A DNA stretch of 64,000 nt. Origin: Porphyra umbilicalis (taxonomy: Eukaryota; Rhodophyta; Bangiophyceae; Bangiales; Bangiaceae). Below are positions 1 to 64,000 of the stretch, one piece after another. The notes below the pieces were generated by a model. That model was given only the letters and a program-made list of their open reading frames with translations. It did not search any database and had not been told where the DNA came from. Every line of letters starts with the position of its first letter. The stretch's first letter is position 1. Where the stretch lies: NCBI GenBank assembly GCA_002049455.2, contig KV918904.1:122196-186195 (forward strand). Reading direction: 5' to 3'. A program made the position numbers and the translations under genes.

Positions 1-2930
1 GGTGCCAAAAAGGGGATAAACGGGCCGCGACCGCCGAGAGGGAAGGGAGCTACGACGGGATCAGCTTGCCGCTGCTGCGCGCTGTCAGCGGCCAAGGCGG
101 CAAGCTGGCAGCACGACTGCCTCTGCGCCGCGTTTGGCAGTTAGCGCTGCTGGGTGCCGGGGACGTGCGCCGCATAACGTCGCGGGACAGTGCCACCCGG
201 GAGCGCGGCGGGGCCCGCCGGCTAGGACGCGCGGTTCGGGGGCTGTAGGTGTACGCCGTCCGACGTATGCAATGACGGGAATGCCAACCTTGCACACGGC
301 AACGGCCGCGATGGTCGCTCGTGCGTCTGAAGCTGCATATCAAAGCTGTCGCAAACCCCCCGGCCACTACCATGGGCGCCACCGCCACAGAGGTAGCCAC
401 GTTCTCGACGGTGCTCTCCCTGGGTCATTGGAGAAGCCACCGGGCATCCCCATCAGACAGATCTACGGCGCCCCCCCGTCTCTGGGTGAGCACCCTCGGT
501 CGGCAGAGCGGCCGTCACGCCACGCCGACGAGCAGCCGAGCACGGCCTCGGCCATGCCGCCACCGTCGCGACGTCGCGCAGCGCCACGGCGCGGCGGCGC
601 ACGGTCATCACCAAAGCCTCGCCTCGCCGTGATGTGCGCGCGCACCCCCCAGTGGCACACTCGCTGGGAAGAGGGCGCGCCGCGCATCCGTCCAAACCAC
701 TTGCCAGCGCCGCCGACGCGCCCGTCGCACGCGCGCACGGGCAGGTCGGCTCGCCTTGCCGCGGCGGCTCCCACGACAGTCGTCGGCTGGCCACGGCTCC
801 CAGGCGTGTGCTAACACCGCCACTGTTCCGGCGGGAGACGGCCCACGGCTGCCGCAGGGTAGGGGTGCACAATGGAACGCAACAGAGAGTACATACACAG
901 GCGCCGCGTTGACCAACCAGTTCACACGCACGACCACCACCAGAGCCTGTGGGCGGCGGAATAAAAAATGTACAAGGTAGCGGCGACCCCGCCAAGTCAA
1001 AGGCGGCCGCGAGGCACTGCGGAGCACCCCCTCGCCGCCCCCTGTGCCGCTGCCGACTCACAACGATCGGCTCTTGGCGGCCACGGGGTTGGTCGACGGC
1101 GCAGCCAGCGGCACCCCTGGCGGCGACGTCGGCAGCGGCAACGGCGACGGCGCGGCCAGCGGCGTCTGCGGTGCGCCGTCCAACGGCGCCAGCGGTGGGG
1201 AGGGGCTGGCGCCGCCCCCCCCCGCCCAGTGTGGGCGGTGGGGTCGTAAGCGCGGGGCGGTCGACGCGCCCTTCCCCCCTGCCACCTCTTCCTCTGCCCC
1301 CCACCCGCGGCGTCGCCCCCTTCCTCCGCACGCCCCCCCCACAGGCGGTAGGAGGAGCGGGGCCGCGACGGCGTGGCCGCTTCCCCCCCCCCCCGTCTTC
1401 GGCGCCGTCTCCATCCTCCCCCCGACGGTGGTGCTGCACGTACGCGCCGACGCCAAAATAGGGGCGCGCCGACCACAGATGCCGCACCAGCGACGGGTCC
1501 CCCTCCTCCCCGTCGGCCGCCGTGCCGGTGCCTGGCCCGCCGCCACCGCCACCGCCACCACCCCCACCCCCACCCCCACCCCCACCACCCCCCGACGGGT
1601 GCACGCCCTCGTGCACCCGGTGCGCCCAGCTACGCCAGTGCCGCCGTCCGACCCCGTCGGCGTCCCCCCCTCCCCTTCCCCCTCCCCACTCTTGCGGCTC
1701 CACAAGCTATCCGCCGACCGCGTCGGCGTCGCCACCCCATACGCCTCCACCTTGCCGGCGGTGCGGGTGCGGCGCCACCGGCGGTCGGCGGCGGCAGCAG
1801 CCGCCTCCCGCTCCGCCGCCGCGTTGGGGCGCGCCGCCCCCCGCGCCCAATAGAGGAAAAAGGTGATGGCGGAGCGGAGAGTCGGGCACGACGCCGATGT
1901 GCCGAGGCGCGTGTGCCGCGCGTGGCGCTTGCGCGCGTGCGCCGACGGCGCGCCGCCGAGGGTGCCCAAGGGGGGGCGCCGCGAGGGGGGGGGAGGGGGG
2001 GGGGGGGGGGGGGGGCCCGCCGGTGCCGAGGGGGGGGAAGCACCCGTGGAGGAGCAGGACGTGGACGAGGACGACCGGGGGAGGTGGGGGCGGTGCGGCC
2101 CGTGCGCGCCGGACGCGGGGGCGCCCGTCGGCCCCGGAGGCGGCATGGGAGACGGCGCTCGTCGGGACCAGGGCGGGCGACCGTTGGTGGAGCAAAAAAA
2201 AAAAAAAGGGGGGGGGGGGGGGGGGGGGGGGGGCGGCTGGAAGGGCGAGACGGAGGGGGGGGCTGAGGGGGGTGGGCTACACCCCCAGTGTCACCGCGAC
2301 AGCAACAAAGGCACGGCACGCCCGCCGCACCGTTGGTGGGCCCGCCGCGGAAGACGCCGCGTGCGCGAGGGCGTGGAGCGCATGGCGGGCCCGACCCCCC
2401 CCGGCGCTTCCGGGGCCGACGCGGGCCCGTGGCGGTGCCGGTGGCGGCGCGGCAGGGGCGGCTCGCCGCCGCGCGGCGGCGCGTATGCAGGCGCGGCGGC
2501 CGCCCCCCTGCCCACCCAGCCCCCCCGTCAGGCCACGGTGGCGGACGAAAGGCGGGCGGTGCGCCGCGGCGGGCCGGTCGCCCCCCCTAAGAGCGGCGGC
2601 GGCGGCGCACGGGGCCCCGCCACAGGGGCGCGCACGGGGCGCGTGCGCCGCGACCGGCGGCCCGCTGCGCGCGGCGGTTCGAGTGGCGTCCGCCGGTGGG
2701 GGTCGGTGCGCGGCGCGCCGCCGCCCGAGACGTGGCTGCCAAAGCGCACGGCGCTGAGTCGCAACCACCCGCCAGTGAGCATCATGCTCCCTCGCGGGTG
2801 GCTGCGATGGTTGTGGGTGGCCCTGCTGCACCGCGCAGATCCCAGCTCGCGGCGGGGGACCCCAAAGCGGGTGCAAAGCCGAGGGCGGGGGCGACCGACA
2901 CAGCAGCGGCTCCTACACCACCTGTGAGGG
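1..2930. other. GC-rich low-complexity DNA, no credible gene
   Basis: Long open frames occur on both strands here, but they translate into poly-Gly, poly-Pro and Arg-rich strings without a recognisable domain. In DNA this rich in G and C, stop codons are rare by chance. Homopolymers and short CCCCCA-type repeats are dense (about 1,530-1,600, 1,985-2,015 and 2,194-2,233). I see no protein or RNA gene. Confidence 0.6.
2194..2233. repeat. A14-G26 homopolymer tract
   Basis: A run of about 14 A is followed directly by about 26 G. A G run of about 31 interrupted once lies at 1,985-2,015. Such tracts are prone to slippage and to sequencing length errors. Confidence 0.9.
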
Positions 2931-3017
2931 TCACAAGCGTGTCGTCACTCGGAATTACTCGCAGGAACACTTGCAAGGTGGACCCCAGAGCAGTCAACGC
3001 GAGAGAACCATTTCCTC

Positions 3018-3257
3018 TATGGCGCGTCACCAAAGAATGATCGGATCTGAGAAACGCTCACAGCAAGTCACAGAAGTTAGCAGCAGCTCACAGCACAGAA
3101 TTTAACATTGCTGTGATCGCCCTTGCCTCCCACAGAGCCATCCAGGAGCCATCAGCATGCAATTCCATTTCAAAGCACAGTCACAGCACGGTCACAGCAT
3201 GCGGTAACTTGCTGTGGAACTCGCTCGGATCCGATCATTCTGTGGCGACGCGCCATA
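3018..3257. repeat. Inverted repeat, MITE-like (240 bp)
   Basis: The left end begins TATGGCGCGTCACCAAAGAA, and the reverse complement of the right end begins TATGGCGCGTCGCCACAGAA. Similarity continues inward for about 50 bp, including GATCGGATC and CACAGCAAGT. The element has no coding capacity and sits in AT-richer DNA, like a miniature inverted-repeat transposable element. A bordering TA could be a target duplication, but this is uncertain. Confidence 0.65.
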
Positions 3258-3933
3258 TTTGCTTGAAATTACCACTGATGAGTTAAAGTCAGCTAAGTAT
3301 CTACGCGGGGGAAGACAAGGGGAGGTGTCGGAACCCAAAATTTTCCTCGTAAAATACGCAAGTCTGACGTGACACTCGTCGTCCCAGAGCGATGCAGCCA
3401 AAGCGCCGCGCTCGACATTTTGGCGCAGCATGCCACTGTCGTTTTGCACTGCTTTCGGGCGGGTGTGCCCAGACAGTCCAGGGTGTCGCTTGCACCGTGT
3501 AGCGATTGGCGCCATGAGCTGGGACACAACCGGCGCCCGGCTCAGTGCTGAGGCGATTGGCCGTGCCCAGGCCGATGCTTCGCTCGTCTACGCGCCGCCC
3601 GCTGGCGCAGCTGCCACTCCCAGGAGGGCCTACGCAGGCTGGGCCGCGCTGCAGGCGGTGCCTACGGTGGGGCGCCTACGCTCGTTTGGCTAGCGTGTGA
3701 CTATAGTTGTATAGGAAAGACATTATACCAATTCTACTTGTCATCCCTGGGTGCCCGCCTCGCCCGCCCGCACAAGTCGTCGCCCACCACTGCGCGGCCA
3801 TGCCACTATTTGGCCAACCCCAAACACAGAGACGTACCGCAACGATGGTTAATTCGGCAGAAGCTCCTGCCATCCCCACGTCCTCTTCACCCACGTTCCA
3901 ACCCCCCCCCCCTCGGGAACCTCCCATCCCCCC
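3258..3933. other. Spacer; last ~170 bp shared with the second hydrolase copy
   Basis: I see no gene. The stretch from about 3,760 to 3,933 lies just 3' of the minus-strand hydrolase gene and can be aligned with the matching flank of the second copy (about 32,700-32,836). The duplicated block therefore extends beyond the stop codon. Confidence 0.5.
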
Positions 3934-5860
3934 TCAGGGCCACCCCCGCCCCGGCGACTTTGGCGGCGCCGGCAGCTCGTCGACCGGCTCCTCTGACAAC
4001 AGGTGTTCCACCTCCACTCGCCCCGTCGTAAAGAACCGGTGCGCCTCCTGCACGAGCGACCCCCAATACGCGTTGGACATGTTCTGCGACACCTCGGTCG
4101 GGTCGACCATCGGGTGGGGCACCCGCGCTGACTTCGGATACCAGCCGAGAATGTGGCCGCCGTCTGCGCCACCGAGGCCGACGGGGCCCGACATGACGTC
4201 CGCACCGGCGCCATTGGCGATCTTCGAAAAGAAGGCGCGGCTCGTAGGGATGTGCGCCGCGTCCTCGCTTTCCGTCAACATCATGAAGAGCTTGGTGCGG
4301 CGGAACGAGAACGCCTGGAGGACGGCGGGGTTGGTGGTGACCGAGCCCCCAAACACATCCGCAGCTGTGTGGCGCCATGTGCGGCAGGCGGGAAGATGCG
4401 TGCGGGCAATAGAAGCACAGCAAGCGCGTGAAGTGTCCCAACGTCGAGGGCAGCGTCACCCAACACACCCAGAAATGTCACCGAGCTCTTCCCAGAAGAG
4501 TCTGCCAGTCAGTCTCGAGTTTCGACAAGCCCAGCAGACGGCACGACGACGACCCTCTGTCGCTGCAGAGATCCGGTCACAGCTCTCTCTCACGCTCCCT
4601 CGTAGCGTAGTGCCAAAGCGACGGACGAAAACAACGTCACAGCACACCTCGACGGTTGCAGTGCACGATTGCCTTCAACCCCCTACCCCTCCCTCCACTC
4701 CCCCCCCCCCCAAGAGGCACCAACGTACCGGTGTGACACGCCAGCGGGAACCGGTTGGTCGGCGACCACCCCTGCTCTGGCCCAATGCCCAGCGGCCCGA
4801 GGGCGAGCACCTGTTGCCGGCGCTCGTCCCCCAACACGCGCAGCAGCGGCGCGCAAGCGAGCACGTGGGTCACACGCCCCCCCTCCACGCCGGCCGCATG
4901 CAGCGCGGCGGCCCCGCCCACTGACGAGCTGACGGTCACGACCGGCCCTGGGAGGCCCGCCACATGGCGCAGCGACGCCTCGGCGACCGCCCCATAGTCT
5001 GCCGCGGTGCTGTCAAAGCGGGCAGCAAACGCATCCGGGTCCCCCCCCGGCTCCAAGGACTGCATGTAGGCGTAGAGGGGCCCCGCCTTGGCGAGCGCCG
5101 GCACCTCGTCGGTGAGCGCCTCAAACAGCTCAACGGCGGCGGCGGGGTTCCCCTTCAGCGCGCCAGTGTCGCCGAGCTTGGCCGCGAGTTCGGGGTTGCC
5201 GGCAAGGGCGATGCGGAGGGCGTCGCCGCCGCCCATGGACGGCTTGAGGTCGACCGTCGGCCACCCGGCCCCTTTGAACCCGTGGCCTGCGAGGACGGTG
5301 GAATACACGTTCCACCCAGCCTTGAAGAAGTAGTCGGCCATCCAGCGCATGCCGTACGGTTCGCCTGTGAAGGGGGGCCAGCGGTGGTCCGTTGAGGCAA
5401 TAATCGACACGAGCACAGGTCGACCAGGACACTGGCCGACACAACGCACGCGTGTCCGTCAGTGTCAGCGCTGTCATGTGCAGCCTGTGAGCGCCCAAAA
5501 CTCTATTGGCGAGCGCCGCCGCCGCAGCTATGCCACGGTGACGGGCCTTCCCAGTAACAGTCGCCGTCTCGCCACCCCGAACGCACCCGAAAATCCATGA
5601 AAGAGCACTACCGTCCCATACACTGCCTTCTCCGGCGGGTGAAAGTAGTAGAGCGGGCGGTTGGAGCGGCGGGGCGCCCCGCGCCCCGCACCGGGCTCAT
5701 CCAGCGCCGCCGCTGCCGCGTCAATCGCCGAGCGCGCGTCGGCTAGTGCGTCCTCCGACGCATGGTGCGTCGGGGGGGGCGGCAGCAGCACCGACGGCTT
5801 GGTCGCACCGCCATCGTCACCGCGGGCTGTCTCATCCCCGCTGGGCTGTGAGTTTCCCAT
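3934..5860 (-). CDS. Alpha/beta-hydrolase fold protein, copy A (3 exons)
   Basis: A predicted 446-residue hydrolase built from exons 5860-5587, 5364-4729 and 4364-3934. Both introns have GT-AG ends (222 and 364 nt) and are phase 1. The spliced length of 1,341 nt is divisible by three. After a low-complexity N-terminus comes LFHGFSG (about residues 86-92, the oxyanion-type HG motif). The nucleophile elbow is SSSVGG with Ser about 239, then Asp about 338 in TESEDAA and His about 374 in GGHILG. The order Ser-Asp-His fits the alpha/beta-hydrolase superfamily of esterases and lysophospholipases. The substrate cannot be told. The elbow has Ser where the usual G-x-S-x-G has its first Gly, and copy B keeps Gly. 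The start ATG at 5860 was chosen because it follows a GC-rich leader and gives MGNSQPS; an in-frame upstream ATG exists. A paralogue lies at 32,837-34,803 in the same orientation. Confidence 0.78.
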
Positions 5861-6733
5861 GACGCGTGCGGGCGTGGGCGCGGCACACAAGGGGGGAGGG
5901 GGGGTGGCACGCGCGAAAGGGTGGCCAAGAGCGCCGCGGCGGCACTGGCGTGGGCGCGTCGGGGGTGTCAAGCGCCTCGTCCGTCGCCGTCGTGGGCAGG
6001 CGGGGGCTGGGTGCGACGGGTCTCACCGCGAACACCCGTCCTTTTGAGGGTGCAGACGCGCCGCGCGCAGCGCGCCCGCCCAACCTCGGGCATCCCCGGC
6101 CAGCGCGGCCCGCCCGCCCAGACGGCGCCCGCCCTCGCGCACATCGCCCGTCTGCCAGCGTGCCGCGCGACGCGGCGCTTGCCGCACGGGCCACGCGTTG
6201 GGCGGTGGCGGCGCCACCCGTGCGCACCCCGCCCACGACGGCCGATCCCCCGTGGGCCGCCTCCGTGCGGCTGACGCGGCGGGGAGGGTGGGCGCACGCC
6301 CATCCACGATTGGGTGCCGCGCTCGGGTCGAGGGATGCGGCCAAGGGGCAGCGTATCGGGCGGGCAGCAGCGTGCGGGGCGGGGGCCGGAGTGCGACGGT
6401 CAGGTCGACGCAGCAACTCCGAGCGTACGCCTACGCGCACGACTGGGTTTCGGCGAATTCGTCAGACAAGAAGCTGATTGGACCCATCTTGTAGGGTTGT
6501 GAGGCCCGAAACCTACTGCAGGGGGTTGTCCAACAGAGATGTGTGCGAACCGATCTGTGGTCTGTACCTTACACGAAGGGTCTTGTCGCATAGCAGACCG
6601 GGAGCGTCTACGCCTCCAAGCACTCTTTCATCCAGTAGCCACGCTACAACTGCCATTGATGAGGCACCGCCATGCGTCTGTTTCCTACGGCGTAAGTCAA
6701 GTTGCTGTGCTGTGACCTCACATGCGGTGGGAC
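5861..6733. other. GC-rich upstream region of hydrolase A
   Basis: This 870-bp stretch lies 5' of the minus-strand hydrolase and probably holds its promoter. Several frames are open on both strands, but none has a recognisable domain. Confidence 0.4.
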
Positions 6734-6900
6734 GTATTGCAGTCTTCCCAATTCTGGCCGATCCGGACAAGAACGACCTACAGTCTGCACAACTTCTGAT
6801 TGGTCGAGAGGTCGTATCCGGCCGGATAGATGGCAGTCGTGCATCTGTTCTGCACAGTTGTTCTTGTCGGGATCGGCCAAAATTGGGGAGACTGCAATAC
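6734..6900. repeat. Short palindromic element (167 bp)
   Basis: The two ends are inverted copies of about 44 bp. Left is GTATTGCAGTCTTCCCAATT and the right end, reverse-complemented, is GTATTGCAGTCTCCCCAATT; both continue with TGGCCGATC and GACAAGAAC. It has no coding capacity and fits a MITE or a hairpin relic. A related 70-bp half copy lies at 39,140-39,209. Confidence 0.72.
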
Positions 6901-9184
6901 CTTCGTCATTGGTTCGATGGAGCTCACGCGATGATTCCATAAGATAGCTAACATTCGTTCAGTATAGCCACAAGATTTTTGTCTGCACACAATTTCTTTT
7001 TTTGAAATGGGCCTGAATGTGAGTCGGCAAAATGACCACCAGTCGACTCTTAAGTGCGGTCGCAACAACAGGCTTGCGTGTGCATGCCCTTTCAGAGTGG
7101 GCGGAGCACAGGGGGGCAGGCCGACGGGCGAGGAATGCTGTTAATGTGGCACGGTCACAGAGTGCCTAACCAGCATTTCCAGTGGCAATAACCCCTGCCC
7201 GCCTTCCCCCCACGATACACGGCAGCGAATGAAGGCACGAATACCGAGGCACGCCGTCGTGCGGCTGTACTGACAGTCGCCATCTCTCTCAGGGGTCAGA
7301 GTTTTGCCAAACCGTATGCTTCCAGGGGGCACGGGTAAGCGGACTGTTGCCGTAAACGATCGCTTGAAACATTGACGTCCCGGACGGGAGTTCTCCCGCT
7401 TGGCCTCACGTGCGGAAGCAGCTGCCCAAGCGGGATAACTCCCATCCCCTGTAAGTTCGGCAGCCATACGAACACGTCAGAGAGAGGGAACGCCATTCTT
7501 TCGTGCAGCACGTGGCGTACTCCTCGCAAAAGTTCCCAAAACGTGTTTTGGAATTCTGCATATCATCGGGTAGCCCTCTTGTTGTGACGTGCAAGTAGGG
7601 ATGGGCAACTGGCTTATCGTAACTTTGTAACTGGTTTAAATTGTTTTTTGCCAAAACTGGCATCAACCAATTTTATACTGTAAATAACTGCACAAATCAG
7701 TTCCCAGGTGTACCCAGCAAGTGGGGTAATACCAGCCTTGGCTGCTGAGATTCAAAAGCCAAGGCTCAAAAGCCAACCCCCCCCCCCCGTGCATGCGTGC
7801 AGGTGCGCGTTCCGCAGCCCTTACAAACAGAGTGCTGACACAAGCGGCGCAGCGCGATGGACTGCTACCCGTTCACCATGAGGACTTCAACTCCCTGTAC
7901 TGCCGGGGAGATGAGCGCCCATCTAGACGCTTTGCTGTTTTCCTTTCGACGTTCTCACAGCGCCATCTCCGTTCATGTGCGTGTTCGTGGGCGAGAAGTT
8001 TTCGCCCTTCTGGCCCCGTTCCCCCACGGCTGCCCGCCACGCCGAGTTAATACACTATGGATCGGCTCTTAGGGCAAATGTTGCCGTCCATTGGCCGAGG
8101 GCCACAATTCGGACCATCCATTGGTTGGCATCGGCGCTGTCAGATTGATACGAGACACCAAGGTACTCTGGGCTAGAAGTGCCGTCGAAAACAACGTGGC
8201 TGCTCCGGAGCGGGCCCTTTTCCTGGCTCGGCCGATTATCTGCTGCAAGATGCCCGCCGCGACCACGAGGTGCGTAACCGCGCGGCTGTCGGGAGCGAGG
8301 CCGCGGACGTCCCCGCACATGCGCCCACCCCGCCACCCCACCCGTGCGCCTACGGATGTGCATGTATCAACGACATGTGCGCACGTTTGCAACCACCGTC
8401 CGGTCCTGACCACAGGAGACCTCCGCAGGGGTGCGTTTCCGGTCGGTTGCCTGAGGGCCCCCATCCCCCGACTGCTTCGTCATCATCACCCGGTGCACTC
8501 ATATATGCGTTTCCTCCCTCTTCGTGCATGCGTCGACTTCTAACTCCACCCATTACCACTGCTCCTCGCCCCCCCCCCCCCCCCCCCCCCCCCCACCCCC
8601 CCCTCCCGCCATGTGCTCATCCCTTTCGTTGTGCCTGCGGCCTCTATTCTTCTGCTCCCTCCTTTCGTGGTGTTTCCTTGCTGCTGTGCCCCCCTAAACC
8701 AGGTGTGACGTCCTCCTCCGCCGTGCGTGGCCATCCTCCCTCTCTTCTCATTTTTTCCGTCGGCGCGTCGGGGGAGCACGCGCGGGTGCCACAACCTTGG
8801 GGGGATAGTAGAGAGGTATGTGCACGGGTGGTAGCTGGTGTCGTCTCCCTCTTTTTTTCCCAAGTTGTGCAGCGACTTTTATCCTTTTTCCTCGCTGTTG
8901 TGTGCGTAAGAGTGAGGTCATCGCACAAGTTGGCACACTGCCGATGGGAACATCTGCATGTCGCGAGTGGGCGCACCGGGGGGCGGGTTGAGAGTGCGCG
9001 ACGTGGTGTGCTCTGTCTGACATACGCCCGGGTTGCTTTTCTGTACGTGACATGTCGTATTCACGCAAAGTAACCTCTGTCGGCCGTGCTTTTCGATGTC
9101 TTTTTTATTCTTTTCCCTCTCCTGTGCACATTTTTCTCTGTCTGTCACCACTCGCTCCCATGTGCGCCCCTAACCAAAACTCGT
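6901..9184. other. Spacer without recognisable gene
   Basis: AT-richer DNA to about 7.8 kb, then pyrimidine-rich DNA with a C tract of about 26 at 8,569-8,594. No open frame in this stretch has a recognisable domain. Confidence 0.45.
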
Positions 9185-12100
9185 TTACTCTCTCCGAGCC
9201 CGTTTCTCCCTCCTCACGTGCGCGCTGATGGTGTCAGCGGCAGCCTCATGCAAATCATCGGCCCACTTTTTCCTGTCCTTCCTCGCCTTCTCTTCCTTGG
9301 CTGCGCACACGGGGACCTCCTCGCGGTTCTGCCGCAGGCGCTTGTCCCCCACCTTCGTGGATTTACGCGCTCCGAGCGCGGCCGGCTTGCGCGTCGACCC
9401 GTATCTCGCCATATCCGACTCGCACGCCTCCCTCGCGAGCGCCATGGCGCGCATAAACGCCGCCGCCGAAGCCAGCTCCGAGCCCAGCGAGTTCTTACGA
9501 GCACTCTGCCCGTAGCGCCCGTGCCAGGCCTCAATGGCCTGTTCTCCATACATGCCAATGTTCCCGTAGCGGTGCATAAAGTCAGCTGCGTGGCAAAGCA
9601 ACAGGTGGAGTTTGGGGGATATGTTCATCCAGGGAAAGGAGCGCTTCAGGTGAGTAACCAGGGCGGTGGCGTCCACCCGGAACTGTTTGACCTCCTCACA
9701 CGTAGCAATGCCTGCCCGGTTCAGGGACTTTCGCACTCTGTTCCAGAGCAGCCACGCCCGTTTGTACGCCGTGTGGTACTCCTCCGTCAGCTCCAGCAAC
9801 AGCAGCTGGCAGATGGCATCGCTCTTGTCACCTATGCGGTGACAGTCGCGGCCTATGAACCCCCCGCCGTGGTAGGGAACAGGCGTCACCCCCACCTCGT
9901 CCCGTAGCAGAACCGCCAGGCGCTGCGTGAACCGCAACCCCGCCGCCGAGCCCTTGCACTTAAGTACGCACTCAGTGGCAAGGACAAGGAATCGTCCGTT
10001 CACCCCGAGGGTCAAATGCAATGGAATTACCACGATCTGCCGCGGATCAACCGTCAAAAGAGGTGGCAGCACCACGGACAGATGCGCGAATTGGCGATTC
10101 GAGGGAGTGCCGCCACCGCCGCAGCCATCATTGCCGCCGCTGCTGCCATCATTGCTGCCGCCGCTTCGCCCCGCCCGTGCACCGCTGGCAAACTGCGTCG
10201 ACGAGCGCAACGTCCTGGAACCCGTGATATCCTGAAGCGTGAGATACTTGGCGTCCAGCACGGAGTGCTAGCTGCTCGGTGACTGGGTGCTGAGGCACAT
10301 GAGGCACGGCATAGCCGCACTCGGGCCCTTGTGCTCTAGCACCGTGCAAAGAGCAGCATAGTCAGCCGTGAGGAACAAACGCACCGCCCGCCTCTCCCCG
10401 TCCACCAAAATGCCACCCGCAAGCAGCGCTGTCACCTGCGGCGCGAGCGTCTTCAGCATTCAGTCCAGGTCGTCGTAATTGTCCTTATCGCAAGGACACA
10501 CCGCGGCGAAGATGGTATTGTTAGTGTTTTTCGGGCGGGCTTGGTTGATGATTCCGACCACAATCTTGACGGAGGAAGGGCAACCGCCCTTATCGAGACA
10601 GATTGTGACATGGACGTCCTTTATGTTTGGCGGGGGGCAGCCGGCCAGCACGCCCGGGTCGCTCGCGTCTGCGTCCGTCAAGAGGGCGGTCTTTGGCATT
10701 GGCCTATAGTGTTCGTCATAGACATGACGCTCCACGAAGCGGCCAGACTGGCAAAGCGCCGACACTCGCTCCTGCACCGCCAGCGACAGGCTTGCGGTGT
10801 GTGCGCCGGCGCTGTCCACCTTGATTTGCTTTGCCGGCATCGCCGCGAGGCGCTTGCGGGCCAGACGTAGCTCGTCGACGCTGGCCATGTTAACACGCCC
10901 TCCCCCAAAAATGCGCCTAATCAGGGCAAACCCTCGCTGGCTGAGCCCAACGACCTCCAACAGCCCAACCTGCTCCTCAGCAGACGGAGCACCGCTGACG
11001 GTGGTGCACGTCCGACGCGATGGCTCGCCGGTGCCAATGCTTGAGTCGACAGCTGCAGCCGGCGCCGAGGTGCTGTCGGGACAATTCACCAGCAATTACT
11101 TGCGTGCGATAGCCCGGCGTTTGTTCGCCTGGCTTTTCTTGACAAACACCTTGCGGGGCGACACTCGCCGCGTGTAAACGGCCGCGCTGCCGTTGTTACG
11201 TGTCAGGCGCAGCACGTCAGGCGAGCCACGCAGCAGGACAGCGCTAGCAATCCTCCCCAAAATTGCCTTGTCCTCAGCGCTGTTAAATTGACCAGCCTGC
11301 AAGGCTTCAAAAAACATCCTGCAGGTTGGAGCAGCCGGGGGCGGGGGAGAGGGCTTGGGGGTGCCGGCGGGTTGCTCAGCAGGGGCGCTTGAATGGTAGC
11401 AAGACACCGTGCTTGCGCGCAGATCTGGGAGCTGAAAGGCCAGCCCGCACGACTCGCCCGCCGTCACCAAGCAGTTGCCAACCACCAGGTTGATGCGTCG
11501 CGCGGTCCCGACACTGGCAGGGTCAGCAGGAGCAGCCAGCTTCTCGTGGGGGGGTGACACAGGTGGGGGGGGGGCGGGTTGGGGGGCGTGGGTGGCACGT
11601 GCAAGGTAACGTAGCCCCAGAGGTGGTCACCCCGCACGGGGCAGGCGCGGAGACGGAAGCATGGGCGCCAGCAGGGGGCAAGGGGGGCTGAAGGGGAGCG
11701 GAGGGAGCGGGGGCGGTCGCTTCGTGACGCGCCGCTCTCTTTCGCCTGGCATAACACGTGTCACAGATACCGCGTGGGGTGCCCATTGCGTCCCTGCCCG
11801 AAACCTCCGCGCCCTTCTTGCACGTGACGACCGGGAGGCTCGCCACAACAGCAGGGGCCGAACCGCGAGGGTGAGACTGGGCCCATCCCCGCCACTTTTG
11901 CATTCCCTTCGTTCTCTTGAGGAGGAGTCGTGTACAGTCGACGCATATATACGCCCAGACTGTGCCGCGAAAAGCCGGGACAATATCTGCTGTGGTTGCC
12001 CTGTGTTCAAGAATGGAGAAACGACAGGAAAAGCGGGGAGGACGCAGGTTTACGCGAAGGATAAAAGCCAAGGACAGGGACACGGGGGAAGCGTGAGCGT

Positions 12101-12229
12101 CGTGTCCCTCGGCTTGCCCAGGACGCAGGATGACAGCCCCCCTTCCGCCCCCCGCCGTACGCCCCCCCCCCCCGTGCAACGATCATACAAAAAAGCAGCT
12201 TACCTCCGATCTTCATGGTCGTCCGTCAT
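9185..12229 (-). pseudogene. Decayed DNA-transposon protein of unnamed type
   Basis: One long reading frame from 11,560 to 9,185 is broken by only three in-frame stops (TAA at 11,098-11,096, TGA at 10,462-10,460, TAG near 10,270-10,268). The upstream part, 12,179-11,523, is in another frame and has zinc-ligand pairs CVDC and CDTC. A plausible tiny first exon, 12,229-12,204 (MTDDHEDR), joins at 12,000 by GT-AG and keeps frame. Conserved-looking stretches are DVHVTICLDKGG, HKGPSAAMPCLMC and SPKLHLLLCHAADF followed by EQAIEAWHGRYGQ. I recall similar strings from large transposon-associated proteins of invertebrates and protists, but I cannot name the superfamily. The order Cys-pairs, DKGG block, HKGPS..CxxC block, PKLHLL block is consistent with one protein. 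The stops indicate a dead copy. All coding parts face the minus strand. Confidence 0.6.
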
Positions 12230-12590
12230 ATTGAGCTCCACCACAGAAATACGACAACGGCACAGCGAATGCCTGGGCGCCTATGAAAACCGCCTGTAGG
12301 CGACGACGTTAGGGCAAGGCATGATCCGAGAATCAAGTCACCGCCCACGGCTCACCCTGGATCGTCAGCCTCTCTCAGAGAGGCCATTGAGGCCAGAATT
12401 GAGACGCGGCTCACCCCTCTCACTGGGGTCGAAGAGGCAGAATCGGGGACGCGTCCCCAATTATTCGTTTACGGCCTCTGGGAGAGGGTTTTTTTCTTTC
12501 GACCACTCATGCTTGGGCACGTTGCATCTGTCTTTTCATATGCTCAATGTAAAGCTTAGCCCCAGAAGAGCCGGCTTAACTGGGCGTGCC
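12230..12590. other. Spacer, no gene seen
   Basis: About 360 bp between the transposon remnant and the minisatellite. It may contain the 5' end of that transposon, but I found no inverted repeat to mark it. Confidence 0.35.
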
Positions 12591-12915
12591 GCCGCACCAC
12601 GGCTGCCCGCCGCCCCACGGCTGCCCGCCGCCAGCCACCCCGCGGCCGCCCGCCGCCCCGCGGCTGCCGGCCGCCTCACGGATGCCCGCCGCCCCGCGGC
12701 TGCCCGCCGCCCCACGGCTGCCCGCCGCTCCGCGACTGCCCGCGGCTCCGCCACTCCCCGCCCACCTGCCGCTGCCCGCCGCCCCGCCGCTCCCCTCCCC
12801 CCCGCCGCTCCCCTCCCCCCTGCCGCTGGCCGCCGCCCCGCCGCTGGCCGCCGCCCCGCCGCTTCCCGCCGCCCCGCCGCTCCCCGCCTTCCCACCGCTC
12901 CCCTCCCCCTCGCTG
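12591..12915. repeat. 18-bp minisatellite, ~18 units
   Basis: Consecutive 18-bp units of the type GCCGCCCCGCGGCTGCCC drift into GCCGCCCCGCCGCTCCCC over about 325 bp. The unit is a multiple of three, so all frames stay open and read Pro/Ala-rich strings. No domain borders it, so I treat it as non-coding repeat. An 18-bp array with the shared core CCCCGCCGCTTCC occurs inside the kinase gene at 36.6 kb. Confidence 0.75.
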
Positions 12916-15059
12916 CCCTCGCGGGCGGTTGGCGGCGGCCGGAGGCGGCACCTCTTTTGGGGGGTGGTCGGCGACGGTGGCGACCGGCGGCCGCTGCTGG
13001 CGGGAGGAGCGGCCGGAGGGGAGGGAGATCGGTCACACCGGTTGGCGTCAGGGTGGGCTGTCGTCCAGGGGGCTGAACGGGCTTGGTTCCTGGGGCCGGG
13101 ACATTGCTGGGGTGGGCGGGCGGTCGGTGAGGGAGGCGGCTGGTGGCCGGCGGTGGGGGTGGTCAGTGGAGGGGGTGGCCGGCGGCGGGGGTGGCCGGCG
13201 GCGGGGGTCGTCGGCGGTGGGGTCGATTGGATGCGTGTCTGGGGGACACATAGCGACTTCCAGGGATACCACAGAGTTGTCTGGCTGCGTGCTACCTCTA
13301 TGGGCGACTCGTAGGCACGAAACTAGGGTTCTGACTTGTATGGAGGCACACTACGCTCAGTGGGGATTCTACGACCGTGCTGGTGTGGTTTCTTAGGGTC
13401 CGTTAAGAGTACTTGATGTAGCAAAGCCAACGCACACAGAATGTTGGCCAGCAGATAGGCAGGGCACCGTGAGGAGGTAGCGGCATATCGGGTCCCTGTG
13501 AAGTTGAAGGGGCGAAAATCGTAGGAAGGAAGCGTCTGTACGCTTAGCGACTCGCTTTTTCGTTCCCAGGACCCTTCAAAGCACCACGTACAAGTCTCTT
13601 TAGAATAATGGTGTTGTGGTCAAGTTCCGCCTGGACATGTCGTTCGCTCCTCCCTATTGTACCGGATGGAAGCATGTAACATGGCGATGACCAGACTATA
13701 CGGACCCCGACCAAAGCTGCACAAAATAGGTACAGGGTACTGTAGGAGATGTGCTGTGCTGTTTTTTTCGCAAGAAAACATGCAGAACTGCTGTAGGCAG
13801 CAAGAGAAGCGCAGAGCGCATCCCACTGGATTAAACAGTGTCAGAGAAAACACGTAATTCACTGGACTGAGCAGTGTCTGTGCCGATCTGCCAACTCGAC
13901 TGTATCTGAAACACTGTCAGAAGGTGGCCATTCACACTGCGAGGTGGTATGATTATATCTCTACTCTCGACTGCTGTTTTCCTCCACTGCCGCTGCCTCC
14001 CCCCACTGCCGCTGCTTTCTCCCAGTGCATCAGCCTCCCTCCACAGCCGCTGCCTCCCTCCACCGCCGCTGCCTCCCCACATCGCTGCTGCGCCCCCCCA
14101 TACCCGTTGCGTCCCCCGATTCCTGCGGCCTTCCCCCGTTCCTACTGCGTCCCCTCTTCGCTGCTGCCCTTAGTCACAGGTTCTGGCCCTCCCAACCAGG
14201 GCTCCGAACCCTGCAACTGCTACCCATTCCTCCCACTAGTGCTGCCCCCACCTTCACTGGTCCTGCGCTCCCCCCATCCGTGCTACCCCCCCTCCTACCC
14301 GAGCTGCCCCCCGCCCCCGACTGGTACTGCCCACCCAGACGGGTGCTGCCCCCCTCTCACCCGAGCTGCCCCCCCCCCACTGGTACTGCCCACCCCTACC
14401 GGTCGGCGCAGCCACAGCGGCGACCGTAGTCACGGAATGGTGTGGCAAGGACACCTGGGTCAGGAACGGGAGGGAGGCGGCAGGCCCCATCAGCGGCGGT
14501 GGTCGCCCACTCCTGGAAGGGACGACGAGCAACGACAGCAGCGTCCGGCGGCGGTGGTGGTGGCTCGTGCATGTGCGGGGCGGCGAGCGGCGACGGTCGT
14601 GCATGGCCGTCATGCATGGAGCGGCAGCGTCGATGGACCATCCCTGTCAAATGCCCAGCCCAACGGAATCAACGGCTGCGTATCGAGTAAAATGATATTG
14701 GCCCCGTTTCAAAGTAGCGAAATCTCAGGGGATAGTAAGTCTCCAGGAAATACACTACAGGATTTATTATCCATTCGCATCCCCCATTCCACCCCCCCAA
14801 ACGCCAACCCTCCATGGCGGCAAATCGCCGCTGAGCCAAGGCTGGCTTTATCTCGCCTCGTACCCAGGGCATGTGGGAACTGATTTGCACCGATTGACCG
14901 CTCGAAGGCGGTGCACGGCTGTCTGCCGACGCACCGCATCGTCCCACCTCCAGCCAAAACAGCAGCCTCGTCGCAGTGCAGGGCAGTGATGGGCGCCGGT
15001 AGAGGCGTTGTGTTGCGGAGTACAGCCATACCCACCCCGCCACCGCCGTCGGGGCAATC
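12916..15059. other. Low-complexity spacer
   Basis: GGT/GGC-rich DNA to about 13.3 kb is followed by AT-richer DNA to about 13.97 kb, then pyrimidine-rich repeats. I see no gene. Confidence 0.45.
13972..14420. repeat. CT-rich degenerate tandem repeats
   Basis: Units of about 20-35 bp built on CCGCTGCCTCCCTCC lie in the first part. In the last part a 63-bp period is visible: ACCCGAGCTGCCCCCC starts near 14,297 and again near 14,360, each time followed by ACTGGTACTGCCCACCC. Confidence 0.6.
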
Positions 15060-17690
15060 ATGGCCACGATTGCCTCTGATGAGCCCTCTTCCACCTCCCT
15101 CTCCAGGGCGGCAGCCGGGGACGACGACGGCAGCGGCTCCTCTTCGTCCGCGGCGCCCTGCGGACTTCCACTCACGCCCCAGTATTCTTGGCGCCCACCA
15201 ACAGGATGTACATGGGCGTCAGTCCCTGATGGCAACAAGAGGAGCCCAATGTACTCTTACTTTGTCGTCCAGTACGATAGTGCCGGGGTCATGGGCTCGC
15301 GACCCTACTTCTGCATCCACAAGGACCACAAAGGCCGTCCAACGGGCCGCGTGGTGCACGCAAATGGCGTGACTAATTTGCGGCGGCACTTGAAAGATCA
15401 CTACGACATCGTTGTTGGATCCCTCAGAGAGGTAGCCACCGCGCGCACACCGTCGTAACGACGTACGTCCGCCCTCGCTCGTCAGCTGGTCGAAGGGGGA
15501 AGTCAAAGTCTCTAGCGAGCGTGTTAGGCTACCTTTCCCCTCGTCACGCCCCTCTTTTACCGGCACTGCTCGCACCTGCCCCCAGCGCGCCAGCCCCCGC
15601 CGGCGCACACAGCTCCCCGTTAGGGCACCCCCGTACCCCCGCACGCTCTCCCCACGTGCTCCCCCGCGCTCCCGCGCCTGGTCCGACGCACGCCCTCCCC
15701 ACGTGCTCCCCCCCGCGCCGTCGCACACGAGCCGGCTCATCCCGTGCCCGCGTGCCCGTGCGCCACGTAGTGCCGTCATGGCGGCAGCCGCCAGGGGGCT
15801 TCCCCCCCCCAGTGGCTCAAATCCGACCCGGTCGTGTCGTGTCAGCCAGCCAATGAATCGCCGGGATCTCATTTCTTGGACCATCCGTGTCCAATCGATT
15901 GGCTTGCCTTTGTAAGCCACGATTGCCGGGGCAGAGGCAAACCCACTGGGGCATGCCCCAAAGGGGCAAGGCGTGACGCCAGACCGCGCGCCGCCTCCCC
16001 CGCGCCGCAGTGCGGCGCGCTTGTCTCCGTGCCTCCACGCGGCGAGTCCCCTTGGCCGCCCCCGCGCGCCGCAGCCCCAGCCGCGTCCCCACGCGGCCTC
16101 TCCCCGCGTGCCACTGAATTGATCATGCCGTGTCACGCGGGGCTCCGCCGCACATATGCCAAAGCAGCAGTCGTTGCGGGCGTCGAGACCTCAACGTCAG
16201 GTGTGGTCGGCCGCGGGCTGGCCTCCCCATCCCCGCCTGGCGTGCGGCCGCCGTCCGGGCCTGGCGCCAACAATCCTTGATGAGAAGCGGCCGCCGATGG
16301 GTGCTGCACATTCCTCCCATGGACTCGCAGGTGCCGCTCCGCAAGGCGATGAAGGTGGCCAGGCGGGTGTACGGGCGGGGGCGGGAAGCATCATCTCGTA
16401 CTTCCGGGCTTCGCCCGAGCCCTATACGTTGAACCACTCTACGCAGCGGGCATTTGTCAAGAAGCAAGTGGACATGATCACTTTTACTCTAAGTCCCCAG
16501 TCACTAGTTGCGGACCCGGCCTACGTGGCGATGGTTGCCATTTCAAACCCCCACTTGTCCACTCTGTCGAGATCTACCCGTTCCCCAGCTACATCTACTC
16601 GCTTCCGGGAGCTGTAGGGCGACGAGAGGGCGACCTTAAGCGGCGTCACCATATGCTACGTCAACACGGACATGTGGACGTCCCTGGAAAATGAGCCGTT
16701 CGGATCACTTGTGGTATCGTACCTTGACCAAGCTTGGGTACTGCGGTCCCGTGTGTTGTGCTGCGTCGTCGTCAACGGCCGCCACACGGCGTCTGCCACT
16801 GCTGCCTTCTTGCTGCGGGTGGCCCGCGAGCTTGACATTAATGACAAGGTTGGGGATTGTGCGCACGGATGGAGCGGGTAACTGCGTGGGCGTCAGCCGC
16901 GTCCTCGGAGAGGCTGCGCGGGGTGTCGACCATCCGGGCGGCTTTGACACTGGTAGAGCCAGATTCGTGGCGCCGACGGGCGACGCACGCGGAATCAGGC
17001 ACGTGGACGTAGTGGGCGGCGCGGAGCATGCGGAAGCGGGGGGTGCCGCAGGGCAAGCGGACCCGCCCGGCAGCGCAACCGGGGCGGCCACCGAGTCGGA
17101 TGAGGAGGAAGGAGGAGACGGGGCAGACCTGGAGGACGTTGGATTTGACGGTGGTGATGTTGTATTTCCGACGGACGCTGCCTCGGGCGGAACAACTTAC
17201 ACATCGGAACAGGAAGAGGCTCGGGGGAATGTCGTTTGTGCGGAAAAGCCGGGGGCCCTCCGCGATGGCCGGGAGTCGGCAGGCGGGCGTCGCGGTGCCG
17301 CGTTCTTTTGGCAGCACGCTCGCTGTGCCACGCACTCTGTTCAACTCTCGGTGCGAGCTGGCCTCGCCGTCCCTTGTGTACTCTACGGGGCATACTTAAG
17401 AACGTGCGACTCGTGTCCAAGCTCTGCCGCACGAGCACAAACTTTAAGGAGGAGCTGAGACTGTCGGTCGAGAGCCAGGAGGCCCGCATGGCCACTGCAG
17501 AGGTGCGTGAGCTCGTCCCGGCATCCGAACTCGTTTCCCGTCTCATTATCGACTGTCCGACACGGTGGGGCTCGACGTTGACCATGCTTCGCCGCTTTGT
17601 GCGGGTCGGGCCGGCCGTACCCCCGGCACTCTTGTCGTCCTACTTCTACACCGCTGTGCCGGGCTCCAAGAAGCGCGTGCAGTGCCCCAA
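15060..17690 (+). pseudogene. Broken hAT-family transposase with BED-like N-terminus
   Basis: The first frame (15,060-15,458) ends in a BED-like module: YFCIHKDHKG, then GVTNLRRHLKDHY, the TNLxxHL...H signature seen in hAT proteins. About 1 kb downstream the catalytic part appears in pieces. It begins with ITFTLSPQSLVADP (16,474 on), then an in-frame TAG at 16,615-16,617, then YVNTDMWTS (first catalytic Asp and Trp) and VVVNGRHTASATAAFL. A frameshift near 16,860 leads to VRTDGAGN (second Asp). CATHSVQLSV follows near 17,326, and after another shift RLIIDCPTRWGSTLTMLRRF (about 17,540), matching the hAT RWxS..ML block. The C-terminal dimerisation block is not seen. One stop and at least two frameshifts make this a dead copy. 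Ends and target duplication were not found. Confidence 0.72.
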
Positions 17691-18457
17691 CACTGGCCAT
17701 GCGCGTGAGGTGCCCCGTCGGACGCCCCACGGCTCGTGGCGCCGGCGCCACCAGCCGCGCCACCATAGCCCATCCCATGGAGGGCGACGCCATCCGACGA
17801 GGGCGAGTCGACTAGCGGGCGAGCGGCCGCCGCTTCGCTGTCACCGCCATGTTGATGCTCATCGGGCGTCCCCTCGGACGCCCCACGTGGGGGGTCGCCA
17901 GCGCCGCCAACCATCCCATTGTTGCCCACCATGTCGAGGGCGTCGCCGTCCGACAGCGGCGAGTCGACCAGCGGATGAGCGGCTGCTGCTGCACGATCGC
18001 CGCCTCGTCGGAGCGCATCGGCCGCTCCATTGGGAGCCCCGCGGGGTGGGGAGCCGGCTCCGTCCGCGGCTTCTCCTTCGGCTGCCTTTCCGGGGGCGCC
18101 GCCGTCCGACGTCGGTGCGACCACGGGCAACCGAGCGGTCGCCGCGGCACAGGCACCGCCACGGTGGTGCACATCAGACGACCCGCCGTGCACGCTAGAG
18201 GGAAGACGGGGTTCAACTTCAGCTTCCGACTGCAGCCGCGTGCAAGGCGGTGCTTCAATCATTCCGAAAGGACTCAGATGAAGAGAAAGGGGGAACGCCG
18301 GGGCAGGGGCCAACACGGGGAGGCCAACTCGAGCAGCGTACAGCATAAGAAGGCCGTGGCTGCCTCGTGTGCCGCGATCACAAGTTTGGAAGTTAGAGGG
18401 GGTGGCGCCTTCAGCATCGGCAGCTACACCCTCCATATCCTCTGTGAAAGTCACCAA
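17546..18457 (-). CDS. Hypothetical protein with three 52-residue repeats
   Basis: An open frame of 303 codons on the strand opposite the hAT remnant. Residues about 95-250 are three consecutive repeats of exactly 52 residues (156 bp; about 18,175-18,020, 18,019-17,864 and 17,863-17,708). Their frame is GG(D)...A-A-x-PLVDSP-SDG...GGAG..xRGA, for example HPLVDSPLSDGDALD beside RPLVDSPSSDGVALH. I recognise no domain. The repeat period is a multiple of three and no repeat contains a stop, which favours coding, but GC-rich DNA makes this weak evidence. The lower end overlaps the hAT fragment in antisense, so only the repeat-bearing part may matter. It could also be transposon-internal repeat DNA. 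Confidence 0.3.
   Translation of the reverse strand: MVTFTEDMEGVAADAEGATPSNFQTCDRGTRGSHGLLMLYAARVGLPVLAPAPAFPLSLHLSPFGMIEAPPCTRLQSEAEVEPRLPSSVHGGSSDVHHRGGACAAATARLPVVAPTSDGGAPGKAAEGEAADGAGSPPRGAPNGAADALRRGGDRAAAAAHPLVDSPLSDGDALDMVGNNGMVGGAGDPPRGASEGTPDEHQHGGDSEAAAARPLVDSPSSDGVALHGMGYGGAAGGAGATSRGASDGAPHAHGQCWGTARASWSPAQRCRSRTTRVPGVRPARPAQSGEAWSTSSPTVSDSR
17708..18175. repeat. 156-bp tandem repeat, 3 units
   Basis: Three units of 156 bp share GACGCCCT/GGACGCCCC-type stretches and the GAGTCGACTAGCGG/GAGTCGACCAGCGG core (plus strand about 17,805 and 17,960). They are diverged at DNA level but aligned without gaps when translated on the minus strand. Confidence 0.65.
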
Positions 18458-21400
18458 ACCACCAAGAAGAGATGAACGTCAACCAGGAAAACACGCACGA
18501 CAATGATACTGCCGTCAGACCCGATTGCCCAGCAGTGCACTGTGAGTCAAAGAACAAAAAACAGGGAGTCGGAGAGCAGTGGTCCCAGTGCGCGCTTCTG
18601 CAGTCAAGATAACCACAGAGTGATGGCAACATACAGAGCACCGTCATGTTGTGGAGGGTTGCAGCGCTACTCCTGCGCGGTCCGCGCGGCAGTGCACGGT
18701 AGAGCACAGCGCGGACAAGGGAGCGTACGCTGCACGAGAGAGCAGCGGGGCGAATGGCGAAGCGACGAACTGCCGACCGGTGTGCGCGCTCGTCCATCAT
18801 GAAGGAAGCGAATCGACGAAGCCTGTCGGATAGAATACAGTCCCAGTGAACATGTCCGTTTTTCACAGTCCAAACGGGGCCTGACTGGCTGGGCCTTGCT
18901 CGAATTTCATTGATTTCGGGGGGTCTGGGCGGGGTTGCTATTCCACGAATGGAATCGCCGAGCTGCACTACAGTACCGCACCCATGTGTCACATGTCCGT
19001 TCTCATGCCAGGCGTTTCTTGATGGAGTTGTCGTACTTCATACCTTCCAGTGACAGCAAACACCCATGTATTGATTATCCTATCTATTGCGCACTCAACC
19101 TCTGGACCAGAGTCGTGCGGCCCCCCCCCCCAGCGCTTAACCACGCCATCCACACCCCACTACCTCCCCCTCCTCTGCTTCTGCTTGCACCCATCACAGC
19201 CGCCTGCTACCACCGCCGTCGCTTTCTCTCGTTGCACCTGCTACCCGGCCGCCGCTGCTGCCAACCCTCCTCCCCCCCTGCAGCTGGCTGCCGCCGCCCC
19301 CCCCTACTCTCCTCCGACCAGAATGCATTGGGTAGTGGCCAGTGTGCACAGGTCACCAAAACGGCAGTGGCGGCGGTGGGGAGGAGGGTGCGGGGGGGGG
19401 GCGCCGGCCATGGGGCGAGGGGCACTAAAACGTGGCCGCTGCCCAACACGAGCAGGAGGAACGATATAAACACAGACGGTGCCGTGGAGGGCGGAAGGAA
19501 GGGAAAAAAGAAAGATACAGGGCAAGGTGCGGAAAGTGGGGCCGAAGTCGGGGGAAGAAAAGCAAAGACGGCGAAGTTGTCGGCGGAGTGGGTGGGCGGG
19601 GGGGGGGGAGTCGGGATGGGCGACCGGTGGGAGCGTACAAGGAGAGAGGGGATGTTCCGCGAGGGTGGTAGTAGTGATTGAGTGCAATGCACGGATACGG
19701 GCGTACAGAGAGGGGGCGGACAGGTGGAGATGGGGTTTTCAGGACGAAAGGCCCAGGGTGGTGCGCTTGGCCAAGGAGGGTCGCTGTGTCGAGGAGTCCT
19801 CGAGTCCCCAGGAGCGCTTGTGCCGGCAACAGAGATGGATCAGACGCCCCCGCAATCTGATACATGATTAGTCCAACGTCTCCGGGGGGTCTTCTTGTGG
19901 AACAGATCCACGCCCTGATTGGATTCACTCAAGTTGACTGATTTAATTAGCTCCGCATGCTCGCCTGTTTTTTTTGTCAGCAGCCACAGCTGTTGCCCTG
20001 CTGGACCAATCAGACCAATGACGCTCTTGTGTCATTGAATGCCCCCTCCTGACCAGTGCCGCTGCCAACGAGCCCCCCCCCTCTTCGTGGCCTATTCATC
20101 GCTTCACCTTGCATCAGGCATGATGCCCACCCAGTCCCGCATACTTTCGCCCTCCGACTCCCCCGCCGACCGACTCCACCTCCCATGTTTTGTTTTCAAG
20201 AAGTCCCATCTTTCTTGTCGCTCCTTCCTTCTTCTCCCCCTCCTCTTGCTGTCGCCGTTCATTTTTCCCCCCTCTCCCTCCCCCCCTTGTCCGCCTCTAC
20301 GTTCGCCGCACCGCACCCATCCTCTGCTTCTATGGTTTCCTCCGCTCCCCCCTCTCACCCGGTGGCGGACGCAAGCCTGCCGGACAGTAGCTACAGGACG
20401 AAGCGGGACGATGGGGACGTCCAGATAGAGGTACCGTACATGCTAGTTGTAGGGGGGGGGGGTACCGGGGAGGCGGGGGGTAGCAGGGAGAAGGACCTGT
20501 GGACGGAAGAGGATAGGGACAGGGTGTCGGCATGACGATAGGTACTCCTGAAGGTGCAGTATTCCCAAACATGCATAGCTGAGATTGTGTCCAGATTAAG
20601 TACACTAGAGGAATTCCACAGGTCTGCTGACACTAGGCCGTAGGGGTGAATAGAGAAGGCCACAAGGTGGGGTCCGACCCCTCTCTAATGGGCCGGAAAC
20701 GATGACGATCGCCGTGGCTCGAAATCCATCCGACATGCTTCGTCGACACACTCCCTTGGTCTCGGCCATCGCTCGTGCGTGCCCGCCAAACACCGATACC
20801 GCGGAACAGCAGCGGAGGCGGGACGCAGCGTTTTGTCCCCGATTCCTTAAAACTGAGAACTGCCAGATTTGAACACGCCCACCAACGGTTCGTAGAACTG
20901 TCGCACATTGATCATGGGATCGAAATATGCGCACTTTTTGTTGATCTTGCAGACAGTGCCCGCAGTAGAGTTCAAAAGAGCTCCAAGACTGTCTGCACCG
21001 ATACTCAGTGGGAATCACCTTCACACCAGCACCTGCAGATTCGGTAATTGTCCGACGAAGTTGCTGCCAAATGCTCATGAAGGATCATTCCGATTCGCTT
21101 TTTCTGATCGTTCTGCGTATCGTGCTGAGAACTGTCCTAAAGCTGGAGTAACATCATCCTGGGGATCGTGCTCAGGACTGTCCTGGCGTCGGAGTACAAT
21201 CATCCTGGGGATCGTCGTCATAGATCGAGTGAACGAATGCGCAAGATTGATGTAGATTCTTGCCTCAAGGACTCGATCGTAGATGATAGCCTGGACTATT
21301 TCGAGTGACGTCGTGAGGAGGGTCTGCCGAAACCGATCAGAGAGAAAGACCTGCCCATGGGGCGTTGCTCCTGGTCCACGAAACGTGTGCAGAGGGAGCC

Positions 21401-23056
21401 TCAATACGACTTGGTTCTCGTGCAACCGACACGCTGTTGCCCGGCGCACAGGGGATGGGAACTGGGTGAACATGCGTCGGCTCGCACATTGAGCATATCG
21501 TCAAGTCCCGGACGCACCCAGTCCCCATTTATAAATGATTGGTTCTCCATCCCATGCAGTAAATTCGTTCTCAGCTCAGAGCATTGTTAACAATGAGATG
21601 CTATCCCCACATTCAAGCCACGTTGCACAACGTGTCCCATTAAGCACCTGAAGTCCGACGTAACACCACTTTTTAGACGAAGAAGCCCTTTTTTTGTTCG
21701 GGCCATGGAAATCGAACTACCTACTTGATTCTGGCTTCCGCTGAACAAGAATAGCTGTGCGGCCAGCGCTTTTCTATTTCGAGTCGGAATAGCTTTTAGG
21801 ATAGCCGAGGCTATCTCACGGGGGCCTCTGATTGGCCCATGTGATGGATCAACGACCCGTTTCACAGCAAATAGTAGCACGTGGCTGCAACGTGTGCGCC
21901 ACGTCTGCAAGATTGACTGCCAGTTTCTTCTGGGCAGAGGTGGTGGGAACGTCCGCAAGAGCTGTCGTGCATTGCAATGGTCCTACAGTAACGTCCTTCT
22001 AGGCGTGGTCGTCATCAAGCGCTGCGCATTTTGACCTGTTTCTTTGTCCGTCTGCCGACGAGCGTTCTCTGCGCCTTCGTTATGGTTGATACGGCTGCTC
22101 ACCACAGTTGTCATCTGCCGCTGCAGTGAATCAAGTCCTGGCAGAAAATATCGTCTTGATCGCGCCAAGAAAGGACGTGGTGTAAGGAAACCTGCGGGTA
22201 CTTAGGCTCATGACAGCACAGCAGCCAACCGCTGACGTACATGTGGCTGTCTAAGGACGCGGACTTGGTTCTAGAATGGAATAGCCGATAGCGATAGCCT
22301 GAGTTGTTGGCAATGCTCTCAGTGGCAAAGTCGTTCCCATTCGTCCCATCACACTACGTCCAGAACTCGCAAACCCCCGGGTCAATGCATGTCAGATGCA
22401 CTCGCACCAGAACACACAGTCGCATGCGTGATATGTCCGATTGTACGATAGGCACTGGCCTGACCGGACGGGGTGTCAAAAGGTTTGCGATCACGCTGTT
22501 ATCGGAACAGACGGACAATTTGCTTGCGAAAGGGGCAGTCAGACCATTAGTTGAACACGTCCTCACTTTCTTATTTGAAGGACAGTCCCCAAGATGATCT
22601 GTGGGTCAGGATGACACTGCTTCTGGAACGATCCCAGAATCAGACCCGAAGTTGTTCCGTAGAACGAGTCCAGAAACTGTAGTGATGAACTGCCCAATCA
22701 CAGAGGTATCTCGAGAATCAGGCAATCTGAAGTGTAGGATATTCGCCGATCCACGGAACTGTTGTGCACATGATCCTCCGAATCATGCTGAGGCCATCTC
22801 ACAGGAGCTTTGCATGGCTATCTCAAGACATTCTTTCGCGTCTACTCGTTATAGTTTTACAAGCCGGACATTATAGACCTATCCTGGCGATGAAAAACCG
22901 ACCCGCAGTGGAGCGCAGCTGTCGCATCACCGTGTGTCTTCTGGGATGTATCCTGCCAACTACTCTAAAAAAATCGTTGCACTTTTCCAGGCATCGCCTT
23001 AAGTAAGCGAAATGTGCAATATCGACTTATATTCAAGCATTTGGCAGCACGGATCA
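18458..23056. other. 4.6-kb spacer, AT-richer, no gene recognised
   Basis: Only short or low-complexity frames occur. G-rich patches lie at 19.4-19.7 kb and 20.4-20.5 kb. A diverged tandem of about 60 bp (CATCCTGGGGATCGT twice) lies at 21,150-21,215. Much of this is probably old transposon debris, but I cannot assign it. Confidence 0.45.
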
Positions 23057-23076
23057 TTCAGAATAAAGTTGGCATG

Positions 23077-23172
23077 TCGGTACATTTGGTCGATAAACGA
23101 AATCGGTAAGGGTCGGTATCCCGATCGATAATCGGTATTAGCCAAGCGCTCAACGGTCGGTACATGTCGGTA
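23077..23172. repeat. CGGTA-rich tract, left
   Basis: TCGGTA occurs six times in about 95 bp, with CCCGATCGATAATCGG in the middle. Clustered short motifs next to a terminus are typical of subterminal transposase-binding repeats; that role is an inference. Confidence 0.6.
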
Positions 23173-23897
23173 TGGTACTTATAGTAGTATTTAAGAACGG
23201 AAGGAACGCGACCGATGCCACACAACGAGCGAGGCATGTGAGGGCAATCTCAACAACGTCGGCCCCATCTCATGTTCGTTACACGTCGTGCCACGAAGCA
23301 GAAACGTGTCTCTTTATTAAGGAAATGGGGCCACTGGGCTTTTCTGTCAACGCGATCGACCCCATTCTGGTCTTCAAAGGTCATGATGGAATCCTGGAAG
23401 TACGAATCAACTCCCAAGCGCAGAAATGGGGCGGGCGCTGGACCTGCCCCATTCGTGAAGCAAAATGGGGCTGGTCCGGTGCCGGCCCCAATGTGTTCTG
23501 CGTTCTCATTGGTAGAGTCAAACCAAATGTATATCGTCATATATCGGTTTAGGGCGCATCGTGTGTTGGAAGGATCTTGATCAGTTTTGGAAAATAATGG
23601 CGCGGATGTCCACTTTATTACGATGAGGACCGCCCTCGGCATTCGAGAGCGGACCAACAGTTTTAGTCGATTGCAGCTGGGTGACGGAGCAGTCGGTTGG
23701 TGTCGCGTAATCGGATTCTATCGCGGGGTGCAGCGCGTGCCGCGTCGGATGGGATCGGACATGTCCCTCAGAAAAGCGTACAGTGAGGCTCTCGCTCGCC
23801 TCGTGACCCCCGATCTGGCCTCTGGAGTGCCTGTTGGTGGCGGGACGATGGATGGTTCAGGTGGTGCCATCACCTCCCTGTGGTCGCTTGGGTGCGG

Positions 23898-24345
23898 CAG
23901 GGCGGCCAACACTGTTGCAGAGCCTCAGAGGGTGGGGGGGGAGGGGGGCTGAGCGAGATCGTGTGGGCGGCCTGGCCCCACACGCACACAGATATTTGCA
24001 GGTGGCGGGCCGCCCGACACTGCTTCAGAGCCGCTGGAGGGCGGGGGGAGGGGTCGGACTGGATCGAGCGTTGCTCCCGGCCCGACACGCACACAGCGAT
24101 TTGCAGGCTTTAGGCGGTCCGCCACCGCACACAGAACGGTTTCAGAGGAGGGGGCGGGGGTGGGCGACGGCCTCGGTCGTCTCCCGGCGCCCGCCCGCCG
24201 CATTTGGGGGGGCTGGTGGTCCGCCACCGCCCACCGCGCCCCCGCACAGGGGGTGCGGGGGTCGATCCAGGACCAGGTGGTACCTGGTTGGCTCCCTCCA
24301 AGTGTTTGCGGGGCAGGAGGTGGTCCACCACTGCGCACAGTGCCT
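23898..24345. repeat. ~100-bp degenerate tandem repeats, 5 units
   Basis: Five blocks begin near 23,898, 24,007, 24,115, 24,215 and 24,311 with GGCGGCCAACACTG, GGCCGCCCGACACTG, GGTCCGCCACCGCAC, GGTCCGCCACCGCCC and GGTCCACCACTGCGC. Each ends in a G run; the first ones are preceded by CACACAG(A/C)GATTTGCAGG-like sequence. They lie between the left end and the transposase. Confidence 0.6.
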
Positions 24346-24853
24346 ATTGAGAGGGGGGGGGACTCGGTCTGTCGCTGTGGCCTGCGCCAGGCGTCGCCCG
24401 ACCGTTCACTGCCCGAACCATCGACGTCGCGCCCATCACTGTGACGCGCGCCGCGATCACCCCCATCGTCCCCGGCCATCACACCCATCCTTACCCCCGC
24501 TCTATTCTATCGCCCTGTTCTTCCTCCACGACGTACCCGCTGCGGCGGCACCTGCCCTGTCCTCGGTTTGAGGCGCACGATCCGCGCACGCACCCCAACT
24601 TGTGTGCTACCCCTCTATTTTTTCATCCCCATCCTCCTGTTCCGAGCTCCACTACGACCTGCGCGCATTGGTCCGTCCCCCGCCCCCTGCGCTGCCGACC
24701 CGTGATTGAGTGGCATTGGCGCCCACGACACGTCTGGCCGTGTCCGGCGCCACCGACCGCGGCGGCTGCCGCCAATCGCTACCGCGGGCGTTTCCACTCG
24801 TCCCCCACCTCCTGCGCTGACCACCCGCCCTAGGAACCCTCTGCTGAGCACTC

Positions 24854-26394
24854 ATGGACGCTGACGAGGCGGGGCTGTGGAGCACTGCATCTTTGCTCGC
24901 AGACGACGATGGTGGCGTCGTTTGTGCCGCTGTGCGCGCCCACATGGGCGTGCTGTTCCTGCTTCGACGACGGTCGCGCTCCGGCCGTGCCAACCGCCGT
25001 CGTCGCTACCATGGCTCCGTTGCTGGGCGTCGGCCAAACAAGCGGCGCGACTTTGCCGCTGGGCTCTTCAACATCCAGCGCGAATACTTTGGGGTCAACG
25101 CGGAGGCTCCCATCTACGACGACCGTGACTTTGAGACGCGGTTTCGCGTGCCGCGCAGTGTGCTTCGACGCGTCTACCAGGCAGTGAAGGACGAGCCGTT
25201 CTTCCAGCAGCGGATCAACGCGACGGGTCGCCTGCAGGCCCACCCTCTTCATAAGGTCGTTGCCGCCTTCCGCGTCATGACGTACGGCGAGGCGGCCGAC
25301 CGTGCGGACGAGTACGTGCGCCTCTCTCATTCTACTGTGGCGCAAGCGACAAAGCTACTGCTGGAGTTCATTGTGCAGCGGTGGGGACCAACCTACCTGC
25401 GCCGTCCTAACAATTTGGAGCTGAAGAAGATGATGGAGCGCAATGCGGAGCGTGGCTTTCCTGGATGCATGGGCTCGCTGAACTGCACGCACTGGGAGTG
25501 GCATCAGTGCCCGAAGGGCATGGCGGGCGCGTATCAGAGCCGGAAGCGCTCGCGCGGCGTTAATGTCAAGGCCGTCTGCGATGAGGACCTGTGGATTTGG
25601 CACCTGTTTGTCGGTGCCCCCGGGAGCTTGAACGACAACAACGTTATGAACCAATCGCCCCTCTACCTCGACGTCACCGCCGGCCGGTGGCCGCCGCGGA
25701 ATGTGCCCTTTTCCATCAACGGGACAACTCGCAGGCTACCATACTACCTTGTCGATGGTATCTACCCTCGTTATGCCTTCCTAGTGTCGCCCCACCCCAT
25801 TCCATTGACTGACGAGGCAAAGACCTTCAACCGTCTGTAGGAGGCGATTCGCAAGGATGTTGAGCGGCTGTTTGGCGTCCTGACTAAGCGGTTTCACATT
25901 GCCTTGCACCCAGGGCGGTGCCGTTCCGTGAAGCAGCTGATTACGACCTACAAGGCGGTGTGCATTCTACACAACATGTGTGTAGAGGCCTGTTGTGGCA
26001 CGTTTTTGAGCCGCCGCAGACATGCACGAGGGAATAACGGGGGTAGGAGTGCGGGTGGTGAGGGTGAGGGTCCTGCAGGTGAGGCTGCCGCTGCAGCGGG
26101 GGGTCATGGTGCCCAAGATGGTGGGTCAGGCGATGGCGGCGCTGCTGCCGCCGGGGGAGCTGCACCTGGCGGCGGCATCGCAAGGACGGCGGCCTCTCGG
26201 CCGCCGCTGACGCTGTCGCTGACCCACCCCCGGCACTGAACGCTGTGGAGCAACCCCCCGCGAACGGCATGGTTGCTGTCTTTGATGCATGGGGTGAGAC
26301 TCGCAATCCCGCCGAGCACGAGCAGCTCCGTGCCGACCTGATGGCGCACGTATGGAACGACCGCGGCGAGTTGCTGTCCCCGTATGTTGTGTAG
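24854..26394 (+). pseudogene. PIF/Harbinger DDE transposase, interrupted
   Basis: The frame opens with ATG at 24,854. Matches to the Harbinger/plant-transposon DDE family are FRVMTYGEAADRADEYVRLS, a catalytic block GSLNCTHWEWHQCP, the second block PYYLVDGIYPRYAFLV (Asp), and RKDVERLFGVL (acidic third residue). The C-terminal tail is AEHEQLRADLMAHVW. It would cut and rejoin element ends in the nucleus. Three defects are visible. The first catalytic Asp is Asn (family form is usually xIDCxHWxW). TAG at 25,838-25,840 interrupts FNRL/EAIRKDVERLF, where Gln is usual. One base appears missing between about 26,090 and 26,170, after which the tail continues to TAG at 26,394. The copy is therefore judged inactive. 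The partner gene is convergent at 27.5-28.9 kb. Confidence 0.82.
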
Positions 26395-26408
26395 AGACGC
26401 AAGGTTAA

Positions 26409-27418
26409 ACAAAGGTTTTTTGTTTCCCGCTGGGCAGGGTTTTTTTTTCCTTAACATCGTTGTCCATAGTGTGTACCACCAGGTCCGCTCTAGTTGAGAT
26501 CCCCACCACCTCAGCTGGCGCTTTTGCTGGGTTCCCTGCCTCTCCGCCGTCCCTTCCCCTAGCCCGCCCACCCCTGCGCCCCCACCTCCTTCCAATGGCA
26601 CGGCTCGCGGCCCCCACCTCCCCATCGATCCGCCCGCGCCCACCTCATCGCAGGGCGGAGCCCGCCGCGAATGCGGCGGCTGCGGCGGCGGAGGCGGAGG
26701 TGGCGGCGGCGGTCTGCGGGGGCGGCGGTCGGCGGGGGCGGCGGTCGGCGGCGGGGGGGGCGGCCGGCGGCGGAGTCGGCGGCCGACGGCGGGGGGGGGG
26801 CCGGCGGCGGAGTCGGCGACCGGCGGTGGGGGCGGAGGCAGGAGGCGGGGGCGGCGGTTGGCGGGGGTGGCGGCCGGCGGCGGAGTCGGCGGCGGTCGGC
26901 GGGGGCGGCGGTCGGCGCCGGGGGGGGCGTCTGACGGCGGTCGGCGGTGGGGGCGGCGGCAGGCGGCGGGGGCGGCGGCTGGTGGCGGGGGGGGCGGCGG
27001 TCGACGGGGGCGGCGGTCGGCGGGGGCGGCGGTTGGCGGCGGAGTCGGCGGCCGCCGGCTGTGGCGGCGGTCGGCGGTGGGGGCGGCGGCCGGCTGCGGG
27101 GGCGGCGGCTGGCGGCGGGGGGGGCAGCGGTCGGCGGGGGCGGCCGGCGGCGGGGGCGGCGGCTGGCGGCGGGGGGGCGGCGGTCGGCGGGGGCGGCAGT
27201 CGGCGGGGGCGGCCTGCGGCGGTGGGGGCGGCGGCCGGCGGCGGGGGCGGCGGCTGGCGGCGGGGGGGGCGGCGGTCGGCGGGGGCGGCAGTCGGCGGGG
27301 GCGGCCGGCGGCGGGGGCGGCGGCTGGCGGCCGGGGGGGCGGCGGTCGGCGGGGGCCGGGGAAAGGCACTTGTAAAGGAAAAAAAAACCCTGCCCAACGG
27401 GGAAAAAAAAGCCTTTGT
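26409..27418. repeat. Inverted repeats flanking a GGC-rich block
   Basis: Arms of about 46 bp at 26,409-26,454 and 27,371-27,418 are inverted copies: ACAAAGG, a T run, CCCGYTGGGCAGGG, a long T run, CCTT. They enclose about 0.9 kb of irregular 15-18-bp units built on GGCGGTCGGCGGGGGC. The block lies exactly between the 3' ends of the transposase and Myb-like genes. It may be an inserted non-autonomous element or a shared hairpin terminator region of the element. Confidence 0.65.
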
Positions 27419-27495
27419 CATACTCAACATGCAAACACATCATGTCCCACACACAGGCAACAAACTACAGGTATCTCTACTCGGAGCCATCGTCG

Positions 27496-28938
27496 TCATC
27501 TGTCGACTCGCTTTCTTCGTCCAGGAGGCGAGTCGTGGCGGAAGTGCGCGCGACCTGAGCCACGGCTGCCTGCCGCTTGGTCTCCATCGAGCGGCGGCCA
27601 GCGGCAGTCTTTTGTTGCTGGCGCACGCGCGCCACGGCGGACTTGGCCGCCGACGCCCCCGCCAGAGCAGATGCAGATGTCCCATCCGCACCCGACGGCG
27701 CCGCCAGCGCTCCTGGCGCCGGCGGCAGGTCCAGCAGCAGTCCGCGGCGTCTCCGTCGTGCCGCCAACACCCAGACCAGCAACGCCGTTCCCCACACCAC
27801 CGATAGAGTCGTCAGTCCCCTCACTCCCCCCCAAATCAATAGTAGAAGAGCTCGCCAAACCTGCACGCTCAAGCATCTTCTGCGTAATGGCCAAGCGGTA
27901 CCGAGCCGCTTCAGGGGTGTGCCGCATCAGTGGAGAGTCAAAAAAGCAAAGGGCAGTGCGCTCATTTTGCGCGTCCGTCAGCTTGCGGAGGGCCTCAGTA
28001 CTGTCCTTGACTTGAGCGACCATCTGGATGTCGTCTTGCCTCTGCGTCTTGGCAGCTTTGATGCCAATAGGGCGACCCTGGAAGCCGCCGTTGCGTCGGC
28101 TGCGGCTGCTGCCGCTGCCACTTGCGTCGTCGTCCGACGACGAGTCGCCAAAAATGTCGATTGTAGAGGCGTCGCCGCCGTGGGCAGCGCCGCTGAACTT
28201 GTCACTCTGCCACAATACGCGCCAACACGCCACCCACTTGCAGTGTGCGACCTTTTCCTTGCGTTTGCGAGTTTTGTCGTTGCGCTTGTCTTGGTCTCGG
28301 TCGGCAGGGATGGCGTCGTACACGTCCAGCGAGCAGTAGCGCGCCACAGCGCTGCTAATGATATCCGCCTCAGACAGGTTGCCAGTGGTCGGCATGGCCT
28401 TAACAGCGAGGTAGTGCGACGTGAAGGTGCTCACCCCCGTTCGGATGCGCTTGATTTGCTTCTCCAGCGCGCTTGGTAGGCGGTCCACTCTCACCGGCCC
28501 CTTCTTAAGAACTTTCTCAGCCCACAGCTTGTGAACAGTCCCCTAAAGGTTCTCCTTGGTGCGGGCAGTCGCCCTCACCGGGTCACTCGTCACCTCCATG
28601 TAGGCCTCACAGATTGGCACACGGTCGGCGTCCGTCCATCCCAGAGCAGACCCCATCTTCTTGGGTAGCGCGTAGGTTACAGCCGGTACGGAGGCGGAGG
28701 GTGTGCAGGAAACAGCTGAGGAGGGCGCCGAGGCACAGGGACTAGCTCGTACGTCGGTTCGAGAGAGGGTTGAGTCCCCTGCACCATGTACACTGGACGG
28801 CTCGGAGGCTCGGATGGCGTCGGCTGCCGCAACGGCTGCGACGGCGCGTGCCACCAAGTCCACGGCGCGGACGTGCTCCATGCGGGCGTCCGCGTCAGCA
28901 CCCACTGGAAGTCCTGCGTGCCTGCCGGACCTCCGCAC
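27496..28938 (-). pseudogene. Myb/SANT and NAM-C-like Harbinger accessory protein
   Basis: The upper part (to 28,543) contains LGWTDADRVPICEAYMEVTS, then a TAG stop at 28,545-28,543. The same frame continues from 28,542 with KLWAEKVLKKGPVRVDRL, then CKWVACWRVLWQSDKF and GGFQGRPIGIKAAKTQR. The last string is the hallmark of the NAM-associated C-terminal family found with PIF/Harbinger transposases. In such elements the Myb-like partner helps bring the transposase to the nucleus and to the ends. Where the TAG stands, the family usually has Trp (NFWGxVH), so TGG to TAG is the simplest change. An Ala-rich N-terminal extension precedes the Myb part. The 3' end extends as low-complexity sequence to 27,496. 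Confidence 0.7.
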
Positions 28939-30551
28939 TGGTCGACCCGCCAGGGCGAGCGCGCGTCAGGCGAGCGCCACAGAGTCGCCGGTGGTGCACA
29001 CTCCCAGACGGGGGGTTGGTCGTCGCCCCACGCTTCGTAGGGGGGTGCCCACCGCCAGCCGGGAGGAGGGCCCGGGGGGTGGCGCGGCAGGTCCCACGGC
29101 CGGTCCCAGTCGCCGCCCCTTGGCGAGCCCCAGTCGGCCGTTGGCGGGCCACGCGGTGGGCCCCACGGCTGTTGCGGCAAATTGCGCGGGCGATAGTCGT
29201 CGGTGCCGCCCCTGAAATGGGGCGGATGTCTTGGCGGGCTTGGGGGAGGGCCCGGCGGCAGAGGCCGCGGCAGGCGAGGAGGGCTGCACGAGCGGTACCC
29301 GCGACCGCGAGAAGGTGGATGCTGCGGAAAGCGCGGCGGGCCGGGTGGGCGACCAGCCGGCAGGCGCCCAGCGCTTCGACCACAGTGGTTGGCGGCGAAT
29401 GGCGGGCCCCTTGTAGGACAGGGAGGGGCGCCAAAGGGCACCCGCGGGGGGCTCGGCGGTCGCCCGCCGTCGTTGTTGCCACCGCCGCGCGGATGCGCAC
29501 GCACAGGGCCTGGAGGGCCGCCGTCAAAACCGGGGCAAACCCAATCGCCGCGGTGTCGCACTTGCCGCCGTTGTTGGTCACAGTCGTGGCGGTCTCCATG
29601 TCGGCGGCCGCGTCCGAGAGGGGAGTACGGCCGCTTAAATGGTCGGGGCCGTCCGCCCTCAGCCGGAACACAAAAGCCGGGGGGTGGGCGATGACCACCC
29701 GGCGCCGCGCGCGGCATGGGAGGAGGAGGGGGGGGAGGCGGGGGGGGGGGCATGTCGGCATGCTCGCAGGCGTTCTCGCAGGGACAAGGAGGGGGAGGTG
29801 GGAACCGGGTACCGTTACGATTGCGCTGCGTGCGCCGCCGTCGTGAGTCGTTGGCGCCCTTCCCGCGCGTCATGCTCGGGAGCGGAGGCGTCGTCAAAAG
29901 CAGGGGAGACGGTGTGCGCGGGCTAAAGACGCCGAGGGAGTGGGGTACGGAGGCGGGCGCCGCGGCGCCGCCGGCGGGTTGCGCGCACACAAACGGCACG
30001 CGGAGGAGCCGCGCGCGGGAGACACCACAGGGCCCCCACACTGCGTGCCTGCGACGGTGGGAGACCGTTGGCTGCCCGCCCGCGCCCGCGTCCGTCCACA
30101 AAGAGCGAAAAAGGGTCGCGGTTGACCCGCCCACGGCACACCACCGCATGCTCTCTATGCGTGCCTGAGTGGGAGGGCGCAGCCTGCGCCCCACCTGAGG
30201 TGGCCTGCAAGAGGCCAAAAGATGTCGAGCGTCGGACTCGTGCGAGGGGACAACGCGACAGGTCCCACCCCCCCAAACCCACGCGCGGGAACAACGCGAC
30301 AGGTCCCCCCAATTGCTGTCTCGCGTGGCAGGCGACCGCCTGTCGGTCCCCTCGGACTGCTCACGCCGGGAGGCGTGTCTCGGCGGACCCACGTGTGCGT
30401 GGCGAGCGCGCGTGTCGAGGCACGCTCTGGCCCGCTCGCGCCACAAAAAAGGCGGCACTCGCCGGAACCGCGCAGGGAAGCTGGTCGAGGTCCTCCAATG
30501 CGCTACCTGGGGAGGCGGGGTGCACCCGCGCAGGCACCCCCGATCCCACAA
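28677..30551 (-). CDS. Long Pro/Gly/Arg-rich open frame, doubtful gene
   Basis: 624 codons without a stop, rich in PPR, GPP, DRP and W, with strings such as PRGGDWDRPWDLPRHPPGPP. It overlaps the N-terminal part of the Myb-like frame in another register. The Trp and Asp content is unlike the poly-Ala shadows elsewhere, so it could be a low-complexity domain upstream of, or fused by splicing to, the Myb-like protein. I recognise no fold, and chance openness in GC-rich DNA is a real alternative. Confidence 0.22.
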   Translation of the reverse strand: MWDRGCLRGCTPPPQVAHWRTSTSFPARFRRVPPFLWRERARACLDTRARHAHVGPPRHASRREQSEGTDRRSPATRDSNWGDLSRCSRAWVWGGGTCRVVPSHESDARHLLASCRPPQVGRRLRPPTQARIESMRWCAVGGSTATLFRSLWTDAGAGGQPTVSHRRRHAVWGPCGVSRARLLRVPFVCAQPAGGAAAPASVPHSLGVFSPRTPSPLLLTTPPLPSMTRGKGANDSRRRRTQRNRNGTRFPPPPPCPCENACEHADMPPPPPPPPPPPMPRAAPGGHRPPPGFCVPAEGGRPRPFKRPYSPLGRGRRHGDRHDCDQQRRQVRHRGDWVCPGFDGGPPGPVRAHPRGGGNNDGGRPPSPPRVPFGAPPCPTRGPPFAANHCGRSAGRLPAGRPPGPPRFPQHPPSRGRGYRSCSPPRLPRPLPPGPPPSPPRHPPHFRGGTDDYRPRNLPQQPWGPPRGPPTADWGSPRGGDWDRPWDLPRHPPGPPPGWRWAPPYEAWGDDQPPVWECAPPATLWRSPDARSPWRVDQCGGPAGTQDFQWVLTRTPAWSTSAPWTWWHAPSQPLRQPTPSEPPSRPVYMVQGTQPSLEPTYELVPVPRRPPQLFPAHPPPPYRL

Positions 30552-32147
30552 TGCCTGTTAATTAGACCGCACACGATGCGCGGACTGACGACAGGGCAGT
30601 GGCTGCCATCATCGCTGTCCGCCCACGCAACGCAATCAGTCGACATACGTGTGTGTGAGGCCCTAATCGCGATCACGCGACGGGATAACGTAACCACTCA
30701 TTTCTGCGCAACGCTCTCGAATCTCCCACCCACTGTCACAACTGGCCGCCACATCGTCCGTTTGAGACAAGCGGCGTCCGATCACGTCCACAGGAGGACT
30801 GAGGGCGGACCCCAGCCCGACCAGATTGCCACAAGATCGAGACAGAACATTTTGAAAATACCTGGACTGCACGAATGACACTTCGAGGCCGGGGCACGGC
30901 TTAGAAATTTTGCATTGACAGCCAGTCAAAGAGCACCTCTTCCGTCCGCTGACCGGAGAGCCTGACCCTAGAGGGTCGCAGCGCAATCGATTCTAAAAGC
31001 TTGCACTCCCAAGAGATGGTCCATGGGTGTCGCGAGCTATTTGGGAGGACCACTCTGCGGTGCGGACAGTGCCGTGGTCCTCTCGGGCGGGTGATTGTCC
31101 ACCAGACTGGCCCAGATCGCTGGTGTGGCGCCTCGTGCAACGCAGGTCCTCGCCTGTGTCAGGCGTTGACATCGAATATTCTTGCGCGTGGTGCCGTGGC
31201 ACTGCCAGGTGTCGTCGCATTCACCCCATGTTGTTGCGTCTTGAGCCTGATTCCTGTCGGTTTGGGCTTCATTCGCATACTGTGCATCAATTCTTTGTCG
31301 CGTGGCATGCCCGAGCCCATTTTCGAATGAATCTAGTGACTATCTCTGCACGATCTGCCATCGGTTTTGGACACATCAGCCAGCGTCGTTCGGCTAGTCC
31401 CCTGCAATACGAGGCGAGGTCAGATTGGGGCCTCGTCGGACCCACCAACGTAGACCCTATCGTTCAATCGGCCAGAGGGCATTCGATGGTCCACGTAGCA
31501 AAGTCCATCGCGACGTTTGGGATATGGGGCCCCCAGGATGGTCTTTCCATTCAGGGACCCACACGTTGCACCTCCAGATGGGGTTAAATGGAAGATGGGG
31601 CCGACTTTGCTGGGATTGCCCTGACAGACCCACTATATTTTGTCACCGACCAGACAGACCAGCAAACCAGCCGCGACAAATATGACAGTCAGCGCACATG
31701 GCACCAGTGTCTGGCAAACAGTGCCTCCCGCGCCAGTCCATGTGGCCAGCTCTGCCCGAGCAAGGGTGCCCACTGCCATCTCATGACGTGCCTGGGTATC
31801 TCCAGAAGGTAGTGTGGCGGTTGCGCAACTTCTGCGCCACCAAGCTTCCTTCGTGTCATACTGTGGGCAGCAGAAAGAGCGAGCAATTTGCTATCGACAT
31901 GTGTGCATGCATGACAAAAGAAGTGCGCGGTTTGGCATGCAAGAGCATCGTTGACGGGGGGGCGAAGGTACGGGTCCAAGCTAACCCAGGTCAGTCACGG
32001 TCGAGGTCGTGGCGCTGGTTGGGTGGGGTGCAGAGGCGAGCAGTTGGTACAGTCGGGTCTTGTGATGGTCTATGAGAGAGGGTACGAACGAAAGTGGTGC
32101 TCTAACTACACATCCTAAATGGTGGAGTTATCAATAAACTTAAAATA
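30552..32147. other. AT-richer spacer, no gene recognised
   Basis: Several frames of up to about 190 codons (for example 31,027-31,587 plus) lack recognisable motifs. The composition resembles other degraded transposon stretches of the window. A short G-rich sequence, AAGATGGGGCCGACTTT, recalls AATGGGGC-containing sequence near the left end at 23.3-23.5 kb. Confidence 0.4.
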
Positions 32148-32220
32148 CCGAGATATCGGTACGAAATCGGTAAATCGGTATACCGATCGGGAAACGGTAT
32201 CCAGAATCGCAACGTTCGGT
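32148..32220. repeat. CGGTA-rich tract, right
   Basis: TCGGTA occurs four times and ACCGA twice in about 75 bp, with ACCGATCGGGAAACGGTAT in the centre. It lies next to the right inverted end at 32,226-32,242 and mirrors the tract at 23.1 kb. Confidence 0.6.
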
Positions 32221-32836
32221 AAAAGCCAACCTTATTCAGAAGGGTCGCCAACGAAGAGATCTCGACTCAGCGCGTGTGGTGGCGGTCCCTACTCGAAAAA
32301 GAAGTTTGCTCAAACAATGAGGATTCTATCGAAAGGCGCCACATATGTTCTCCGCTGGCGCAGTATGTCTATCCCTGGTAACCGTCCTTCTGGGGTCGCA
32401 TGCTTTCCAATACAGCAACCCTGCGTCCCCCCGTACGCTTCCCCCCTTGTGTGCACATACCGCACGCGCCACTCGCAAGGGCGACGCGTGTGCTGTGCGC
32501 ACGTGATCGCGGTCTTTGTGTGCCGCGCCCTCGCCAGTATGGGGAGCCTCCTCTCGCACCATGTGTGCCATTGACCCTGACAAGCGGGACATCAATGCAC
32601 AATTGACTTCAAGCGGGTGGCATCGGCTGCCCAGCATTCCCCCCGCCCCCCCGCACGCCCGCAGCACCCACCCGTACAGGTCCCCGCAATCTACCGTGCA
32701 GCGGTACCACCGCTCGGCCAACCCTCACGTTCAGAAACGTACGGCAACAATTGCACGTACAGTGGAGCAGCTGCTGCCACCCTCGTGTCTCCTTCATGCC
32801 CACTCCACCTCCCCGCTGAAACGCCACCCCCTCCCG

Positions 32837-34803
32837 TCAGGGCCATCCACGCCCCGGCGACGATGGCGGCGCCGGCAGCTCGTCGACCGGCTCCTCTGAC
32901 AACAGATGTTCCATCTCCACCCGCCCGGTCGTAAAAAACCGGTGCGTCTCCTGCATGAGCGCCCCCCAAAACGCGTTGCTCATGCCCTGCGACACCTCGG
33001 TCGGGTCGACCATCGGGTGGGGTACCCGCGCCGACCGCGGGTACCAGCCGAGGACGTGGCCACCGTCGGCGCCGCCAGCGCCGACGGGGCCCGATGAGCG
33101 GTCGGCGCCGGCGCCGTCGGCGACCGACGCAAAGAAGGCGCGGTTGGTCGGGATGTCGGCCGCGTCCTCGTTTTCAGTGAGCATTAGGAAGAGCTTGGTG
33201 CGGCGGGACGAGTAGGCCTCGACGACGGCGGGGGTGGTGGCGACCGTGCCCCCAAACACGTCATTGGCTGTCGGCAGTGCAGCGTCGGCAGGGAACGAGC
33301 TCGGGCAGCCACAGCCAAGGCGCGGAAAAGAGGTCCGCCCAGATTTGTTAGCCAGTCAGTCTCGTGTCGTGTTTTTCCACGAGCCCAGAAAACGGTCCTA
33401 CGACGAAATCACTGCCACCGTAGCAAAGCGGTCGCATCGCCCCTGCTGAGCGGGGGCACCACAGCTGTGGACCACCCCGCCGCCGCAGCAGGCGCTCGAT
33501 GCGCGCGGTGCCCGGCCGCATGACCCACTCCCCTCCTCCCCTCGACACGGACATACCGGTAAAACACGACAATGGGAACCGGTTGGTCGGCGACCACCCC
33601 TGCTCGGGCCCAATACCCAGCGGCCCGACGGCCATTGCCATTCGTCGCCGATCCTCCCTGTACAAGCGCAGCAGCGGCGCGCAGGCGAGCACGTGGCTGA
33701 CGCGGCCACCCCCCACGGCGCCCGCCCACAGCGCCGCCGCCCCCCCCACCGACGAGCCGATCGCCACGACCGGCCCTGGGAGGCCCGCCACGTGGCGCAA
33801 CGCCGCCTCGGCAACCGCCCCATAGTCCCCCGCGGTGCTGTCAAAGCGGGCGGCAAACGCGTCGGGGTCGCCCCCCGGCTCGAGGGCGCCGAGGTAGGTG
33901 TGGAGGGGCCCCGCGCCGGCGAGCGCCGGCACCTCGGTGGTGAGCGTCGCAAACAGTTGGGCGGCGGCGGCGGGGTCCCCCGCCGCCGACGCGGGGTCCC
34001 CAACCGCCGCCGCCAAGTCGGGGTTGCGCGCGACGGCGGCGGCGAGCGCGTCGCCGCCGCCGAGGGACGGTTTGAGGGCGACGGTCGGCCACGCGGCGCC
34101 CTTGTATGCGTGGCCTGCGAGGATGGTGGAGTACACGTTCCATCCGGCCTTGAAGAGGTAGTCGGCAACCCAGCGCATGCCGTACGGTTCGCCTGCGGGG
34201 GGTCCATTGGGGTCCAGGGCAACGCAGAGAGAGTGGTCGTCAGGGACGCCCGCAGGCAGAAAGCACACGACGCCCGCAGGCAGAAAGTACACGGCCCGGT
34301 CAGCAACGACGCCGTCGCGCCCGGGCTGAGAGCGCCCACGACACAGTGAAAGAGCGCCGCGCACGCAGCTCTACCCGACGGCGGCGCCCCCCCCCACCGG
34401 TATCGCTCTCCCAGCCCCCCCCACGCACCCGAAAACCCATGAAAGAGCACCGCCGTCCCATACACCGCCACCCCCGGCGGGTGAAAGTAGTAGAGCGGGC
34501 GGTTGGAGCGGCGGGGCGCCCCCCCCCCGCCCCATCCTCATCCAACTCGGCGGCCGCCTCGTCAATCGCCTCGCGCGCGTCGGCCAGCGCTTCCGCCGAC
34601 GCCCGGTGCGTCGGCGGTGGTGGCCGCGGCAGCGGCGCGGCGCCCCCACCACCGCCCCCGCCGCCGCCGCTGCCCGTGGCGGCCGCCCCCCCCGCGCCAC
34701 CCGCCTCTGGGTGGCCGGGCGCCGACGCGGGCGGCGGCGGCTTGATCGGGCCCCCGCCGTCGCCATTGCCGCCGGCGCAAAAGCGGTCGAGGAGGGCGCC
34801 CAT
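32837..34803 (-). CDS. Alpha/beta-hydrolase fold protein, copy B (3 exons, one frame break)
   Basis: Paralogue of the gene at 3.9-5.9 kb. Exons are 34803-34429, 34192-33557 and 33267-32837. Exons 2 and 3 have the same lengths as in copy A (636 and 431 nt), and both introns are phase 1 with GT-AG ends (236 and 289 nt). Visible are LFHGFSG, the classical elbow GSSVGG, Asp in TENEDAA and His in GGHVLGWYP. Exon 1 is 375 nt and must be 376 to keep phase. The break lies in a G10 run at about 34,519-34,528, after DEDGAGG, where one more G restores the RRSNRPLYYFHPP frame. This looks like an under-called homopolymer, or a recent inactivating deletion. The start at 34,803 (MGALLDRF) is a choice; an upstream in-frame ATG exists. 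The substrate is unknown. Confidence 0.75.
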
Positions 34804-36122
34804 GGCGGCGGGGGGTGGCGGGGGCGGGAGCGCCGCGCACGCGCCGCGCGCAGAGGCGGGGGGGCGACCGGGGGGTGGGGGGGGGAAGGGGCGCCTGCAC
34901 GCGAGCGTGCCGCGGCGTGTGTGGGCGCCGTACCGGGCCAAAGCCGCGTCGTCGGTCTCGGACGGGGCACGTCGCGGGAGGGGGGGGGCCGCCGCGCGGC
35001 GGCGCCCCGCGGCCGACAGGGGGCCTTTTTGAGGCTCTCACCCCCGCGGGGTGCGTCCGCCCGCCCACGCGGCGGGGGGCCCGACGCGGCGCGCCGGCGG
35101 GGGCGGTTGCGCGGCGGCGCGGACCCCAGGCGCGCCCCAGCGGGGGGCGGGGGCGCCCTGCTGCGCCGCGGCTGCGCGGCCGACACTACAGCAGGGCTGC
35201 CAGACGCCGCGCGCCCGCGGGCGGGCGGCGTGGCGCCGCGCCTCGTGGGGGTCTGTTAGCAGGCGAATGGCGACAGGGATGCGGCGACGGCTCCCCCGGG
35301 CGCCCGCCGTGGCGCTCGCGGTGGCCGCATCCGCCTTCCCCCCCCCCCCCTACAAAGCCATGGCAAATGGAGGCACAGATCCCGGGGCTCGCCCTCGCCT
35401 GACTGTCCCGCTGCCGCCTCCTCCCTAGAGAAGGAGAGAGGAGAGGAGCCGCACCGGCACCCCCAAACGTGTCTCCTCCACATGCACGGGCGGGCGGGGG
35501 GCCTGCACGGGCGGGCGGGGGGCCTCGAGAGGCCCCACACCCCCACCGCGAACGCGACGGCCGCCCGCGGGGGCGCGGGGCGACTCTGGCGAGGCGTCCC
35601 CAGCGGTGCGCACCGCTTTGCCCGCGGTCGACAGGTCAGACGTCAAACGGTCAGCGCGCGTCGGTGTGGGCTCCGTGGCGATGGACCATTGGCCTACCCG
35701 ACGTGTAGATGAAACGGCAACGGGGCTTCCCTTGGCTTGCACAGAGTAAGTCATGTACTGTGAACGCCACTGCAAACGCCCGGGCGTCGTACTTGTGGTG
35801 GCAGCGCCGCACTGGACCGCCTGCGCCGGCCAGCAACGGGTGCGGTGTGACGCCCGCCCGTGTCGTACAGTGCGCGTACCGCGTACCGTGCGTGGGGCTC
35901 TCCCGCCGTCGTAGCCGGGGCCGGCTCCTCCACCCCCCCCCCCGCCCCGCCCCGCCCCGCCCCGCCCCGCCCCACCCGTCCTCACTCAGCCAGCCCCCCC
36001 CCCCGCGTCACGTCCCCGCCCCCCCTCGCCCTCCCCCCCAGCGGCGGCCACGCCACCCGCGTCGGTGGTGGGGTGACCCACCTCCGCGGCGCGCGGGCGC
36101 CGCGGCGCCCCGCGGGCGCGCC
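34804..36122. other. GC-rich spacer between hydrolase B and kinase
   Basis: The upstream regions of the two divergent genes lie here. At 35,926-36,010 there are CCCCGCCCCG-type repeats and C runs. Long frames exist in every register but have no domain. Confidence 0.4.
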
Positions 36123-38673
36123 ATGGTCCGCGACGCCGCCCGCGCAGCGGCCGTCACGCGGCCGCCGCCGGTCGCGCGGCCGCCGCGCGGCCGCGGCCGC
36201 GGCAGAGGCGGCGGCGGCGGCGGCGGCGGCGCCGCCGCCGCCGCGACGGGCGGCGCGCCGCCGTCGCCAGTGCCGGGCGCCGCCTGGCGCCCGTTTCTCG
36301 ACTGGTGGGTGGACGGCGGTTCGCCGCCGCCGGGGCGCGCGGGGGGGCGCGCGGGGGGCGACGCGGCGTCGCCCCGGTCGGCGGCGGGGCGCGGCTCCCC
36401 TGGGGCCACCCGCGGCCCCGCTGCGGCGCGCCCGTTTTCGTCGCCCTCTGCCGCCGCTGCTGCGCCCGCCGGCGCTGCCGTCCCCGCTGCTGCGGATGGC
36501 CCCGTCGCTGGCGTTTTTCTCGACGCTGATGTTGTCCCGGCCGCCGCCCTTGTCCCCGCCGCTGCTGATGTCCCCGCCGCTTCCGTCGGCCCCGCCGCTT
36601 CCGTCGGCCCCGCCGCTTCCGTCGGCCCCGCCGCTTCCGTCGGCCCCGCCGCTTCTGTCGGCCCCGTCGCTTCCGTCGGCCCCGTCGCTGCCACCGGCCT
36701 CGCCGCTTCTGACGGCCCCGCCGCTTCTGGCGGCCCCGTCGCTGACGCCGTCCCCGCCGCTGCCGCTGGCCCCGCCGCTGCCGTCGGCCTCGCTGGTGCC
36801 ACCGCCCCCGCCGCTGCCGTCCCCCCTACCAACGACCCTGTCCCCGTCACTGCGGTCAATGGCCCCCCACCTGGCTCCCCCCCCCCCCCCCTGTGCCGTC
36901 GCCGCCGCCGCCCGCCGCCACGCAGACGCTGCCCCCCTCCGTGTGGGTCACCCCCTCCCCCGGCGCCGCCGGTCAGACGGGCGCCCCCCCCTCCTCCCCC
37001 GCCACGCCCGCCCGCGTAGCGGCGGGCTCCCCCGTGCGGCGGGGGCGCCCGCCGGGCTCCCCGTCGGCTGCCTCTCGCACCCGCTCCCCGTCGGGCGCCG
37101 CCCCCGCTCCGCCGCCGACAGGCGGTGGAAGCGGCGGCGGCGGCGGCGGTGACCATGGCGACGGCGTCGGCCAGCGCGGCGCGCGGGCGGGCAACGTCGA
37201 GGGCAGGGACGTGCGCGGTCGGCGCTCCCCGTCGACGGTGCCCCAATCCCCGCCGCCACCGCCACCGCCACCGCCACCGCCGTCGCCGCCGCCGGTGGGC
37301 GGCGCGGCGCCGACCGACGGTGTCTCACCGTCCGCGGCCACTGTCGCGGCGACCGCCGCCTCTGACGTCTCCGGCGCGGCGTCGTCGGCGGCCGCGGGTG
37401 GGGACGCGGCGGCGGTGGCGGCCGCCGGCTTGGCCACTGACAAGGGCGAACCCGCGTCGAGCGGCAATGGCGGCTTTGACGGCGGCGACAGCGACGGCGA
37501 CGGCGACGATGACGGCGACGGCGTCGACGGAAACGGCGGCCACAGCAACGGCGGCGGCCACGGCCACGCCCACAGCGACGGCGGCACTGGTAGCGACGGT
37601 GGGACGCTCGATGCGGGCACCGCCGCCCTGCGCCGCCGCCTCGCCGAGGCGGAACACCAAGTCGCGTGCCTCGCCACCGAAGTCGCGTGCCTCCGCGCCG
37701 ACCCCCCCCGCTGGCGCGTCCACGGCCGCTCCGCCGTGCCCGTCGCCCGCACGGGCGTGGAAGACGTGGCGGCGGTCGACCCGCTAGCCGTGGCGTTTGC
37801 CGACTTGGCGTTTGAGAGCGGCCGCGGCGCGGCGCTCGGCGGCGGCACGACCGCCACGGTCATGCGCGCGTCGTGGCACGGCGTGGGGGTGGCCGTCAAG
37901 CGCACGCGCCCCGCGGCGGCGATTGCCGACGCGGCCGCCGCGGAGCGGGCCGAGGGGGATTTTTGGGCGGAGCTCGCCGCACACCGGCGGCTGCGCCACC
38001 CGCACATTGTCGCGCTGCTCGGCGCGGCGGTTGCGGCGGGCGCGCCCCGCTGCTTGGTGTTTGAGCGCCTCGACGGGGGGCGCCTGGACGTGGCGGTGGT
38101 CGCGCGGAGCGGCATGACGGGTGTTTTTGCCGTCGCCGCGGGCGTCGCGTCGGCCATGGCGTACGCGCACGCGCAGGGGGTGCTCCACCGGGATCTCAAA
38201 CCGTCCAACGTGCTGCTGGCGGCGGGGGGGGCCAAGGCGGGGGGGGGGGGGGGGGCGCCTGGGTCCCCAAAGTGGCCGACTGGGGGTTGGCCGCGCCAGC
38301 AGGCGCGGGCGCCGGCACGCTCACGGGGGAGACGGGCACGTACCTGTGGATGGCCCCCGAAGTGATCCGCTCCGAACCGTACGGGTGCCCCGCCGACGTG
38401 TGGTCGTTTGGCATCCTCCTCTGGGCGCTCGTCGCGGGGAGCGACCAGCCGTATGGCTACTTGACGCCCATACAAGCGGCGATGGGCGTCAGCCGCCGCG
38501 GCCACCGGCCGACCATGCCCTCCTCCGCGCCGCCGGGCGTTGCGGAGCTCATCCGTGCGTGCTGGGCGGGCGACGCAGGGGAGCGGCCCCCGTTTTCGGC
38601 GGTCGTTGTGACGCTCGCGCGGCTGGCGGCGGAGGAGCCCAAGCCGACCAAGAGCCGCATGTGGGGGTGGTAG
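36123..38673 (+). CDS. TKL-like protein kinase with Pro/Ala-rich N-terminus
   Basis: A Ser/Thr kinase of tyrosine-kinase-like type is predicted. The kinase domain has the Gly-rich loop LGGGTTATV (about 37,835), the ATP lysine in VAVKR (about 37,891), HRDLKPSN (38,185-38,208), DWG for DFG (38,278) and APE (38,352), and the CWAGDAGERPPF block near the C-terminus. HRDLKPSN favours the TKL group. The N-terminal 500 or so residues are low complexity: Arg/Gly repeats, an 18-bp PAASVG repeat, poly-Pro. Two frame breaks lie in homopolymers, C15 at about 36,877-36,891 and G17 at about 38,239-38,255. One added base in each gives an 850-residue protein with length divisible by three. The start ATG at 36,123 is one choice; the frame is open upstream. 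Substrate and pathway are unknown. Confidence 0.75.
36574..36690 (+). repeat. 18-bp coding repeat (PAASVG)
   Basis: Six units of about 18 bp, CCCGCCGCTTCCGTCGGC, encode Pro-Ala-Ala-Ser-Val-Gly repeats inside the kinase N-terminus. Degenerate units continue to about 36,800. Confidence 0.85.
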
Positions 38674-39884
38674 CAGCCGCCTGCACGGGGCCCCTAGAGA
38701 ACGATGGGGTCGCCCGGTCGCGCGTGTGATGCAAAACGCTGAATGAGAGGGGTACTGGGGTGCCGACGGTTTCGAGGACGCTGGCGTATCCATTTTGACC
38801 CGAGCGCAGCGACCCAATCATCGTAGGCGGCACTTGGGCATTGCGCAACGACACAGCCGTGGTGATGCCGACCCGGCTACCCCTGGTTCGACGCCTGTGC
38901 CAGCATGGTTTGAGCCACTCGCTTCACGTCCCATCGCAAGGGCGCCAATACGCACATTTGGCATGTTGGTCTATCATCGTGTCCATCTGCTGCCGCATGG
39001 ACCAGTTGGGTCACTTGTTCTGGCGGCGGCTGCGTCGAGTCCGCATCCAGGGCGAAACGAAGACGACACATCTCGACACTACTGTACTGACCATGCCTTA
39101 CACGTCGGACACGCTGGCTTGTTGTCTGTCATTCTTACTGTATTGCAGTCTTCTCAATTCTGGCCGATCAGAGCAAGGACAACCTGCAGTCCTCACAACT
39201 GCTGATTGGCTATTAAAACATGCCCTCAACGTTTCTCGGCTGAACCGCTGCAGTAGTATGATTGGACGAGCATAGACACCACCGCGTCTGCAAAAGACGC
39301 TGTCGCACCGAGTCTCGCCATCCGCATGCCGTTGACACGCCGATCTACCCCTCGGGCGATGCAGAGTGCGAGCAGCGGCGGAATCCCTTTGAATGAGCGC
39401 ATTGAGCAAGAGGCACAACCCTACTCGGCCACCGGGCAGCGTGGTGTGCGTGCATCGGGCGCGCGGTGATTCACTTGCATTTTGCAACCGGTGGGCGACG
39501 TGGAAGAACCACAGTGCCGCCTTGCAGCGCCAGGCACCCCCTCTGTGCGATGGTGCCATGTGGGGGTCTGGGGTGCGGATTGTGCAGCAGAGTTGATCCA
39601 GCTGCCAGCAGCCGGGGTGTTCCTCCGCTGCACCTCCGTTTCTTCATCGATCTCTGCTGCCATCGATGATACTGCCCGCCGACCGTCGGAAGCGGGGCCC
39701 CTAACCGCGTCATTATCTTGTTTGCTCATCGGCGTCTCTTCCGTCCCGGCCCGCATCACCCACACAGCCTTCCACCACTGCGCGACCTCTTGCCGCGGTG
39801 CCACTCTCGCCCCCTTTCCCGTATCCTCCCCACACACTGCTGGCTCTTTCCTCCCTCCCCCTCCTCTCCTCTACAACATCCACG
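38674..39884. other. Spacer upstream of transaldolase
   Basis: AT-richer DNA with a half copy of a palindromic element (39,140-39,209). The last ~100 bp before the transaldolase ATG are a pyrimidine-rich leader. No gene is seen. Confidence 0.45.
39140..39209 (+). repeat. Half copy of the 6.7-kb palindromic element
   Basis: About 60 of 70 positions match 6,734-6,803, starting GTATTGCAGTCTT and ending CTGATTGG. The second arm is missing, so this is a truncated relic or a different deletion derivative. Confidence 0.7.
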
Positions 39885-40994
39885 ATGGCAGCCTTTGTCG
39901 TCTCTCCCGGCGCCGCCCGCCTGAGCGCCCGCGCCCCCACCGCCGTACAGCGGGCGGCCAGCCGCCGGTGTGCCGCCGCCGCCGCGCGCCGCCCCGCGGC
40001 CCTGCGCATGGGCGCGGACGGCCCGTCGCAGCTCGAGCAGCTTGCCCAGTGGACGACGGTCGTGGCCGACACGGGCGACGTGCAGACCATCAAGCGCCTG
40101 AGCGGCGAGCTGACGGACGCAACGACCAACCCGTCGCTCGTCGCGGCCGCCGCCGAGATGGAGGAGTACTCGGGCTACGTGGACGACGCGGTTGCGTTTG
40201 GGAAGAAGCACGGCGGCAGCTCGGAGGAGGTGCTGGAGCTCGTACGTGACAAGCTGTTCGTCACCTTTGGGTCGGAGATCCTCAAGCACCTCAAGCCCGA
40301 GGGCGTCGTGTCGACCGAAGTCGATGCGCGCCTGTCGTTTGACGCGCAAGCCTCGATCGGCAAGGGCGAGCAGCTCATCAAGATGTACGAGGACATTGGC
40401 GTGCCCAAGGAGCGGGTGCTGATCAAACTCGCGTCGACGTGGGAGGGCATGGAGGCCTGCCGGGAGCTCCAGTCCAAGGGCATTAACTGCAACATGACGC
40501 TCATGTTTTGCGCGGCCCAAGGCGCCGCGGCGGCCGACGCTAATGCCTTTCTCGTATCGCCGTTTGTGGGCCGCATCCTCGATTGGCACAAGGCCGCGCG
40601 GGGGGTCGACTCGATCCCGGCCGCCGAGGACCCGGGCGTGCTCTCCGTCCGCGACATTTACCACTCGTACAAGTGCCACGGCGCCAAGACGGTGGTCATG
40701 GGCGCGTCGTTCCGTAACAAGGAGGAGATCCTGGAGCTGGCCGGCTGCGACCGCCTGACCATTTCGCCCAAACTCCTCGACGCCCTCGCCGAGTCGCACG
40801 ATCCGATTGAGCGCCGCCTGACGCAGCTGTCGTCGGACCAGTGTGGGATTGACGACTGGCATCCGACTGAGAAGGAGTTCCGGTGGGCCCTCAACGAAGA
40901 CGCGTGCGCGACGGAGAAGCTGGCCGAGGGCATCCGGGGGTTCACAAAGGCCCTGGTCGGGCTGGACAAGAAACTGTCTGACATGTTGCTCTGA
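39885..40994 (+). CDS. TAL: Transaldolase, plastid-targeted
   Basis: A 369-residue class I transaldolase. It moves a dihydroxyacetone unit between sugar phosphates (sedoheptulose-7-P plus glyceraldehyde-3-P to erythrose-4-P plus fructose-6-P) in the pentose phosphate network. Family motifs are TDATTNPSL near residue 85 and VLIKLASTWEG with the Schiff-base lysine at about residue 181. NCNMTLMF and VSPFVGRILDW follow. The first 45 or so residues (MAAFVVSPGAARLSARAPTA and on) are rich in Ala, Arg and Ser with few acidic residues, as in a transit peptide; the mature enzyme starts near MGADGPSQL. The ATG at 39,885 was chosen over the frame's first ATG at 39,798 because it follows a pyrimidine-rich leader and opens the transit peptide. 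The gene is uninterrupted. Confidence 0.95.
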   Translation: MAAFVVSPGAARLSARAPTAVQRAASRRCAAAAARRPAALRMGADGPSQLEQLAQWTTVVADTGDVQTIKRLSGELTDATTNPSLVAAAAEMEEYSGYVDDAVAFGKKHGGSSEEVLELVRDKLFVTFGSEILKHLKPEGVVSTEVDARLSFDAQASIGKGEQLIKMYEDIGVPKERVLIKLASTWEGMEACRELQSKGINCNMTLMFCAAQGAAAADANAFLVSPFVGRILDWHKAARGVDSIPAAEDPGVLSVRDIYHSYKCHGAKTVVMGASFRNKEEILELAGCDRLTISPKLLDALAESHDPIERRLTQLSSDQCGIDDWHPTEKEFRWALNEDACATEKLAEGIRGFTKALVGLDKKLSDMLL

Positions 40995-41005
40995 TGGGGG
41001 TGCTC

Positions 41006-41091
41006 GACTGTGGCCAGTGTGATGTGTGTTGGGGGGGGCGAGCAGCCCGACTGTGGCCAGTGTGATGTGTGTTGGGGGGGGCGAACAGCCC
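41006..41091. repeat. 43-bp direct tandem duplication
   Basis: Two nearly identical 43-bp units begin GACTGTGGCCAGTGTGATGT at 41,006 and 41,049, immediately after the transaldolase stop. They differ at GCGAGCAG versus GCGAACAG. They would lie in the 3' UTR. Confidence 0.9.
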
Positions 41092-42840
41092 GACTGATTG
41101 GGAGCTGGTGCATATGTGCGGGATGGGGGGCTCCTGGGGTGCCGGAACTCATGGGATGCGTGTAGAGTTTGCTTTTCTTTTGCTACCCAGTCCATTCACG
41201 GTCGCCTGCGTCTGTTTGTTCGTCGTTTTGTTGGGCGTGCGGCCTGGCAAAGGCGTTCTTCATTGTTCAATTTCTTCTCTCGACTTGTTCTGCATCCTCC
41301 CTTACCAACGTGAGTCTGCCAATTGTCCTCGCCAGCGTATGGGACACACGTGATGGAGTGCTCGTACTTGCACGCTGGCATGGGCGCGAGAGAGAAGGAG
41401 TGGAGCGAGTAAGTGTGGTGCCTGCGGTCACGGCAGCAGCCGAGGGGGTCTTGTCCGCGACGGCAGTTGCGTGTTCGTCCACTGCGTGGGTGGCCGACCA
41501 AAGAGACGTGGTTCCCGTTCCGTGTCGGCTGTGCCGTTGTTGCTATTTCATGCGCATGTGCCACTGTAAGGTGCGCTTCGAGCCACTGTGCTAGGTCGGC
41601 AGTGCCCATACCAGGTCATGCCGCCCCAGGAGCCACGCCTAGTTAAGGTGGCTCTTTTGGATTTGAAAAGCAAGATGCCATTACAGAAGTTGCCTGAAAG
41701 CGCCGCGATTCTGGTGTGGCCTCCAGTGGCTCTAGTCGACACTCTCGTGTCGGAGCGGCGATTTGGCAGCCCGTCTTGCTCGCCACCACGTCCGCCCATC
41801 GCCGGATCATCCCGCACCGTGCTCTTGATCGCTGTGCCGCCATCCTGCGGCCTCTCCTTTCGCCCATTTTGTTTCCAAGCACCTTGGGGGCCGGCCCTGG
41901 ACTTCAATAACTATATGGTAAAGGAGCATCTGCATAAAACCATGATGTGCGGTCAGCAGGACCGGACAACACCAGCTCTGCCGTCAACGAAAGCAGTCCA
42001 ATTACTCTGGGTTCTTTTGTTGATAGTCTTGGGTGGACCGTATGTTTTTGGCATCATCGTGATCAGCGCCCTGAGTTGAACCCAATGGTATGAAGAGAAC
42101 CCACCCGACCGCTATCGGCTCAGGCAGCAAACTGCATCTTCTTCGAACTGGGCTCGTCGGATGTCATCTCTTTCGCATGAGAGCCGAAGACAGATCAGAG
42201 ACCGGCCTTCACTGGGAGTCGACTCAAGGGCATCTCGCCTGTTCAGTAGGTGTCATGCGCTGATTGGCCCACATCCACTTCCGCAGGAAAAACTGAGGAC
42301 GTGGAAGCAGTAAGTGCGTTCTTTTCCAACCCCACTGCCGGCCACCGCAACCGCCAATAGAAAGCCGAAATTGTTGGACCAATCCAATCAGGTGGCTTCC
42401 TGGGCCCTGAAATCCAAAAGAGCCGCTGGAGGCGGTCTTAACTAGGCGTGGAGCCATGACATGGAGAAACACCGCGCGCGCAGACGCATCGTCTTAACAA
42501 AGTTTCGACGTCTCGAGCCCCGTCTGAAACACGAGAAAAAGAAGCGTAACTCCAAACAGCTTGCTTTCAATGCACCAGCAATTGCACTCGAACGCGCACA
42601 TTTGGGTACGAAATAGGTGGGAGGTCTCCAGCGCTCCGCCGAGCCGCTCGCTTCGTTGTGGAGCTTCCAAGAGGGGACCCCCGGCTGCTCGCGACTTGGC
42701 CTTGACCTGCTGCATCGACTCTTTCATCCACACTCCGTTGAACGTCAGTCGGTGCTCTCTACTTTTTCGTCTGTCTCCTTCGCCCTCGCTGCTTTCCCAG
42801 CTCCCTTTCCCTTTGGCGACACCCGCCACTGCCGCGCACC
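41092..42840. other. 1.7-kb spacer, no gene recognised
   Basis: Frames of up to about 160 codons (for example 41,588-42,079 plus) lack motifs. The last part before the deformylase ATG is pyrimidine-rich and probably carries its promoter and leader. Confidence 0.4.
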
Positions 42841-43618
42841 ATGTGCGCCGCCTTTGTGGCTGAGCTGTCCTCGGCCGCCGCTCTCGGCCGGGCCACGACG
42901 CGCCTGTCGGCGCGCTTGGCGTCCTCGTGCCAGCGCTCCTTCTCATCCACCCCCCGCCCCGCTCGCCGCCGGTCCCGCCTCCCCCCCGCCGCCGCCGGGC
43001 CCCCCCCCACACGGTTGTCATGGCGTCGGCGACCCCCCCCCCCAGGTGGCGGAGGAGGTCGACCCCGGCGCCGTGCCCGGCACGCACCTCCGCGTCGTGC
43101 GCTACCCGTCGCCCACCCTCCGCGCACCCAACGCAGAGGTGACGGCCTTTGACGCGGAGCTGGGGGCGCTCGCCAAGGGCATGTTCAAAGTCATGTACGC
43201 GGCCAATGGGGTCGGCCTCGCGGCGCCGCAAGTCGGCGCCAACGTGCGGATGATGGTGTGGAATCCAGACGGGGACGCCCGCAAGTGGTTGTCGGAAAAG
43301 GTGCTCGTCAACCCGCGGGTCGTTGGGTGGGGCAAGGACACGGCCGTCGATTCGGAGGGGTGCCTCTCCTTCCCGGGCATGAGCGGGCTCGTCCGGCGGG
43401 CAACGTCGGTCAAGGTGGTCGGCCAAAATCTCAAGGGCAAGGAGATTAAGATGAAGCTGAGTGGCTGGCAGGCGGTCATCTTTGCGCACGAGTACGACCA
43501 CCTGGACGGGGTGTTGTACGTGGACCGGCTGGAGGAGGGGGAGCGGGAGCGGGAGGAGGTGGCGGAGCGGCTCAAGGAGCTCGTGGCCGAGTACGAGGGG
43601 GATGACCCGGCGCTCTAG
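42841..43618 (+). CDS. PDF: Peptide deformylase, organelle-targeted
   Basis: Removes the N-formyl group from new organelle-made proteins. All three family motifs are present: GVGLAAPQ (43,208-43,231), EGCLS (43,355-43,369, metal-binding Cys) and HEYDH (43,487-43,501, two metal-binding His and the catalytic Glu). The N-terminus from MCAAFVAELS to about SSCQRSFSSTPRPARRR is Arg/Ser-rich, a typical presequence. The transit part and the enzyme part are in different frames. One missing base in the C9 run at about 43,000-43,008 and one in the C11 run at about 43,033-43,043 restore a single 259-residue frame (778 plus 2 nt is divisible by three), giving GPPPHTVVMASATPPPQVAE across the joints. An intron ending at the CCCCCAG is a less likely alternative. 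The gene is convergent with the uL6 gene 335 bp away. Confidence 0.9.
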
Positions 43619-43953
43619 CCGTGCCGTTGCGTGTTGCGATGGGGGGCAAGCATGCGGTGGCAGCAAGGGGCTCGCGTCCGTTTTCTTTTTTTGTTTCTTC
43701 TGTTGACTGCACTGCGAAAACGCAATTTTGCATCTATGCTGTGCCACTCACCTCTAGCAGCGGCGGGACAGCCTGTGCTGTACGCAGTCGTCGTCTTGCT
43801 TGCTCGTCTCATGTGCAACCCACAAGGAAGGCAGCGATTGCTAAAGGCTCTCAGGACTACGCCGCAGAGGCACGAGCCCACGGACAGTCCTCACCAAGAT
43901 AACAAACAGGCCAACCTCCAACCAGCCAGCACACCAATCCGCACCGGCCAGCC
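43619..43953. other. Short spacer between convergent genes
   Basis: 335 bp shared by the 3' ends of the deformylase and uL6 genes. I see no canonical AATAAA near either stop codon. Confidence 0.5.
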
Positions 43954-44696
43954 TCATGAGTCCTTTTTGCTCTCCTTCTTCCGCAGCGGCTCCCCCTCGT
44001 ATCGGATGCCCTTGTTCTTGTACGGATCCCGCGCGGCCGGCCGCAGCGCCCGCACCTTGGCCGCTGCCTGGTGCACCGCCTGGTAATCAATGCCCGCCAC
44101 CTGCAGCGCCTGCGGCCCGAGCACAATCAACCGCACGCCCGTGCGCTCGTCGACCGCCGGCAGCGTGTGCACGTTGCTATAGCCGATGCGGAGGACCACC
44201 ACCTCGGTGCCCGGCGGCGCGACCGCCGCCGGCCCCGCATCCGCTTCAACCACCTTCTTCTCCACCCGAAAGCCGGTGCCATCCAGCCGCAGCGTCAACG
44301 CGTGGCCGTCTGACACGCCCGACACGGCGGAGCAGACGAGGCTGGCGGTGCCGCCGGCGCCCCAGAGGAGCAGCTCCGCTTCCGCCCGCCGCCGTCCCGC
44401 CAGCGCGCGCACCGTCTGAACGCGCACGTCGTGGAGGGGGGTCACCGTCTCCCCGAGGGTGCCCGCCGCCCAGGCCGCGGTTTTGACTTCGGAGGCGGCG
44501 GGGTAGAAGAAGACGCCGACGCCGGGCTCGCCGGCTGCGACGGCGGGGGGAGGGGGGGGGTGGGAAGCCGCATGCGGGAGGTGGGGGGCGTCGCCCGCAT
44601 GGACGTGGGGTGGTGGAGGATGGAGCGCGCAAAGTACTGGGCGAGCTGCCGGGGGGAGATGGGGAGCAGGTGGAGGGGGCCGGCGGTCGTCGCCAT
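43954..44696 (-). CDS. Ribosomal protein uL6, mitochondrial type
   Basis: A large-subunit ribosomal protein that binds 23S-type rRNA near the factor-binding site. The C-terminal signature YKNKGIRYEGEPLRKKESKK matches bacterial-type uL6 (PYKGKGIRY..E...KEGK). Upstream, SAVSGVSDGHALTLRLDGTG and IGYSNVHTLP correspond to the GVxxG and GYSHP regions. The N-terminal 40 or so residues (MATTAGPLHLLPISPRQLAQ, then YFARS) look like a mitochondrial presequence. Red-algal plastids usually encode their own rpl6, so mitochondrion is preferred; plastid is possible. Presequence and body are in different frames. One extra base in the C9 run (44,552-44,560, on the plus strand G) gives 744 nt and 247 residues. 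The start ATG is at 44,696. The gene is divergent to the aspartokinase gene. Confidence 0.82.
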
Positions 44697-45251
44697 GGCA
44701 CGTGCGTGACGCAGGTGCGGAGCACGACGCTTTACGGGGCAGTAGGTGGGGGTGAAAGAGCCAAACAGAAGCGTACAAGTGGGGGGAGCGATAGGTAGAC
44801 AAGAGGGACCAGGTCGGCGGGAAGCGGCGGTACGACGTCGGTGTCCCACCCCGCGAAGCAGGCGATGATCCGACAACGGCGCCACCGCGACCAAGTCACA
44901 GGAGTTCCACGGGCAAGTTCTTCTCGGTTCTGGAAATTCGTGCCAACTCCAACTTTCAGAGTGTGTGTGGCCGTTCTGGATCGTGAACCGGTGAGATCGT
45001 GCCTCTCGTGCGAGCTTGTTTGATCGCCCCGTCGACCTCGTCTCTGCGGCCAAAGTGTGGCCCCTGCAACGGCGTTGCCCCCAGTCTTGACCGCGGCGCT
45101 GGGAAGGAAGGACTCGGGCGGCGGTCAACGTTCGGCGGTGGTGCCATCCACCGACTGGCGGTCTGCGCTGCCTCCCTCTGTCTCCCTCCCTCCCGATTGG
45201 ATTGCTGTTGCGCCTCTGCTTCCGGCCGCCTCCTCGCCTCTGTCGGCAGTG
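44697..45251. promoter_or_regulatory. Divergent intergenic region uL6 / aspartokinase
   Basis: 555 bp separate the two start codons and must contain both promoters and leaders. Around 45,160-45,210 it is rich in TCCCTCC. No TATA-like element stands out. Confidence 0.4.
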
Positions 45252-48176
45252 ATGGCGCCGGCCGCCATGATGGCGTTTGCGACGGCCGCGCCGCTCGGCG
45301 GCGGCGCCGCCCGCCCCCGCGCTGCTGTCTCGTCGGCATCGTCGACCTTCACGCCAGACGTGGCCGGCGTGGCCCCCTGTGCCGCGACGGCCGCCGCCTC
45401 CCGCCGTCGCGCCCGCCCCCAAGCGGCCGCCGCCCTGCGCATGACGGCGCCCCCGCCAGTGCCGCTCGGCGAAACGGCCGCCTGCGCGGTGCTCGGCCAA
45501 GACGGCAACGGGGCGGCGTGGAAGGTGCACAAGTTTGGGGGCTCCTCCCTCGCAAACGCCACCTGCTTCCGCAACGTTGCGTCGATCCTCCGCACCGAAG
45601 CCGCCGCCGACGCGGCGGCGGCGCAGGGCAAACTCTTTGTCGTTGTCTCGGCGGTTGGCGGGGTGACGGACGCGCTGGAAGCGCTGGTTGTGGCCGCCCG
45701 TGACCGCGCGTCGGGGGAGCACTACCTGGAGGGCCTCGACGCGCTGCGGGAGCAGCACGAGGCGCTCGCGGAGGAGCTGCTGCAGCCGGGCGCGCGCGCG
45801 TCGTTTACCGCCTCCCTCACGTCGGGGCTGCGGGACATTCGTGATTTGCTGCGCGCCGCGTGGATTGCGCGCTCCGCGTCGTCCCGCATCACCGAGCTGG
45901 TCGTCGGCCACGGGGAGTTGTGGTCGGCGCAGCTCCTGTGGGGGCTCCTCCGCCAGGGCGGGGAGGAGAGTGTGGCGGCGGCGATTGAGGCGGTGGTCGG
46001 CGCGCCGGGGGTGGGGGGCCCCAAATCCGCCCCCTGCTCCTGGCTCGACGCGCGGGACGTGCTCGTCGCCTCCCCGTCGGCGGGCCGCTCCATCCGCCGC
46101 GTCGTTGACTGGGACGTGTCGCGGTCCAAGCTCAACGAGTGGACGCGCTCCAACCCGACGACGCTTGTCGTTGCCACAGGCTTTATCTGTGCGGACCCCG
46201 AGGGCGTGCCGACGACGCTCGGGCGGGATGGCTCAGACTACTCGGCGTCCTCATTTGCGCGCCTGCTGTGCGCGTCAGAGGTGACCATCTGGACGGACGT
46301 GGCGGGCGTCTTTTCGGCCGACCCGCGGGTCGTCCGCGACGCGGTGGTCATCCCCAAACTCACGTACAAGGAGGCGGCCGAGTTGGCCTACTTTGGCGCC
46401 CGCGTCCTCCACCCAGACACGATGACGCCGGCGATTGATATGGGCATCCCGCTGCGCATCCGGTCCACCCTTGACCCGTCGGCAGCGGGCACGTACGTCG
46501 ACGGGGTTGCCGACGACTCGGCAGCGGCGGCGGCAGACAACAGCGCGCCGGCGGCGGTGGTCAATGCGCTCGCGCGCTCCCGCGAAATGAGTGGCGTCAA
46601 GGGCTTCTCCACCGTCTCGGACGTATCGCTCATCAACCTCGAAGGCACGGGCATGATTGGGGTGCCCGGCATTGCGTCGACGCTGTTTGGCGCCCTCTCC
46701 GCCGCGGGCATCTCGGTCATCCTCATTGCGCAGGCGTCGTCTGAGTTTTCCCTGTGTGTGGCCGTCCCCGGCAGCTCGGGCGAAGCGGCGGTGGTGGCGG
46801 TGCGCAAGGCGTTCCGCGCGGAGCTGTTGGAGCGCCTCGTCTCGTCGGTGGAGCTGCTCTCCCACTGCTCCATCCTCGCCATGGTCGGCGAGCGGATGCA
46901 GCACCAGCCGGGCATGTCCGCCCGCCTCTTTGCGTCGCTCTCCAAGGCGGGCGTCAACATCCGGGCCATCTCGCAGGGCTCCTCGGAGAACAACATTAGC
47001 GTGGTCGTCGCGCGCTCGGACGAGCAGCGGGCGGTGCGGGCGTGCCACTCGGCGTTTTACCTGTCGGACCAGACGCTGTCGGTGGGGGTGATTGGGACGG
47101 GCCTCGTCGGCGGGACGCTCCTCGACCAGATCCAGTCGCAGGCCGCGTCGCTGCGCTCGGATTTTGGGGTGGACATTCGCGTGCGGGGGCTCGCCACGTC
47201 GAAGAAGATGCTTCTTGCGCCCGACGCGCTCGACCTCGATTCGTGGGCCGACGCGCTGGCGGCCAATGGGGCGACGGCGCCGCTCGACCTCGACGCCTTT
47301 TCGGCGCACATCCTCGATGCGACGCTGCCGCACGCGGTCATCTTTGACTGCACCGCCTCGGAGGCGCTGTCGCCCTACTATCCCCGCTGGCTGGCGGCGG
47401 GCATCCACATCATTACGCCCAACAAGAAGGCCAACTCGGACAGCACCGCCCTCTACACGGCCATCCGGGACGCGCAGCAGCGGCTCAACACGCACTTTTT
47501 CTACGAGGCCAACGTCGGCGCGGGGCTGCCCATCATCTCGACCATCCGGGATTTGCTGCGGACGGGCGACACGTTTACGCGCATCGAAGGCATCTTCTCG
47601 GGGACGCTCAGCTACATCTTTAACGAGTTTACCCCCGACACGACCTTCTCGTCGATCGTCGCGCGCGCCGCCTCGGAGGGGTACACGGAGCCGGACCCGC
47701 GCGACGACCTCGCGGGCACGGACGTGGCGCGCAAGGTCGTCATCCTGGCGCGGGAGATTGGGATCACCGTCGAGTTGGCCGACGTGGCCGTCGAGTCGCT
47801 GGTGCCCGCGGAGCTGGCCGACACCACCGCCGTGTCGGTGGAGGAGTTCACGCGGCGCCTCCCCGAGTTCGACGATGGCCTGACGGCCATGGCCGCCGAA
47901 GCTGCCACGGCGGGGGAGCTCCTCCGCTACGTGGGGGTGATTGACGTGCCGGCCAAAAAGTGCACCGTGGAGCTGCGGCGGTACCGGGCGGACCACCCGT
48001 TTGGGCGCCTGCAGGGGAGCGACAACATCGTGTCGTTCCATACCCGCCGGTATGACACGCAGCCGCTGGTCATCCAAGGGCCGGGCGCGGGCGCGGCCGT
48101 GACGGCGGCGGGCGTGTTTGCCGACTTGCTGAGGCTGGCCGCTCACCTGGGCGCGCCGTCGACCGCGGATATGTGA
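45252..48176 (+). CDS. AK-HSD: Bifunctional aspartokinase-homoserine dehydrogenase
   Basis: Catalyses the first and third steps of the aspartate pathway to threonine, methionine and isoleucine, in the plastid in algae and plants. Order: transit peptide (residues 1 to about 80), aspartokinase from KFGGSS at about residue 94 with GRDGSDYSASSFA, ACT domain 1 (VSLINLEGTGMIGVPGIAST) and ACT domain 2 (ILAMVGERMQHQPGMSARLF, then NIRAISQGSSENNISVVV). The homoserine dehydrogenase starts with the NAD(P)-binding VGVIGTGLVGG at about residue 611, then NKKANS, YEANVGAGLPIIST, FSGTLSYIFNEF and GYTEPDPRDDLAGTDVARK. All key blocks are intact, so both activities and threonine feedback through the ACT domains are expected from the family. 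The 974-residue start at 45,252 (MAPAAMMAFA) opens a transit-like stretch; an in-frame ATG at 45,057 is the alternative. There are no introns and no frame breaks. Confidence 0.95.
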   Translation: MAPAAMMAFATAAPLGGGAARPRAAVSSASSTFTPDVAGVAPCAATAAASRRRARPQAAAALRMTAPPPVPLGETAACAVLGQDGNGAAWKVHKFGGSSLANATCFRNVASILRTEAAADAAAAQGKLFVVVSAVGGVTDALEALVVAARDRASGEHYLEGLDALREQHEALAEELLQPGARASFTASLTSGLRDIRDLLRAAWIARSASSRITELVVGHGELWSAQLLWGLLRQGGEESVAAAIEAVVGAPGVGGPKSAPCSWLDARDVLVASPSAGRSIRRVVDWDVSRSKLNEWTRSNPTTLVVATGFICADPEGVPTTLGRDGSDYSASSFARLLCASEVTIWTDVAGVFSADPRVVRDAVVIPKLTYKEAAELAYFGARVLHPDTMTPAIDMGIPLRIRSTLDPSAAGTYVDGVADDSAAAAADNSAPAAVVNALARSREMSGVKGFSTVSDVSLINLEGTGMIGVPGIASTLFGALSAAGISVILIAQASSEFSLCVAVPGSSGEAAVVAVRKAFRAELLERLVSSVELLSHCSILAMVGERMQHQPGMSARLFASLSKAGVNIRAISQGSSENNISVVVARSDEQRAVRACHSAFYLSDQTLSVGVIGTGLVGGTLLDQIQSQAASLRSDFGVDIRVRGLATSKKMLLAPDALDLDSWADALAANGATAPLDLDAFSAHILDATLPHAVIFDCTASEALSPYYPRWLAAGIHIITPNKKANSDSTALYTAIRDAQQRLNTHFFYEANVGAGLPIISTIRDLLRTGDTFTRIEGIFSGTLSYIFNEFTPDTTFSSIVARAASEGYTEPDPRDDLAGTDVARKVVILAREIGITVELADVAVESLVPAELADTTAVSVEEFTRRLPEFDDGLTAMAAEAATAGELLRYVGVIDVPAKKCTVELRRYRADHPFGRLQGSDNIVSFHTRRYDTQPLVIQGPGAGAAVTAAGVFADLLRLAAHLGAPSTADM

Positions 48177-48632
48177 GTAGGTGCCAGTAGGTTTTGTTGG
48201 GACTGGGCTTTTTTCTGCACGGCACGTCTCTTGCTCGCTCGTCTTGCGCGCCATTTTAGGACTGGCACATTTTTCTCTCTTCTAGTATTTTCCATCACCA
48301 AATATTTCTCGTTGTTTTTCAATTGGTAGCCCATGCAACAAAGATATTTCAGTTGATCAAATAAAACTGCTCTCAACCATTCAGCTTGCATGCCAATTAA
48401 CGACAGTGTGTCCATGTTGGCCGATCGAACAGATCACGGTTCCCGACGGCAGGCCACAATCAGGCTTCCGATTGCCGGCCGACCGACGTCGGCTGCGAGT
48501 AGGTCGGTGCGCGGCGCCGCGAGGAAGACGACGTGTTTGCGAGCGGGCTGTCGCGGTCATTGGTGTGTTCCCCCACTATCCCCACGCACCTTTTCCCTTG
48601 GGCGCTGAGGCCCGTCCATCTGTGTCGCCAAG
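48177..48632. other. Spacer with possible polyadenylation signal
   Basis: AATAAA occurs at 48,360-48,365, about 185 bp after the aspartokinase stop, in AT-rich DNA. The last 50 bp (CCTTTTCCCTTGGGCGCTG) form the leader of eL37. Confidence 0.4.
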
Positions 48633-49380
48633 ATGACCAAGGGCACGAGCAGTTTTGGTAAGCGCACGTCCAAGTCGCACACCCTGTGTGTGCGGTGCGG
48701 GCGTCGCTCCTTCCACATCCAGAAGAGCCGTTGCGCGAGCTGTGGGTACCCCGCTGCACGCAAGCGGACCTGTACGTTTGTCGTCCCGATTGGATTGGCT
48801 TTGTGTGACGGCCTGTTGCGGAGGATGCGGAGGAGTGGCGTGACATGAGTTTGTTCATGCGAGGGTCCGGCAGTGGTGTGCCGCCAGACCTGGGGTCTAT
48901 GGCTGGCGGTTGTCTCCGTGATTGGAGTGCTGGTGGGAGTGCTGGTTGGATTGTGTTCTCGCATTCAATCTGGCGGGCTGTGCTGCTGCGACCTGCACTG
49001 CTCGTCTGTGTGCTGCAGTGCCGTGGTGCATTGAGACGTGTAGCGGGTCTGTGTGCGACAGGCTCTCACTGCACGTGAGGCATCCCGGGGTGGTGCATCG
49101 TGCGGCTCTCCACCGACCCTCTGGTGCTGACTACGTTACTTCCACGATGGATTGGTGATGCTGTTCTGTTTTTGGGCTGCTCCCGTTCCTGCCACTGATC
49201 CGCATGGCTCTGCCTTGCCCCCCCCTCTTCACAACAGACAACTGGTCGGAGAAGAGCAAGCGCAGGCGCACGACGGGGACTGGTCGGATGCAGCATCTCA
49301 AGAACATGCCGCGCCGCTACAAGAACGGCTTCCGTGAGGGCACTCAGGCGAAGCCCAAGGCCATCGCCGCGTCCGCTTGA
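48633..49380 (+). CDS. RPL37: Cytosolic ribosomal protein eL37 (2 exons)
   Basis: A 93-residue component of the cytosolic 60S subunit. Exon 1 is 48,633-48,771 and exon 2 is 49,238-49,380; the 466-nt intron starts GTACGT and ends CAACAG, phase 1. The spliced 282 nt are divisible by three. The start [11 protein letters not shown] is invariant in the family. A zinc-ribbon is formed by Cys19, Cys22, Cys34 and Cys37 (CVRC and CASC). The joint gives [20 protein letters not shown], followed by [16 protein letters not shown], both highly conserved. The tail after GTQ is slightly longer and Ala/Lys-rich. An upstream AAGATG start context is seen. Confidence 0.95.
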
Positions 49381-50101
49381 GCGGTCGGCGCTGCCGCTGC
49401 TTCTGTGGGGAGCCGGGTCCATTTTCTAGGTGCTGTGTGTTGTGCTCCACTGTTGTGGGCGCTTGTGTCGGTCGCGGTTGCAGTGCTGAGTCGGCGGTGT
49501 ACGTCTATCGCCAGCCTACTGGCCTTGATGTTTTGCCTTGCGAGCCTTCTGGGGTGCGTGCATGGCGCTCGTGGGGTCCATGAAAAAAAAAACAAGAAAC
49601 GTTGGTCCCTGGGGGTGTTTCAACAGGCGACCAGACCGCCAACGGGACGAATGTCGTCCGGGTCAATCATGGGTGCCATTAGGGTCCACCTCCCTGAGCG
49701 GGGAACCCTTTGCTTCCAACCAGCTGTGCTTCGGCGGCGCCAGCTGTCGGCGACGTCGACCATTGTGCTTGCTCGTCTGACTTCGGGTGCAGGGTCAAGA
49801 AGGCCCCCCGCTGAGACAGAAATTCTGCTGGGTGAGACAGAAAGTCTGCTTGATGGGCCAGAAACTCGCGTGTTCGGCGGCAGAGCATTCTGCAGTCTTC
49901 ACGCATTTGTCAGCGCTCATGCTCCGTAGAGGAAAGGAAGGTTATCGTCGCAGTTCATACAAGCCGAAAGTGGTGCCGATGGACGTGCTCGACGATGCAT
50001 GTGTCACAGCTAACAAGGGATCGACTCAAACAAAAAGGAAACAACGTACATGAGTGCAGAACGGCCCACCCGAGCGCCGTCTCCACCCTCCCCTTCACCC
50101 C
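49381..50101. other. Spacer between convergent eL37 and YKT6
   Basis: 720 bp with no gene recognised. Near 49,810-49,870 the short phrase AGACAGAAA.TCTGCT repeats (about 15-bp period, three degenerate units). Confidence 0.45.
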
Positions 50102-51296
50102 TCACATCATGCCGCAACACGAGTTTTGGCTCTTGGCCTGCTTGTAAAACATCTTGCTCTGCATCGACAGGTCGTTGCTCTTCTCCACAAGCGAGTCGAG
50201 CTTGACGCCCCGCTCCAGCACGCCGTCGATGGTCTTGTGGAGGATGACCTTGGTGTCATCCAGGTCTTTTTGGATCTTCATGATGGGATCTGCCTCGGCC
50301 GGGTCCTGGTACTTCTCGATGGTCGCGTCCAGGGCGGGAAAGGTCAGTGCCGGCGTGTGGCTGCTGCCCGACCCGTCGTCCCGCACCGAGTGCCACGACG
50401 ACTCGACGGGGTGGGCCGCGAGGAATTCGTCTTGCATCTTGGACAAAAGCGTAAACGCCACCCGCGATGGGTACTCCCGGTCACACAGCGCCACGCCGAC
50501 GAGGCCGTTGGAGCGCGAGTGCACGTGACATAGGTACTCGTGGTGCTCAACCGTGGATCGACCACCCGACGGGACGCGCTTGGCCAGCGTCTTGGAGAAA
50601 AAGGAGGCAAACTCCTTCAGACTGTGGGGAGGGGGAAAAACCGTGCAAAGTGTGTGCGCAACACCGCAGTTCCAAGTGAAATGGATGACCAGCCACAAAG
50701 AGACCGAAACGGGAACAGTGGCAAGAGAAAAGGCGGACAGGCAAGTATACATAGGCAAGCAAACATAGACCAGCAAAACAGACATGAGGAAAAAAGGGGG
50801 CAGGAAGGACACTGGTGAGCAGCCGCACGGAAGGGAAGCATCAGCACCCACGACCACCATCATAGCCCAGCACCAATGTATGGGTGCCGCGCGCCGTGAA
50901 AACATCCCGCCCAGCCCTGATAAACCGTACGTGCGCACAGAAAAACAACACCCCCCCGACAGTGACCGCATAGCCACGTCGGCGGCACAGTCGAGCACGG
51001 TACGCATGCATGGACCACACACCTCTGATGGCTCAACTACTCAAGCTGGTCACTGCGCCCACATACACTCTCTTCAGTGGCGGCGACAACCACAGTCGGC
51101 ACAGGGCCGTGCTCAACCAAACAGAACAAAGGCCCAGCCGTCATCCAACCGCCCACGCACCCCCCATGCAAACAAAAAAAACGTACCTGCCTCTTTGGAA
51201 GTAGTTGAAATCCCTCAGGTGGTAGGCTGCCGCCAGCGTCGTTGCCTCCTCCTCGTGCGGCAGCGCGCGGAGGAGCGTCAGTGCCAGTATCTTCAT
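50102..51296 (-). CDS. YKT6: R-SNARE YKT6 (2 exons)
   Basis: A 209-residue membrane-fusion SNARE of the secretory and vacuolar routes. Exon 1 is 51,296-51,187 and exon 2 is 50,621-50,102; the 565-nt intron starts GTACGT and ends CCACAG, and the spliced 630 nt are in frame. The N-terminal longin domain begins MKILALTLLRA, continues through NYFQRGSLKEFASFF across the splice joint and HEYLCHVHSRSNGLVGVALC, and has EYPSRVAFTLL, a YKT6 hallmark. The R-SNARE helix includes DPIMKIQKDLDDTKVILH and DGVLERGVKLDSLVEKS with the zero-layer Arg. There is no transmembrane segment. The C-terminus is NSCCGMM, a CaaX box with a second Cys, as needed for farnesylation plus palmitoylation in this family. Confidence 0.96.
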
Positions 51297-51764
51297 GGCG
51301 AGGGGGCGGGGGAAACACGGGAGTGACTGGGGCGTAGCAGACGACGTCGACGGCAAAAAGTCAACCACACTGCCGACAGGCTCGACGCCACCAGATGATG
51401 ACAGCACCGGCGTGGAAGCGGGTACCGGCAAAGGGCGGCGCGCGCTGGACGGCAGCAGCGGCAGGTCGCACGCAGAGGGGCGGCGGCGCAGAGGATGGGC
51501 GAGGGTGGGTGGGTGGTCACCCAGCCGCCACGAGGCCTTGAGTGACAGCAAGGGCGCGAGCGCAATGGCCGCGCAGCACGCTGCAATCGGGTGTGTGCCG
51601 CAACTGGTGACTGCGACGTGGACAGATGGTGGGGCTGCTCTGTAAGCTGTCAATAACAATCCTACATAATTGTCGGGGCACATAGTTTGATGGATTTAAA
51701 TGTGTGTTTGCTTTTTTTCACCAAGACTCAACCAGTAGTCACCTCTGGAAGAGGTGAGGAGCGA
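51297..51764. other. Upstream region of YKT6, up to the retroelement
   Basis: 468 bp between the YKT6 start and the first retroelement unit. The part near 51,640-51,760 is AT-richer. The YKT6 promoter should be here, so the element stops short of the gene. Confidence 0.5.
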
Positions 51765-51923
51765 AGCACCCTATTCACACCCAACGAGATGAACCTGGTG
51801 AACAGTCTACGATTACCCGCGCGAGGCGGCTCGAAGACGAGTGGCTGTGCCGGGCGAGACGGTGACGTGATGGAGGGGTGCGTTTGGGGTCCGGGCACCC
51901 CCCCCCGCGGCGGCGCGGCGGCG

Positions 51924-54900
51924 ATGGACGCGGCGGCGACCGGGGGGGCCGCCGCCGTCGCCGCGACGACGCGCGCGATCGCGGCGTTGCTCGACGCCGT
52001 CGCCGTGAACGCGACGGCGGCGTCGAAGCGAACGCTGCTGCTGCTGACAGTTGCGCATCTGACAGAGGATCGATTGGCTGGGGATGGTCCAATTTACGAT
52101 TCTCGCTTTTCATTGGCTGGCGCGGCGCCGCTAATCGCTATTAGCGGCTTAGCCGGCACCGCTATCCCCCCACCCCCGCGTGCTCCCCCACCCCCGCCAC
52201 TGACCGCCCCGCCCCCCCGCCCCTTCGCCCCCGGCTCCCCCCACTCCTGCTGCTGCTGCCCCCCACCCCCCGTCGACGGGGAACCCTTCCCGCTGCCGCC
52301 CGGCCGCCGCGGCCGCAAGGCCCGTCGCGCGGCGCGCCGCCATGCCGCCGCCGCGACGGTGGCTCCTCGCCTGCTCGCCGCTGCTCCCGCCGCCGCCGGC
52401 GCCGACGCCGGCCTGTCTCCCCCTCGCGGTTTCCGCGCTCCCCCCCCGTGGTTGCGGCGGCGGCTGCTGCCGCCGCCGCCCCCGCCGCGGTCGCCCGCGA
52501 CGCCGGGCCTCCCGCCGGCGCCGCCAACGTCGGTGCCGGCGGCCCCCCCCCCCCCCCGTACCGGCCGCCCCTGCGGCGGCCGCCCAAGACGCGGTCGCCG
52601 CGCCTGCGGCGGATCCCCGCGCTGCCCCCCGCCCGCGTCCCGCGACGTGGGCCGACGCGGTGGTCGGCGGGCGTGGGGCTGCCCCTGTGGCCGTGGCCGG
52701 CGGCCGGCGGCCGCCGCCGCGCGGCGGCAAACACAAGGACGCTGTGGCGGTAGCCGCCGCCGTGGCAGCGGCAAAAATCAAGGCCAAGGACGGAGGCGCT
52801 GCCGCGGCGGCGGCCGCTCGGCTCGCCCGCGCGACCGCCGCGGGCGCCGCGCTGCGCCGCCTCGCCGCCGGGTCGCCCCCGCAGGTGACGCTGCGGACTT
52901 TCTACGTCCGCGGCGTCGCCCGCGAGTCGCGCACCTGGCGGCTTCGTGAGCTGCTGTCGGGCGCCACAGGGCTGCCCAAGCGGGCGGTCGTCGACGTGGA
53001 CCGCGCCGGCGACCTCGCAGAGGTGCGCCTGCTGGCGCAGCACGCCGACGCGTTTGAGGCGGCGGTGGCGCTGTCGCCCGCCGCCGCCACGCTAACGCTC
53101 GTGCGGGGGGTCGACCCCCTCTCGCCGTCGCTGCTGGGCGCCCCGCGCCGACGCGGGCTGTCGGCGGAGGCGGCGTGCGAGGTGGCGCGCGCGTTTTACG
53201 TGGCCCGCCGCCGCGCCAAGCTCGCGTCGCTAGACGAGCGGGTGGGCATGCCGCCCGCCCACCGGGACGCCCTCCGCCCGCTGCTGCACCGGGAGCTCGC
53301 CCCGTACGTGCAGCAGCTGGGTGCTGGTGGTGGCGTGGTGGGCGGCCGCGTGGCGCTCCCGGCGGCGGCGGCCGCCGGTGCCGTTGCACAGCGCGGTGGT
53401 GCCGCCCGCCGCGGGGCGGACGGCGCTCGCCTGGTTCCGCCTCCGGGGGTGGCGACCGCGGAGGCGGTCGACGCCGACCGGCCGGGCGCCGAAAATTTCC
53501 AGCCGGCGGCTTCGCCCCCCGCGTCGGCTTCGGCCACCCCGTCTGAAATTTCAGTATTGCCTCCAACCCCCCCACGTTTTCGGCCGCCGCCGAAGACGAC
53601 GCGGCGGCCGAGGAAAATTCTTGCGCCGACGGGGACGGGGTCGATCCCGCATCCGGGATCGGGATGCGGGTGGTCGCCACGACGGCGACCGACCCCCCCC
53701 CCGAATCGGATTGCGCCTCGCCCCGGCGGGCCGCAAATTTTGCAGTGTCCTTCTCGCTCGGCGGCTACCGCACGCCCCCGACCAGCCCCCGCATTGGTGC
53801 GGCCCCCCCGACGCCCCCGCCGCGCGTGGCCCGCCATTCGCTTGGCGCCGCTGGCCACATGGCCGCCGCGGGCGGGGCGGCGGCCGCGGACCTGTCGGCG
53901 GGCCCGGCAGCCTCGCTCCCCCCACTGGCCGACGCCGTCGCTGCGGTGGTTGGGCGTGCACCGGGCGGCGCGGTCGGCGCCCTCTTGCTGGCGGCGGCGA
54001 TGTTCCGCGTCGCGGACGGCGCCGTGGCTGAGGCCGCTGACGCGGCTGCCCCACCGCGGCGCCTCGACCCGGCCGCCGCGGCGGCGCGCGCTGACGCGGC
54101 CGAGGCGCGCGGCGTGCGCGTGGCAGCGTCGGCCGCCGCCACGGCGGACGTGGATTTGGCGGTGTCGCCGCCGGCTACCCCCCCCCCTCCGACGCCAATG
54201 TCGCCAGCGCGGGGTTCTGACGACGCGGCGGCGATTTCCCTCGCGACCGCGCGTGTGTTGCGGCAGGCGGCCGCGCGCTTCGTGGCCGCCCATGACGCGC
54301 CCGTGGCTGTCGCGCGCCGCCTGCGGGCGGCCGCCCTCGAGGGCGTCGCCCGCCGTGCGCGAGGCGCCGCCGCCCGCGCTGTCGCCGCTGCTGCCGGCGC
54401 CGATGCCGCTGCTGCCGCGTTGGTGGGCCTCCCCCCGACGTGGGGAGCGACAGCTGTAGCTCGGGGGTGGTGGCGATTTTTTGTGCGCCCGCCGCTGGTG
54501 CGCGCGCTCCCCCTCCGACGCCCGCTGGTAAGCGGCGCGTGCGGGCGCCGCCCGACTCCGCGTCGGCGCCCCGCCTCGCCAGTGCGGTTCGCGCGCCGCC
54601 TGTCGGTGTCGCCGGTCGAACGCGCGGAGCCTGCCTGCGCGCCGCCGCTGTGGCGCCGCCGCACGTGCCCGGCGTGGCTGCGGGGCCGGTCCTTGCCTCG
54701 TCGCCGGCAGCGGCGCACGCCGCGGACGGCGTGCCGAGTGTCTGGCCCGCGTCTCGCGAGTTGGACCTTGCGGGGGGGTTCCCGCGGCGCCCCAACCTGG
54801 CGGTTGGCGTGCTGCGTGCACCGTCCCCGCTTCGGTCGACGCGCACGCGCGTGCGGCGGTCGCCGCGTCGCCACCTGCGGCGCACGACGCTCGCGCCGCC

Positions 54901-54975
54901 GCGCCGACGGCGGCGCCGCCTGCTGCTCCCCCCCCGTTAGCGACGTCACTGCCAAATGAGTTCCTCTGGCGGTGA
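51924..54975 (+). CDS. Retroelement ORF1, unit 1 (frame-broken)
   Basis: The product starts MDAAATGGAAAVAATTRAIA and is mostly Ala/Pro/Arg-rich, with an early non-repetitive piece LLLLTVAHLTEDRLAGDGPI. A more structured part lies at about 52,890-53,120: TLRTFYVRGVARESRTWRLR, then LPKRAVVDVDRAGDLAEVRL, which could be an RRM-like fold (inference). Such ORF1 proteins bind element RNA in other non-LTR families. Comparison of open frames needs five single added bases, mostly in C runs (for example C7 at about 53,569, which is C8 in unit 2). The adjusted length is then divisible by three. The frame ends at TGA 54,973-54,975, 20 bp inside ORF2. The start is conserved in unit 2 at 60,170. Confidence 0.6.
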
Positions 54976-57900
54976 CCTACCGGCCCTCGCGGGGGTGGGT
55001 CGGCTGCCGCGCCCGGTCGGGCGGCGCGGCCTGGCGAGGCGGAGGGGCGCAGCCCCCCCTCGCCGTCACATAACTGGGAGTTCCCGGCGTGTTTGTTCAG
55101 ATGGCTTGACTACTTCCCCCGACGACAGTGACTGCCCTTTTACCCCCCTTGCCCCGTCCCCCGCGCCGCCCGGCGCGGGCGACCGCGCCTTTGCCCCCCC
55201 CCCCCACGCCCGCCCTCAGTCCTCTGGCGCTTCTGCCCCCCCCCCCCCCCCCGCAGTCCGTCTGCTCGTTCGTGCTCCCCCCCCCCACGACGGCCCCGCC
55301 GGCTGGTGCGGCCGACGCGGCCGATGCGCACCGCTGCCCGGTTGAGACCTGCGGCGCGACTGCGGCGGGCAACCCGCTGTGGCTCGGCGTCCGCGCGCAC
55401 CTACGGGACGCCCACAAGGCCTCCGACGTGGCGGCGGCGGTGCTGGCGGCCAACCGGTTGCGCGGCTGCCGCCACTGCGGCGCCTTGCTTCCTTCTGGTC
55501 GGTCGACGACCGCCCGCCTGGCACTGGCGGAGCACGAGGCGGGCTGTGCTGCGCGCCCAGGCGCGCTCGCCGCCACCCTGGCGACCCGCGCGGTCCCGGG
55601 CCCTCCGGCCGTGGGTGGCGCCGCGGCGGCGTCGGCCGTTGCCGCGGCGGTGCCCTCTCTTTCCGTGGAGGGTGGGTCTGGTGTGTCTGTTGGTGCGGCC
55701 CTGCCCCTGGGCGTCTGCCCGTTGCTCAGCTGTGGTGCGGCCGTGGGGGAGGGCGACGCGTTCGTCGAGCACCTGCGCACGGCGCACACGGCGGTGGACG
55801 TGCCGCCCGAGCGCCTTGCGGAGGCGCAGCTGGGGGGCTGCCGGCACTGCCACCGCCTGTTTTCAGTGGTGCGGACGGCGTCCGGGCATCGCCCCCTGCG
55901 CTCGCACGAGCCCAACTGCCCGTCGCACCCGCTGCTGCAGGGGGGGGGTGGTCGTGCGGCGGCTGTGGCGGCAGCCACCGCGGCAGGTGCGGCGCCGGCG
56001 ACGGCGGCCGACTTGGCCAACTGGGCGACACGCACGTGCTGCGTTGTGGGTGGGTGCACCGCCGCGTTCCGCGGCGCCGTGACGCCGCGCACGCTGCCGG
56101 CGCACCTGGCGCGGTCACACAAGCTGGCGGCGGTGCCGGGGGAGTGGGTCCGCGCGCTGCGGTTGGCCGGGTGCCGCTACTGCGGTCGCCCATACCGCAC
56201 CGTGGTCGACTGGCAGCGGCGGACGTCGCTGTCACGTCACGAGGTGCGGTGCGACGCGCGGCCCGCGTTGGCAACGGAGGACGACGAGGACTCGCCGCCG
56301 CCGCCGGACGGCGAAGCGGGGGGTGCCCCTGCCAACGTCAACGACGGCGCCCGCTCGGCGCTGGTCGACGCGGCCAGAAACCGGACGGGCGGGGGCGCAC
56401 TCCTCCCCCCCCCCCCTCCCCCCCCCCCCCCTCAACGCTATTCTCGGAGGAGCCAAGCGAGTGGGCGCGGCGGCGCGGGGCTTTTTTGCTGCTGCAGGCC
56501 CCAACCCCCGACTCGTGGCCGGCGCTGGTGGCGTCCGGCGTGCGCACCGCCGACCACGTCGCCGCCTCGCTGCTGCCAGCGTGGCGGCAGCTGGGTGCCG
56601 ACGCGCTCTCCTGGGTGCGGCGCGAGCCGGGCAACGCCACCGCGTGGCTGTGGCTGATGACCCTCCCCTCCCTCCTCTTTCACGTCCCCGCGCGCACGCG
56701 GGGAAGGGGGGAGGGTCCAGCGCCGCTGAGTCACGCCGCGCGCGTGTCCGCGCTCCTCGACAGGGACTTTGCGGCCGCGTTGCGGGACCGCAATGTCGGT
56801 GTGTGGCGCGAGCCGCCCGAGTCTGCGGGCACGGCCACCACGCCGGCGGCCGTGGCGCCACCCGCTTCGCCTCCCTCACACCCGCCCACCCCCCCTCCCC
56901 CCCCCCGCCCGACTCGCCGGCTGCGCCCCTTCCCCCCCGCGGGTTGGGCCGGGCGTCCCCGTCCGCCCGACAAGCGCCCGGCTGCACGTGACACGCGTGC
57001 AGCGCCGGGCGCTCCGCCAAGTGTGGCGCGGCCGCCTGAGCGCCGCGGCGCGCACCCTGCAAGGGGCGCCGGTGGCGCCCCACACGGGCGCCGTCTGGCG
57101 GGCGGCGCGGCGGCTCTTCCCTCGCGCCACGCCGGGGCTGGCGACGACCGAGTCGGTCGAGGCCGACTTTGGCCCTGAGCTCGACGCCGCCGCCGCGCAC
57201 GGCGTGGCCGCGGGTGCCCCGCTGGGCTTGTCGGCGGCGGCGGTGGTGGCGACCATCCGGTCTGCCGCGCGCGGCTCCGCCCCGGGCCCGTCCGGCCTCC
57301 GAATGGAGCACCTGTGGGCGCTGGCGGAAGACGGGCGCGACGCGCTGGTGGGCGTGGTGCGGCTGTTGGCCACCGAGGCGGCGACGACGGTGGTGCCCGC
57401 GGTGGCGAGTCACGCGCTGGCGGGCGCCGAGCTGCTGCTGCTCGTCAAGCCGGGGGCGCCCGACGCTGACGGGGTGCCCCGGCTCCGCCCGATCGGGATG
57501 CCGAAACCATCCGCAAGCTGGTTGCCGGGTCGCTGGCGCGCGTCCTGCGCGCGTCGGCGGCCGCGCTGATGGCGCCGCTGCAGCTGGGCATCGGCGTTCC
57601 CAACGCGTGCGAGCGCCTCTTGCACGCGTTGGAGGCCCAGCTGGAGGCGGCGCCGGAGGAGGGGGTGCTGCTGCTGGACTACAAAAACGCGTTCAACCTG
57701 ATCTCCCGCGCGGCGGCGCGGGCGTTCATCGACCGCGCCTTTCCGTCCTTGACGCCGCACGTGGCGGCGACTTACGGCGGCGCTCCGCCGGCGGTGTACG
57801 GGTGGGCGGCGGCGCGGTGCGGCGGCGACGGTGCCGGCGACGGCGACGGCCGCGACGGCCGGGGCGGGGCGGGCGACGGCGGCGCCGGTGGGGCGGGTGA

Positions 57901-59955
57901 CGAGGACCCCCCCGGCCTGGTCGAGAGGACGACGACGCCCACCCGCCCCGGTGGGTGCCCCCCCCCCCGCCCGACGGGTGCTCACCGTCGAGCGGGGGAC
58001 GCAGCAGGGGGACCCGCTGGGGCCCTTTCTGCACGCCGCCGCGCTGATGCTCGTGCTTTTGCGTCTGTCGCGCCTCCACCCCGCGCACGTCATCGACGCA
58101 TTTCACGATGACGTGCGCGCGGTGGGGCCCGTGGCTGGGCTCGGCGCGGTGATGGCGTCGGCGGCGCGGGTTGGGGCGCTCGTCGACGCGGAGCTGTCGC
58201 CCACCAAGTGCGTGGCGTGGTCGCCGGGCGCCCCCGCGGCGCCGCCTGACCTGCCCGCCCAGTGGCGGTCGGAGGGGGTAAGCAATTTTCCATCCCTGTC
58301 GGCCGCCGCGATTTTGTGGCGGCGCGCGTCGCGGCCATGGCGGCAGAGCACGCAGCGGGGGTGGCGGCGATTGTCGCCCTGCCGGAGGAGGAGCTGCAGA
58401 CCAAGCTGCTCCTCCTCCGCCTGTGCGCGGGGCCGCGCGTGACGTACGCGCTGCGGTCTCTCCCCCCCGACGCGGGCGCCACGTTGGCCGCCGCCGTCGA
58501 CGCGGACTTGCAGCGGACGGTGCTCTCCCTTCTGTGCGACGCAACGGACGGCGCCGAGGTGCGCGCGGCGTTGATTGCGCGCGCCGCGCTGCCCGTCCGC
58601 ATGGGGGGGCTGGGCGTCGGAGATCGTTCGCGCGTTGCGGCGGCGGCCGTCGTGGCGTCCTGGGCGGACGCTGCTGTGCACTGCCACCGGGCGGCGGCGC
58701 CGGCGTTGGCCGACCTGGCTGGTGCCCTGCGGGACACCAACCCGGTTGGTCCTGCAGCGCCCGCCGGCGCCCAGGTTGACACCCGGGCGTGGCCGGGCGC
58801 CCCTCGGGCGGGCGCTGCGGCTGCTGCTAGCGCCGCTGGCGCTCCACCGGCGGCCGACGCGACGCCGTCGGCGCGTCGCCCCCCCATCCTCCCGGGCCTT
58901 CTGGCGGCCGTCGCCGCCCTGAACGCCGCGTCCGGCGCGGCGCCCGCACCCCCCTCAACCGCCCCCGACCTCCTTGCCCCCCCTGCCGACGCCCATATTG
59001 CGGCGACCGGCCTACTCCGCGTCGCGGGGGGACTCGGCTGAGTTGGGCGCGGCTGCTCGGGGGGGCGCGGGCCCCGTCCCAGCGGGACCTGGCGGGGCCC
59101 GTGCACCTTGCCGCGCTGGAGAGGCTGCGGGCCTCCCTGCCGGATAACGCCGACCTCGCGCGGCTGGCTGCCTGCCACGGGGCGGGCGCTGGCCTGTGGC
59201 TGTCTGCGCTGCCAGCGCCCGGCCGCCCTGCTGGCGCCATCGGCGGGCGGGCCATGAAGATGGCCACCCGCCTCTGGCTTGGCGTGCCCCCTGTCGCGCG
59301 GACGGCGGTGGCGCGCCGGTGCGCGTGCGGTGCTGCGGTGGACGCGTACGGCGTCCACTTCCTGGCGGCTTGCAGCGCCCCCTCGTGCATCGCCAATGCC
59401 ACGTTTCGCCACAACACGCTTGTGGCGCGGACGGCGGACGCGCTGCGCGCGCACCCGCAGTGGCGGGACGTCGAGGTGGAGGCGTCGTCCGCGCTGTTCA
59501 GCGCTGGCACTGCGACGCTTCGCCCGGACGTGCGGGCGGTGCGCGTGCGGACTGGGGGGGTGGTCTGGGGCGACGTCGCCGTCGCGTCGGTCTTCACCGA
59601 CAAGGTCGTCGCGGACGTCGTCGCCCGGCCTTCCTTGGCTGTGGCCGCGGTGGGGCGCGAGGCGCGCAAGGTGCGCAAGTACGCGCCGCGTCTCCCCGCC
59701 GCCGACCCGCCCGCTGTCTTCACCCCACTGGTGTGGGAGGTGTTCGGCCGCGTGGGCCCCGCGTCCGCGGACTTCTTGCGCACCGCCGTCGGTGGTCCGG
59801 GGCGCTCGCGCGCGCTGGCGTCGCTGCTTACGGACGCGTCCGCTATCATTTGGCGCTATAACGCGCGCATGCTTTGTGAGGGTTTTTCGAGGTGTGACGC
59901 GAGGGGGCGGGCCACTTTGGACGCCCCAACTGCTTTGGCCCGAGTTTCCGGTTGA
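54956..59955 (+). CDS. Retroelement ORF2, unit 1: zinc fingers, reverse transcriptase, endonuclease (frame-broken)
   Basis: ORF2 starts ATG 54,956 (MSSSGGDLPALAG). Region 55,335-56,252 holds three repeats of a two-finger module, C-x4-C-x12/15-H-x4-H-x17-C-x2-C-x18-H-x3-C. The reverse transcriptase follows: RLRPIG near 57,480, motif A LLLDYKNAFNL with the catalytic Asp at 57,677, motif B QQGDPLGP at 58,002, motif C FHDD at 58,101-58,112, then LSPTKC and LPVRMGGLGVGD (about 58,590). The C-terminal nuclease has CAC-x9-H-x4-C (59,320-59,373), RHN (59,407), Glu, RPD (59,521) and Asp (about 59,572), as in R2-type enzymes, then KVRKYAPRLP. It would nick the target and prime reverse transcription there. 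Several frame changes occur, mostly in C runs, so this copy is either dead or mis-read. Stop at 59,953-59,955. Confidence 0.85.
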
Positions 59956-60169
59956 GTGGGGCCTCGGCCTCATTTCGTAGTTAGCGGACATTAGGTCCGG
60001 GCCTGATGAGCAGCACCCTATTCACACCCCACGAGATGAACCTGGTGAACAGTCTACGATTACCCGCTCGAGGCGGCTCGAAGACGAGTGGCTGTGCCGG
60101 GCGAGACGGTGACGTGGCGGAGGGGTGCGTTGGGGGTCCGGGCACCCCCCCCGCGGCGGCGCGGCGGCG

Positions 60170-63100
60170 ATGGACGCGGCGGCGGCCGGGGGGGCCGCCG
60201 CCGTCGCCGCGACGACGCGCGCGATCGCGGCGTTGCTCGACGCCGTCGCCGTGAACGCGACGGCGGCGTCGAAGCGAACGCTGCTGCTGCTGACAGTTGC
60301 GCATCTGACAGAGGATCGATTGGCTGGGGATGGTCCAATTTACGATTCTCGCTTTTCATTGGCTGGCGCGGCGCCGCTAATCGCTATTAGCGGCTTAGCC
60401 GGCGCCGCTATCCCCCCCACCCCCGCGTGCTCCCCCACCCCCGCCGCTGACCGCCCCGCCCCCCCGCCCCTTCGCCCCCGGCTCCCCCGCTCCTGCTGCT
60501 GCTGCCCCCCACCCCCCCGTCGACGGGGAACCCTTCCCGCTGCCGCCCGGCCGCCGCGGCCGCAAGGCCCGTCGCGCGGCGCCCGCCATGCCGCCGCCGC
60601 GACGGTGGCTCCTCGCCTGCTCGCCGCTGCTCCCGCCGCCGCCGGCGCCGACGCCGGCCTGTCTCCCCCTCGCGGTTTCCGCGCTCCCCCCCCCGTGGTT
60701 GCGGCGGCGGCTGCTGCCGCCGCCGCCCCCGCCGCGGTCGCCCGCGAGCCGGGCCTCCCGCCGGCGCCGCCAACGTCGGTGCCGGCGGCCCCCCCCCCCC
60801 CCCCGACCGGCCCCCCTGCGGCGGCCGCCCAAGACGCGGTCGCCCGCCTGCGGCGGATCCCCGCGCTGCCCCCCGCCCGCGTCCCGCGACGTGGGCCGAC
60901 GCGGTGGTCGGCGGGCGTGGGGCTGCCCCTGTGGCCGTGGCCGGCGGCCGGCGGCCGCCGCCGCGCGGCGGCAAACACAAGGACGCTGTGGCGGTGGCCG
61001 CCTCCGCGGCGGCGGCGAAAATCAAGGCCAAGGATGGAGGCGCTGCCGCGGCGGCGGCCGCTCGGCTCGCCCGCGCGACCGCCGCGGGCGCCGCGCTGCG
61101 CCGCCTCGCCGCCGGGTCGCCCCCGCCGGTGACGCTGCGGACTGTCTACGTCCGCGGCGTCGCCCGCGAGTCGCGCACCTGGCGGCTTCGTGAGCTGCTG
61201 TCGGGCGCCACGGGGCTGCCCAAGCGGGCGGTCGTCGACGTGGACCGCGCCGGCGACCTCGCAGAGGTGCGCCTGCTGGCGCAGCACGCCGACGCGTTTG
61301 AGGCGGCGGTGGCGCTGTCGCCCGCCGCCGCCACGCTAACGCTCGTGCGGGGGGTCGACCCCCTCTCGCCGTCGCTGCTGGGCGCCCCGCGCCGACGCGG
61401 GCTGTCGGCGGAGGCGGCGTGCGAGGTGGCGCGCGCGTTTTACGTGGCGCGCCGCCGCGCCAAGCTCGCGTCGCTAGACGAGCGGGTGGGCATGCCGCCC
61501 GCCCACCGGGACGCCCTCCGCCCGCTGCTGCACCGGGAGCTCGCCCCGTACGTGCAGCAGCTGGGTGCTGGTGGTGGCGTGGTGGGCGGCCGCGTGGCGC
61601 TCCCGGCGGCGGCGGCCGCCGGTGCCGTTGCACAGCGCGGTGGTGCCGCCCGCCGCGGGGCGGACGGCGCTCGCCTGGTTCCGCCTCCGGGGGTGGCGAC
61701 CGCGGAGGCGGTCGACGCCGACCGGCCGGGCGCCGAAAATTTCCAGCCGGCGGCTTCGCCCCCCGCGTCGGCTTCGGTCACCCCGTCTGCAATTTCAGTA
61801 TTGCCTCCAACCCCCCCCACGTTTTCGGCCGCCGCCGAAGACGACGCGGCGGCCGAGGAAAATTCTTGCGCCGACGGGGACGGGGTCGATCCCGCATCCG
61901 GGATCGGGATGCGGGTGGTCGCCACGACGGCGACCGACCCCCCCCCCGAATCGGATTGCGCCTCGCCCCGGCGGGCCGCAAATTTTGCAGTGTCCTTCTC
62001 GCTCGGCGGCTGCCGCACGCCCCCGACCAGCCCCCGCATTGGTGCGGCCCCCCCGACGCCCCCGCCGCGCGTGGCCCGCCATTCGCTTGTCGCCGCTGGC
62101 CACATGGCCGCCGCTGGCGGGGCGGCGGCCGCGGACCTGTCGGCGGGCCCGGCAGCCTCGCTCCCCCCACTGGCCGACGCCGTAGCTGCGGTGGTTGGGC
62201 GTGCACCGGGCAGCGCGGTCGGCGCCCGCTCGCTGGCGGCGGCGATGTTCCGCGTCGCGGACGGCGCCGTGGCTGAGGCCGCTGACGCGGCTGCCCCACC
62301 GCGGCGCCTCGACCCGGCCGCCGCGGCGGCGCGCGCTGACGCGGCCGAGGCGCGCGGCGTGCGCGTGGCAGCGTCGGCCGCCGCCACGGCGGACGTGAAT
62401 TTGGCGGTGTCGCCGCCGGCTACCCCCCCCCTCCGACGCCAATGTCGCCAGCGCGGGGTTCTGACGACGCGGCGGCGATTTCCCTCGCGACCGCGCGTGT
62501 GTTGCGGCAGGCGGCCGCACGCTTCGTGGCCGCCCATGACGCGCCCGTGGCTGTCGCGCGCCGCCTGCGGGCGGCCGCCCTCGAGGGCGTCGCCCGCCGT
62601 GCGCGAGGCGCCGCCGCCCGCGCTGTCGCCGCTGCTGCCGGCGCCGATGCCGCTACTGCCGCGTTGGTGGGCCTCCCTCCGACGTGGGGAGCGACAGCTG
62701 TAGCTCGGGGGTGGTGGCGATTTTTTGTGCGCCCGCCGCTGGTGCGCGCGCTCCCCCTCCGACGCCCGCTGGTAAGCGGCGCGTGCGGGCGCCGCCCGAC
62801 TCCGCGTCGGCGCACCGCCTCGCCAGTGCGGTTCGCGCGCCGCCTGTCGGTGTCGCCGGTCGGACGCGCGGAGCCTGCCTGCGCGCCGCCGCTGTGGCGC
62901 CGCCGCACGTGCCCGGCGTGGCTGCGGGGCCGGTCCTTGCCTCGTCGCCGGCAGCGGCGCACGCCGCGGACGGCGTGCCGAGTGTCTGGCCCGCGTCTCG
63001 CGAGTTGGACCTTGCGGGGGGGTTCCCGCGGCGCCCCAACCTGGCGGTTGGCGTGCTGCGTGCACCGTCCCCGCTTCGGTCGACGCGCACGCGCGTGCGG

Positions 63101-63220
63101 CGGTCGCCGCGTCGCCACCTGCGGCGCACGACGCTCGCGCCGCCGCGCCGACGGCGGCGCCGCCTGCTGCTCCCCCCCCCGTTAGCGACGTCACTGCCAA
63201 ATGAGTTCCTCTGGCGGTGA
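60170..63220 (+). CDS. Retroelement ORF1, unit 2
   Basis: Starts MDAAAAGGAAAVAATTRAIA. It is more intact than in unit 1: one frame of 599 codons (60,904-62,703) spans the RRM-like piece TLRTVYVRGVARESRTWRLR and the acidic stretch TFSAAAEDDAAAEENSCADG that is shifted in unit 1. Three frame changes remain, each mended by one added base. It ends LATSLPNEFLWR at 63,218-63,220, overlapping the ORF2 start by 20 bp as in unit 1. Confidence 0.62.
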
Positions 63221-64000
63221 CCTGCCGGCCCTCGCGGGGGTGGGTCGGCTGCCGCGCCCGGTCGGGCGGCGCGGCCTGGCGAGGCGGAGGGGCGCAGCCC
63301 CCCCTCGCCGTCACATAACTGGGAGTTCCCGGCGTGTTTGTTCAGATGGCTTGACTACTTCCCCCGACGACAGTGACTGCCCTTTTACCCCCCTTGCCCC
63401 GTCCCCCGCGCCGCCCGGCGCGGGCGACCGCGCCTTTGCCCCCCCCCCCCCACGCCCGCCCTCAGTCCTCTGGCGCTTCTGCCCCCCCCCCCCCCCCCCC
63501 CCCGCAGTCCGTCTGCTCGTTCGTGCTCCCCCCCCCCACGACGGCCCCGCCGGCTTGGTGCGGCCGACGCGGCCGATGCGCACCGCTGCCCGGTTGAGAC
63601 CTGCGGCGCGACTGCGGCAGGCAACCCGCTGTGGCTCGGCGTCCGCGCGCACCTACGGGACGCCCACAAGGCCTCTGACGTGGCGGCGGCGGTGCTGGCG
63701 GCCAACCGGTTGCGCGGCTGCCGCCACTGCGGCGCCTTGCTTCCTTCTGGTCGGTCGACGACCGCCGCCTGGCACTGGCGGAGCACGAGGCGGGCTGTGC
63801 TGCGCGCCCAGGCGCGCTCGCCGCACCCCGGCGACCCGCGCGGTCCGGCCTCCGGCGGTGGGTGGCGCCGCGGCGGCGTCGGCCGTTGCCGCGGCGGTGC
63901 CCTCTCTTTCCGTGGAGGTGGGTCTGGGTGTCTGTTGGTGCGGCCCTGCCCCTGGGCGTCTGCCCGTTGCTCAGCTGTTGCGGCCGTGGGGGAGGGCGAC
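63201..64000 (+). CDS. Retroelement ORF2, unit 2, 5' part
   Basis: Starts ATG 63,201 (MSSSGGDLPALAG). It includes the first zinc-finger module (CPVETC is readable at DNA level from 63,588 on) and runs off the window. From about 63,750 onward at least six single- or two-base indels relative to unit 1 scatter the frame. These look like low-quality sequence and not evolved change. Confidence 0.6.
   Translation, partial: MSSSGGDLPALAGVGRLPRPVGRRGLARRRGAAPPRRHITGSSRRVCSDGLTTSPDDSDCPFTPLAPSPAPPGAGDRAFAPPPPRPPSVLWRFCPPPPPPPAVRLLVRAPPPHDGPAGLVRPTRPMRTAARLRPAARLRQATRCGSASARTYGTPTRPLTWRRRCWRPTGCAAAATAAPCFLLVGRRPPPGTGGARGGLCCAPRRARRTPATRAVRPPAVGGAAAASAVAAAVPSLSVEVGLGVCWCGPAPGRLPVAQLLRPWGRA

Follow-up and report, generated by a model that had tools for sequence, protein, structure and literature searches.

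The window, a stretch of 64,000 nucleotides from the red alga Porphyra umbilicalis, ends in two same-orientation copies of a putative R2-type non-LTR retrotransposon. Each is preceded by a copy of an 82-nt segment, T, that belongs to the right-hand terminus of a dispersed Fanzor/TnpB-like element, and in front of the first T lies the right end (RE) itself:

51731..51769, minus strand: RE of a Fanzor/TnpB-like element, ACCAGTAGTCACCTCTGGAAGAGGTGAGGAGCGAAGCAC, a pattern found at 61 genome places
51770..51851, minus strand: T0, the 82-nt target segment (first copy)
51852..60011, plus strand: body of unit 1, putative R2-type non-LTR element, 8.16 kb
55128..56654, plus strand: open segment in which three motifs resembling C2H2 zinc fingers were recognized by eye, N-terminal to the reverse transcriptase
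57169..58260, plus strand: reverse transcriptase region, spread over more than one frame in the window copy
59173..59952, plus strand: C-terminal part with a zinc knuckle and a restriction-like endonuclease (RLE), which a profile search matches to R2 proteins
60012-60016: AGCAC, assignable to element or target
60017..60098, minus strand: T1, the target segment again, lying between units 1 and 2
60099..64000, plus strand: body of unit 2, first 3.9 kb, stopping at the contig end

Units 1 and 2 are 98.29% identical over 3918 aligned positions and their starts lie 8244-8252 nt apart; the last base of the window is the end of its contig, C144, which cuts unit 2. The head-to-tail tandem described in the first-pass annotation is thus borne out, as is the lack of poly(A) at the junction of the units. 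That annotation also had unit 2 starting exactly at the end of unit 1 with nothing in between, which is wrong because T1 separates them, and it set the left edge at 51765, which we correct to 51731 since the 39-nt Fanzor right end comes first. The 82 nt formerly read as the 5′ end of the element (51770-51851 and again 60017-60098) are target sequence, and T is also present at many places without a retrotransposon. A genome search for further junctions, as had been proposed, located the exact junction of GTCCGGGCCTGATGAGC with AGCACCCTATTC at six places on six contigs, and a reversed control pattern at none. Repeats at contig ends are prone to assembly error, but an artefact is hardly credible given six exact junctions on as many contigs, copies of T that carry differing substitutions, and some insertions that are bounded on both sides.

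Four motifs in the reverse transcriptase region, in order by eye LRPIGM (57483), LDYKNAFN (57674), QGDPLGP (58005) and FHDD (58101), are presumably those of the enzyme, and we likewise take the N-terminal motifs to be C2H2-like fingers. Pfam gave no zinc-finger match above cut-off in 55128-56654, none for the piece with QGDP and FHDD (57978-58259), and RVT_1 on the C288 copy at only E 0.3, below cut-off; a genome search with PF00078, in which 150 of 847 candidates were scored, returned none at the window locus. Stretches related to the reverse transcriptase region number 128 in the genome. A profile built on nine C-terminal sequences and run against 177635 PDB sequences placed R2 proteins as the top three (8gh6, E 9.6e-5; 8ibw, 0.0016; 9nl2, 0.021), and none of the nine sequences had a Pfam match. 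Foldseek with a C-terminal model also ranked R2 first (E 0.16), the model being poor (pLDDT 40). Judged by the profile match, the C-terminus is an R2-type endonuclease and the element an R2-type (RLE) non-LTR retrotransposon in the broad sense only, in line with the original assignment.

Among the 61 right ends found by pattern search, 42 run uninterrupted into a Fanzor body (T being largely deleted in one of them), 13 run into the retrotransposon and 6 are truncated; on its outer side RE adjoins DNA that differs between copies. In Fanzor copies, T carries the last ORF codons and the stop, on the minus strand in window orientation. Because the target is this Fanzor right end, the earlier idea of an element that inserts at its own 3′ terminus finds no support. 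The target element matches PF07282 (TnpB/Cas12f-type zinc domain) with E 5.7e-6 and 26.8 bits against a cut-off of 26.3, and a second Fanzor-like copy reaches 28 bits; the NCBIfam TnpB match of the protein is sub-threshold (E 0.06-0.11), a PDB profile search gave no match, and structure prediction gave no usable model (pLDDT 31). RE folds into two hairpins, as seen by folding another copy, with z-scores of -2.1 on the ORF strand and -1.5 on the opposite strand. The ORF is intact to its usual end in only 5 of 12 Fanzor copies adjoining an insertion. A known RNA or ribozyme at the junction was rejected, as the nine Rfam matches in 48000-64000 (E values up to 5) all fell short of their gathering scores. 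Nor is T recognized as a tRNA by ARAGORN in loci L035, L007 and L029; the program also missed a tRNA lacking its 5′ end in locus L119 that Rfam detects.

The 40 places scored comprise 23 5′ ends, 13 of them after RE and T and eight after the 3′ end of another unit and T (the inter-unit T at locus L003 was counted as following a 3′ end). The remaining two, both on C40, come after a divergent, probably right-end sequence and after another element inside T. Eight of 25 3′ ends lead through T into another unit and 12 through T into Fanzor sequence, and one is followed by an interrupted T; the other four (C13, C387, C129, C3) have no clear T after them. Insertion is sequence-specific, with 20 of the 25 3′ ends, or one more if the interrupted T is counted, adjoining T. 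By eye, no T was seen within 350 nt upstream of ten incomplete-copy breakpoints, several of which are due to interruption by other elements. No match was obtained at the 5′ edges predicted on C67, C60, C129 and C13 or at the 3′ edges predicted on C459 and C75.

The surroundings of these ends also bear on the suggestion of an array at a chromosome end, as with the telomeric GilM and GilT of Giardia. The arrays on C144, C504 and C354 do reach contig ends, as do the insertions on C490 and C297. Nevertheless, such an origin is most improbable: the outer DNA differs among the 13 of 23 scored 5′ ends that follow a Fanzor right end, and, unlike Giardia-type arrays, the insertions on C38, C116 and C288 are flanked by RE with non-repeated DNA at one edge and by Fanzor sequence at the opposite edge. 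A check for telomere repeats, also proposed earlier, found no doubled TTAGGG or TTTAGGG in 128 loci, a small sample of the genome.

Tandems could also arise by local duplication or by unequal crossing-over of repeats, and the likeness of the window units (98.3%) fits such an origin, as do the 5 of 16 units of multi-unit arrays whose nearest relative lies in their own array (C144u1, C55u1 in a near tie, C283u2, C40a and C40c). The other 11 are nearest to a unit outside their array, which argues for repeated insertion rather than duplication. Furthermore, 3′-end variants differ within one array, for example on C288, and in the unit tree the first units of C288, C354, C504 and C283 form one shallow clade (94/91), with their second and third units elsewhere; these four arrays have a young unit in first position. 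As a general cause, duplication, which the first-pass annotation had listed, is therefore improbable. For the C144 pair the evidence is divided, C144u1 being closest to C144u2 (1.43%) but C144u2 to C55u2 (1.08%).

We consider it likely that the element inserts site-specifically into the Fanzor end and that the target is renewed at the upstream edge, where further units join the array. The target would be one point in the Fanzor right end, just outside the stop codon, at which AAGC(T/A)C meets CCTATTC, and insertions are seen to have RE and the 82-nt T upstream of the element, with T and the Fanzor body downstream. As an intact target would again lie at the upstream edge, later copies would enter there and build a head-to-tail array with the newest unit beside the right end; the right end and T upstream of a unit appear to act as the target for the following one. 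Insertion may proceed by TPRT, in which the bottom strand would be nicked at the left border of T and the top strand cut ~82 bp downstream, creating a long target-site duplication. The element RNA would probably bring along the right-hand part of T, an arrangement that would aid 5′-end joining.

Comparison of T copies within insertions (13 pairs) gave 1.23 versus 5.55 differences for the left part, a value as low being reached in 0.4% of 3000 shuffles. This match is driven by C40, where unit b combines a main-clade body (6.6% from its nearest relative) with a left part of the local divergent type; outside C40, pairs differ at 0-2 sites without clear pattern. The downstream T on C116 has a substitution, CCAATTC, that is common to several Fanzor copies and missing upstream. 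The right part does not match within insertions (0.77 versus 0.91, as low in 31% of shuffles), which is not what a pure target-site duplication gives. All four young units have the SNP CTCGGAG in T0, but only C504 has it in T1.

That the right part tracks element lineage rather than locus would suit an account in which the element itself ends, on its 5′ side, in T as a fixed, target-like terminus and enters at AAGC^CCTATTC without target-site duplication; on C288, likewise, the upstream T copies end in GTGCC and the host Fanzor copy in GCGTC. The architecture would look alike and arrays would still extend at the upstream edge. We regard this account as rather unlikely, since C40 unit b has the local left part despite its main-clade body, and we retain renewal of the target by a long duplication as the preferred reading.

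A sister family appears to do likewise in a tRNA-Ile gene. On C507 a complete tRNA is followed by the sister element, and on C57 a tRNA without its 5′ end is placed after a sister-element 3′ end; the only complete tRNA-Ile(AAT) copy found lies at the upstream edge of such an insertion. The T0 predicted for the C57 array was not found at C57:13000-13350, and no RNA family was detected in seven sister-array loci (C210 and C24 targets), in which only a few flank bases were covered.

Fanzors are RNA-guided nuclease elements. It is conceivable, and we suggest it tentatively, that this RLE group uses target-restoring insertion, in which the repeated segment is approximately the whole target RNA-coding segment and an intact target is regenerated at the upstream edge, and that one family has moved to a possible Fanzor guide-RNA end, leaving the ORF readable in at least some copies. 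With the target regenerated upstream each time, a parasite could occupy even a single essential gene and stack on it. A site-specific LINE could thereby escape the limit of target supply, its target being renewed by insertion itself, and the order of units in an array would record the history of insertion. The model also allows a direct test of whether the second strand is cut at a long distance downstream from the first nick.

R2 sensu stricto has a C-terminal zinc knuckle and RLE like those predicted here, a match at sequence level; unlike R2, the algal element does not target 28S, and 20 of its 25 3′ ends, or 21 with the interrupted T, adjoin the Fanzor-end segment. This end is an addition to known targets. 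Xenopus Tx1L, which inserts into Tx1D, is also a non-LTR element specific for another transposon, but its endonuclease is of the apurinic type and its host element is different. The target-site duplication of R9 measures 126 bp. R9, a rotifer element of the R2 clade, is described as making an exceptionally long duplication in a study cited in PMC5035012, a likeness to the algal element, and its target is 28S rRNA. Utopia/NeSL-type elements are already known to form stacks in U2 genes and to have tRNA genes among their targets. Utopia (NeSL clade) combines an RLE and N-terminal zinc fingers with a strict target, U2 snRNA genes, and occasional tandem insertion (PMC4640811), all of which resemble the algal element. 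In Phytophthora, an intact U2 gene lies upstream of Utopia copies and a 5′-truncated U2 downstream, for which the authors invoke 5′ deletion upon integration and leave duplication possible (PMC4640811); target renewal offers an alternative reading of this pattern. NeSL-1_TV, LIN15_SM and LIN25_SM, which are NeSL-related, are specific for tRNA-Pro, -Arg and -Glu genes (PMC4640811). They share the use of tRNA genes with the algal sister family, which differs in its array habit and in tRNA-Ile as the target; unlike Utopia with its U2 genes, the algal elements enter a Fanzor end or, in the sister family, tRNA-Ile, and in the alga the repeat of the 82-nt target segment can be observed directly.

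The window is the terminal part of contig C144 (122196-186195) in the 83.8-Mb, 665-contig assembly and carries two same-orientation copies of the R2-type element, spaced 8,244-8,252 nt apart and 98.29% identical over 3,918 positions. The head-to-tail tandem described in the first-pass annotation is confirmed, though with a different boundary: the units do not abut, as an 82-nt segment, T, separates them. Another copy of T precedes unit 1, directly after the right end of a Fanzor/TnpB-like repeat. Sequence comparison places these features as follows.

51731-51769: right end of the Fanzor/TnpB-like repeat
51770-51851: T, first copy
60017-60098: T, second copy, between the units

In the search for further junctions that the annotation proposed, the exact junction sequence occurs at six places on six contigs of the assembly and its reversed control at none. 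Searching with the supposed 5′ end of the element gave 40 scored places among 102 candidates, of which 23 extend into the element and 17 match the first 84-93 bases only; a different repeat adjoins the segment in those of the 17 that were read.

Site occupancy was surveyed with a 26-base pattern of the Fanzor-like right end, allowing up to three mismatches. It occurs at 61 places (control, 0), followed by the Fanzor body in 42 and by the retrotransposon in 13, with 6 truncated; at one of the 42 (L103), T is mostly deleted. Thirteen of the 23 element 5′ ends follow a right end plus T, with differing outer DNA, eight follow the 3′ end of another unit plus T, and two, both on C40, follow divergent sequence or another element. 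Of the 25 element 3′ ends, 8 lead through T into another unit and 12 through T into Fanzor sequence; in one, on C40, the T that follows is broken up by a different element, and the remaining four (C13, C387, C129 and C3) have something else downstream. Arrays of at least two consecutive units are present on seven contigs (C144, C288, C283, C504, C354, C55 and C40). On C40 (128477-136070; L060, L028), an element some 7.6 kb long, with the ends CAGGGGTTGTCA...TGACAACCCCTG, seemingly splits the T that separates units b and c; similar ends lie inside a unit on C60 (L056).

The target repeat contains, on the opposite strand, a reading frame open for more than 500 amino acids, whose stop lies inside T. 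Its product matches the Cas12f1-like TNB domain PF07282 slightly above the curated cut-off (E 5.7e-6), and a second copy scores 28 bits. The NCBIfam TnpB match was below threshold and a PDB search with the protein gave no match; the label 'Fanzor-like' therefore rests on the zinc domain and on the motif GRDTNAARN, which we take to be RuvC-like. Among the 12 Fanzor copies adjoining element 3′ ends, the frame is open to its usual end GSSRGV, in the stretch examined, in five (C38, C447, C116, C438 and C5); in the other seven it is shifted, ends differently or has no listing. Six copies (L036, L068, L076, L080, L085 and L098) share a constant right end and are variably truncated at the other side; around these, among 56 right ends examined, host-flank repeats of 11-21 bp were seen (reversed-flank control, one case of 10 bp). 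This resembles what is published for Chlamydomonas Fanzor1 elements. Fanzor elements of Chlamydomonas are described as having 3′ ends that are constant, truncation at the 5′ side, and flanking duplications some 7-19 bp long (PMC3627910). Saito et al. locate omega RNAs at the right ends of Fanzor elements (PMC10432273).

The reverse transcriptase of the retrotransposon is discernible from motifs, its Pfam searches giving E 0.3 once and no match once. A C-terminal profile built from the element and its sisters retrieved R2 proteins as the only PDB matches with E below 1 (8gh6, 9.6e-5; 8ibw, 0.0016; 9nl2, 0.021).

Local duplication, one of the proposals of the first-pass annotation, is not supported as the general origin of the arrays: among the 16 units of multi-unit arrays, the closest unit by distance lies in another array for 11 and in the same array for 5. 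In a tree of 23 units (first 1.4 kb), the first units of the C288, C354, C504 and C283 arrays form one shallow clade (support 94/91), and their later units fall into other clades. Judged from these sequences, the arrays appear to be mostly serial insertions. For the window's pair alone a local origin is conceivable, because its units differ little from each other (1.43%) and from the second C55 unit (1.65% and 1.08%). Overall, the tandems most likely arose by successive site-specific insertions into a target that renews itself.

Were T a target-site duplication, its copies flanking a unit would be expected to match by locus. Across 13 pairs and 3,000 shuffles, the right part of T does not (0.77 differences versus 0.91 shuffled; 31%) and tracks element lineage instead: CTCGGAG is present in the upstream T of all four young first units and in the downstream T of only one, and the upstream copies on C288 have GTGCC as their last bases, versus GCGTC in the Fanzor copy. 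A serious rival is hence an element with a target-like 5′ end and no duplication of T. The left part differs at 1.23 positions within pairs versus 5.55 shuffled (0.4% of shuffles as low), a signal carried by the divergent variant on C40. There, unit b falls into the main clade (closest relative at 6.6%) yet has the local left part; on C116 the left parts disagree at one site, where the downstream copy shares a variant with Fanzor copies. With the left part matching by locus, via C40, and the right part by lineage, we favour a long stagger between the two strand cuts at the target, in which the right part of T would be supplied by element RNA. R9 reportedly makes a long target-site duplication.

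The reverse transcriptase protein matched 128 stretches of the genome, and families about 48-61% identical also stand in rows about 8 kb apart (C57, C210, C394, C36, C481 and C596). On C57 (21200-21750; L119), a tRNA-Ile without its 5′ end comes after a sister element's 3′ end (Rfam tRNA, E 1e-6); nine full or partial matches to this segment lie 7.5-8.9 kb apart, the sequence being read at two of the nine. A complete tRNA-Ile(AAT) on C507 (1370-1570; L120), followed directly by sequence that resembles the beginning of the next C57 unit, is the sole assembly match to the 42-base tRNA 5′ part at up to three mismatches, a search that an intron-bearing gene would escape. On C24 (274600-275050; L125), the flank past the 3′ end of another sister array, AGTATAGTGGT...GAGTATGCCC, is present twice, 5.2 kb apart, and may resemble the D-arm of a tRNA-Asp that carries an insertion. 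The 3′ end of the C210 array (63480-63980; L124) is matched at nine genome places. Separately, of the 49 tRNA matches listed, with 63 of 1,261 candidates scored, 25 fall on contig C665, whose length is 183.5 kb or more; together with the 65% GC of window positions 1-51000, this suggests a red alga of the Porphyra type and an assembly that includes its plastid genome.

None of the open-licence papers listed on Fanzor or TnpB together with retrotransposons described a LINE with specificity for a Fanzor end. The tRNA-Ile family has an intact target upstream and a 5′-lacking target downstream, as in the Fanzor-targeting family. Utopia elements occupy U2 genes and at times stand in tandem; in Phytophthora the U2 copy upstream is intact and the one downstream 5′-truncated, a pattern that the authors attributed to deletion while allowing for duplication. 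Related elements have tRNA-Pro, -Arg and -Glu genes as their targets (PMC4640811). Dada DNA transposons, too, insert into tRNA genes (PMC3706591).
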